From positions 124,001 to 188,000 of the forward strand of contig JAVLUZ010000547.1 of NCBI GenBank assembly GCA_036768485.1: a DNA stretch of 64,000 nucleotides. The letters are read 5' to 3'. Below, piece after piece: positions 1-64,000 of this stretch. Position numbers and translations under genes: made by a program. The notes beneath the pieces were generated by a model. The model made no database searches, was not told the DNA's origin, and saw nothing but the letters and a program-made list of their open reading frames with translations. This DNA is from Mermis nigrescens (taxonomy: Eukaryota > Nematoda > Enoplea > Mermithida > Mermithidae). Each line of letters begins with the position of its first letter. Position 1 is the first letter of the stretch.

Positions 1-906
1 TGCGTTCATGCTTTCTGTGAAAAGTTTTGAATTTCCTTGCGTTCTCTAAAATTCGGACTGAACATCCTAAAGATTACATAACGAAGCATCATTTTTCCGA
101 ACCAATACTTCGTGTAGTCCACAAAAAATTGTAGGCAATAATAGCAGAAATATGCTGAATTAGGGCAGCATAAAATAGAATACAATGGGTTGCTCTTTCC
201 CAATATTAATCAAAATGAATTTCTCGTCGACGCATTAACGAAAGTTCCGGTAGTTTATGCTCGATTTCAGGCTTGTTATTTGTGTTCCATTATCTATAGT
301 CTTATCTTGTACACACCGAAATCAAGTCATCCGTGATTGCCTTTTATTAATACTACATTAATTCTACAGAAGGAAGCATAACAAATGTATTCGTTCGGCA
401 TATTTTTCTGGCGGCACATATTTCAAAAACTGCACGAATTAGTAATGTCTGCCTCAAACAAGCTTGCTCTTTCTACTAACAAATTTTTAGCAACCGTGAT
501 CAACAGTTTTTACTAATTTTGCTGAATCGATCCATATTTATCGTTAGCTGTTAGCTTGCTTTTGATCGAAATTCTGAAAATAAAAACGCACGATTATTTG
601 AGACCGACTACACAAATTTCAAAAACTTTCGCGAATTTCTCTAGAAATTCATCATAACGCTGCATTCACTTCCGAGTTGATAAAGCTGAGTTTAAAAAAG
701 GAAAAATCTGCGCACTGTAGCCTAATCACTTTTCATCTCTGGTAGCTTGTACATTCATTGTGCACTTAGCTATTCCATGGAAATCGGCCCTTTTGTCTGA
801 ACTATGCATATTAAAAAATAGCCTAATCTAACCATACCTCGATGTGACTCTAAAATATTGCTAATGTATTAATTCCCATAAATGAATAAAATGAATTGTT
901 TGCTAG
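1..906. other. AT-rich sequence upstream of first visible cyclase exon
   Basis: I see no exon with coding character or recognisable homology here. The cyclase reading frame seen downstream begins inside the protein (C1b), so this is most likely intron of that gene, with the earlier exons (N-terminus, first membrane block, C1a) lying before the window. Confidence 0.4.
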
Positions 907-1138
907 CGTTAGCCAGCTAATAACATCGTTCGACCTAAACAACGAAACACATAGTCGCAACAATGGCGATAGGTTCAAAAGCCAGAAAATGTCAGACAAG
1001 ATCGTTAATTTCAGTATGGATATTGTACCAAGCAGAAAAATCAGCGGCAACTTGAGAAAAGTCGTTGACTTTTGGGGAGCCAGCACTCCATTTTCTAATC
1101 TAGTTCGGCGAAGGTCATCTGAACATATCAGAATGCAG
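907..1138 (+). CDS. adenylyl cyclase exon, C1b region
   Basis: The frame ends in [20 protein letters not shown], matching the WGA-x-x-PF-x-x-L segment of C1b in type 2-like cyclases, then CAG followed by GTAATC as donor. The frame is closed upstream by TAA at 887-889. The acceptor could be at 906, 912 or later, so the left edge is approximate. The intron after it (1139-2400) shows no exon; it holds GGCGC-type palindromes near 1884 and 2112. Confidence 0.7.
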
Positions 1139-4100
1139 GTAATCCGCATTTTTCTATTTAGCTGGATATTCTAATAATGTAAAAATTACAATCGTTAAGC
1201 TTACTATACGTAAATTGATATAATTTTTCTGATTCATCAAAATTTGTGGTTCCTAATTAACAATTTTCGTCTCTCGTAAACTAACATTTAGCTGATCTGT
1301 AATTAACATAATCTGACGCTTCAGCTGATTGCAATTTTCAAGTAAAATTGCAAGATATAAATGAAATATTTTATAAAGTGCTTAAAGCCTTATACGCTCT
1401 TGACTGAATAAGTCAACTTAGAACTCATTATATGAAATTAATAAGCGAAAGATTAATTAATGTCCGATGCAAAGAGAGAAAAATTTGAGACATGCTGTAA
1501 AAATTTTAAAGAACAATGATTAATACATTTTCCTGTTTATGAGCTTCGTAATGCAGACTGTAGAACAAATTGAAAAAGTGAGCTTGGAAAAAGTTTCAAA
1601 AAAACCGAAACACCCATATTGACTACTAAGACTTTTTACTATATCCAAAATAAGTAATGCAAATTTATAATTCAGGAGTCTTGACAAAAAACACCTTAAT
1701 TAATTAGTGTTGTCTACTAGTATCTTCCGTTTGTCAATAATTGTAGACTTTGTTCCATGGGGGATTTAAGGAGAAACGGGAGGTCGACCGTAGCCATTGG
1801 CCGAAAATAATTCGCGGGATAAAGAAATGATATGTAATTTGCAATGATGTTTGACCGTTAGTGATCATAATTCTCTAATTTTCCCGGCGCTTCGCGCCGG
1901 ATTAATACTGGCGGTTCAGAAGCTATATTTTTGTCCAGGGAATAGATTTAGACGATTTCAAGAGCAGAAACAGCTTTTTCAGCATAGTTTTCTTCTATTT
2001 TCAAGCATAACTTTGCAAAATTGTCGACGTCCTGCATCAAATGCTATAAATGCAGGAGATCGAGCAGTAGTTCAAGCTTGGTTCTTCCGCTTTAATTATA
2101 CAAATTTTCCTGCGCTTCGCGCCAGATTTTCGCTAAAATCAAAGAATTTCAAAGATTTTTTCGAGCAAAATTGTTGAAAATTTTAAATTCTTTCCAGAAA
2201 AATGTTGCGTCAAAAGCGATTTTGAATACAAGTAGACAATGTCAAAACGCCGCAAAAACGCTATTCCGTACATGAAGGGCAAATTTTTGGACCTATTTTT
2301 GACTGTTCTTAGAAAAGTTATGGTATCGCCCCTTCTCCTTACGAAAATCCTACATCCGCTACTGTTTTGTTCTGATAATCAAACTTTCAATTTTTTCCAG
2401 AGCGTTCAGCTGATTAAAAACACACTCGATTCGCAGACGATTCATTCAGGATGCTGTGAATGCTTTTCAAGCCTTTACAGGCTTAAAGGCCATGGATCCG
2501 AAAGTGAATCAAATTCACGTTTTAACGTCTTTCTGCAACATCGGGAACCAAGAACCGAAGCTCTTTTCTGGTCTTCTCTCGATGAGCCAATATTCAGCTC
2601 TTCTTTGCTCAACTTCGGTATTCTCGTAGCCTTAACGACAGTGAAAGTTTTATATTTGAGGTAAATTTATCATCATGTATCTGCTAAGAGTTGCGTTTAT
2701 GTGAAGTTAATTCCAATATTCGTTTTGCAGAAATGAGGAAAGTGATTAATAATTGAAATTATTCAATGTTTTTATATGACATTATCCATTCTTTGGCACA
2801 TATTTTTTTATTTCATGGCTTGTCAGTCGTCCTGATCTTGCGCATATCTGTTGCACCGCAATGCGGGCTGATCGCACATGGGCGGGTGGGGGTTGCGGGA
2901 GTTAGTACCCCCAGAAGATAAAACCCCTGCAGATTAATGTAAACCCCCAGAATTATTTTTTAGTAACATTTTTAGCTATTTGACCCATCCTGCCTGACCC
3001 CCCAGAATTTTGGTGCTGCCCATGTATGGTGCCAGCCAACCAAAAAGTCAATCATATCCTCGCATTTACATTTTAGCGAACACAATTGGTTTTGATTTTA
3101 TTATTCGAGCTGTTCTTCTAAACATCGGAAATCTGTTTGAATTATATATTGTACAGGATTATAAAATTTTTATGACATTATAGAATAAAGTTCACATAAA
3201 ATTTATACAGATATTACGTGAATTTGGACGGAATTATAGAGTTATGTATCTATTTAGCTTGTGTATTGGAATTTAGCTATTTTGTGATATTATCATCATT
3301 TTCAGAAATTTATTTTTGTTAAGTTCGAAAGATTGATTGACTTTATCATTAAATAGTAAGCTTCATTTATATATAGTACATGGTGCATAAATCGCTCTAC
3401 TGTATGTCTCTTGAGATCAGAAAATTCCTTCTAATTAGTCAATGAAACTTCAAACATTATGTCTGCACTAAGATTTTGTTACAATAGCTAAGGGAGGAAA
3501 GTAGATAATCTAGAAATGTTTTTTGAGTGGGCAATTTTATATTGTAGAATATGCTTCATATCAATTAAGCACAAAACTCATTTTTTAGATCCAGCTGCCT
3601 TGAAATGCTGATTACCTTAGTCATGGGTTTATTTATCGGTTGCATCGGTGCTTTACTATTATTTGCGAAAATGATATCGGTGAGTACTTATAATCTGTTT
3701 CACATAACTTCGTGCATGAATTTTAAGAATTTTCATCGACATTAAGCCAAGGGTTACGATAATTATATATCAGATCAATGCCATAATCGCAATCTGTCAG
3801 CTTATTGTCGGAGATAGTTTAAAAATTTATGACCGAACTTCTGTGAAACAGACTATAGTTTAGCTTCTGATAAGACTGCGCAAAATATTGCTCGGGTTTT
3901 CCTCATTTTTGAAATATGTGTTCTGGAACGGTGGCTAATATTATAGAGCGTTTAATTTTATTGAAAATCCTGAAAATAATTATTGAATTTTGCTTACTCA
4001 TTAATTCTAATTCTATATTATCTTATAGAAGAAGAGAAAGGATTCTTTGAATTCTAACAATACTTCAATTGGAATGCTTGCCAGCAATTTAAGGACAGTC

Positions 4101-7100
4101 AACCTGCTTATTATAGCTGCTGCATTCATGTTAATAATTGCGATACCTGAAGTAAAGGTGAGTTCATTTCATGTCTAGAAGCGAATTGATGATCTGCATT
4201 TATTCATCTGAATTGCGTATCACTGTTGCAATACCTATAATATAATTTTCTGAACTTATTAGATAATTAAAAAGCCTAATAATACCCATCATATGATTTT
4301 CTGGACTTGTTAGATAATTAAAAGGCCTAATTGCAGTTCATTTAAATTTTTTAACACAACCGTTATTTGACCCACTAGATCCAGCGCTCCGCTGAACTGG
4401 CCCGCCGCCCAACGAAACCATTTTTTGTTCTATTAGTCATAAGTAAAACTCTCCTAAACCTTCACTGAATGAGCTTTTTGACCCATTGTCTGCAACTGAC
4501 TGATAGACTCATCCATTCGTAAGGTTTCCCTAAAAAGTAACGGATAACTGCACCTAAATGCAGCTACAACCACACCTAGGCGTGGGGGGTTTGGGGGTAT
4601 GCACCCCCAGAAACCAAAATACCCCCCCCCTCAGAAATCAAAATACCCCCCCCCCCAGAATTCAATTTTTAAAAAATTTTTCGTTTTTTTCGCAATTTTT
4701 TGATGCCAATGGATAGTGCTTGATGAGAAACGTCGAAAAATAGTGTTTTTATTGCCATACCACCATTTTTAAGGCCATTTTTTGACCTTCAAAAAATCTC
4801 ACACCCCCCCAGAATTTTCTTGCTGCCCACGTATGGCTACAACGCAGGAATTATGCTTAAACGAGCTTAATTGTTTTTGTGGTCGTATGTCATTAGAGAA
4901 ACATTTTGAGGAGTTTTTTGCTTTCTGACCCAGTTTCCCAATTCAACTTCATTTGAAAAAACGTTGAATATGCATTCTTTATTCCCGCCCTGCCTGATTA
5001 AGATCCTACTGATTAAGAAAAATTTCAATATATGGTTTAACACCGAACAATTTCAAATTTTGAACTATGCTGAACAAAAATATTACAACTTCAACTTTTC
5101 CTTTTTAGATTCTGTCGTCATTGTGCCAAATTTTTATGCTGTTGGTATACACAACGACAAATTTATCATTCATCTTGAAATCTATTTTATCATTAGTCGC
5201 GATTTTATCAGCTTGGTCTTTTGCTGTCTTTCCAAGCGAAAGTTGCACAACGGTTGCCGATTTAATACTTTTTTCGAATAATACGTAAGCTGAGTATATT
5301 TTTTGAAGTAGCAACTGCACAAGGTCGCCACTGTTTATTTTCAGCCGCAGTAGTGACATCAGCAATTATTGGATATGTGGTAAATCATGCATCGAATCAA
5401 CGATCAATCTCGCGTTTTTCCTCGTTGCAACTACATATCTGATTAGAGAAGTAAGGAATACGTTTGAATGGCATAAAAATATATAAACATATAGAAAAAA
5501 GAAAAAATATCGGTCAAATGATAAGTATTTTATTCTTCAGGATTTTAAAAAGCACAGATCTCAAGTTTATTGACTTTTATCCAAATTGGATTTCTGCATG
5601 CAATTCCAAACGCAGTAAGGATCAGTGACAAATACAAGATTTTTGTGAGAAAATAGTACCCCATTTATTCCCAAAATAGTCCAAAATAGTCCAAAAATGA
5701 TTTATTCACGCGCGAAATTGTATTTTGTCACAGTTTTCCGGTTTCAATTCTACTTAGTATCATTATTGGCTGATAAATTTTTCGATGAAAATTTTCAAAA
5801 ATTTTATGCAGAAATAGTGGTCCACGTTTCATTAATTTGGGCGAAAATTTTGTGCGAAGCGCCATAATCTTTTGAAATCCAGGCGTAAGAATGGCTGGAT
5901 ATGATTGAAATCACTATTTTTCCTCATATCCATGCACAAGAGCGACATGTCACTTGAATAAGACAGTTCCACAGAAGTGAATGAATGTCATAGAGTATTA
6001 TCCGTTGAACAAAATTGAAATATCGTGCTGAACGATAGTTAGAAAAAGACATGCACGTAGGGAGTTTGGGGTCTAGATCCCCAGAATGGAAAAATGGGAA
6101 ATTTCATCGGAAAAATATGTCAAAATGAAGGCAAAAATGGGCGAAAATAAAAATTTTTCTTCAAAAGTGGCGGCAAATTAAACAAAAAGTGTGTAATAAC
6201 GCAGTTTTAACGTTATTTTAGCGCTTATACCAGTTTTTAATGTCATTTTGACCAAAAAATCACAATTTTTGACGCTCCAGACCAATTGACCCCTCCCCCA
6301 GATGGCCATGCTGCGCATCTATGGTTAGAACTTATAAAAAATTGGTTTATTTATCTCGTTAACTATGTATGTTAGTTGGATCAATTGGAGAACCACCGTC
6401 CTCACCTCTCTTAAATCCTACTTGTTTAATGCAGTAGTATGCTTTTTTCCATAAATCATCATCTCAGCAGCGAAATTAGATTTTGACGTCTCAAATAAAA
6501 TGCACGTTTAAGATATGTATGTATATTGTGCACTCTTGTCTTTAATTTACGGATTTTGAATACTGCATAAACTTGAATATACCCGACGACGATAGTCTTT
6601 ATGAAGGACCAATGCCTGTCATGCTAGATTTTTATTGTTGCTATTTTTTGCGATTTTGCTTGATAATTTGACTTACGACTTCGTGAATTTATTTTTTACT
6701 TTCAGATGGAGCGTGAGCAAAAATTGAACTGGCTTTGTCTGCAAACATTCAAGGTAGAACACGAAGATATAGAAATGATGAGAAGCGTGAATGAAATTTT
6801 GCTCAGAAATATTCTGCCCGAGAGCGTAGCGGAATATTTTCTCAGACAGGACAGAGATTCGAATGTAAAAGTTTAACTTTAGCTTGTTGTGCACATCGGG
6901 GCTTATGGCTTGAGATTTTTCTACTTGCGCTCTAACAAAACAAGACCAGAGTTTTTTCTTCAGAAAGTTCGCTAAGTGCTTGAAAGTTGTTAAATATGCG
7001 ATATTTTGAATCTCTTCCTATTTTGGTCGGGACAAAGGGCAATAAGGTAGTTCACTTAAACATAAAAAATGGCCGCTGAATTGCTCAGAGAAAGTCTTTA

Positions 7101-10100
7101 TTTCTTCATAATAAATGAAACGAGTACCTACCATACCGAATGCATTTCAATTAATTGTAGTGTATAAGATTCAACATATAATGAACAACATTGTGGCATT
7201 GATCCGCTTATATCGCGTTTTTTTGGTTTTCCTAATTTCAATCGATAGGTTCCAGAATTAAATTTTTGGCATGTTTTTGGGATTTTCGCTGGTTTTATAC
7301 CAGCAAGACCCCTCCCCCACACTTCGGCTGCTATGCGGCCGTATGCTTGTAATGCTTCTTGTACCATATTTTCAGGCGATTTACTATCAGCGTCACGAGA
7401 ACGTTTGTGTAATGTTCGCTTCAATACCTAATTTCAAAACGTTTTGGAGCGAATGGGACTTCAGTAAAAAGTTAGAGTGTCTGCGGTTCTTGAACGAAAT
7501 TGTTTGCGATTTCGATAAAGTATGTATTTAAAGCTTGCACTTATCAGTAATTTCGCAGTCAATCATTCTTCAATTCAGTTCCTACAAAAGCCGAAGTTTA
7601 GCAACGTAGAAAAAATCAAGACTGTTGGAAGTACTTATATGGCTGCTGCTGGTCTACGCTCGACTCACCAGCATGTAAGTTTCTCATTAAATTATCTTCT
7701 TACCTCCTCGAATCAGAGAGTATCTACGTTATTCATGATTTTTTGATTTAATTTTTTATTGCAATATTTTTGTGTCGCTTCTGCGTTCAAAATGGATATG
7801 GATAAAATTACATTTATCATCTTACTGAAAGCCCTTTTTCATTAAAAGTTCTTCTTTTCCGTTTTTTTGGAAATAAGAATGCTACGCTAATAATAAAATT
7901 TTAGTCATAACTTGCAAGTAGAAATATTAAATATTAAATATTAAATACTCTACACTATTTCGGAGCATTTACTGCCCTTGTTACACATTCATTGAAGGGA
8001 TTGCCCAGAAATTTTGACTCTTCTCACAAATGAAAGCATATGACGTGAATACTTGATAATTGGGAACATCTTGACTCAGTAACTCGGTTGCACATTAAAG
8101 TCTGCCTTCTAAATGATGGACGAATGAGTTTTATCAATCTAAGAGGGTCACAGAGTCGCATTCGAGAAGTCAGTAAATATAGAAGATAAAAATTATACTT
8201 ATATTCCAGTAAATTGGAGATAATCCCTATATTGAAAATTTCTTCACCACGAAATTTAGATGAAGCTTTTGTTGATACTTCAGGATCCTGGTCGTCCGGT
8301 TAAGCTGATGGTTGAATTTGCGTTCGCTATGATGAATTCGTTAGATGCACTTAACCGCGATGCGTTTCAGACTTTCCAGCTCAGAATTGGTAAATTCTAT
8401 TGTAATTTTTCAGGATAAAAGTTAAACAGTTATGCGTTTGCTAAAAAAACGTGTGCTATTGAATAGAGCTGACCTGCTGGCTACAATTTTGGTCAGAATC
8501 CCAGATTATAAAGTAGTTTAATACAAACTATGCATTTATTCTATCATTAATTGTAATCACGGCAAAACTTAAATTCTGGAGGTCTGGGTTGGTTCCGAAA
8601 ATCTGTGAAGGTAAAAAAGGTCGGCAAACATGTGATAACGAAAAAACTATTTTTCAACGTTTTCATCAAATTCTATTCAGTAGTATCAAAAAATCGCGGA
8701 AAAATGATAAAATTTTTAATATTTGATCTTGTTGGTCTTTTAAATTGGTGCTTATGGGATTATGACGGTCCGGAGACCCCCTGCGCCTATATGTGCTTGC
8801 AGACCCGTATCCAGGATCCGGCCAAGGGGACGGACCCAACATGAATTGATCTACATCTCAGAAAATTCGTCAGGATAGCTTGTAAAAACCGTATTTTTCG
8901 TCGTTTTTCGACATACTCTATCCATTAAGATCATCAAATTCAATTTTTCCGAAAAATTCTTTTCTTACTCAAAATGCTATAGAACGTGTCGTTTTTTGGT
9001 CGCGCTTCAGCCAAAATTATGGGAATTATATGAAAATTGAAAGATTTTACGTCAAAGACGGGCAATTTTCCCATTTTTCCGTGCATTTTCTTACTTTTCA
9101 AAATTCTTTTCCCGGCCAAGGGGGGGGGGGTGGCGGCTCTCGCCCGCCTAAATACGTTCCTGTGTGCTTTTCATGTCCCTCCATATGAAATCATGCATTT
9201 TTATTCAAATTTTGTGAAAGACGTCCAAGCAAATTCGGTGGTGTAATGCATTTTATTCGAAGATGATTATTTACTTCAATCTAAGGTTTCTTAATTTAAA
9301 TTTCATCACTAAAGAATGAAGAGAAGACCCGATTGACATAATGTACATTTGTACTGAAGGACAAAATATATTATGAGCGTTTTTTTTCACATCCTTAATT
9401 TAAAATAAGTCTTCAAAATAACTGTTTCCACAGCCAGGCCCGTATCCAGGGTCCGGCCAAAGAGGGGGGGGCAACATAAATTGGTGTATATCTTGGAAAA
9501 TTCGTCGGGATGGCTAGCAAAAACCGCATTTTTCGACTATCTCAAGACGTTCTATCCATTAAAATAATAAAATTCGAACTTTTTTCGAAAAAAAGGGTTT
9601 TTTTTACTTAAAAGGCTATAAAAAGTGTCATTTTTTGGTCGTGCTGGGCCAAAACTATGGAAAATACTTGACATCCGGCGAATGTTTGAATATTTTAAGA
9701 CAATGACGTGCGATTTTTCCATCTTTCCGTAAATTATCTTACCTCTCAAAAAATTTTTTTCGGCCAAGGGAGCGGCCGCCCCTTCTCCGCCCTCCTTAAA
9801 TGCGGCCCTGACTGCAACTTTAACGCTGAGTGCTACAGTGGTTAGCAACCGTTAAACAACTCTCCCGCTTCGTATTAGTTTACAGGCCACAAATAGAAGG
9901 CACCGAAGGCTTGACAGATTCAAAGATTTCAGAGCCTATCACAAACGACTTGTCAAAAATTCTTGAAAATGAATTCTATGAGGGTCAAAATTTCAAAAGC
10001 CTGACATCAAGAAATTGCCAAAAAAATATTGAAAAGTATTCTATGAAGGTCATGCATAATTTTGTGGGGAGTCTGTCAGACTATGGGGGCTTCGCTAACC

Positions 10101-10491
10101 CCGAAACCTTACGCTCATGTACGAGTAGAATTATTCTTCTTTCAAGGGCTGAGTTTCGGACCCGTTATAGCTGGCGTCGTAGCAGCTCAGAAACCACAAT
10201 ATGACATTTTTGGTAACACTGTCAATCTGGCGAGTCGCATGGATACTCACGGAGAAATGGGTCGTATACATGTAATCCTGTCTAACTTTACATAAAGCAC
10301 AGGTAAGGCTGGAACATTTTTGGAATCAATATTTTTAGGTGACGAGTGAAACGGCTGACGTTCTGAAAGAAGCTGGTTATGAAATGGAGTGCAGGGGCTA
10401 CATTCAGGTCAAAGGTGTAAAAGACAAAATGCAAACGTATTATATAACGCCATCGAACGACAGGAAACCAACGTTGTGTGATACTACGTGA
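907..10491 (+). CDS. membrane adenylyl cyclase, 3' half (C1b to C2), split gene
   Basis: The product makes cyclic AMP from ATP at the plasma membrane. Exons: ~907-1138, 2401-2660, 3589-3679, 4029-4157, 5109-5284, 5345-5450, 6706-6864, 7376-7519, 7579-7674, 8284-8389, 10147-10271, 10339-10491. All introns have GT-AG ends and the phases agree across every junction, ending at TGA 10489-10491. Domain order is C1b tail ([11 protein letters not shown]), a second block of transmembrane helices, then C2. C2 contains [14 protein letters not shown] (the Lys that recognises adenine) and [19 protein letters not shown] (adenine-reading Asp, then Asn and Arg of the catalytic site). By family knowledge these mark an adenylyl rather than guanylyl cyclase. 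[12 protein letters not shown] resembles vertebrate types 2/4/7 most closely. C1a, which binds the metal ions, is outside the window. The first exon's start and the frame inside the second exon are uncertain. Confidence 0.93.
2401..2660 (+). CDS. adenylyl cyclase exon, C1b end and first helix of second membrane block
   Basis: A strong acceptor (ttttttccag) precedes 2401 and a GTAAAT donor follows 2660. The phase-consistent frame ends in [21 protein letters not shown], a membrane helix placed where cyclases have the seventh transmembrane segment. In the first half another frame looks more cyclase-like ([16 protein letters not shown], about 2450-2500, resembling the QAIDGINA part of type 2). 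So an indel, an assembly error or an alternative acceptor after the CAG ending at 2449 may be present. Confidence 0.65.
2661..3588. other. cyclase intron with a degenerate family-A MITE
   Basis: Intron sequence. 2877-3034 is a short, degenerate copy of the hAT-like MITE family A: it starts near cacatgggcgggtggggg, carries runs of C followed by AGAA, and ends ggtgctgcccatgtatgg. The rest is AT-rich without coding signal. Confidence 0.6.
3589..3679 (+). CDS. adenylyl cyclase exon, transmembrane helix
   Basis: Acceptor ttttttag, donor GTGAGT. It encodes [20 protein letters not shown] and following hydrophobic residues, the eighth helix by position. Start phase 2 and end phase 0 agree with both neighbours. 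The donor lies only 11 bp before a TA-flanked MITE (3691-3855). Confidence 0.85.
3691..3855 (+). mobile_element. 165-bp TA-flanked MITE, copy 1
   Basis: The ends are inverted repeats (TAATCTGTTTCACATAACTTCG at left; the right end reads back as TAGTCTGTTTCACAGAAGTTCG) with TA at both edges, as for Tc1/mariner-type elements. A second copy, reversed internally, is at 33546-33707. There is no coding capacity, so it would need a transposase from elsewhere. Confidence 0.75.
4029..4157 (+). CDS. adenylyl cyclase exon, transmembrane helix
   Basis: 43 codons starting [11 protein letters not shown] and ending in the helix [20 protein letters not shown]. The lysine-rich start after the preceding helix and the spacing before the next helix match the loop between the eighth and ninth segments of type 2-like cyclases. 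Donor GTGAGT; phase 0 at both ends. Confidence 0.85.
4571..4835 (+). mobile_element. MITE family A (hAT-like), 265 bp
   Basis: Flanked by a perfect 8-bp target duplication GCTACAAC (4563-4570 and 4836-4843). Termini CACACCTAGGCG and, reading back from the right, CATACGTGGGCAG form imperfect inverted repeats. The interior has C-runs followed by AGAA and a conserved core (gatgccaatggatagtgct, then gagaaacgtcgaaaaat). The 8-bp duplication suggests the hAT superfamily. Confidence 0.88.
5109..5284 (+). CDS. adenylyl cyclase exon, two transmembrane helices
   Basis: The frame that continues from the previous exon reads [20 protein letters not shown] and then [17 protein letters not shown], two hydrophobic helices, before a short polar loop ending SNNT. 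Acceptor ctttttag, donor GTAAGC, end phase 2. Overlapping frames here are not cyclase-like. Confidence 0.82.
5345..5450 (+). CDS. adenylyl cyclase exon, last transmembrane helix
   Basis: It begins in phase 2 after ttattttcag and encodes [20 protein letters not shown], the twelfth helix by position. It ends GAA before the donor GTAAGG, phase 0. It joins directly to the juxtamembrane start of C2 in the exon at 6706, matching the short helix-to-C2 spacing of animal cyclases. Confidence 0.82.
5451..6705. other. cyclase intron
   Basis: No exon is needed here by phase or by domain order. It contains a family-A-like MITE at about 6046-6323 and otherwise AT-rich sequence. Confidence 0.6.
6046..6323 (+). 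mobile_element. degenerate MITE family A copy
   Basis: The right end reads ccatgctgcgcatctatg, then GTTAGAAC; GTTAGAAA lies at 6038-6045, a near-perfect 8-bp duplication. The left terminal repeat starts a few bases inside (catgcacgtaggg), so the left edge is uncertain. C-rich stretches and the family's internal spacing are recognisable. Confidence 0.55.
6706..6864 (+). CDS. adenylyl cyclase exon, start of C2
   Basis: 53 codons, [16 protein letters not shown] then [19 protein letters not shown]. This is the helical linker entering C2; VN-x-x-LL-x-N-x-LP-x-x-VA-x-x-FL is the conserved start of class III cyclase domains. Acceptor actttcag, donor GTAAAA, phase 0 on both sides. Confidence 0.92.
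7376..7519 (+). CDS. adenylyl cyclase exon, C2 core
   Basis: 48 codons containing [17 protein letters not shown] and [15 protein letters not shown], the first beta strand and helix of C2; ECLRLLNEIIADFD is near-invariant in animal cyclases. Donor GTATGT. As expected for C2, the metal-binding Asp pair of C1 is absent from the VCVMFASI strand. Confidence 0.95.
7579..7674 (+). CDS. adenylyl cyclase exon with substrate-recognition lysine
   Basis: 32 codons, [20 protein letters not shown] then [12 protein letters not shown], donor GTAAGT. The Lys of IKTVGS contacts the adenine ring in solved cyclase structures. The alignment with type 2 cyclases is gapless across this exon. Confidence 0.95.
7675..8283. 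other. cyclase intron, AT-rich
   Basis: No repeat or gene recognised apart from a short tandem of aaatatt near 7921-7945. Confidence 0.5.
8284..8389 (+). CDS. adenylyl cyclase exon, C2 middle
   Basis: It encodes [20 protein letters not shown] and [10 protein letters not shown], matching MVEFAFALVGKLDAIN and FKLRVGINHGP of type 2. It ends in phase 1 at the donor GTAAAT. The next exon supplies GPVIAG. Confidence 0.93.
8800..9162 (+). mobile_element. hAT-like element with CAGACCCGTATCCAGG end
   Basis: The left end CAGACCCGTATCCAGG and right end CCTAAATACGTTCCTG are imperfect inverted repeats. Flanks TGTGCTTG (8792-8799) and TGTGCTTT (9163-9170) are a 7-of-8 target duplication. It belongs to the family also seen at 9435, 36964 and 50728. 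It lies in the last long cyclase intron. Confidence 0.75.
9435..9810 (+). mobile_element. related element, CAGGCCCGTATCCAGG end
   Basis: It starts CAGGCCCGTATCCAGGGTCC and ends TTAAATGCGGCCCTG, inverted-repeat ends like those of the copy at 8800. It shares the interior aaattcgtcgggatggct and ggtcgtgctgggccaaaa. No clear target duplication. Confidence 0.65.
10147..10271 (+). CDS. adenylyl cyclase exon with catalytic Asp/Asn/Arg
   Basis: After the phase-1 junction it reads [20 protein letters not shown] then [20 protein letters not shown]. The Asp of QYDIFG pairs with adenine; Asn and Arg of NTVNLASR stabilise the transition state in family structures. Phe replaces the Trp usual in YDIWGNTVN. 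Donor GTAATC. Confidence 0.96.
10339..10491 (+). CDS. adenylyl cyclase terminal exon
   Basis: 50 codons plus [23 protein letters not shown], then [19 protein letters not shown]. The CRG-x-I-x-VKG-K(G) stretch and TYYI/TYFV strand are the end of C2. After a short tail ([11 protein letters not shown]) the protein stops. The stop codon is inside the target duplication of the transposon that follows. Confidence 0.95.
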   Translation: MTSETADVLKEAGYEMECRGYIQVKGVKDKMQTYYITPSNDRKPTLCDTT

Positions 10492-10495
10492 TGTT

Positions 10496-11140
10496 CGGTG
10501 GCGGATCTAGGATTTTTGTAAGGGGGCGGAATCCCAATTTGTCCTAGAACAGTCGAAAATAGGTCCAAAACTTGCTCTTTATATACAGAATGGTCATTTT
10601 AGTGTTTTACGTTGTCTAAAATGTAAAATTTAAAATTTAAAATCACTTTTGGCACAACAGTTTTCCAAAAAAAGTTTATAATTTTCGACGATTTTATGCG
10701 AAAAAATAATTGAAGTTCTTTGACTTTTAGAGGAAAATCTTTGAAATATCGGCGGAAGGATGTTTGGTAACTTGAATAACTGTTGAATTTTAGCATTTGG
10801 TTTCGGAGCGAAACGTGGAAAATTTTTATATTTTTTGCTTAAAAATGGAATAAAACTATGCTGAAACAGCTGTTTTTGCTCCAGAAATCGTTTTAGGACT
10901 TATAAAAATGTTTTCTGCTACTATAAAAATCTATTCATTGCGCAAAAACATGGCTTCCAGGCCGCCAAGAGAGTGAATAAACATTTTAACGCCTGATAAT
11001 TTTTGAGAAAGTGTGATCATCAATGGCCAAAAATCATTGCTTATTACACACTTATCCATTCTCTATTTCGCCAACTATGTTGGGCCGACAAGGATTGGGT
11101 GGTCCGGTTGCCCCCCGCCCTCCATCGTAATCCACCTCTA
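10496..11140 (+). mobile_element. 645-bp transposon inserted at the cyclase stop codon
   Basis: Flanked by a perfect 8-bp duplication GTGATGTT (10488-10495 and 11141-11148); the left copy contains the cyclase TGA. The ends CGGTGGCGGATCTAGG and, reading back, TAGAGGTGGATTACG are short imperfect inverted repeats. The interior is AT-rich and noncoding. AATAAA at 10849-10854 could act as a poly(A) signal but is unproven. Confidence 0.82.
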
Positions 11141-11148
11141 GTGATGTT

Positions 11149-12560
11149 GCAATTTATCTATTAATTTTACTTTGCATCTCAATTTTCGCGCTTGAGCGTT
11201 TGATAATTAATTACACATTTCAGCAATGCCTTGGAAAAATTGTTTTTAGCATTCTTAAGCATCAATATCGGTTAGCAGCTTATAATTAATTAACGAGTCG
11301 TGTCGCTTATTGAAAGACGAGCTTTTTCCTCAACAACAATAAGCATTTCTTACATGTAAAAAAACGTAATTTATCTTTCGGATATGCAAAAACGGATCAA
11401 GAATCACTGTGCATTGTTGTCGATATCCGATTAATCAAGGATGGCTTTCGTCACTTCCTAAAAAATAGAATTTTGCATGCTCCTTAAAAAACAGCAGCTT
11501 TGACGCAAAATACGGACATTGTGACAAAAGTTGGTTAGTATTTAATTGTTAAATTAAAAATTCGGTCTTATCAGTCAAAAGCAAAGACGAGACTTAGTCG
11601 TAAATGTAAGTAATCAGTAATTCAGTGATGCTCTCTTTTCCCATATTTTTGCACTTTTAATCTGTTGCTACTAAACGATTTTCAGTTGCGGTGAATTAAG
11701 TGTTTTCTGTAATTATATAAATTTATACCTACCCAATGACCATTTATCGTCAGCATAAATGTAATGGGTCGAAATTTTGGGTGGGAGTCCTCGGCTATTC
11801 TCATGGGGGAGAGGGGTGAATGACGTCTAATTTTTGGCCAAAAACGCCGAAAACGAGTGAAAATAATCAAAAAACGTAACTTTTTTTCCAAAATCGGGGG
11901 GGGGGTCAGAATTTTCTGACTTTTGGGGGATGGGGCTGGATCCCTAAACCAGTCTTGTTGCGTATATGATTGTCAGTCGAATAATGGTGAGAATTAATCG
12001 AATTCAATCCCTAAATTTTGTGATTAAAACATTGTGCAGTGTATTTGACGGATAAATTATCGTAATTTTGTGGAAAACAACCTATTGCTTGTCTCAAAAT
12101 TGTTCGGAAAAAGAAGCAGGTATGTAGGTAACTTACCCTATACATTCATATGTAATGTACATATATGGGATGACAGGCATGACACAAAGTTAGGCTTGAA
12201 AAAAGGTTAGCCCTAAAATGCTGATTGTGAAATTAATTGAGCTCATCAGAATTCTTTACAGCCCAAGCCGGAAAATAAATATACACGCTCCTTGGAACTT
12301 CAGGTTATGTAGAAATTAGAAAAATAAGTGAGTTAAACGATAAAGAAGTTCTTGCTTTTTCTATTTTTGATCTTTTAGTTTTTAAATCCACATGGCAATT
12401 GAAGGAAGATCTATGGTTGCAATCATAGATGTGCAACTTTTTTGAAGATATTCGACCTGTTCAGCCAATTTTTCTATCTGATTTTCAATATTCGAATGCG
12501 GAGAAACATTAAAAACAGCTTCATTCTTTGTATGCATGAAAATGTGAATGAGTCAACTTA
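11149..12560. other. intergenic, no gene recognised
   Basis: AT-rich. A G/C-run segment near 11760-11950 resembles the C-rich MITE interiors elsewhere. Nothing else stands out. Confidence 0.45.
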
Positions 12561-12930
12561 TCTCTATATATCTGCGATTCAACATATGTTGCAGCCCTGC
12601 GTGCTTCGTTTAAATTCGCAAATTCACGAAACTTAATAGCTTGGCGAGCATCGCTTAGCATGCCACGTAAAAATAAAGACTTAATAGTGTCTTTTGCTTT
12701 CTGATCTAAATCAGGATAAGAAAAACGTGCTAAACGTCTTAGTTCTTATAAAACTGATACCGATTCTTAACGTTTTTCTACGTTCCATAAGAAAAGACTG
12801 CTGCTGCAAATCACTATCACGATCATCGGGAAAATGATTTAAGCAAAGCTTTATATGCGTCATATGTATTAGGCGGACTTTGAAGATATTTTAGATCCTC
12901 AAAAGTGGCAAGAGCTAGCCGCTTAAAAAT
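12561..12930 (-). pseudogene. decayed retroelement gag fragment
   Basis: On the minus strand, about 12561-12712 is open and reads AKDTIKSLFLRGMLSDARQA, then NLNEARRAATYVESQIY. This is the pattern of an LTR-retrotransposon capsid C-terminus (FLRGL followed by a NLNEA/TLEEA helix). Further upstream on that strand the frame is broken, but peptide fragments consistent with gag (DLQQQSFLMER near 12800) remain in other frames. It is not closely related to the gag at 16056. No LTRs were found around it. Confidence 0.6.
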
Positions 12931-14409
12931 AATTCAAGACACGCTAATTTCCGATGCGAATCATTATCTCAAACCTTGCAACGATAAATACTGTTCATTT
13001 TTATGCAACCATTCTGTACATTTTCTCATACCCCTCCGGAAAAAGATCGAAGAAAGCGGATCGCTAAAGCAACATGGCTCCTCAAATTTAAATCTCTAAA
13101 TCATGTAGGAGAAAATTATTTGCCTGAAGGTCTCTTAGCCTCCTATTAGCGCGCTAAAAATCTCTCTTATTATGCGTTTCCAGTTGCTTTACGATCACTA
13201 GTCTGAGGCATATTTGTATGCGAATACTTTAAATTTCTGCTCAATTTTAAGCGCCATGTGATCAATTTGATCAGAATATGATTTCTAACTTTTCGAAATT
13301 TTCTTGCGTCGAATTCTACCAATTTTATCAGTATGTACATACACTAGCAAAGAAAAATGCCTCGATGGAACAAAAAAGACTAACATACTTGGGATTGTGG
13401 ATTGATTAAAGGATGTAAAAGGAGAGGAGTACTAATGATGAAAAAGGAAATAGTGTAGGTAGCACTCTAGAATAAAATACGAATTAAGCTGGACCTTGGA
13501 ACAACGCAACAAACGAAATCAGTAGTTACAGCTAAATAATTTCCTCAGTATTTTTGACTATTTTTTTGGGAGATTTTCGATTTGAAAATTAATGTAATAA
13601 TCATTACGAAAACACAATTTTCTCTTAAACGACGAAACTATACAAGTCTAACAAATGACGACTGAGCCGAGTCGCCAAGGCTAAGGCCCCACAGTTGAAC
13701 ACAAAACGAAAAGAAGCAAAACGGTCGCGCTGCAGCCAGAGGCGCAGCCAGGATTCTCGTTCGGGGGGGGCATAAACAAAAATTTTTTAAGACTACTTTT
13801 GCATTGAATGCCAGCAACGTCATGTATTGTAAAACTGAGTTTTCGACCTGCCTAGCTAATTTATGGGTTTCTGACGATCAAAAATACAAAAAGTGTTACG
13901 CGGCGCGAAGTGCCAAAAATTTTTGGAATTTCTACTATTTTCATGTAGAATTTACGGCCTTTCTATTGACAAACAGTTCGGAAATCATAAGTGGCGCAAA
14001 GTGCCAAGAAATTTAGTCATTTTTTACCGCCCTTATCATTTTGTTGCTCTGAGAGTAATGATAGTCTGACAGAGCAGAACATTATCCAATTTGTACAAAA
14101 TAATTTTCACAGTTCAAGCTTCTAACAAGAAAACTGCGAATTACTAACTTTGTCTGAAGACATTTTGAGTGATTCAGGCTTTTAAACGCAATGAGCTTTA
14201 CAAAAAGAAAGAACAGTAACTGGCGGCGCTATGCACCGGAAAATTTTGACGTTTTTGCACTTTAAACTCAATTTATACTGCTTAAATCATACAAAACAGA
14301 CAAATTAATGCCGGCGCGAAACGCCGGGATAACCCTCGACAGAAAAGTTGAGTGGAAGCGAGCGGCCGCCAATTCCTTCATTTTTAATGCACTAAACCGT
14401 CCATATAGA
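12931..14409. other. intergenic repeats before the LTR element
   Basis: 13346-13480 matches the ends of the transposon at 54454-55991 (tagcaaagaaaaatg, gatggaacaaaa, taaaaggagaggag). 13740-14340 carries GGCGCGAAGTGCC-type palindromes (13902, 13992, 14311) and a G-run, as in other MITE debris here. No gene seen. Confidence 0.5.
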
Positions 14410-14413
14410 CATA
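14410..14413 (+). repeat. target-site duplication CATA (left)
   Basis: CATA directly before the 5' LTR matches CATA directly after the 3' LTR (28773-28776). Four bases is within the usual range for Ty3/gypsy integration and shows that both ends belong to one insertion. Confidence 0.8.
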
Positions 14414-15471
14414 TGTAACTGCGAGAGTTACACGTATAGGCGAACTTGCCTTAGCAGTTCGCGGTAGCCATCACATAGCCAATACTAGTAGCTATCTACG
14501 ATAGTGTACTGTGGGCTATGCCTTCGGTCTTCCCATTTTTCCCCAATTTTCAATAATAAAAAACAATAAGATACTTGTCCGGTAGCATAGAGTTAAGTGT
14601 ATGATAATAGTAATTGTTTCATGCATACCGCTTGTGTAATCGATAACATTCGATCTGAGATAAAAGCTTATCAGTATTACGTTAAATTGATCTTTGTTTA
14701 ATTTACTGTAATGGTCCTTGAGGCCAGTGTACTTAGAGTGGCTTTGAGTTGTGTTGTTGGCAATCTCGTTGGCCATTGTACATGTGTTTAATCCGTACGT
14801 TCTCGTTTTTCTTTTTGCCGTATTTTGTTGTCCGGCTATAGGCCGTGGATTCTTCGTTGGAAATAAAATAGAGAAAAACCTACCCAGGGGTTTTTGGTTA
14901 TACCGAGGGTTAGGTCGGTTATTGCCCACGTCGAGGATTACAACTCATCAGAGTGGAAGGATAGGTAATTTCCGTATGATTGCTATTTTTATTTGGAAAT
15001 CTTAATTTATTTCTCAAACCTAAAATTGATCAAAAATATTATCTAATCTTTAGAGATGATTGATCAGGTTAGAGCTCGATGTTGTTGTTTTCATAGTCTA
15101 TTGTGCTACACGTATTAGGAACCAAAAACATTTCGAATCTGGCACTGATTAGAAAATAAGTTAAATATTCAACTTGAGCTTGAGATAGGTCAACTGACCT
15201 CCGCGGCAAATTCCGAGATTAGGTAGGTAGCCTTAGGTCTTAGGGCGTAGCTGCTGAGATCACCCGACAAGAAGCAGCCAGCAATATTAGGGCTGAGGGG
15301 ATCGAAGCCGTAAGGTCTGTAAGAGCCCAAAGATCGAAAGCTATCCAGGGCTGCGCGATCGGGGCCAGCGCTAAGCGTAGACTTAAGTACCTACGTACCT
15401 AAGTAACTCTCGAAGGCAAATACACGTGTTCTATGTCGTCTTTGTACACATAGGACACCCCTGTATTTACA
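14414..15471 (+). repeat. 5' long terminal repeat
   Basis: It begins TGTAACTGCGAGAG and ends GTATTTACA, the TG...CA boundaries of an LTR. AATAAA at 14862-14867 is a possible poly(A) signal. A minus-strand open stretch (14516-14929), also partly kept in the 3' LTR, has no recognisable protein character and is taken as chance. Confidence 0.95.
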
Positions 15472-16055
15472 CTGGATGTTCCCTCTTTTAGGCTGCTAGC
15501 TACAGCCGAACTGATCAATCATCGTAAAATTATTTTTCGATCCAAAAATCATTATTTTGGCCATCTAAATATGTGTAACGTTTCGTTCACCTTTGTTGTT
15601 GTATCAACCGCGATCGTGGCAGTGCGCAATTTAAGTAAGCGTCCGTGGTAAAGATTTTGTGTATCGTGGTAAAGTCATCGTTATTTTTCTATTTCCGTTG
15701 AATCTTTATCGACGAAGGCAGCTCTCACGCTTGCATTTTTCTATAAACGTCGACCCGCAGGCGACGATTTATCATTTTTCTCTCCTGACGAAGAAATTCC
15801 GTCAGTGAAGTCTTTACCTACCTGTTTTTCTTACCACGTACATTTTCTTGCGCTTTAGGCTTAGTCCTACCTGTCTTCGATCATTTTACGTCAGGTATAT
15901 CTTACTTCACGTAAGCAAATACTATTCACGTGAAAAAACCTGTTTTTCGGATCGACAAAGGCCTAATTCGAAACATTTATTTTGGGCAAAATTTCGACGT
16001 ACTGAAATTTATTTTTACCCAAGGCCATATTTTTCGACATTTTTGATACCTAAAA
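15472..16055 (+). other. retrotransposon leader with primer-binding site
   Basis: One base after the LTR comes TGGATGTTCCC (15473-15483), placed and starting (TGG, complement of tRNA CCA) as a primer-binding site. I could not assign the tRNA. The remaining leader up to the gag ATG is noncoding and may contain packaging signals. Confidence 0.65.
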
Positions 16056-18668
16056 ATGGCAGGAAAAAAGGTTTTGCGGACACCGCCCGCTAAATTGAAA
16101 AAACCTTCTACGCCACCTACGTCATCTCGCCAATTACCCACCGCGCCTGTTGACTCTAATAGCGCGAGTAATTCTGCTAGTAATGACACAAATACGAAAG
16201 ACGTATCCAGTAAGGCGAATAATGATAAATTACCCGCGTCACTAAATGCCGCGAGCAATACACAGTCGGAAGATGAACTGTTATTGACTACCGTGCGATC
16301 ACGCATTAATCAAACTTCGATAACTAGTTCGGACCCTAATATCGATAATTCATCGAATCATACAATGATTGATAATACGACTACTCTTAATACGGCAAAT
16401 AATCCTGAAACCAGTTCGGAGCGCGAAAATCCCAATTCTGATGTAGAAAGTAATCATAGTCATTGCATAAATGCCAACAAAGAGCGTGCTAATGCTAATG
16501 TGACTAATGATCTTATTTTAAAAGCGCTACAAGCTATTCATTTGCAATTTTCGGACCTTTCTACGTGCGTTAATCAAGATAAAAAGGAAAATGCGGATGA
16601 AATGCGTAAACTGCGTCTGGAGCTAAGCACTATGCTTAAACCCCAACCAGTTTTGAATCGCATAGAGAATAATTCATCTGAGCGTGTTAACCACTCAATC
16701 GATAGCGCAAATTTTTCTGAATTTAATGCGCAAAGTGCGAATCGTGCGCAAAGTACGCATCGTGCATCTTCACTGTTGTCCACTGGCAACAGCGCGTCAA
16801 ATTCACGCTCACCTTCGGAAACTGTTCCTGAAAATATCGTTCAAAATTGTACAAATCGCGCGCCTGAGATATCTAATTTGTCACAGAATCCTTTAAATAC
16901 GGGTTTGCAACCAGTGCAAAACTCGGGTTTTTCGGATAACATACCTATGATTTCGCAGCCGTCGGTACCGATTTCGCAGACGTCGCGATCTCGGCCTTCG
17001 CTGTCCTTAAATCGTAATGCGCCTTCCTTTGTACCTAATTCTTTGAATGTGAACTCGCAGCAGCAGTTAAATCCACCACCGCTGCAATACTTTCCACCAC
17101 AAGGAGAAATTCTTCCAAATAATTTCGTACCTAATCCCATAAATGTGGAAATACCACCTAATAATCCTATTTTGCATTCTTCCAATATCGAAATGCAACC
17201 TGTTGAGATAAATCTATCTGGCATTAATAACGAATCTGCAAATTTACAAAATGAATCTGCGCCCCTACCTGAATCATCTAGTAGGAGAAAACATGTCAAA
17301 TTTTCTGATGAAAGTTCATCTAATAGTTATGATCGCCCGCGCAGCCGTCGCTCACGTCGCAAAAGTAGATCGCGTAGACGTCGTCATCGCTATACTTCAG
17401 ATTCTTCATCTGAAAGCTCGCATGGTGGATCGCGTCTCGCTGATTCCTTGAATCGCGGACCATTTATGACACAAATGCAAATTGCAATTGCTAACAAAAA
17501 ATTTTTTGATGGAGATAAAACGGATATAAAAGCATATTTTGCAGAATTTGAGTCACTTGCCGATACCTATGATATCGACAAAGCTGATCGTTTAAAATTC
17601 GCAACTGGATTTCTTGATCCCTATGCTATGCGTTTATACCGTTCGTTACCTGCTGATATACAACAATCCTATTCGAAAATGAAACACGCGCTAATAACCG
17701 AATTTTGTCCAATGGACACCGGTGCGCTCTTTAATCGTTTTCTGAATCATAAACAGCAGCCTAACGAATCGGTTAAAGCTTATTATCTCTCGCTTCGCGA
17801 AGAGTTAATTAAATCTGATCCTTATCTTGAAGTTGATTCGCATCATTTTAATAATTTAATGCGACATCAATTAAAAGAAGGTTTATTACCACACATTTCG
17901 AAAGAGGCATATCATAAAAAACCTAGAGCATCATTAGCTGAATTTTTGGACAATGCGCTAAGCGCTGAATTTGCTAATAAAGAATTTGAGGATAAAAAGG
18001 CAGTAACACCTTATGTATCGGTAACAGCTGCTCCCGTTGGCAGTGCAGTACCTAAAGATACTCCTCGCGCACCTAACCAAAATGATTCAAATCGTTCGCG
18101 TCATAGAACGTTTCATCGCTCGTCGCGTGCTGAAAAACCAGAAAGTTCCTCTCGTAAATATTGCACCTTTTGCAAACGCATAGGTCACATTTATGAGGAA
18201 TGTTTCACGCGTCAGAGGCAAGAAACGTCTAATAATACTAATCATAATACCCAACCTGATCGCAGTAATAATTCTATGGCTCGCAATCGCAGCCAGTTGC
18301 GTTCTTTTTGCGCCAAAATCGTTCGCCATCGCGTTCGAATTCGCAAAATAGACATCGATCTCAATCACGATATCGTAACTCTAGTCAACATCGTTCATCT
18401 AACTATGCGAATATTGATAACTGCCTTGAATCGAGGCAATCACGATCGAATTTTAGGCAAAATCGTAATGATTATTACCAAAATTCGCGTGCTAATTATC
18501 AAAATTCGCGTTACGATAATCATTATAATAATCAACCGCGACAAAATACACCTTTTGTGCAATTCCCAAATGAACAGCGTGGTATATACTATAACTCAAA
18601 CTACCGCAACGACAACAATTTTAATCGTCCATATGTCACATATACTGCGGATAACCAACCCACCATGA
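16056..18668 (+). CDS. gag: Gag (capsid and nucleocapsid) of the Ty3/gypsy element
   Basis: 870 codons from ATG 16056. Residues 1-440 are Ser/Asn/Thr/Pro-rich and likely disordered, with an Arg/Ser stretch near 425-450. The capsid-type domain follows (about 470-640): FFDGDKTDIKAYFAEFESLA, then HALITEFCPM and NEFVKAYY-like helices typical of retrotransposon Gag. A CCHC zinc knuckle, CTFCKRIGHIYEEC, is at residues 703-716. The real Gag frame probably leaves this frame near 18300: beyond it this frame turns into an Ile-rich, low-quality sequence while the -1 frame continues an Arg/Ser-rich nucleocapsid tail into Pol. Gag assembles the virus-like particle and binds RNA. Confidence 0.9.
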   Translation: MAGKKVLRTPPAKLKKPSTPPTSSRQLPTAPVDSNSASNSASNDTNTKDVSSKANNDKLPASLNAASNTQSEDELLLTTVRSRINQTSITSSDPNIDNSSNHTMIDNTTTLNTANNPETSSERENPNSDVESNHSHCINANKERANANVTNDLILKALQAIHLQFSDLSTCVNQDKKENADEMRKLRLELSTMLKPQPVLNRIENNSSERVNHSIDSANFSEFNAQSANRAQSTHRASSLLSTGNSASNSRSPSETVPENIVQNCTNRAPEISNLSQNPLNTGLQPVQNSGFSDNIPMISQPSVPISQTSRSRPSLSLNRNAPSFVPNSLNVNSQQQLNPPPLQYFPPQGEILPNNFVPNPINVEIPPNNPILHSSNIEMQPVEINLSGINNESANLQNESAPLPESSSRRKHVKFSDESSSNSYDRPRSRRSRRKSRSRRRRHRYTSDSSSESSHGGSRLADSLNRGPFMTQMQIAIANKKFFDGDKTDIKAYFAEFESLADTYDIDKADRLKFATGFLDPYAMRLYRSLPADIQQSYSKMKHALITEFCPMDTGALFNRFLNHKQQPNESVKAYYLSLREELIKSDPYLEVDSHHFNNLMRHQLKEGLLPHISKEAYHKKPRASLAEFLDNALSAEFANKEFEDKKAVTPYVSVTAAPVGSAVPKDTPRAPNQNDSNRSRHRTFHRSSRAEKPESSSRKYCTFCKRIGHIYEECFTRQRQETSNNTNHNTQPDRSNNSMARNRSQLRSFCAKIVRHRVRIRKIDIDLNHDIVTLVNIVHLTMRILITALNRGNHDRILGKIVMIITKIRVLIIKIRVTIIIIIINRDKIHLLCNSQMNSVVYTITQTTATTTILIVHMSHILRITNPP

Positions 18669-20872
18669 ATGTGCCCCCACCGCAGCCAACCCTTACATCT
18701 CCTCATGATGTAAACACGGTTACTGCGAAAGGGCCAGAATCTAGCGCACGTCCTAATCTATTTGCGTCGCAAGAATTTCTCAAAGAGTACGAACGTTTAC
18801 AACGTCGTCTCGCAACTTATGAAAAAATCAATTTACCTGCATCTAAGACTTTAGATCCTAATATTCCTATTGTAAGCCATGCTGGGACAAATTTACCCAC
18901 CATTCTCGTTAAAGTTCATGGCATTGACGTACCTGCTCTTATAGATACGGGTTCACAGGTCACCATGATGACCACGTCAGCATTCTTACGTCTTGGTTTT
19001 AATTTACCACCTAAACAAGTCTCACAAGTCGTACATGGTGTAGGCGAAATCACCGCAGTAGTTCGATATAAAGTAAACATGACTTTAACTATCGCGGAAC
19101 AATCTATTTCTACCTCAGTATCTATAATTGATCACTTGCCGGAAGACATGCTCTTAGGATATGATTTTTGCGAATCCGCACTCATGTGGGTTAATCCTAT
19201 TGAGCGCTGTGCTTTTATAAACGGCATAAAGATTAATTTGCTATCATCTCACGAAAAATTGCAATTTCGTACAAAACCCAACACAACTACCTCTGGTGTT
19301 GTGTGTGTGCATGTTTCGTTACCTGAGCCTGTTATAATACAACCTAGGCATGAAGTAATTACACCTGGCTATATAAGTCATGGTTCTTGCAATTTTGATT
19401 TCGCATTATTCGAACCAAATCCCGATTTTATGGAAAAAACCTCACTTTTTGTTGCTCCGTCTATAGTCGATGCTTCACAACCCTTAATACCTATTCGCGT
19501 CTGTAATATCTCTAAAGCGCCAATTCGCATTGACTCTGGTGAAATAATAGGTTCTTTAACCTCTGATGCCAAAGTTGTGTCGCATGTTTCATCTTTTGAT
19601 GATAGGACACCAGAACTTTTTGCATCAATAAATAAAGCTTTAAACGGCTCCGCCGTTGATTCTAGACAACAGCAACAAATTCGTGAACTTTGTTTAAAAT
19701 ACGACTCAATTTTTGCATTAAAAAACGAACCTCTCGGACGTACCCCCTTGATGAAACATCATATTGACACAGGGGATAATCCGCCCGTTGTTGGAAAAAC
19801 CTATCGTGTTGAACATTCTAGAAGAGAATCTATGCAGAAAATTATAAATGAAATGCTTGCAGATAAAATTATTCGACCTACAACCAGCCCATGGGCAAGT
19901 CCACTATTTCTCATAGGAGAAAAGGACGGTTCCCTTAGGCCGGTCGTCGATTATCGACGGTTAAATGACGTTACTAAAACGCAAGTTTATCCTCTTCCAC
20001 AATTAGACGATTATTTCGATACTTTAGGCAATGCTGCATATTTTAGCACACTAGATTTAAAATCTGGATACTGGCAAATTCCACTCGATAATAAATCTCG
20101 CGAAAAAACGGCATTCATATGTCCTGTTGGTCATTACGAATTTGAAGTTTTACCTTTTGGTTTAAAAAATGCGCCCGCAGATTTCCAAAGGCTAATGGAG
20201 CTTGTGCTCGCAGGTCTAAATTGGAAATCTTGTCTCGTTTACATTGATGACATAATTATTTTTTCGCGCATTTTCAAAGACCATTTAAAAGATCTTGAAA
20301 ATGTCTTTATTGCTCTTAAAAAAGCAAACTTACGTGTAAAGCCTGATAAATGCCATCTTGCGCATGCAGAGGTAAAATTTCTTGGCCACAGCATAAGTGC
20401 AATGGGCATCGCTCCTGATATGTCCAAAGTCGCAGATTTAATCTCGTTTCCCGTACCGAAAACCGTTAAATCTTTGCAAAAATTCCTTGGCTCAGTACAA
20501 TGGTTTAAAAAATTTGTTAAAGATCTCGCTATAATCGCTAAATCGTTATTCCATCTTCTTCGTAAAGATGTCGAATTTTGCTGGAAGGCCGAACACCAAA
20601 CCGCCTTTGAGCTTCTGAAAAAAGCATTTACATCTCTACCTATTTTGCAATTACCAAAATTTGACGATGAGCACCAATTTATTTTAACAACTGACGCAAG
20701 TAATTATGCGTTAGGTGCTATTTTGACGCAAAAACATTTACCATCCAAAAATCGCTTTATTCTTAGCTACGCTAGTCGCGTGCTAAATTCTGCCGAATGT
20801 AACTACGCTACTTTGGAAAAAGAAGCGCTAGCGGTAGTGTGGGCCATCAAGCATTATCAACATTATCTTTAA
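18308..20872 (+). CDS. pol: Pol, first part: protease, reverse transcriptase, RNase H start
   Basis: 854 codons in the -1 frame relative to gag, so expressed as Gag-Pol by frameshifting or broken by an indel at the T-run near 18303-18307. Residues 1-120 continue the Arg/Ser-rich nucleocapsid tail. The aspartic protease has ALIDTGSQVTMM (active Asp about 213). The reverse transcriptase has TLDLKSGYWQI (about 583) and VYIDDIIIFS (about 645), so both catalytic segments are present. RNase H begins LTTDASNYALGAIL (about 796) and is cut by TAA at 20870-20872 inside the domain. Confidence 0.95.
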   Translation: MRQNRSPSRSNSQNRHRSQSRYRNSSQHRSSNYANIDNCLESRQSRSNFRQNRNDYYQNSRANYQNSRYDNHYNNQPRQNTPFVQFPNEQRGIYYNSNYRNDNNFNRPYVTYTADNQPTMNVPPPQPTLTSPHDVNTVTAKGPESSARPNLFASQEFLKEYERLQRRLATYEKINLPASKTLDPNIPIVSHAGTNLPTILVKVHGIDVPALIDTGSQVTMMTTSAFLRLGFNLPPKQVSQVVHGVGEITAVVRYKVNMTLTIAEQSISTSVSIIDHLPEDMLLGYDFCESALMWVNPIERCAFINGIKINLLSSHEKLQFRTKPNTTTSGVVCVHVSLPEPVIIQPRHEVITPGYISHGSCNFDFALFEPNPDFMEKTSLFVAPSIVDASQPLIPIRVCNISKAPIRIDSGEIIGSLTSDAKVVSHVSSFDDRTPELFASINKALNGSAVDSRQQQQIRELCLKYDSIFALKNEPLGRTPLMKHHIDTGDNPPVVGKTYRVEHSRRESMQKIINEMLADKIIRPTTSPWASPLFLIGEKDGSLRPVVDYRRLNDVTKTQVYPLPQLDDYFDTLGNAAYFSTLDLKSGYWQIPLDNKSREKTAFICPVGHYEFEVLPFGLKNAPADFQRLMELVLAGLNWKSCLVYIDDIIIFSRIFKDHLKDLENVFIALKKANLRVKPDKCHLAHAEVKFLGHSISAMGIAPDMSKVADLISFPVPKTVKSLQKFLGSVQWFKKFVKDLAIIAKSLFHLLRKDVEFCWKAEHQTAFELLKKAFTSLPILQLPKFDDEHQFILTTDASNYALGAILTQKHLPSKNRFILSYASRVLNSAECNYATLEKEALAVVWAIKHYQHYL

Positions 20873-22836
20873 GGTAAAAAATTTATTGTTGAAACTGATC
20901 ACCAAGCATTAACTTGGCTACTTAACGTTAAAGACCCATCGAGTCGTTTACGTTGTTGGGGTCTCAAATTACAAGAATATGAATATGATATCGTTTATGT
21001 TCTTGGTGCATATAACTGCGCAGCTGATCTTCTTTCACGACATCCTAAATATGATCATGCAGAACGCAAATATAAATTAGAGCGCAAAAATGTTGTTAAC
21101 ATCGCAAATTTAGAATTGGAAGATTCAGAGTCAGATGATGAATCATTTCCACCTGACCAATCGCGCGATAATGCGCCTACTGCACCAATTAATCATCCAA
21201 TTGCACAAAATAATAACCCAACTGCGCAAATCGATCCTACTAATACAAAACCACCTACATTTTGTGAACGCTTTACTTACCGATGCTGAAAAAGCCAAAA
21301 TGCTAACACCTGCGCGTTTACTCGCAGAGCAACGTGCAGATGACGAATTACATAAAATTCGCATTGCATTAAATGATTTAACCACGAAAAATATTGTGAC
21401 AAATTTTTTCTCGTAAACGATGTACTTTTTTGTAGATTCCAACCTAAACGTTCACTAACAGTCGTTCATCAAATTGTCATTCCCAAATCTTTACGTCGCT
21501 TCATATTGACGGAATTTCATGATTCTATTTTCGGAGCTCATTTTTCATCACGCAAAATCTTGCCCGCCATACAAATGCGTTATTGGTGGCCGTGCATGGA
21601 AAATGATGTGATCGCGTGGTGTAGGAATTGTGATGTGTGCTTACAACGTAAGGTCGCATTAAATTCCACATCCGTTCCATTGCAACCAATCGAAGTATCC
21701 GCGCCCTTTGAACTAATTGCGTGTGATTGTTTGCATATGCCGCGATCTCCCTCCAGAAATGACCAAATTGTAGTTTTTATGGATTATTTTACCAAATACG
21801 TGGAAGCTTTTGCTGTTTCTGACATAAAAGCAACAACAATTGCAAATTTATTATTAAGAGAAATTATCCCACGTTATGGATTTCCTAAGAAATTTTTGAC
21901 AGATCAGGGTAATTTCGGAAGTTTGTAAACTATTAAACGTTCAAAAAATATTTACAACCCCATATCACCCCCAGTGTGATGGGTTGGTGGAACGTTATAA
22001 TCGCACATTGATTGATTGCTTGTCTAAGCTGAGCGCAGCGTTCCCAGTATGATTGGGAGCAATTTCTACCTTTTGCGTTATTTGCATAACGCGCGACTCC
22101 ACAATCATCAACTAATATATCTCCTTTTGAAATGCTTTATGGTCGCGAACCAGCATTTCCACTTGACACTCTACTCATAAATGACTTTGTGATGAATCCG
22201 AATTTACCATCTGTTGCGGAAAAATACGTCATTGATTTAAAGTTAACTTTACAAGATCTACACGAAATCGCATCTCAAAATCTAGCTCAAGCGCGTAAGC
22301 AACAAAAAACTCAATATGACAAGTCTGTAACTCAAACAAATTTTTCTCTTTCGGATATAGTTTACCTTAATAATACCTCAGTAATTCAACCTGAAATCGG
22401 TAAACTATCCCCCAAACGTGTTGGACCATATAGGATAATTGACTTACCTACGCCTGAAACTGCGAAAATCGCGTGTGTCTATAATCCGCTAATCACTCAT
22501 CTCGTTCACCGGAATAGACTTCTGCCTGAGCCCAAATTACCGTACTCAGATTTAATTGTGGAAAAACAGGCGTATGTCCCTGGCGATTTTGTTTTGGTAA
22601 AATTACTACATCGCCCTCTCGCCCCGGCAGTAGTCATAAGTTTTGAGGATTTACCGGGCAGGGAACAAAAAGCTAAGGACTGCGCGCCTATACGTTTATT
22701 AAATGGCTCTAAAACAGCACATGCCGTACCATTATCTAATGTTTTCCCTCTTGCGGACCCATGGCTGCTCAAGGTACACCCAACAAGGAGGCAGTGCTTG
22801 AGGCAGCTGGTCGCCAATGCAAATTCGAGGGCGTGA
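20873..22836 (+). pseudogene. pol: Pol, second part: RNase H end and integrase, broken frame
   Basis: After the TAA the same frame carries the rest of RNase H (VETDHQALTWLL, then ADLLSRHP) and an acidic/Pro/Asn linker to about 21270. Frame changes occur near 21270, 21410, 21915 and 22035, with another TAA at 22087-22089. The integrase shows its HHCC zinc region (21530-21640), catalytic Asp at 21725 and 21902, Glu at 21990, and a GPY/F module (SPKRVGPYRI). The distance between second Asp and Glu is about 29 codons, not the usual 36, so codons are missing as well as a frame. A domain after GPY/F is described separately. This copy's integrase cannot be made as one chain. Confidence 0.93.
22570..22766 (+). 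other. possible PWWP/Tudor-like module at integrase C-terminus
   Basis: In the last intact integrase frame the segment PGDFVLVKLLHRPLAPAVVI, followed about 20 residues later by APIRLLNGSKTAHAVPLSNV and FPLAD, has the order of a PWWP domain (GDLVWAK, P-x-x-PA-x-V, a strand with F/L-x-G-T, then V-x-x-x-x-L-x-P). The aromatic cage residues of PWWP are replaced (PLAP). In chromoviruses a chromodomain sits here and guides integration to modified histones; a comparable role is inference only. Confidence 0.4.
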
Positions 22837-23149
22837 TCCCGCGTCCCTAGATGAGTTTCGTTTGGCTCTGACCAATATGGCTTTGGAGCGGGGATTGGTT
22901 GTACCAGACCCGCTGCCACAAAACGATGCTAGTCGTGTTGGCGGTCTAGAAGCACTTACCGCAAAAATGATACAACACAAAACATCACATATAGCCACAA
23001 TTCACAGTAAACGTATAAATGACCAAGAACTCTGGTGGGAGAACAGATTTGATAGATTCCCTTTGGCTACCCTACGTGTACCAAAGAAGAGACTTCTATC
23101 CACTGTTTTAATCACCAACGACCAGGAGTCTTTTGGGGCTATTTAGGCT

Positions 23150-23800
23150 TTGATTCAGCCATCAAACATGACAAATGGCACTTTATTCTTAGGCTACAAT
23201 TCGGAATTTGTGAATGACAGAAAAGGCAGAAACTATAACAACTGGGATTTGCGTTTTAAGCAGCTGTGTCCCACCTATCAGGACCTCCATGGCCCATTCG
23301 TTCGCTATGTCCAAGTTGCTAGCGCGAACGGTCATGTGTTCTGCTGGGACATCGCTGAGTTCCCAACACCTCCGTTTGGGCTTCATCAGCTGCTCGAAAC
23401 GCGTCTACCGAATGTAAATATGGTGTGTTACGACCCTACGCAAGACAGACTTGCGTATTTTCATGTTTACGGCCCAATTTTTGAAGAAATTTTGGCAATT
23501 CCTGATGCCGAGATTCGAAATAAACGGCATTGGAAAGATCCGTTTAGTGCAAATTTTATTGATATTCAACCTTTGGCGAGAGCATTCACTCGCCGTCTCC
23601 ATATTACGGCGCATTCACACAGTTTGAAGCGCTTGGCTGAATTTTTTCTTTGACATGACTATTGATCCCAATGCGCCTGATAATTTCGGAGAGGCGTGGA
23701 GTTTACCACTAACTCGGGATATGCAACATTATTTAGCGATGGATGCCTTGATAACTATCAATGTTTTCATATTGATAGAAGGCTGCTTGCAAAATAATCA
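23150..23800 (+). other. DEDDy 3'-5' exonuclease-like domain (RNase D/EXD1 type)
   Basis: Five consecutive family landmarks are visible: an Exo I-like strand LFLGYNSEFVNDRKGR (Asn at 23198-23200 where Asp is usual, Glu at 23204); the beta hairpin VQVASANGHVFCWDI; an Exo II-like MVCYDPTQDRLAYF (Asp 23444); FIDIQPLARAF, the stretch after Exo II; and WSLPLTRDMQHYLAMDALI, where Y-x-x-x-D (Tyr 23730, Asp 23742) is the Exo III signature of the DEDDy class. A one-base frame change lies near 23645 between the fourth and fifth landmarks. Known members trim RNA or DNA 3' ends; some animal relatives (EXD1, Egalitarian) lack catalytic residues and act as RNA-binding scaffolds. Confidence 0.75.
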
Positions 23801-24884
23801 CATTACTGACAATAGAAAGCCTATGCCAATCTCGTTTAAAGGCGACGAGTCGCAACTTAAAGCTAACGAATCGAAAACTAGACGGCGTATACCGTTGTCG
23901 TCTCGCAAGCCACCACGGGGCAAGTCGACCAGCACGGCGACTGATGTTTCCGTTGATTCCGATGGCAGAGAGCTAATCACAGTTGAGGACTTTTATGGTC
24001 CAGCTCCGCAACCGCCAGCGGCCATAGCCGCAGCCACCACCATTGCCTCTGTAATGGAAGCGTTGGCTCATACTAATGTTTTCGATAATCCAGATCTGAA
24101 AGTTCAGGGGTCGCAGGCCATTGCCGACTCAGTGTCGGGCCCGGCTAATGCACCTGACACAGAACCTAAGTCCAAACCAACCAGCTCAAGCACACCAGCT
24201 TCTGCGATTTCTTCGCAAACCGATATTCCTTACAATTCTCCTATGGTTGGAATTGAACAATCTGCATCCACAGAAGACAATGATTTGTCTCCTAAACGTT
24301 TAGTAATAGCGTTATCTGACGCTGAGGCGGAAAGGCAAGCAAACGTGTCACCACCGCGTACCACACACGCAGCAATGGCTCAAAAAGGGGCTACTACCGT
24401 TTCGCAACCGATTGTTTCGCAATCGCTTGCGGCGGACCAGCAGGCACCCTTGGGCATCGGTTCGCTCATACCTTTACCGACTTCTCAGCCGGATTGGGTA
24501 GAGCGTCAACCTGAACCTGACGTTATTATGACCGAAATTATAGGTTTTCCACCACCACCTCAACGCTTAGTACCCACACAGGAAGTACAACAAGCAGCAT
24601 TGTCCTCGCAAATTGCGTCACATTCCGCGCCACAAGGCGAGTCGAGTTCAGTGACACCTACTACTCGTTTCACGGCTCTTATGGCCATGACGGGAGTGTC
24701 AAATACCGTGGCAAATATTCAACCACAGGTTATTCAGAATCCATCGTCGAATCTAGAAGTCACAGCACCTGCGCATATTGAGGCCATACGCGAACGCGTA
24801 TCCGCAGAAGAGAGCGCGAGAGCTCAAAATCGCTCGCGTTATGTGCAACATTTTTTCAACATGATGGAGACCATGACACGTTAA
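23655..24884 (+). CDS. open part of third frame: exonuclease end and disordered linker
   Basis: About 409 codons. The first 50 finish the exonuclease domain. Residues 60-400 are rich in Ala, Pro, Ser, Thr and Gln without predicted structure by eye (KPPRGKSTSTATDVSVDSDG, QPPAAIAAATTIASVMEAL). It ends at TAA 24882-24884, but the same frame stays open beyond it. I infer one continuous protein in the ancestor. Confidence 0.75.
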   Translation: MTIDPNAPDNFGEAWSLPLTRDMQHYLAMDALITINVFILIEGCLQNNHITDNRKPMPISFKGDESQLKANESKTRRRIPLSSRKPPRGKSTSTATDVSVDSDGRELITVEDFYGPAPQPPAAIAAATTIASVMEALAHTNVFDNPDLKVQGSQAIADSVSGPANAPDTEPKSKPTSSSTPASAISSQTDIPYNSPMVGIEQSASTEDNDLSPKRLVIALSDAEAERQANVSPPRTTHAAMAQKGATTVSQPIVSQSLAADQQAPLGIGSLIPLPTSQPDWVERQPEPDVIMTEIIGFPPPPQRLVPTQEVQQAALSSQIASHSAPQGESSSVTPTTRFTALMAMTGVSNTVANIQPQVIQNPSSNLEVTAPAHIEAIRERVSAEESARAQNRSRYVQHFFNMMETMTR

Positions 24885-26219
24885 GCACCGTGCTATATTG
24901 CACCGGATGTATTGCACGAGTTACGCTCTTATCTGGGTGAAGTCGCAGGAATGCGTCTGTACGACCAGTTGGTCGAGTGCGCCCAAGTGCACTTCGACCG
25001 CGTGTACGCGGCACATGTGCATTACGCGGCTGCGACTGACACACCCTCGCGTCTGTTAGTTTGGTCTACAGTCGCACAACCTCTGGCTGATGTTGATCGT
25101 GCGCCGGCACCTCAATTTATCAGCAAAATGAATGTTTTTAACCGATTATTTTACCCAGACCAATATTTTGTGCGCACCCGGTTTTTCATTACAACCGGAA
25201 TGATGCTGTATGAAGTTCCTTTACAGTGCCTGGTAGTCCATCCACACCTTGACGCACCAAGCGTGGTGATTGATGGCGTTGCGCACCAGATTCTTTCAGA
25301 ATTTTATCCGCACAGAATGTCACCAGCGCCAGATCATTTAGCGCCAATCTTAATATTGACGCGTCAAATGGTCGATATATTTGATACTTTCCGAGAGTTC
25401 CAATCCTTATACGATTCGGAGTATCGACATATGATGATCTTTTCCACAATAGACGTCATGCGCGCTCGAGTGCTATTGGGATTTTTGGACAGGAAGTTCC
25501 ACTTTTATGCGTATGCCTACGGCAATGCCGCGATAGGCTGGTGCATGGTGGAGCAGCTACGTTGTATGTTGCGCGTAGCTTTCCTTGGCGAATCTTATAC
25601 ACCGTCACCAAGTGAGGCCTTCCCGGAATTCCCGGAGTTAACGAGGCGAATCAAAAGTCCAAATGTTTTACACAGCATGATTCGGCAAATTCGGTTGGCA
25701 ACCGATCCGCCACTTGAAGTTCCCGTTCAATTTGACCGTTTCCGAGGTCAACAAAAATTGGTGTTTTACCTTAAACACCGAATTCAAGGTGATCTAGAGA
25801 AAATTCGAAAAGAGAGACGACAGGCATCCTCGCAGGACCCAAGTGCATCCTCAGCAAGCCTTGATATGCCCGAAGTCGATCTATCTCTGGAGGCACAAAT
25901 TGAAATGCGTAGAGAACGCATGACGATCGAGCAACCCGATTGTGAAAATCTTGCTACAGAGATGCCAAGGCGTGCAACAAAATTACGCGCCGCCGGCTCT
26001 CTTGCTGAATCCTCCGAAGTTCGTCATATGTCCGAAGACGAACTTAAGGCTAAATTGAATCGATTTTATGATACAAAATCCGAGCATACCTTGCGTCGGT
26101 TAAAAAATTTGGAAAAACAACAAGTCAGAAGACTTGTTCAAGCTGAAGCTGCAGCTAAACTAAGAGCTCGTTTAGGCCAAAAGGGATCTAAGCAGCAAGA
26201 ACCGCAATCATCCCGGTAA
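24885..26219 (+). CDS. open part of third frame: unrecognised globular region and charged helix
   Basis: In frame with the preceding segment; an ATG-less start at 24885 or an internal start near 24912 are both possible. About 444 codons. The first 300 are mixed alpha/beta in character with many aromatic and Met residues (LFYPDQYFVRTRFFITTGMM, IDVMRARVLLGFLDRKFHFY). From about residue 330 it becomes a charged helix (MSEDELKAKLNRF, LKNLEKQQVRRLVQAEAAAK) that could be coiled coil. I do not recognise a family. Confidence 0.7.
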   Translation, partial: APCYIAPDVLHELRSYLGEVAGMRLYDQLVECAQVHFDRVYAAHVHYAAATDTPSRLLVWSTVAQPLADVDRAPAPQFISKMNVFNRLFYPDQYFVRTRFFITTGMMLYEVPLQCLVVHPHLDAPSVVIDGVAHQILSEFYPHRMSPAPDHLAPILILTRQMVDIFDTFREFQSLYDSEYRHMMIFSTIDVMRARVLLGFLDRKFHFYAYAYGNAAIGWCMVEQLRCMLRVAFLGESYTPSPSEAFPEFPELTRRIKSPNVLHSMIRQIRLATDPPLEVPVQFDRFRGQQKLVFYLKHRIQGDLEKIRKERRQASSQDPSASSASLDMPEVDLSLEAQIEMRRERMTIEQPDCENLATEMPRRATKLRAAGSLAESSEVRHMSEDELKAKLNRFYDTKSEHTLRRLKNLEKQQVRRLVQAEAAAKLRARLGQKGSKQQEPQSSR

Positions 26220-26915
26220 CATTATGCTCAAATGCATCATCGTTCACAATCACAAGTACAATTGCAAACATCAGTAAAACCGCATATACAGCAACATACA
26301 TGACCACAGACCCAACCGCGGCAACAGCAATTTACGGAATCGCGTCAGCGTTCCGAGGCATATTCACAGGCCAATGCTGGTCATCTGTCGCGCTCGCAAC
26401 AGCAGCAGCCTTATGAATATTACCGCCCGCCTCAGTCAAACCGTGGAACTCATCAGGGCCGGTCACAATCCCGTCAACGGCAACAATGGGACCAATCATA
26501 TCATTCACCGTTGGAACAACGTCAATCAGCCACCGGGGTCTATCAGCCACAACCTCGACCAGGCGCACTTTTGCCTAAAGCGTGGCCTGTTACGCAATCA
26601 CAACAGCGTCCACGCAAATCTTCACGTGAACAAACTCTCGGTTTTACTCCGGAGCAATTATTTACTCCGGTGCAAGCTATATAGCGTCGTTACGCGGACG
26701 ACTACGAGGAAGACGACAATGAGGACGACGATCGTCCAGTTGATCCACATCAACGCTTACGCCAACATATGTACGGGCGTAGGCAATCGCCATATCAGTA
26801 TTGCGAACGTTTGAGTACACGTCGCGAACCGGAATCGGATCGCGATTATTTTCAACATCAACGACGTCACGGAAAACCGCGTGGCTCAAAGGCCTATTAT
26901 CAGGATCAATATTAA
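26220..26915 (+). pseudogene. Gln/Arg-rich tail of the third frame
   Basis: The frame continues after TAA 26217 with stops only at TGA 26301 and TAG 26682. Composition is strongly Gln/Arg/Ser/His (QSRQRQQWDQSYHS, KSSREQTLGFTPEQL), then an acidic run ADDYEEDDNEDDDRP, then Arg/Tyr-rich to TAA 26913. Such tails often bind nucleic acid; this is inference. Confidence 0.6.
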
Positions 26916-27704
26916 TTTATAAGTTTGATGTACAGAACTTTTTGGAACTCTGCAAACGGCGTCAAATTCGACCAGCAGCTTTTCTGTCATTTTTCGTTTT
27001 TTGTCCTGATGTGGATTCCAGGACTTCACGTATTATTCATTTTCTGTGTAATTTTTTCTCTTGTCATTTTTTCTTTCTTGCTGTAAATTTTTCTTTGACG
27101 GTGCTCGTATTTTCCCCATTATCTCGCATAATTTGCCATTTTTCGTTTTTATTGTTACCTCTTGTTTTAACTTGTCAGTGTCTTTAACTTTGCTCAGCAT
27201 AATTTTGCCTTACCATTCCGTATCTTAATTTTTCTTTTTGCTCAAATAGCGGTGTTACTATTATGGTATCTTAACTCTTTAACGGACAAGGGGTTAATTA
27301 TACCCAATCTTAAAACTTTTTCAATTTAAAATTTTTCTCATTACCCGGGGACTGAAGGAGGCTAAGTGGACAGCATGATCGAATATTATGCTATGTTGTC
27401 CAAGACCGGAGTTCATCATTACTCGGGCAACAATATAGTTATACCTAGCGCCATTGACAGTGTTGCTCGAGAGTTTCCTGAGTGCGAATGAGGTCATGCG
27501 TTGGCCGTTATTTGTTATCGCTATTTGTTATTTTTTTGTTCTTTTATTTTCGTTTTTCACATTCGCTCAGGATGAGGCGTTGCGGACGCCAGAATAGAGG
27601 CGTTGCGAACGCCGGAGTGCTGAGTTGTAGAAGCGTTGCAGACACTAGCGTTGATGGTTTCCCCCAAAAAATTCTCCACTTCGTTTTAAATTTTTTTTCT
27701 ATAC
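26916..27704 (+). other. noncoding region between third frame and polypurine tract
   Basis: T-rich to about 27340, then a more ordered stretch. 27576-27590 GGCGTTGCGGACGCC, 27599-27613 GGCGTTGCGAACGCC and a weaker third copy at 27632 are short hairpins in a row; GGACAGCATGATC (about 27368) and ATGCTATGTTGTCC form another possible stem. They could be RNA export or packaging elements; no family is recognised. Confidence 0.45.
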
Positions 27705-27713
27705 GTGGGGGAG
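27705..27713 (+). promoter_or_regulatory. polypurine tract
   Basis: GTGGGGGAG directly before the 3' LTR start (TGTAAC) is the RNase H-resistant primer site for plus-strand synthesis expected at this position in LTR retrotransposons. Confidence 0.75.
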
Positions 27714-28772
27714 TGTAACTGCGAGAGTTACACGTATAGGCGAACTTGCCTTAGCAGTTCGTGGTAGCCATAACATAGCCAATACTAGTAGCTATCTACG
27801 ATAGTGCACTGTGGGCTATGCCTTCGGTCTTCCCATTTTTCCCCAATTTTCAATAATAAAAAACAATAAGATACTTGTCCGGTAGCATAGAGTTAAGTGT
27901 ATGATAATAGTAATTGTTTCATGCATACCGCTTGTGTAATCGATAACATTCGATCTGAGATAAAAGTGTATTAGTATTACGTTGATTTGATCTTTGTTTA
28001 ATCTACTGTAATGGTCCTTGAGGCCAGTGTACTTGGAGTGGCTTTGAGTTGTGTTGTTGGCAATCTCGTTGGCCATTGTACGTGTGTTTAATCCGTACAT
28101 TCTCGTTTTCTTTTTACCGTATTTTGTTGTCCGGCTATAGGCCGTGGATTCTTCGTTGGAAATAAAATAGAGAAAAACCTACCCAGGGGTTTTTGGTTAT
28201 ACCGAGGGTTAGGTCGGTTATTGCCCACGTTGAGGATTACAACTCATCAGAGTGGAAGGATAGGTAATTTCTGTATGATTGCTATTTTTATTTGGAAATC
28301 TTAATTTATTTCTCAAACCTAAAATTGATCAAAAATATTATCTAATCTTTAGAGATGATTGATCAGGTTAGAGCTCGATGTTGTTGTTTTCATAGTCTAT
28401 TGTGCTACACGTTTTAGGAACCAAAAAACATTTCGAATCTGACACTGATTAGAAAATAAGTTAAATATTCAACTTGAGCCTTGAGATAGGTCAACTGACC
28501 TCCGCGGCAAGTTCCGAGATTAGGTAGGTAGCCTTAGGTCTTAGGGCGTAGCTGCTGAGATCGCCCGACAAGAAGCAGCTAGCAATATTAGGGCTGAGGG
28601 GATTGAGGCCGTAAGGTCTGTAAGAGCCCAAAGATCGCAAGCTATCCAGGGCTGCGCGATTGGGGCCAGCGCTAAGCGTAGACTTAAGTACCTACGTACC
28701 TAAATAACTCTCGAAGGCAAATACACTTGTTCTATGTCGTCTTCGTACACATAGGACACCCATGTATTTACA
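27714..28772 (+). repeat. 3' long terminal repeat
   Basis: 1059 bp, the same TG...CA ends as the 5' copy. By eye about 30 differences from it, many of them C/T or A/G transitions and a few one-base indels. AATAAA at 28161-28166 corresponds to the one in the 5' LTR. Confidence 0.95.
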
Positions 28773-28776
28773 CATA
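28773..28776 (+). repeat. target-site duplication CATA (right)
   Basis: Right copy of the 4-bp duplication, immediately after TTTACA. Confidence 0.8.
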
Positions 28777-28834
28777 ATTCAAGCATCTAAACAGTGCTGT
28801 GACATAACTACAGTCAGTACGCTAAATAAAAATC

Positions 28835-28905
28835 TTGCACGAGGAATCGAACCCGTGTTGCTTCGACGACAATTTGATGTCCTACCACTACGCTAAGCAA
28901 AATTT
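28835..28905 (-). pseudogene. tRNA-like sequence
   Basis: On the minus strand GCGTAGTGGTAGGAC resembles a D arm and ACGGGTTCGATTCCTCGT a T arm (GGTTCGATTCC). The D stem and anticodon stem pair poorly, the T stem has a bulge and the acceptor ends do not match, so this looks like a tRNA pseudogene or a tRNA-derived SINE head. It starts about 60 bp after the LTR element. Confidence 0.45.
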
Positions 28906-29271
28906 TTTGCCGATGTCAAAAATGATTGTCTATTGTGTTTAACGGTCGATTTATGACAATCTGAATGCGCGAATTCTATCCGCATGTTGCATAATCTGCC
29001 GGAAGACAAGTACATATAAATTATGCCGCCAGAAATTTTATTGAAAAACGCTTTCTTCCATGTAGGTAGCTACAGTGAGCTCTTAATCATCTACAGTAAG
29101 ATGGGAAAATAGACTTACTTTAGTCTCGGAAAAGAATTGCTGAAAAAGCTCGGATAAATGAAATAGGTTATACAATTTATCAGTGAAATTAGAATGAATT
29201 TGAAACGGGAACAAATCTAAGACCGCAAGGTTCAACACGCTCGTTATCCTGTTGTTATCCTTGTCTTGATA
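28906..29271. other. short intergenic stretch
   Basis: AT-rich; no gene or repeat recognised. Confidence 0.4.
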
Positions 29272-32200
29272 ATATCAGCGACTGCAGATAAAGGTCGACC
29301 GACTCGGGCCGATCGACAGTCACCGATTTCGCTCAAATTTGCACCGAAGGTAGCACTCAGTTGATAATGAAAAAATGTAAAGGGAATTTGCATAATATCG
29401 CGCGCTTCGTGAGATATAGCGCCGTTTATACCTACAGTATGCCCAAAATCCGACAATTGACTGCTCGAACCTTTTTTAAAATATCTTCTGCAATACTCAA
29501 CATTTTTTCAAAAATTTTTTTTCGTTTAACGTATAAATAGATAACCTATGCAATAAATGTAAAATTTTCTACGTTCGTTGCGAATATAGGCTACAGTATG
29601 CCAAAAAGTACAAATTTTTGATATGTGACTTTGACGCAGAATATCGGAAGGATCGGACTCGATATTGAATATTTCACGTATACCATTAAAAAGAACTTCT
29701 CTTCGTCTATAAGTTAGCAAACGGGCAAACTTGCCCGGATTTCGGTTAGAGAACTAGAGATTGTCATTCAAAGGTATGTCGCTGCGTGTTTTGCGCATCC
29801 TAATTATATAAAGAGCATTTGTAGGTAGGATATATACATACTTGTCTACTTCACTCTCTCCATACGTGGGCGTGGGGGTTTAGGGCGTATGCACCACACG
29901 TGGGCGTGGCGTCAGGGGCACACATGGGCGTGGGGGTTTGGGGGGTATGCACCCTCCCAGAAGTTGAAATACCCCCCCCCAGAAATCGAAATATCCCCCC
30001 AGAAATTTTTTTGTCTTTTTAGCAATTTTTTGATGCCATTGGATAGTGCTTGATGAGAAACGTCGAAAAATGGTCTTTTTTTCGCCATACGACCACTTTT
30101 AAGACCATGTTTTGACCTTTGAAATTTTTTTTACCCTTCGCCCCCAGAAATTTTTTCACCCCCCAGAATTTCGGTGCTGCCCACCTATGGTCAGGGGGAT
30201 CTGGACCTCCCAGAATGTGGCGGATTCCCGCCATCAAAAATCGATAATTGTCACAAGAAGCTGGCAGAATTGCTGGTTTTGACACTTTTTGGGCTTTGGA
30301 GTTTGGACCCCAACCGGACCCCCAGAGTTTTCTTGCTGATGTCTGTTATGCACACTCCCGAGAACTTGAAACACCCTGCAGTTACTGAACGACCCCTAGA
30401 ATCCAATTTAATAGCAACTTTTGTTTGGATTATTTTTGGCAATTTTACCCAAGTACATCCCCAGAATTTTCTTGCTGCCTACATATGTACATCTATCTGG
30501 TGAGCCGAGAATTTAGCATACTACAACTACGATAATATCAAAGCCACAAATTTGATTTTAAGGACGAGTACCTAGGCATCGTACATGCACAGCATGAGAA
30601 TTCTGGGGAAACCAAAATTTTTTTTCTAATTTGTCTTTATGAGCAAAATCGATCAATAGGTGTTGAAAACATCGTTTTATACGTAGCATTCCGACGATGC
30701 GCTTTCTTTGTAGAATATGAAAACTAAAAAATTTTAAAAACAAAAAAAATTAATGAAATTTAATACAAAATAATGAAAAATGACTATTTGGCTCGAAGCG
30801 CCGGAAAATTGTAACTTTTGGCATGAAAGATCGTTAAATTAGCTTAAATCAAAACTTCAATTTTTGCGGAAAATCGCGGATTTAAGGGGGAAATATTTCT
30901 GTTGCGGGCGTGGGGGAGTCAGGGGGTCTGGCTAAACCGCCCCCCCCCGAGAATGTGGCGGAGGACCCCAGCCAGAAATCGATAATTGCCGCTTGACCCC
31001 TAGGCTATTTTTGATACTTTTTGACAATTTTATCCCATCGAGACCCCTAGAGTCTTCTTGCTGCCTATTGCATGAATGAAGCCCACACTGGGGGTATTAA
31101 AACCCACCAAAGTCCCCAAGATCATGTCTGGTTGCAGGTATGCAAAATTCTCTAAGACGTAAATCTGTCGGCAGAACAAATCGAAACGATAAAAGTCACT
31201 TGTCTTTGACCGATAGTAATATCTTTTTCGACCGTTTTCGATCAACTGTGGAAGCTAAAAAATATTAACATGAGGTAAGCTACAATAAAAAACATGTGGA
31301 ACAGAAGTTATAAAGGGGTTTGATACATACACTAGCGGATTCCGGAGAAAAAAATTTGGGGGGGCGCAATACGAAAATTTGAAGACAAATATCTCGAGAA
31401 CAATTAGGAGATATGCGAAAACAAAGGCAGTTTTGAGCATATCTTAATGAGCTCTATAAGATGGTGAAGAAAAGGTTTCAAAATAAAATTTTAATAAATT
31501 TTTCATTCTCTTCAATATCGAAATGCAGAAAATTTATCATTTAACTTGTCTGCACAACCGATTTCTCAAAACTCAATTCATGGGTAATTCCTAATCTCCT
31601 GGTGCTTTGCAGAAAAAGTTATATATACATAACTCTTTGACATAACCTGAAAGTCAAGCTCGAATTTTAGTGGTTTGGGCGGGCTAGAAGATGCAAGTAA
31701 CAGAAAAACAAATCCGTCGCGGAGCGCCCAAAAAATTTTGACGTATTCTGGAAGTCAAGCTCAAATTTGAGCGGTTTTAAGCAGGCTAAAAGACAAGACA
31801 CGTAGAAAAACAGTAAATTCGGTGCAGAGCGTCGAAATTTTTGTCGTTTTTGCGTTCTCAGCTCAATTTCAAGCGCTTTCCAATGTATATCCGCTGCTCA
31901 AAAAATTTCTAAAAAGGGTTCTGGGGGCGATAGCCTTCCACCCCTCGCCCACCTGAATCCACGCCTGGATACATACGAGTATAAACTAAAAAAACTGAAC
32001 AACTCGATCATTAGACGACTTTTTAGTAAAGTAAAATGAGAAATGCTGGATAACAATTTGTTAGATGGTATAGGTGAAAACTTCAGTATGCATTATGAAT
32101 TTTTCTAACAGCAAGGAAGACATAAAATATTTTAGACCAAAAATTGATCATAGCTAAGAATAATTATTAAATTTAGGTACCCGTGTACCTAATGTTCTTG

Positions 32201-33508
32201 TAACCACAGGTGCTGAACATGGCTAATGTAGGAGTCAGCTGGGTCGGTCTGGGATGGGAGTCAAGAAATCAGTATTTGGGCCAAAAACTAACAAAAACTA
32301 AGATACTGTAAAAGTGTTTACAGTTTATAGTTAATTCAAGGTGCTTTTGGAGAAAACTTTAATTTCAGTGGTCATTAGCCCAAATTTTACAAATTTTTCG
32401 CGGTTACATTTTCTTTTATGGTATCAACCCCCCAGAACTGATGTGTACATGTCTGTTTTGACCTGTACTGGTTATATGTGCTTCCATGCGGTAAAAATGC
32501 TTTGCAAAACGCACCTAAATTAAAATATGAAAAATAAAATTAAAAAACCAGAATTATTACTTTTTATCTTTTTGGCATTTGACTTCATCCAGACTCCCCC
32601 AGAATTTTTTTGCTGTCAATGTGTGACCATGACCTACCAACTTCATCTGTACATGGCTTAATCTTCTGCAACTCGATCATTGGAGAGTAGATACGGTCGA
32701 TGCAAGGCTTCATTCCTATCAACTTTTCGAGCGCATCTTGAAAACTACGGTTCTGCCCTGAAACCAGCATTTTGTTTACTTTAGGACTACTTGTTTGAGG
32801 CAGCGCACTGGATCCTGCCAATGTATCATATTTTGATCCGCCACATTCTGGAGGGGTCCAGGCCCCCTGACACCACGCCCACGTGTGGTGCATACGCCCA
32901 AAACCCCCACGCCCACGTATGGAGAGAGTGAAGTAGACAAGTATGTATACATCCTACCTACATATGCTCCTTATATAATTAGAATGCGCAAAACACGTAG
33001 CGACATACCTTTGAATGACAATCTCTAGTTCTCTAACCAAAATCCGGGCAAGTTTGCTCGTTTGCTAACTTATAGACGAAGAAAAGTTCTTTCTAATGAT
33101 ATACGTGAAATATTTAATATCGAGTCCGATCCTTCTGATATTCTGCGTCAAAGTCACACATCAAAAATTTGTAGTTTTTGGCATACTGTAGCCTATATTC
33201 GCAACGCACGTACAAAATTTTACGTTTATTGGATAGGTTATTCATTTATACGTTGAACAAAAAAATTTTTGAAAAAATGTAGAGTATTGCAGAAGATATT
33301 TTAAAAAATGTTCGAGCAGTCAATTGTCGGATTTTGGGCATACTGTAGGTATAAACGGCGCTATATCTCACGAAGCGCGCGATATTATAAAAATTCCCTT
33401 TACATTTTTTCATTACCAACTGAGTGCTACCATCGGTGAAAATTTGAGCGAAATCGGTGACCATCGATCGGCCCGAGTCGGTCGACCCTTATCTGCAGTC
33501 GCTGATAT
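29272..33508 (+). mobile_element. 4.2-kb element with about 650-bp inverted arms
   Basis: 29272-29924 is repeated in inverse orientation at about 32864-33508. Both outer ends read atatcagcgactgcagataa, and the arms share runs such as tatagcgccgtttatacctac and ggatcggactcgatattgaa. Arms differ by scattered substitutions. I see no clear target duplication. The 2.9-kb interior holds no transposase, only MITE-like debris with C- and G-runs, so it is a nonautonomous long-TIR/foldback-type element or two insertions facing each other. Confidence 0.75.
29925..32863. other. interior of the long-TIR element, MITE debris
   Basis: Contains family-A-like fragments (29935-30188 with the gatgccattggatagtgct core; C-rich pieces near 30300-30480, 30900-31070, 32580-32640) and an element-like stretch 31330-31975. 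No coding region is supported. Confidence 0.5.
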
Positions 33509-33545
33509 ACGAATTTCCAGGTTCGTGAAAAAAGGCAGATATCTA

Positions 33546-33707
33546 TAGTCTGTTTCACACAACTTCGTTCATACATTTCAAAAGTATCTCCGACAATAAG
33601 CTGACAGATTGCGATTAAAGCATTGATCTGATATATAATTATCGTAACTCTCGGCCTGTCGATGAAAATCCTTAGAATTTATGCACGAAGTTATGTGAAA
33701 CGGACTA
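33546..33707 (-). mobile_element. 162-bp TA-flanked MITE, copy 2
   Basis: TAGTCTGTTTCACACAACTTCG at left and, reading back, TAGTCCGTTTCACATAACTTCG at right. The interior is the reverse of the copy at 3691 (shared ctccgacaataagctgacag and its complement). It lies 38 bp past the long-TIR element. Confidence 0.78.
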
Positions 33708-35680
33708 TTTAAATATTTTGGTTATGGGTGGATTATGTCTGTTTATCAGTGAATTTTGATATTGATTGCTGGCATTAAAGTTATTGAAACTGCTTGTCCT
33801 CCACTTTTGACTCTTCGAAAAAACGCAATCATATAACTTTAGGTGATCTTCCAACCTTTTTTGAACTAGTTTATATAACTGCAGCATTTTACAGTAATTT
33901 AGGGATAATCCAATAAAAATTCTCACGATTTGTCGGTAGTAGAAATTTTTTATTCAAGAAGTTAAGTAATTGCTGCAAGTATGTAGTAATTAAAGTATAC
34001 TGTTAAACGGTCAATGTTCCTTCCCATTACACTACAATATTACCATTCGCAATCCTGCTGGCACAACACAAACGACAAAGGAAAGATGATCAAACACTTG
34101 GCGTAGCCAATCGATGGAAGGGGAGGATTCCCTCCTTGGTAAAAATTTTGAATTTTCTGAAATGGAGCTATGCGGTGTCGTAACTCTGTTCTGCGACGAT
34201 TTTTTGAGAATAAACATTAAAAATTCAGCGCTTCGCGCCGATTTCGTCTGGTTTTGGTTATCTTAACTTAGTGGCAACACAGAGCTAGGAAGCGTTTGTC
34301 ACAATGAGAAGACAACCTGTTTGCATACAGTTTTTAGTCAATAGAAATCAAAAAGTATGCAGAAAATTCGCTTGGCGTAGCCAGTGGGTGGAGGGCGAGA
34401 ATTCCTCCCTGGGGAAAATTTCGGCATGCTCAACAACTGAGCAATATGGTCGCGTTGCATAACGTTGTTCTGCGACATAAAATTGAAAAATTCGGCGCCT
34501 CGCGTTGATTCCTTTTATCTCTTGGTAGTCTATATCATTTCATTACAGGACAAGTATGAAAAAATTAGCGCTTCGTGCGCATTATTAGCATTATTTTTGT
34601 CAAAAACGTAAAAAATTCACAAAAAATTAATTTTTTCATTGCTTCAATAGTGTAGGACGGTGTTAATAGTCCAAAAACGCGTTATTCAACGGCCCCTGCT
34701 CATTCTTATGGGTTTTTTAGATGAGAAGAAATTTTTTGGATTTCCCCTCCCCCTGGCGAAACTCCTGGCTACGCCTTTGATTGGGGTAATTTGGTAATTT
34801 TAGAGTACTGCTATATTGAGAAGCATACATGTAACAGGGTGGATGGAGGGATCCCAAAGCAAAGTTTGTAGAGTCCCCAGCCCATTGAAGTCAGAAAATT
34901 TTTGATCTCCTGGTTTCCGAAAAAAATTATTTTTTGGCCGTTTTCAGTTGTTTTCTGACCGTTTTGGCCGAAAATTTGAGGTCATTTACCCCTCCTCCAA
35001 AATGGCCGGGGATCTTCAACGAAAATTTCGAGCCGTTACATGTAAGTATGCTGAGAAAAGATCGTTTTAGTGCCTTTCCCGAAATGGAATTTGAGAATGA
35101 TTTTTTACTTTACCCCCTTGCTTTTTTTTACTTTACCCCCCCCCCCCCTTGCTTTTTTAGCCAAAAATCGCAAAAAGTTTTCTGTAAACACTCAATTTTT
35201 AGTCTTTATACAACCCGAAGCGTGTTTTGCATCTATGTTTTCTGTTCTTCACAGCAGTGATCGGACGGGGTCAGATTTTCACCTCCGGTCAGGGTCGTGG
35301 TCGGGGATGAAAAACCTCAGTATTCGGGGTCGGGGTCGGGGTTGAAGTTTAACAGTTAACATTGCATGATTAAATACCAATTTGAAAGGATAAAAACGAT
35401 ACCTTCACTTGTTTGTAGAGCATATATACTAATAAAGCTGGTTATATTCAACATTTTATTTTCATTCCAAGTCCAAACATAGTTTTAGCAATTTAGAATT
35501 CCTTTCAATTTTAATCACTAATTTCTCCCGCTTTTTCGTATTCTTCCACAATTTTTTCTAGACGGTATTCCAAGGCGCGCTGATTGTAGAGGAGCCAAAT
35601 TAGAATGATTTTTTAACGAATGACAAAATGCAGAGCGTTTTGGCGTACTTTATGGTGATAAATATGCGAACATGTATGTA
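33708..35680. other. transposon debris, no gene
   Basis: Segments near 34095-34250, 34370-34510 and 34745-34775 share GGCGTAGCCA ends and Ser-poor C/G runs. GGCGC palindrome variants lie at 34230, 34495 and 34565. 35100-35160 is C/T-rich and 35260-35345 G/T-rich (ggggtcgggg). Nothing coding is recognised. Confidence 0.45.
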
Positions 35681-36201
35681 CAGAGTGTCCTACCTAACTG
35701 TCCCCAGTGTTTTTTAGTCATAACTTCCTTAATAATGGTCCAAACTTGATGAAACTTTAACGGCTTACAACACGTCAATAACATTGTAAACCTCCAAGTT
35801 TAATTGAAATTGGTTAATTACAAGCCTTACAACAACACTTTTTTTGATTGGTACTTTCTAATCAATTTATTTGTTACTTTTAATTTTTTAAATACGTAAC
35901 TGTTTTGAATAATGTTAAATCTATTTTTTACTTTCCTAGGTAATTGTCGTGCCTTTATTGGTCATAAATTACCACAGGCACGACAATTACCTAGAAAAAT
36001 TTTTAAAAAATCAATCTATTTAGAAAGTAACAATCACAAAAAGTGTTGTTGTAAAGCTTGTAATTCACCAATTTCGATGTAAACTAGATATTTACAATGT
36101 TATTAGACGTGTTGTAAACTGGTAAATTTTCATCAAGCTTGGACCATTATTAAGGAAGTTATGGCTGAAAAACACTGGGGATAGTTAGGCGGGACACCCT
36201 G
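35681..36201 (+). mobile_element. 521-bp palindromic MITE, mariner-like ends
   Basis: CAGAGTGTCC at left and GGACACCCTG at right, flanked by TA on both sides. Nearly the whole element is one inverted repeat with arms of about 240 bp (ccttaataatggtccaaact and complement). At its centre 35936-35953 and 35977-35994 are a perfect 18-bp pair around a 23-base loop. Transcribed, it would form a very long hairpin. Confidence 0.85.
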
Positions 36202-36373
36202 TACGTGTTAACAACATGGCGACTAGGCGTACATTTTATGAAATATCGCGAGTGTCGAGTTTAACATATTCATTTTGCTCGTGAATGAATCATTTTCGTT
36301 TCGTGTTTGCCGAATTTATTTGTATTTATATGATTCTCCTATGTACCAAAAAATTAAATGCTTTATTTCACCT

Positions 36374-36800
36374 CAGTGTTTTTTTTTATACAAGGTCCGT
36401 TTGTACATGTACAAATATGGTCCCCAAAAGTCTGTACATTTTGTACACACAAATTTTTGGGTGCTATAATATGGTACAGTAGCGATTTTAGTGTGGTAAA
36501 AACAGGGTTGTTCGACTTTCGGTAGTGTATTTCAGCTAATTTCTGGGTCTCTAAGGGCAAAAATCACTGAATATCGTCTTAGAACGGCGCGAAGCGCCGA
36601 AAAATTTGACATTTTTCCTTTTGAAATGCAATTTCTGATATTTACTCATTTCGGCGCTTCGCGCCGAAAATTTTGCGAATTTCAGACCTTTTTTGCAATT
36701 TTTGTCTTCTTAAAAATCTTTGTACATGTACAAAGACGGTCCCTAAAAGTCTTTGTAGGTACATCAGGAAAAATCTTTGCCGAGTACAAAAAAAACACTG
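36374..36800 (+). mobile_element. MITE family B (hAT-like), 427 bp
   Basis: Ends CAGTGTTTTTTTT and AAAAAAAACACTG; flanks TTTCACCT and TTTCACCC, a 7-of-8 duplication. The interior has tttgtacatgtacaaa palindromes near both ends and two GGCGC palindromes (36585-36599, 36652-36666). CAGTG ends and 8-bp duplication indicate hAT ancestry. Noncoding. Confidence 0.88.
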
Positions 36801-36963
36801 TTTCACCCCCGAAAAAAGGTTCAACCCCGACTCGAAAAATCTTGCCCCCGCTCGGGGTTCGGGATTTAGGCCGGGGTTTTTCGGGGTCGGGATCCCCGTA
36901 CAATCACTGCTTCACAGGTTTTAGGCAAAAAATGAGATGTGATCAAGAAGCAACAATGACAGC

Positions 36964-37392
36964 CAGGCCCGTATCTAGGATTTCGTTTCGGGGGGCACAC
37001 TAATGAAATCTTTTTAAAACACAAGAAAGTAAAAAGACGTTTTACGACCACTCTGCACACTTCGTAAATTTTGCTACCCGGATGCCTAAAATATGGTGAG
37101 AATCTAATAATCCTCTTGAACAAATCTCATTTTCTGCTTAACACCTGTGCAAAACAGAAGAAATAGATGCAATGTCATATACGCTTTAGGTTGTATAGAG
37201 ACTAAAAATAAAGCGTTTAAATCGCGCGTTTGGGGCTAAATAGACTAATTATAATTGAGACATTTATGGCGCGAAGCGCCGAAAATTTTTTCGATTTTTG
37301 GCTAAAAATACAAAGGGGAGTTAAAAAAATCAATCTCATATTTCATTTCGGAGGGGTCACGCACGTGCCCTTTATTCCCTGGATACGGGCCT
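36964..37392 (+). mobile_element. element with CAGGCCCGTATC ends
   Basis: Starts CAGGCCCGTATCTAGGATTTCG and ends CCCTGGATACGGGCCT, clear inverted repeats of the family at 8800 and 50728. It holds GGCGCGAAGCGCC at 37268-37280. No target duplication found. Confidence 0.72.
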
Positions 37393-38316
37393 AATTACAC
37401 CATTTTGGCGATGATTATGCATTTTCTGATGAACTTTGACTATTTTTAGGTTGAATTCAAAATGCTGAGTCCGAATACGGAAACAAAGTTCCGAAAAATA
37501 GGTTTTTGATCTGATTATAATATGGGTACGAGATTTAATTTGCAATTTTCGAAAAAATTTGTACCTACCTACTTACTCAAAGCGACCCCGTCACTTTACT
37601 TCTGCAAAATAGCAACTTACATTGTTAAAAAACCTGTTTTATTTCTATCCTTAGGCTTAGACTTAGTTTATTGGCATTAACTATTTATGCATTTATGCAT
37701 TATCGATTGTTTGACCGTAAAGGCCATAGGTATTCTCATTTAGTTTTGTTTGAGGATTCACAAAGGTGCCATGCAAAGCATAACCAAAGCGTAAGTAGTG
37801 GGATGTAACGCACGTCTCTCGCTTCGCCCGTTGCATTAATTGAACAATTTATTAAGCTATAGTCAAAAAATGAGTATATGGCCGAAAATTTGATACTTTT
37901 GAGCCAAAAGTGAGCTAAAATCGCTTGAAAAAGCACACTTTCACGATTTTTGCGAAAAGTCGACGATTCTGGGTAGAGAGTCGCGGCCAACATAATCGTG
38001 GGGTGGGGTCTGGACCCTCCAACATCGATTTTTGGTTCTTTTCTTGGCAATTTCGCTCCATCGGATCCCCAGAATTTTGCTGCGGCCCACCTGTGGTCGG
38101 GGCCAGTTTGTGGCCTTATCTATTCTGGGGAACCTCCAAGAACATATTTGGTCTATTAGGCATTATATATACGTACCTGTCCAATGGTTATCTAGTCACT
38201 GTTTCTGCTCCAACTTTTAGCCGAAATGGTGATTATGGTTCCTTGTTTAGGATTCCATTCCTGGGGTCTATTTCGCTAAAATACATCAATTTTTCTACTA
38301 TATTCTCAGTAGGTAC
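37393..38316. other. no gene recognised
   Basis: AT-rich with a family-A-like C-rich piece near 37985-38100 (ending gctgcggcccacctgtgg). Confidence 0.4.
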
Positions 38317-38715
38317 CATACTTGATCTTAGGGGGGGTTTCACCCACCGCAGAATCATTTTTCACCCCCGCAAAAAATTTTTCACCCCCCAGAATTGGCG
38401 ATTTTTCAAAAGTTCCCTAAACTTACCTGAAAATTGGTAGAAAAAGTGTCTTTTTAAGGGTTTTTGGCTATCTATTTGCTCAAAATCGCCAAATTTTCGG
38501 CGCTTCGCGCCATATATTCATGTTTTAAGCGATATATCGGTCAATTTATTCGACTTTTTTCGAAATTTTTTTCATGATTTCATGCTCTAGAAGGATAGAG
38601 TATCGTCAGAAACGCCAAAAAACGATGTTTTTCAACGCGTACCGGCCATTTTCGGGCCCAAAAAAGGCACTTAAGGTTTTCACCCCCCCCAGAATTCCCA
38701 TACTGTGCATGTATG
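38317..38715 (+). mobile_element. MITE family C (hAT-like), 399 bp
   Basis: Perfect 8-bp duplication GTAGGTAC (38309-38316, 38716-38723). Ends CATACTTGATC and, reading back, CATACATGCACAG. The interior has C-runs followed by AGAATT and a GGCGC palindrome (38499-38511). Related copies: about 46197-46592 and 62936-63407 (reversed), and a piece from 63750 on. Confidence 0.85.
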
Positions 38716-38895
38716 GTAGGTACCTACTCTACATTTACATTGATTGTGCGTTTTCCGTTTTTATATGTCCTTGTATAAGCTTTCTTCGATTAAAACACTT
38801 CACAGAATTTATTCACATTTAATTTTTACATACAATATCGTTCATATTTACCTTTTAACAATTTTTATTAGTTTTATGGACATTCGCGTAGGGAT

Positions 38896-39344
38896 CAGTG
38901 TTTTTTGTATTTGGCAAAGTTTTTTCTTGACGTTTATACAAAGACTTTTCGGGACCGTCTTTGTACATGTACAAAGATTTTTGGGAAGACAGAATTGCAA
39001 AAAAGATCTAATTTCGCAAAAATTTCCGGCGCTTCATGCCGAAATGAGTAATTGTGTATTCTATATATCTTTATAATGGCAGGAATTGCATTTCAAATGG
39101 AAAAATGTCAAATTTTTCGGCGCTTCGCGCCGTTTTAAGACGATTCTTAGTAATTTTTGCCTTTAGAGACCCAGAAATTCACTAAAATACACTACCGAAA
39201 GTCGAACAACTCTGTTTTTACAACACTAAAATCGCTACTCTGCCATATTTTAGTACCCAAAAATTTGTGTGTATAAGATGTACAAAGACTTTTGGGCACC
39301 ATCTTTGTACATGTAAAAATGGACCTTGTACAAAAAAAACACTG
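38896..39344 (-). mobile_element. MITE family B, 449 bp, reversed
   Basis: CAGTGTTTTTTGTA at left, ACAAAAAAAACACTG at right; flanks GTAGGGAT and CTAGGGAT (7 of 8). Interior in the opposite orientation to the 36374 copy, with CGGCGCTTCGCGCCG at 39119-39133 and a decayed one near 39026. Confidence 0.88.
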
Positions 39345-42300
39345 CTAGGGATGTATTTACAAGTCAGATCTATGTATGAAGATAAATTTTGACTTGATTG
39401 TAAAAAGTATTGTTTTTCTACTAGGTCAGCTATAATCTGGTACTCATTGACGTATCTGTGAGGGGGGACTGTAGGCAGTGGCCCCCAAATTTTGGAAGTA
39501 TGAATATTTTTTCAAGGGTCCTCCAGAGGAAAAAGTATATTCTTAAAGCGTGTCTGAAAGACCGCTAGAATAGATTTAACACACTTTTTGATCTTACAAG
39601 CCCAACATTTTGGGCGCTTCGCGCCTTATTTCTTTATATACAACATATTTGTATAATATGATTGAAATCAAATTTAATTGTTTTAAAATTTTTTCTTCTC
39701 TTTAGTGTAGATCTCGTTGAAGAAAGCTTAAGAGACCGTTATTTTTGTTTATCCATAAGTAGTTTTTGAGATATCCAACTTCAAAATGTTCGTCCCCCCA
39801 AAATCAGAAGGCCAGCTACGCTACTGTTGGAACTATCTTCCACAATATATTAGAAATTCTTTATAGGCTGAGACAATAGAGAGAAATTCGAAGAAAGGTT
39901 GATTTCAGTAATTTTATGACGGAGCACACGTAATGAGTGCAATTGATCATTGCCTGTGTGACCTTTTTTCGCATTTGTAGTCGTTGTGTTGTCTTTCTTT
40001 ATGACATTCTAGCATTGCGTTTGGATTGATTGATTACTTTTATTTAAAAAAATGGTCTAAAACCGGTTTGACACCCTTATTTCTATTTATTCGCCTTCCA
40101 AAAATTTAGCAAAAAGTTTTCTCCATATGCAAAAAATATCTTTGTCCAAATCAGACATAAGCAGCTCACAATTTCGTGTGGGTGATATCCGACTATTTTC
40201 AGGGGTTATGTTATTTATTTTCTCCAAAAATGGCAAAAAAACCTAAAAATGGTCAAAAATCGCAAGGTTTTGCCAAAAATGGTTAAAGCTTTCTGACTTC
40301 GGAAGATGGGGGAACGATGATTTTGGGTGAGGGATCTACCCCCTAGTTTCCCAAGGCTCAGAGTTGATGGGGGAGTAGTCCCGAAATGGGGGGACCAGTA
40401 AATTAGGTGGTCTGTTTTTGTCAGCCGATTCTGTTTCTCTGTGTGAGCCTCTTGGTGCATGTATATACAAAGGTCTCCAGAAAAGAAGCCTTTGAGCAAA
40501 ATTTTTTTGTAGATATAATTTATCAATATACTATTAAATGTACTCATTTTTACTTACTGCTAGTGTTTTTACACATTATTTCTACATGCGCATGCTGTCC
40601 AAAACGTAACAATTTGCCCTAAATTTAGCTGATAATATTAGTCCGGCGCGAAGCGTCGGAATTTTTATGATCTTTCGGTTGAATTTGCTCGACTGAAAAA
40701 GCTTAAATGACTTGTATTGCAAAATCAGGAATAATACAGAGGTTGTAGTATGCTGATTGAGTCTCCTAATGAACACCACTGCGCTTATAAATTCAAAGAT
40801 AAATTATAGTCGGTTTCATTCCAAACAGTCCATTTTCACTGAAATATTATTACTATATTAATTTTTTACTGAACAAAATGGCATCTCAAATTACGCTCTC
40901 ATGGCGACTGTTGCTTTAAACGCATCTTATTGATGTTTAATGTCCGTTGCTTAACATGTGGCACATCTAGCAAAGTGTCGCAACAAGCTTAAACCATAAA
41001 ATATTCTGCTACAGTGATAAACTGTAAAGCGAGAATGAGCCATTTGGAATAGGAAGGACTATAGTCAATTTTACCTTTTAACGACAGAAAGCCATGCAAA
41101 GTTATCAAATAGTTCTTATTTTTGCATAAATGTTTAAAACAGTAGAGATAGATGCAAAAGATGTTTGAGTCTGCACAAAGATGCCTAGATTACAAAAAGA
41201 AAGATTGTTTTGGATTGTTTATTGCCCCTGCTTGAAGCTAAATAACGGTAATAGCAATATTCGGCGATAACGGTAATAGCAATATTCGGCGAATTTTTTA
41301 AAAAATTTCGCTAAAAATATTTAAAAAACCGTCAAAATACTATCACTTTGCCCCACAAAGTATTTGTAGATTGTACAAAGATGGCTTCAAAAATCTTTGC
41401 ACGAGCCAAATTGGTTTCTGGCGAAAACCCGGCACTTTGTGGCCATTTTTAGGTGCATTTTTGCCATTTTTGACCAAAAATTGGACGTCATTTTCCCTTC
41501 CCCTTAAAATTAATCAATTCCTTAAAGTCAGAAAGTTTTTGACCCCCTTCCATTTTTGGCGACAACTTGCGCTTTTCGGCTAAATTTAGGTGTTCTTTGT
41601 CATTTTTAGTCAAAAATCGGAGTCAGTTATCCCCCCTAAAAATTGCCAAGGAATCATACATGCAACAGGGGGTTCGGGATCCTCACCCTGGACGTCCCCC
41701 ACCCCCTCCAAAGTCAGAAAATCTTTGATTCCTCTACAACCCCTTTTTGGCTCCAATTTCTGGCGAAAACTTGCACTTTTTGGCTATTTTTAGGTGTTTT
41801 TTGCACTTTTTGGCTATAAATCGGTGTCGAATAGCCACCCCCCCAAATGGCCGCGAACCATACATGCAATAGGGAGGTTGGGGACGTCCTCCCACCCCCC
41901 TCAAGTCAGATAATCCCCCTGATTTTTTTGCGAAAACTTACGCTTTTTGGTTATTTCTATTTTTTTGTCATTTTCGGCCAAAAATTGGAGTCGCTTACCT
42001 CCTCCCCCTAAAAATGACCAGGAATCCCATCTATAATTACGGGCCGTTATATACATGTATGCCGAGGACCAAAATTTTGAGCCGTTACATGCATGTTTTG
42101 TAGTGATAGTTTGTCTATTTACTCTTGATTACATTTAAAAATACTGTATTACTTTATGAAATTCCAATAGTTAACTACTTTTGCCATAGTGGAAATAAAG
42201 TTCGAAAAATTCAAAGGGTTTTCACCAAAAATTGTCTGACAGTGGCTTGAGTCTTGGACCCTTAGGGGGTAATACCCCTTCACCCCCTATGGGAATGTGT

Positions 42301-42366
42301 GCATCCCCCATTCCCCTATTGTATGCATAGATGTAATGGCTCGAAGTTTTAAGAGGGGGTCCTCGG
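39345..42366. other. no gene; G/C-run repeat debris
   Basis: A GGCGC palindrome at 39614 and one at 40643. 41340-41400 has a family-B-like gtacaaagatgg piece. 41430-42060 is a series of C/T-run segments each followed by ttttggc and ccaaaaat, an old repeat family also seen near 34830, 42640 and 51300. Confidence 0.45.
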
Positions 42367-42634
42367 CACACCTGGGGTTGGGGGTATGCACCCCCAGAAA
42401 CCAAAATACCCCCCCAGAAATCAAAATACCCCCCCAGAAATCAAAATGCCCCCCAGAATTCAATTTTTGAAAATTTTTTCATTTTTTTCGCAATTTTTTG
42501 ATGCCAATGGATAGTGCTCGATGAGAAACGTCGAAAAATGGTGTTTTTATCGCCATACCACCGTTTTTAAGGCCATTTTTTAACCTTTCAAAAATCTTGC
42601 ACCCCCCCCAGATTTTTCTTGCTGCCCACGTATG
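42367..42634 (+). mobile_element. MITE family A, 268 bp
   Basis: Perfect 8-bp duplication GTCCTCGG (42359-42366, 42635-42642). Ends CACACCTGGGG and CCCACGTATG. Interior nearly the same as the 4571 copy, including gatgccaatggatagtgct. Confidence 0.9.
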
Positions 42635-43285
42635 GTCCTCGGCCATTTTTGAGTGGCTGGGGGAAGGGTAAATGAGCTCCAATTTTTGGCCAAAAAAACG
42701 CTTTAAAAGAGCCGAAAAATTTGATTTTTCTTAGAAATAGGGGAGGCAGAAATTTTCTGGCGTTGGGGATGGATGGTGGGGGCGTCCGACTTTGGGTGGG
42801 GGATCTCCCATCCCCTTCCCTCTTACATGTATGGTTGCATGCAGGCCTATAGGCAGAACGGGGGGACAAGATTTTTTTAGTTAAAAACGTATATATAGTG
42901 TTAAGGATACCCCTGTTACCATGGTTGAAGCCTTCCCTATGGCTGGTGGGTCTGGTGTGGCGCGCTCAAGCGCCCCCACCAGCGGGGTCTGTGGCAGAGC
43001 CCCAGAAGCCAACGCACCAGAGAGCATCTGAGCAAAAATTGTAACACTAAAATTTGCAGCAAATCCAATAGAATATGGATATTGATCGGGCCAAAAAATG
43101 TATCAAAAACACCAAAACGGCATCATTTTACGCTTTTTCTCTTCAGTCCGCCTTTTTTAGTCATCAAGAAATCTGGTGTATCTTGATAAGCTGTATTTCT
43201 TGCGTAATAAAATGAGTTTAAAAATGTGTACTTTTTAATTTTAGGGAAAATTGTATCACCATGGTTAGCTTGAAGTACCTGAAAT

Positions 43286-44018
43286 CAGTGGTCTTTTTGT
43301 ACAAGGTCCGTTTGTACATGTATAAAGATAGTCCCCAAAAGTCTTTGTACATTTTGTTCATGCAAATTTTTGTGTACTATAATATAGTACAGTAGCGATT
43401 TTAATGTGGTAAAACAGGGTTTTCGATCTTTGGTAGCGTATTTTAGTTAATTTCTATTTTTCTCACGCCGAAAATCACTGAAAATTGTTTAAAAATGGCG
43501 CGAAGCGCCGAAAAATTTGACATTTTTCCATTCTAAATAAAGATATATAGGACAAACAATTACTCATTTCGGCGCGAAGCGCCGAAAAGTTTTGGGAATT
43601 TTACAACTTTTTACAGCTTTTGTCTTCCCAAAAATCTTTGTACATTTCGTTCACACAAATTTTTAGGTACTATAATATGGTAAAGTAGCGATTTTTGTGT
43701 GGTGAAAACACTTGTTAGACTTTTGGTAGTGTATTTTAGCTAATTTCTGGGTCTCTAAGGGCAAAAATCACTAAGAATCGTCTTAAAACGGCAGCACCGA
43801 AAAATTTGACATTTTTCCCTTTGAAATGCAATTTCTGCCATCATAAAGATATATAGAACACACAATTACTCATTTCGGCGCGCGCCGAAAATTTTTGCAA
43901 ATTTCAGACCTTTTTTGCAATTTTTGTCTTCCCAAAAATCTTAGTACATGTACAAAGACGGTCCCGAAAAGTCTTTGTAAATCGGGAAATATCTTTTACC
44001 GAGTACAAAAAAACACTG
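43286..44018 (+). mobile_element. MITE family B composite, 733 bp
   Basis: Perfect 8-bp duplication CCTGAAAT (43278-43285, 44019-44026) around CAGTG...CACTG ends. The interior contains the family module twice in tandem (gcgattttagtgtgg-type segment at about 43390 and 43690; tactcatttcggcg at about 43560 and 43868), so it moved as a partial dimer or was duplicated in place. GGCGC palindromes at 43498 and 43570; at 43877 the central TTC is lost. Confidence 0.88.
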
Positions 44019-44026
44019 CCTGAAAT

Positions 44027-45303
44027 ACGTCAAAGTTTACTCAACTGTTTAAAAACGACAACGAAGGAAAAAGAAATCGCTTAGTGACGTATTTTTCTCC
44101 CTAAAATGGCGTCCTGAAATATCAACAGTGAGAAAAGACTGGCGCACACACTATTAGGTGAAGTTCGTACAAGGAACAATAGATGGATGGGCCTTAAAGA
44201 GGTCGTTCTTCGGCTGCTTCCAACCAGACGCGTCATATCCAGTGATAAATTTTGTGATTTTTTTAGAAATAAATGACATTTCCCCAAATCTTATTTTTTT
44301 CCCTTACTCCCCCTTTGATGTTTTTGAAAAAATTTGCTCTCGGGGGGCATGCCCCTACCCCCCTCCTACAAGCCTGGTTGCATGTATAGTCCGAATGATC
44401 CCTTGTCCCCGTCCAACTTTCGGCTCTGCGTCCAGAGGATGGCAGAAACAGGGTATTGCTATTGCCTGGGTGTGCTAGGCATGTACTAGTGGGAATATTG
44501 AAGCCTAGATGTTAAGAAGTAAAAGACGAAAATTTTAAATAAAATAAAGTAAAATTAAGCCAAAAGCGCAATAAAAACAAAGAATTCTTAAACCTTAACT
44601 CAGCAAAACTTTCTGACTGATCACCGGACCAGTCTTGTGCAGTTATATGTAGTGTATATCGAATCGACTATTCGGCTTTTGCATAATTGCATAGTATTTC
44701 AATTTTTTCTTTAGGAACGCTTTTTACGTCTTATTCTTATTTTTTAAATTGAGATAATTTTTCCAATTTTTATGAAGAAACTTGAAAGAACTAGATACTT
44801 TTATGAGTTTTTAGTCTGGAAAAGTCTATAACCTGAGTTAGCAAAATGATTTGAATGGCTTTCGAACATTTCTAGTTGTGCTGCACTATTTTTATGATAA
44901 GATATTTGTGTGCTTTTTTAATAGAGTTTCGATAAAAAGCTAATCTGTGGCTTATACAAACTTTGTTCTTAGTTTCCATTTGCGACAAAAAGTGGCTCAT
45001 AAAGGCAGGTTGCTTATATTTCTGGGCAGCAAGATTATTTATTAAGTTTTTAACTCCAGTCAGAGGATGAAGACTCATCAGTGATTTTCGAAATGAATAC
45101 TTATGAGCTGAAAAATGATAGTGGGCATCTCAATTTCATTTCGATCAATCAGTTCTAAAGGGACTGCGTGCCATGATCACTTTGCGAAAAAGAATTTAAG
45201 ACCGCTCATTTTGCGAAGCTAAGTTGTTACGATGCGTTTGACAATCAGATAATACGTTGAAGTGAGCAATAAAAATGAGACATTTATTCGAATTGGTCTC
45301 GAC
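44027..45303. other. no gene recognised
   Basis: AT-rich; one C/G-run piece near 44300-44370. No coding signal. Confidence 0.4.
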
Positions 45304-45536
45304 TATAGGTGGGCAGCACCGAAATTCTGGGGGGTGAAGAAATTTTCAAAGGTCAAAAAATGGTCTTAAAAGTGGTCGTATGGCATAAAAAGCACCATTT
45401 TTCGACGTTTCTCATCGAGCACTATCCAATGGCATCAAAAAATCGCTAAAAAAGCAAAAAAAATTCGAAATTTGAATTCTGGGGGGTATTTCAACTTCTG
45501 GGGGGTGCATACCCCAAACCCCCACGCTCATGTGTG
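45304..45536 (-). mobile_element. MITE family A, 233 bp, reversed
   Basis: Perfect 8-bp duplication GTCTCGAC (45296-45303, 45537-45544). It starts tataggtgggcagcaccg and contains the complement of the family core (gagcactatccaatggcatc). Confidence 0.88.
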
Positions 45537-45798
45537 GTCTCGACCATACATGCACACTGGGGGGTATGGCGGGGTATTCGCCCTGCCACAACTACTTTTG
45601 AGAAGCATAAGAATGGTTGCTTGAACCATGAAACAACGTTGCTTTAGAGTAGCTGATGAAAAAGTCCAGATTTTCACCTTTATCGAGCTAAGGCGCGAAA
45701 TAGTGCCCTAATCTGAAAGACAGAAGCTTCATGCGATAAAAGACAAGCGCTGCTTTTAAAATGTTTTTTAATGTCTCCTTTTAGTTAAATCTAGCGAC

Positions 45799-46045
45799 CA
45801 CATTTGGGCGTTGGGGGTTTGGGGAATATGCACTCTTAGAAGGCCGAATACTACCCCAGAATTCATTTTTTGGAATTTTTTGTTTTTTTTTCTCGCGATT
45901 TTCTTATGCCAATGGATAGTGCTCGATGAGAAACGTTGAAAAATGACTTTTTTCGCCATATACCACCATTTTAAAAGCCATTTTTGACCTTTAAAAAATC
46001 TTGCATCATCCCTTATGCATTTTGGTGCTGCCCTGCCCACATATG
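45799..46045 (+). mobile_element. MITE family A, 247 bp
   Basis: Perfect 8-bp duplication CTAGCGAC (45791-45798, 46046-46053). It starts cacatttgggcgttggggg and ends ctgcccacatatg, with the family core between. Confidence 0.88.
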
Positions 46046-46196
46046 CTAGCGACCCTGGCGAAACTGCTCTAAGCGGCCTTTAAAACTTTATTGTTGTATA
46101 AAAGCCAATTTTATTGGCTCTTATTGCGAAATTTTGTCCGCTAACAAGCATGCCTGAACTACTTGAAATTGTGTTAATCATTGAAATCAATAGCTG

Positions 46197-46592
46197 CAGG
46201 CATATATACATGATCTTGGAGGTTTCACCCCTCCTCCAGAAAACTTTCACCCCTCAGAAAATTCTTCACCCCCCACAATTCGCGATTTTTCAAAAGTTTC
46301 TAAAAAATTCGTAGAAAAGGTGCTTCTTGAAGCGTTCTTAGCTATCTAGTTGCACAAAAGTATCAAAATTTTAGCGCTTTGCGTCGTTTACTCATGTTTT
46401 AACTATATATTCAATTTGTTCGACTTTTGATTTTTTAAAATATTTTTTATAAGTTTATGCTCTAGAAAGATAGATTATTGTCAGAAACCCCGAAAAAGGA
46501 TGTTTTTGACACGTACCCACCATTTTAGGGCCCCAAAAGGCACTTCAGAATTTTATCCCCCCTAGAATTCCCATGCTGTGCATGTCTGACTG
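46197..46592 (+). mobile_element. MITE family C, degenerate copy
   Basis: Begins near catatatacatgatcttggagg and ends cccatgctgtgcatgt. The interior matches the 38317 copy (ctcagaaaattcttcacccc, agaaaggatgtttttgacacg). Duplication not found, so the edges are approximate. Confidence 0.65.
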
Positions 46593-49500
46593 TAGGTATA
46601 AAAATATTTCATTTCCCTGAAAATTCTGTATTCGAAAAACAAACCACCTAATTTCACATTAATTTTCCCGTCTTTGTGAGCAGCAAAATTGGCTATTAAA
46701 TGTGAGAATCGTGCTGGATATGAGCTTGGATACTTACCTAAATTAATATTTGCTGAGCGAGGTATTATCTGAAATTTTTTATTCTAAAGAAGGAACTTTA
46801 TCCGACAACTTATTTTGGTACGAGCTTTTTTTAATGTGATTTTATTATTTTTATGTATCTCTTTCGATATAAACCAATGATTTGAGGGCTTTTCATTGTC
46901 TTAGCATTTTTAGTTTTATTGTTGGTATTCCCACATGCACGAAGCGCTAAGCGCAACTCGGCACACTTCATAGTCTATGAAAATTTTTCTCGCTTCTACC
47001 ATCAGTTTTCACTTCAGTTCTATGCTGAATAAGTACAAGGTTATTCTTTTCCATGATGCTTTACAACAAAGCATGCTCTTCTGTGCAGTCAGACACCCTA
47101 CGGGTGGGGTTTTAGGCTCTGATACACGTGAGAAGAATGATATATCCTTTTCCATAATAATTTTTTGCGCGATTTCTTTATTTCAGTTTATAACGTATTT
47201 GAAAAAATCAAACATCCAGATTTCTGGATAGGAGTTTTCAAAGCACGGTTAAGCGCCGCTGAGAACTTCGCTCGGAAAGACGCCTCTCTAAGCTTCAGCT
47301 TCATGAAGCGGTTTAAATGCAATGAGATTAAAGCGATTTTGAAGTAAACGATGAATGTGGCCATGAATTTCGTCAAGTTCTGTTTTGGTAATTCTCTTAA
47401 GCGAGTTTTGCTTTCGTAATTCCTAAGCAGACGGATTGTGGGGGTCCATTGTCCATGCGGTTGCTTGAAGATCACAGTTCAGTTAAGGATGCACCACTTT
47501 CTGTTGAGATCTTTTGGTCTGTCAGCCTGGAAATCTAACGATATCTATAGTCAATACAGGTCATGCTTGTTGTGCAACCCTCTTATTGTACATTATGTCA
47601 TCGTTTTGTTATGCACGGGCGCATACAGCAGCAAACGCGAAAGGTCGGTAATTTTCAGTCAGCCGGGTTGGTTGGTTCGCTTATGCACTATAAACACAAC
47701 ATACTTGTTATATATCAATCGAGAATTGCAGAAACAGCTAGTTTTTCGCCGTCATTTCATTGGGCTTCGTTGTTATAATATGCAGAGTTGGACTTTTTTG
47801 CGTATATACTTACTTATAATGTGAACGTGGTTACACAAGCGAAATGTCACGAACATTTGCATATTGGATTGTTTGGTGGTCTACGCCGCGCGAATCGTAC
47901 GGCATGTAAAATAAGTTCTTGTTGTTGGTTTAGTTGAGTATGCAAGGGAAATTTTTAGGATTTGTATATTATTAGGCCGTGCGCATGTAATACAACTAAC
48001 TGGGTTTGTGTTTTGCATAAGAAGAAAAGTGTGGCAGCCATCACAGACCATGATATGCGCGAACGTTTTTGCATTTAAATATAATCGCCCACAAGAATAT
48101 GCATATATTTTTAATATCGCACGCCGTTATGCATTGTGTTAAATTACTCTAGTGTGCCACAAAGCGTGTCTCGTTGTTTCTTAAATTTTAGCCCAAATAC
48201 TCAGCGACGTTGGCCCGTCTTTTTTGTATTCAAATTAATGCATGCATCTACTTTACTTACCTAACGAATAGTCGCATTCGCATGCAACTTGTAACGATGA
48301 TGTTTTATAGCAGAGCAGTAGCAGCAGCAGCCCCAGCACATGCTCTGCGAGAGTTGTCTGCATAGTGTTGTTACTATAATAAATTCTTTATTCCAATCGC
48401 TCTCTTATCATCATGGCCGTGCTACAGGCGTGCACCAGCTCCGCTGTCAAACTTGCCTGCTGATTATACTAAATAATGCAAAATTATGGACAGTTTGCAC
48501 GTATTTCAGCAAAATAGACGCAGTTTTACGGTCGACGGGCGTATGCATATTTTTATTATAGTTCTGAAATCACACATGTGCCAGTCGTTGTTCTTGTTTC
48601 TAGCGGCTCTTGCTATGTGACTGGAGCTATTAAGTTTTGTGTATGTATGTATGCACATGCGAGCGTTAACGGCTTTGAAAATAGCTGTAGTATATTTCAC
48701 GAAACCTTGTGCGTGAACAGCAATAGCGCTCAAGAAGCAGCTACAGAAGAGATTTTGCCTACAGTAATACAATTCTGCACAATAAACATGCCTGTTAGTT
48801 GCTATATACGACAACATGCTTATTAATTCAGTTTAAACCATTTTCGTGATGGGATTAAACCAATTCAAGGACTCATTAAATTGACTGTGATTGATTCGTG
48901 TTACTTTGCTTCATTGATGCTTTCTGCTCGTCATTCTTAAATATTTATGTTCATTACCAGACCTGTTTCCACGGGGATAGGGGAGCATGCTTCTACCTCC
49001 GCGAAGACAATTTTTTCCTCTACTCCCCTTTTAGTTTTTAACTAAAAATCTCTAAAATAATAATTTTTATCTTCTATTTTGCCCCGAACGCGCTGCGCTG
49101 TTGAAGAACTCCACAATCAATCTTTTTACAACTTACAGCATATTTTGCATCTAATCTGTTTTGTTTCTTTTAGTTTTGTGCAAGAATTAAAATCTTTGTG
49201 ACAAATCATCACTGTTTTTTCGGAAGCAAAATTAGCTTTTCTATGTTTATGTTGTATTAAATTCATGAATGCATTTGCATTTATTGATTTCTGGGTTCAG
49301 TAAGCATTTGACAACCGCGATACCCATTATTTCTGGTCATGATGTAAATCAGTCGAGTTTTTAGCAAAAAAAATTGTTTGAGAAAACATGTGGATGTGAT
49401 CGTAAATTTTTTCACGAAATTCGCTCTTTGGCCTCCCCTAATGCTTTGAAAAAATTTTTGCTTGCGCCCCCTCCCTCGAAATACAATCCTGGATGCGGGT

Positions 49501-50727
49501 CTGTTCATTACGATAAACGACGTAAAAAATTTTTCGCAGGTGCCTACTATTAATATGGGTGTTTGAATATATATTAGATCTGACAGTCTTCAATATGGCC
49601 AGCGTTAAACTCCGTAATTCTGATCATTTACCCAGCATTTCAAATCAACAAGACGTCTGTGTCGAAGAAACATTCTCATGGAAAGCTGACAGCCTGCAGA
49701 CAGAAGTAATGTGGTTACAAAAATGAATGAAAGTCTGTTTTTTCTGATTAATTTATAAGGATGGAAATTCAGCTTAGTAGCAGGAGTTATAAATTGGCAG
49801 AAATATGCTAGCTGTTTCACGCTTTCTATTTCCAGGACCATAGAAACATTGCATTGCACCTTTCGGTATTAGATCAGCCTAGCTTTAATTGTGAAATTCG
49901 CTATTTAATGTTTTTGGGTTTGTGAAAAATTCGATTCTTAAATCGGTCTATATCTCGGAAAATCCGTCAAGATAGTTCGCAAAAACCTCATTTTTCGACG
50001 TTTTTTGATATCCATTATGATTATAAAATTCGAACTTTTCGAAAAAAAATTTTCTTGAAAGGCTTTAAAAAGTGTCGTCGCACTTGATTGAGCCAAAATT
50101 ATGGAAAATCATTTGGGGACAAAGCGTCGAAAATTTAAAGATTTTACGTCAAAGACATGCAATTTTTCCATCTTTTCTTGCACTATCTTACCTTTCAAAT
50201 AAGCAATCAAAATGTCACGTTCTTACACGAATAGCAGCAAATTTTGAGGATCTATCGATTTTAGAGGGGTACGCCGGATTCTCAGGGGGATCCGTCAGAT
50301 TCTCGGGAAGGGGTCCGCTGGATGCTCGGGGGAGGATCGATTTATTCTCAAGGGGTCTATTTATACCCCAGACCCTCCATGCCCATGTTTGGTTACATTA
50401 CGAAAATAAGTTAAAATCCCGCATCCCAAATTATCTTCTCACATACCATGTCCACTTGCACCGCACACATAAGACGAAATGATTTAGCCGAAGCAAATAT
50501 TGAAGTAACTTATACATGGGTAACGTAGAGGTGGCAAGAGCGGGGAAATCCAGGAATGGTCATATAGTAGATTGTGGGCATTGTTTTTTGTGCAACGTTT
50601 CTTTGTACATGTACAAAGACGTTCCAAAAAAGTCAATTTACAATCTGTAATGCAAATTTTAGGATACAATAATATGATACATTAGCACGTTATGTGAGGT
50701 GACCTGGGTTTCTTGACCTCGTTAACA
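46593..50727. other. mostly single-copy-like DNA, no convincing gene
   Basis: Fewer repeats than elsewhere. Open stretches near 47165-47475 and 48578-48826 have no splice-supported or family-like coding signal. 48310-48345 is CAG-rich (gcagtagcagcagcagcc). 49440-49500 and 50200-50390 are G/C-run repeat debris; 50590-50690 is a family-B fragment. Confidence 0.4.
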
Positions 50728-51080
50728 GGCCCGTATCCAGGGGGTATAGGGTGGCGCGTGCCCCCCTTCCCCCCGAAATGAAAAATGTGAATGGTTTTTT
50801 CCTTAACTCCTTTTTTTAGCCAAAAATCGCTAAAAAATTTCAGCGCTTCGAGCCGAATTTCACGATCATAATTGGAGTCTATTTAGTCCCAATCGCGCGG
50901 TTTAAACACTCTATTTTTAGTCTTATACAACCTAAAGCGTATTTTGCATTTTATGTCTTCTGTTTTGCATGTTACAGCTCTAGTAGGCGTAAAACGTCTT
51001 TTTTAATTCATCCTGTGGTCCCTCTTGTTAAAAAAATTCTGGTCGTGCCCCCTTGAAACAAAATCCTGAATACGGGCCTC
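50728..51080 (+). mobile_element. element with GGCCCGTATCC ends
   Basis: Starts aggcccgtatccaggggg and ends aaatcctgaatacgggcct, inverted-repeat ends of the family at 36964. The interior has a decayed GGCGC palindrome (50843) and the same aacctaaagcgtattttgca stretch. Confidence 0.68.
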
Positions 51081-52180
51081 CTTGCTAGTGAAGTTAAGCT
51101 GTTTTTTTGGTTACTAACGATGAAAAATACAAAGTTTATCAATACGGCGCGCGCGAAGAGCCTGAAAATCTTGATGTTTTTTATCCTTATCAGACCCAGA
51201 ATTTTCAGATTTTTTCCGCAGTACGCTCAAAATTTATCTTGCAGTACCTAACTTTCCTTTTCTCAAAATCACCTGACAATACTTGATATCCTAAAATTTT
51301 AGGTCGGGGAAATCATACATGTAACAGCTCAAAATTTTGGGTGGGGTCTACTCCCCAGCCATTTTAAAAGAGGAGGGTAGCTAATGGACTTCAATTTTTG
51401 ACCTAAAAATGGTGGAAAATCGCAAGTCTTTCTAAAAATCGCTGGCGTCAAAAATTTTATTGGCTTTGGGGCTTTATGGGGACGACCAGCTTTGGTTGGG
51501 AGATACCCTCTTCCCCGTCACTTGTATGGGGATAACACCCGCTATGCCCATGTGTGATTAACTTGAATTACTTACTTACTGACTCACTTTAATTTCGATA
51601 TCTGTCAATTATAACCACTGAAAATGATTAAAAGTGCTTAATTGAAATAAAATTTCAATTGTAGATTATCAGAATGCAAATAATTCCTCAAATTTTCTTT
51701 AAACTGCTGGTTTTTTGGTTAATTTCTTATTTTCTTAATTTCTTGTTGCATAATTTGGTTGATCATTTGTCTAAGAGTTGGCCTAAAAGTACTTGCCAAG
51801 AAGCTTTTTTCGAATTTCGTCAGAGTTAATCACTAAGATAAAAGGTAGGTAGGTGACAGACATGCTGCAGCATGGGAATTCGCATACAAATTGTTTGTAG
51901 CACAAAAATAGTAAGTCTTATATGCATTTAACAAAAATGCGGCAACCTTCTTGTGACAGCTGACCAACCAGCCCAAAAATTAGATTTGGCGACGGGGCTT
52001 AGCTCCTGGTTCCCAGGTATGCCCATAATAAGTAAGTTTATCTGAACGGCTCGCTGAACTTTTCTGTCTCATCAAATTAGCGACTTGCATACACAGTGTT
52101 TGCAGGGTTAAAAAGACAAAATGCTAAGAATGCTTGCAATCTACTAATATTTCTCATGAAAATCGGCTTTATTATTGTAG
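51081..52180. other. upstream of or intron of the second gene
   Basis: 51300-51560 is C/G-run repeat debris; the remainder is AT-rich. No exon is supported. Confidence 0.4.
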
Positions 52181-63734
<11,554 letters not shown>

Positions 63735-63749
63735 GTGAGAATGTGAGCC

Positions 63750-64000
63750 AGAAATGCAGCATGGGAATTCGGGGGGGCTGAATTGGTTTTTTCTAAAGTG
63801 CTTTTTTTGGCCCAAAAACGTTGCGCGTGCGTCAAGAAGGCAGTTTTTAGACGTTGTTGACGATAATACTTCTTTTTAGGGCATGAAAACACCAAAAAAT
63901 ATTCCGAAAAAATGTAAAAAATCTACTAAATTGAACCAAATACGTATAGTCGAAAAATGAGTATATGGCGAAGCGTTCAAAATTTGACACTCTTGAAAAA
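63750..64000 (-). mobile_element. family-C-like MITE running off the window
   Basis: Begins atgcagcatgggaattcggggggg, the reversed right end of family C, and continues with gagtatatggcgaagcg. The other end lies beyond the window. It starts about 15 bp after the exon donor. Confidence 0.5.

Follow-up and report, generated by a model that had tools for sequence, protein, structure and literature searches.

A 14.4-kb Ty3/gypsy element in the window (the whole 64,000-nucleotide stretch of DNA analyzed) carries a third coding region, ORF3, between integrase (IN) and the 3' LTR, and raises a directly testable question: what makes a retrotransposon retain a 3'-5' exonuclease in the place that env takes in others? 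From sequence comparisons we consider it likely, with a probability of about 0.75, that ORF3 encodes an active 3'-5' exonuclease with an accessory role in the element.

Element architecture and the state of ORF3

The element has the protease (PR)-reverse transcriptase (RT)-RNase H-IN order, the LTRs, and the short target repeat of a Ty3/gypsy LTR retrotransposon, with Pfam locating gag, PR, RT, RNase H, and IN domains in the window. Both LTRs run from TG to CA and share 97.1% identity over 1061 aligned columns, and the same 4-bp repeat, CATA, stands on both sides of the element, bearing out the proposal of a sequence-only reading that the region is enclosed by LTRs with a matching target duplication. 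The features are as follows.

14410..14413, no strand: left target-site repeat CATA (from the sequence)
14414..15471, + strand: 5' LTR, TG...CA (97.1% identity to the 3' LTR)
16056..18668, + strand: gag frame with a Retrotrans_gag domain (PF03732, E = 1e-5)
18272..20872, + strand: protease, reverse transcriptase, and first part of RNase H (PF13650, PF00078, PF17919, and PF17917, above cut-off)
20873..21286, + strand: remainder of RNase H, after an in-frame stop (PF17917, E = 2.8e-7)
21377..22833, + strand: integrase in broken frames, 21377-21925 and 22090-22833 (PF17921, 7.8e-20; PF00665, 5.7e-5, under its cut-off)
22761..26915, + strand: ORF3, broken in the window copy, its start overlapping the integrase end (about 1384-1390 codons in intact copies)
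23147..23650, + strand: putative exonuclease domain, Exo I to Exo II part (sister-family profile, E = 3.4e-7; 150 scored genomic matches)
23198..23206, + strand: Exo I motif, N-S-E in the window copy (D-S-E in 20/20 fetched ORF3 copies)
23444..23446, + strand: Exo II catalytic Asp (motif alignment)
23628..23780, + strand: putative exonuclease domain, Exo III part, in another frame (joint sister-family profile, E = 0.0067 for 23628-24881)
23730..23744, + strand: Exo III Y-x-x-x-D (motif alignment)
23781..24881, + strand: Ser/Pro/Gln-rich linker, weakly constrained (composition in other copies; dN/dS 0.24-0.25)
24885..26216, + strand: C-terminal domain without a known family, well constrained (no Pfam match; dN/dS 0.10-0.11)
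26220..26912, + strand: Gln/Arg-rich tail, probably disordered (composition in other copies; dN/dS 0.27-0.40)
27714..28772, + strand: 3' LTR (alignment to the 5' LTR)
28773..28776, no strand: right target-site repeat CATA (from the sequence)

No dUTPase family was among the Pfam matches to the protease/RT frame (18272..20872) at E values up to 1, the C-terminal piece of the integrase gave a weak PWWP-like match (PF00855, 0.14), and neither Rfam nor tRNA scans gave a match in the window. The third coding region had been read as a single open frame; its position, its start at 22761, and its stop (26913-26915) stand, but the window copy contains two frame changes and internal stops at 23144, 24882, 26217, 26301, and 26682, and its pol is broken as well. 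Intact ORF3 frames of about 1390 codons occur in other copies, and at the base composition of the window an open frame of 1384 codons would arise with a probability of about 10^-30. The same MAA(E/Q)GTP start is found in all 20 ORF3 copies that were fetched. In an intact ORF3, a DEDDy-type 3'-5' exonuclease would form the N-terminal part, followed by a long and flexible linker, then a C-terminal domain outside known families, and finally a basic Gln/Arg-rich tail.

The exonuclease domain and its sister families

Pfam placed no exonuclease family on the window pieces, phmmer searches of single window pieces against the PDB returned no exonuclease match, NCBIfam matched nothing in the one ORF3 copy searched, and one of three long-frame copies reached a Pfam E value of 0.077, under the cut-off. 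A profile of group 1, to which the window element belongs, found no exonuclease chain in the PDB when used alone, and single-sequence structure prediction of a window piece gave a pLDDT of 35 and was set aside. Two further gypsy-like groups of the same genome have sister exonuclease domains after pol. These sister families match DEDDy exonuclease above the Pfam cut-off, which group 1 alone does not, and their profiles pick up both long-frame copies and the window piece, the latter at E = 3.4e-7, compared with 8.9 for the best of 500 shuffles. Used singly, the group-2 profile gave the Exo III window piece an E value of 0.16, and the group-3 profile did not list it. Searched against the PDB, a joint profile retrieved the WRN exonuclease (2e-11), Egalitarian (2.4e-8), NrnC (2.6e-7), EXD2 (2.7e-7), a MUT-7 homolog (2.8e-7), and RNase D (0.0071). 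Faint PDB rows, comprising ankyrin-repeat and unrelated chains and, for the group-1 profile, a ribosomal protein, were taken as chance. The suspected exonuclease escapes Pfam on the window pieces, yet sister-family profiles match it and the joint profile matches DEDDy structures, and the predicted assignment of group-1 ORF3 leans on the sister families.

The motif landmarks proposed from the window alone (an S-E in Exo I, an Exo II Asp, and an Exo III Y-x-x-x-D) proved real at the coordinates listed above, with the residues conserved among copies. Exo I and Exo II motifs were present in 20/20 fetched copies and Exo III, by the pattern used, in 19/20. Across 15 aligned domains representing the families, the Exo I Glu, the Exo II Asp, and the Exo III Tyr and Asp were each kept in 15/15 and the Exo I Asp in 14/15, the first Asp being missing from one sister ORF. 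Judged by these residues, the ORF3s outside the window copy would qualify as DEDDy proteins, with Exo I D-x-E, the Exo II Asp, and Exo III Y-x-x-x-D all in place, and the domain is predicted to be catalytically active. Conversely, ORF3 might lack catalytic activity and carry element RNA as an RNA-binding scaffold, in the manner of EXD1 or Egalitarian. The joint profile has Egalitarian among its top structure matches and the tail is basic and Gln/Arg-rich, but we regard such a scaffold as unlikely because the catalytic residues are kept, both among the 20 copies and across families.

An exonuclease tree of 15 rows holds the groups together with weak deep forks, and either one acquisition or several may fit it. 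The C-terminal domain did not significantly match gag or any of eight sister-family loci. A protein database returned no relative of the ORF of locus L003, nor of residues 1-450 of the ORF3 of locus L039; this miss does not simply reflect a lack of eukaryotes, because the same database yielded six relatives of pol, including two under the names Trichuris suis and Didymodactylos carnosus. Viral contigs contained no relatives for two alignments.

The location of ORF3 between integrase and the 3' LTR would also suit a particle or cell-transfer protein that replaces env, as in errantiviruses (insect gypsy elements with env), whose third ORF is likewise found there. Envelope features are, however, absent from ORF3: in three copies, no Pfam envelope family appeared at E values up to 1, and the only segment near the usual threshold for a membrane span was the Exo III helix (Kyte-Doolittle mean 1.64-1.69). 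Moreover, two of three tested group-2 loci have a viral fusion glycoprotein domain above the Pfam cut-off alongside the exonuclease ORF. An env homolog was rejected as the identity of ORF3, and an envelope substitute in the wider sense is highly improbable.

Ownership, constraint, and possible function

A search of the 524-Mb genome provided 150 scored matches among 1508 first-look candidates. All 150 carry the exonuclease piece, at 87-100% identity to that of the window, and 31 hold it in a frame that stays open for 1370 codons or more. The element family is very abundant in the genome, which is probably that of a parasitic nematode, and the ORF3 body has apparently been replaced by diverged alleles. 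At 79 of 150 scored integrase sites, a listed exonuclease match stood at one constant distance; among the 71 sites without a listed partner, eight were inspected, and the exonuclease was at the predicted place in 8/8. Because the exonuclease sits at a constant distance behind integrase, ORF3 belongs to the element, as had been proposed, and a flanking host gene was rejected.

Selection was likewise measured in other copies. Across 84 between-subfamily pairs, dN/dS was 0.043 for the exonuclease core, 0.30 for the N-terminus, 0.24 for the linker, 0.11 for the C-terminal domain, and 0.40 for the tail; the corresponding values from 11 full-length copies (18 pairs) were 0.048, 0.32, 0.25, 0.10, and 0.27, all from copies picked for long frames and so biased towards intact genes. 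No other part of ORF3 is as constrained as the exonuclease core, which is under strong purifying selection. Since selection kept the core nearly unchanged, the element is likely to depend on it. A fragment of a host exonuclease, caught by chance in one element and out of use, could account for the broken window copy, but open frames in 31/150 scored matches and the low core dN/dS (0.043-0.048) led us to reject a neutral passenger, and we give this origin next to no weight.

As an active exonuclease, ORF3 would shorten RNA or single-stranded DNA from the 3' end, with the tail and C-terminal domain perhaps holding the enzyme near nucleic acid. Its candidate substrates are, tentatively, host silencing RNA or the transcript ends that feed silencing, which we rank above the cDNA or RNA 3' ends processed in replication. 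A replication factor that works inside the particle, trimming or proofreading the 3' ends of the element's RNA, primer, or cDNA, is, in our estimate, doubtful. Presence at all eight directly inspected integrase sites and a core constraint (dN/dS 0.041-0.056) near that of RT (0.027, nine copies) accord with such a factor. Most Ty3/gypsy elements, however, replicate without such an exonuclease, and between groups the exonuclease core (22-39% identity) diverges far more than RT pieces do (45-68%). RNA 3'-end processing is the role proposed by the authors of the rotifer work (PMC5408684).

A counter-silencing factor, which would degrade or trim the host's small RNAs or the double-stranded molecules that give rise to them, is a possible role that we hold tentatively. 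The accessory position of ORF3, the spread of such ORFs within one genome, and the apparent replacement of the ORF3 body point this way, but the between-subfamily dN/dS values do not suggest positive selection on the exonuclease core. Arenavirus exonuclease domains are described as taking part in suppressing innate immune signalling (PMC7968707), and clade I nematodes as lacking piRNAs and relying on other small RNAs (PMC4323106), a loss that would matter here should the host belong to that clade. The wider conjecture that DEDDy exonuclease genes are exchangeable cassettes among the LTR families of a single nematode genome and a weapon against small-RNA silencing in a piRNA-less nematode lineage is rather unlikely as a whole.

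Comparison with known systems

The sequence-only reading knew of no such architecture and thereby overlooked the LTR elements of bdelloid rotifers, whose DEDDy ORF3s were published in 2017 (PMC5408684). A DEDDy exonuclease ORF3 in an LTR element is already a known kind, and the novelty is weaker than thought. Literature text searches found no exonuclease ORF3 reported beyond the rotifers, nor any report of the 1390-aa form, of purifying selection being measured on such an ORF3, or of ORF3 block replacement. Like the present element, the rotifer elements Juno and Vesta have an RNase D-like DEDDy exonuclease in an ORF3 behind pol, and there too the exonuclease occurs in more than one LTR lineage, with no transmembrane domain reported (PMC5408684). 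As far as published descriptions set them apart, Juno and Vesta have a dUTPase between PR and RT, for which the window element gave no match; a motif that their authors give as DEED rather than DEDD; LTRs of 159-551 bp versus 1.06 kb here; and an average of one to two full-length copies per family, in contrast to the large family here (PMC5408684).

WRN, Egalitarian, NrnC, EXD2, the MUT-7 homolog, and RNase D share profile similarity and DEDDy motifs with ORF3, but they are cellular proteins without a retroelement context, and ORF3 adds about 1000 C-terminal residues that belong to no known family. Terminons, Athena Penelope-like elements, and Dada DNA transposons are also mobile elements with DEDDy exonuclease domains (PMC6431247, PMC3706591), although they belong to other element classes and place the domain elsewhere. 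The rotifer report left open whether the exonuclease ORF3 serves the element, and selection was not measured there (PMC5408684). The large family described here provides clear evidence that the exonuclease core is strongly constrained, many sister ORFs to compare, and, in the neighboring pol, a natural contrast.

The element and its copies in the genome

The third coding region, ORF3, lies within the following element, whose LTRs are 97.1% identical (Jukes-Cantor distance 0.027).

14414-28772, Ty3/gypsy element with an LTR pair and target repeat CATA

The domain order is gag, protease, reverse transcriptase (RT), RNase H and integrase, then ORF3 at 22761-26915. In the window copy, ORF3 carries two frame changes and five internal stops, and pol is likewise broken; two relatives of the pol piece are animals with a species name, one of them the nematode Trichuris suis (43% identity, 45% query coverage). 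Elsewhere in the genome, window-family integrase matches often sit in open frames of ~2275 aa, a length that suggests a single gag-pol frame in intact copies, in contrast to the window copy.

We searched an assembly of 523,963,438 bases in 860 contigs; the published one of Mermis nigrescens has 867 scaffolds and 440.21 Mb of repeats, 83.98% of its length (PMC10989877). The exonuclease piece (23147-23650) returned 1508 first-look candidates; the 150 scored were all 87–100% identical, and the open frame around them reaches 1300 aa or more in 33 cases and 1370 aa or more in 31. Some recur on different contigs with identical scores and the same distances between them, indicating that duplicated or alternate-haplotype stretches were counted repeatedly and hence that separate insertions are fewer than matches. 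We read twenty copies chosen for long frames (1124–1398 aa, common start; maximum pairwise identity 99.1%). Exo I reads D-S-E and the Exo II motif is present in all twenty, while the Exo III motif was found by the pattern used in 19, the exception being L055.

The sequence-only reading had assigned this frame to the element rather than to a flanking host gene, and the frame accompanies pol elsewhere too. RT lies at the expected upstream distance in 13 of 14 ORF3 copies examined, with frame breaks inside RT in three. For 79 of the 150 integrase sites scored (from 2692 candidates), the listed matches include an exonuclease no more than 3 kb downstream, at a spacing that is constant in nearly all of them, the two modal values being one spacing viewed on both strands. 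Eight sites chosen from the 71 with no listed partner all carry the exonuclease at the predicted 501 bases, one of them frame-broken.

Exonuclease assignment and sister families

The exonuclease, proposed initially from motif landmarks, was recovered through related families. Direct searches using single window pieces gave no exonuclease match. Searching the genome with Pfam PF01612 yielded 22 matches, including ORFs of ~430–550 aa (group 2) and 285–332 aa (group 3), sisters of the window family (group 1). All five sister ORFs scanned as proteins (L003, L006, L011, L014 and L015) exceed the Pfam cut-off; RT lies upstream in all seven loci examined (L009, L010, L011, L012, L014, L015 and L018), and all four scanned with Pfam (L009, L011, L012 and L015) have integrase domains. 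At L001, L005, L016 and L017 (contigs C728 and C147), PF01612 matches within short frames that resemble exons and may belong to host exonuclease genes.

Profile-profile comparison, with profiles of few sequences, joined group 1 to group 2 (probability 96.0, E 3.8e-9) and group 3 (95.8, E 7.3e-9), catalytic residues aligned in both. A groups 2+3 profile built without group 1 matched window pieces 23147-23650 (E 3.4e-7) and 23628-24881 (0.0067) and five long-frame copies (E 4e-14 to 6e-13); the best of 500 shuffled sequences scored E 8.9, and the five reversed copies did not appear among the listed matches. Group 2 alone gave E 1.5e-5 and 0.16 for these two pieces; group 3 alone gave 4.1e-7 for the first (best shuffle 4.6) and did not list 23628-24881. 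Against the PDB, a joint ten-sequence profile matched WRN, Egalitarian, NrnC, EXD2, MUT-7 homolog and RNase D chains; the group-1 profile alone matched only a ribosomal protein (E 1.3) and no exonuclease chain. Single-sequence structure prediction of the window piece, made with no alignment, failed at pLDDT 35.

A genome search with a group-3 ORF gave 137 matches (743 candidates, 136 scored) at 23–100% identity; many are broken, and the longest open frame has 966 aa. Five further representatives, read as ORFs alone, all keep the five catalytic positions. Exonuclease cores of the window family and other groups share 22–39% identity, and for RT, the aligned pieces from groups 2 and 3 share 45–68% with the window, leaving out a 34% match in L010 that belongs to another element. 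The exonuclease tree is compatible with one or several acquisitions. Among those read, sister family L077 (966-aa open frame) is closest to the window exonuclease (core identity 37–39%).

Selection and history of ORF3

The twenty copies divide by sequence into subfamilies of 6 and 14. In the 84 pairs that span the two subfamilies, dN/dS along the protein is 0.30 (N-terminus), 0.043 (exonuclease core), 0.24 (linker), 0.11 (C-terminal domain) and 0.40 (tail), the last two inflated because several frames end out of register. The 11 copies reaching the common C-terminus (18 pairs) give 0.32, 0.048, 0.25, 0.10 and 0.27, respectively; RT gives 0.027 (nine copies). Long-frame sampling skews this set towards intact genes, a bias that alone cannot account for the contrast among domains within one frame.

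Between subfamilies, dS is ~0.27 for RT and 0.18–0.26 for a 600-base integrase piece compared in four copies, versus 1.0–1.2 when the exonuclease cores of these four copies are compared (Fisher p 9e-9 to 8e-14 over four pairs). The within-subfamily pair L045/L047 follows this trend (0.22 vs 0.64, p 2.6e-5), whereas L039/L057 does not (0.09 vs 0.13, p 0.43). Along ORF3, dS rises past about residue 75 and falls again past about residue 1150. Constraint on synonymous sites may contribute to the contrast between pol and core; the simplest reading is that a diverged relative has taken the place of the ORF3 body in one block, or that pol has been homogenised across subfamilies. In the tail (residues 1200-1390) of fetched copies, dS is back to 0.1–0.5, close to pol.

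Accompanying domains, proposed role and known elements

We scanned three group-2 gypsy-like loci (L009, L010 and L012, leaving out L013, L014 and L018) for fusion glycoproteins; PWWP matches lie at integrase ends.

L009:3-3872, Monjiviricetes fusion glycoprotein domain, E 9.9e-18, above cut-off
L010:1-2679, Monjiviricetes fusion glycoprotein domain, E 2.3e-15, above cut-off
L012:5031-9500, minus strand, Monjiviricetes fusion glycoprotein domain, E 1.2e-4, below cut-off
L011:2808-4706, PWWP domain, group-3 locus, E 1.6e-10
L015:2746-4341, PWWP domain, group-3 locus, E 6.7e-13
Window 22090-22833, weak PWWP-like match in integrase, E 0.14

In all three group-2 loci, the envelope-like glycoprotein domain and RT share an open frame, glycoprotein first, with the exonuclease ORF downstream of pol. 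Since L009 and L010 carry the glycoprotein above cut-off alongside the exonuclease, the latter is not simply an env replacement. Hydropathy showed no membrane anchor in ORF3 except the Exo III helix, whose mean (1.64–1.69) is at the usual threshold. The PWWP domain could be a chromatin-reading integrase tail, distinct from the chromodomain, that steers integration; our literature text search found no report of such a tail.

ORF3 is best read, from its sequence, as a putative active enzyme on 3' ends of RNA or cDNA. An anti-silencing role is attractive but unproven: clade I nematodes, to which the host would belong by its inferred species, are described as lacking piRNAs and retaining an RRF-3-type polymerase (PMC4323106).

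A literature text search that took in no bioRxiv preprints and only a minority of subscription papers listed no title or abstract describing a DEDDy ORF3 from nematodes, or selection acting on such an ORF. An exonuclease ORF3 in LTR elements is already known from rotifers; the nematode case and selection on ORF3 appear to have no earlier report. Related cases, or citations of the rotifer work, occur in passages of PMC3706591, PMC5718144 and PMC6431247. PMC5408684 gives the function of DEDDy ORF3s as unknown and calls intragenomic ORF3 variation mostly neutral, although the sequenced clones were env-like and GDSL-like, not DEDDy. It describes rotifer ORF3s of the RNase D-like DEDDy type from two kinds of LTR element, Juno and Vesta, as well as from Athena elements, with at least two gains by LTR elements.
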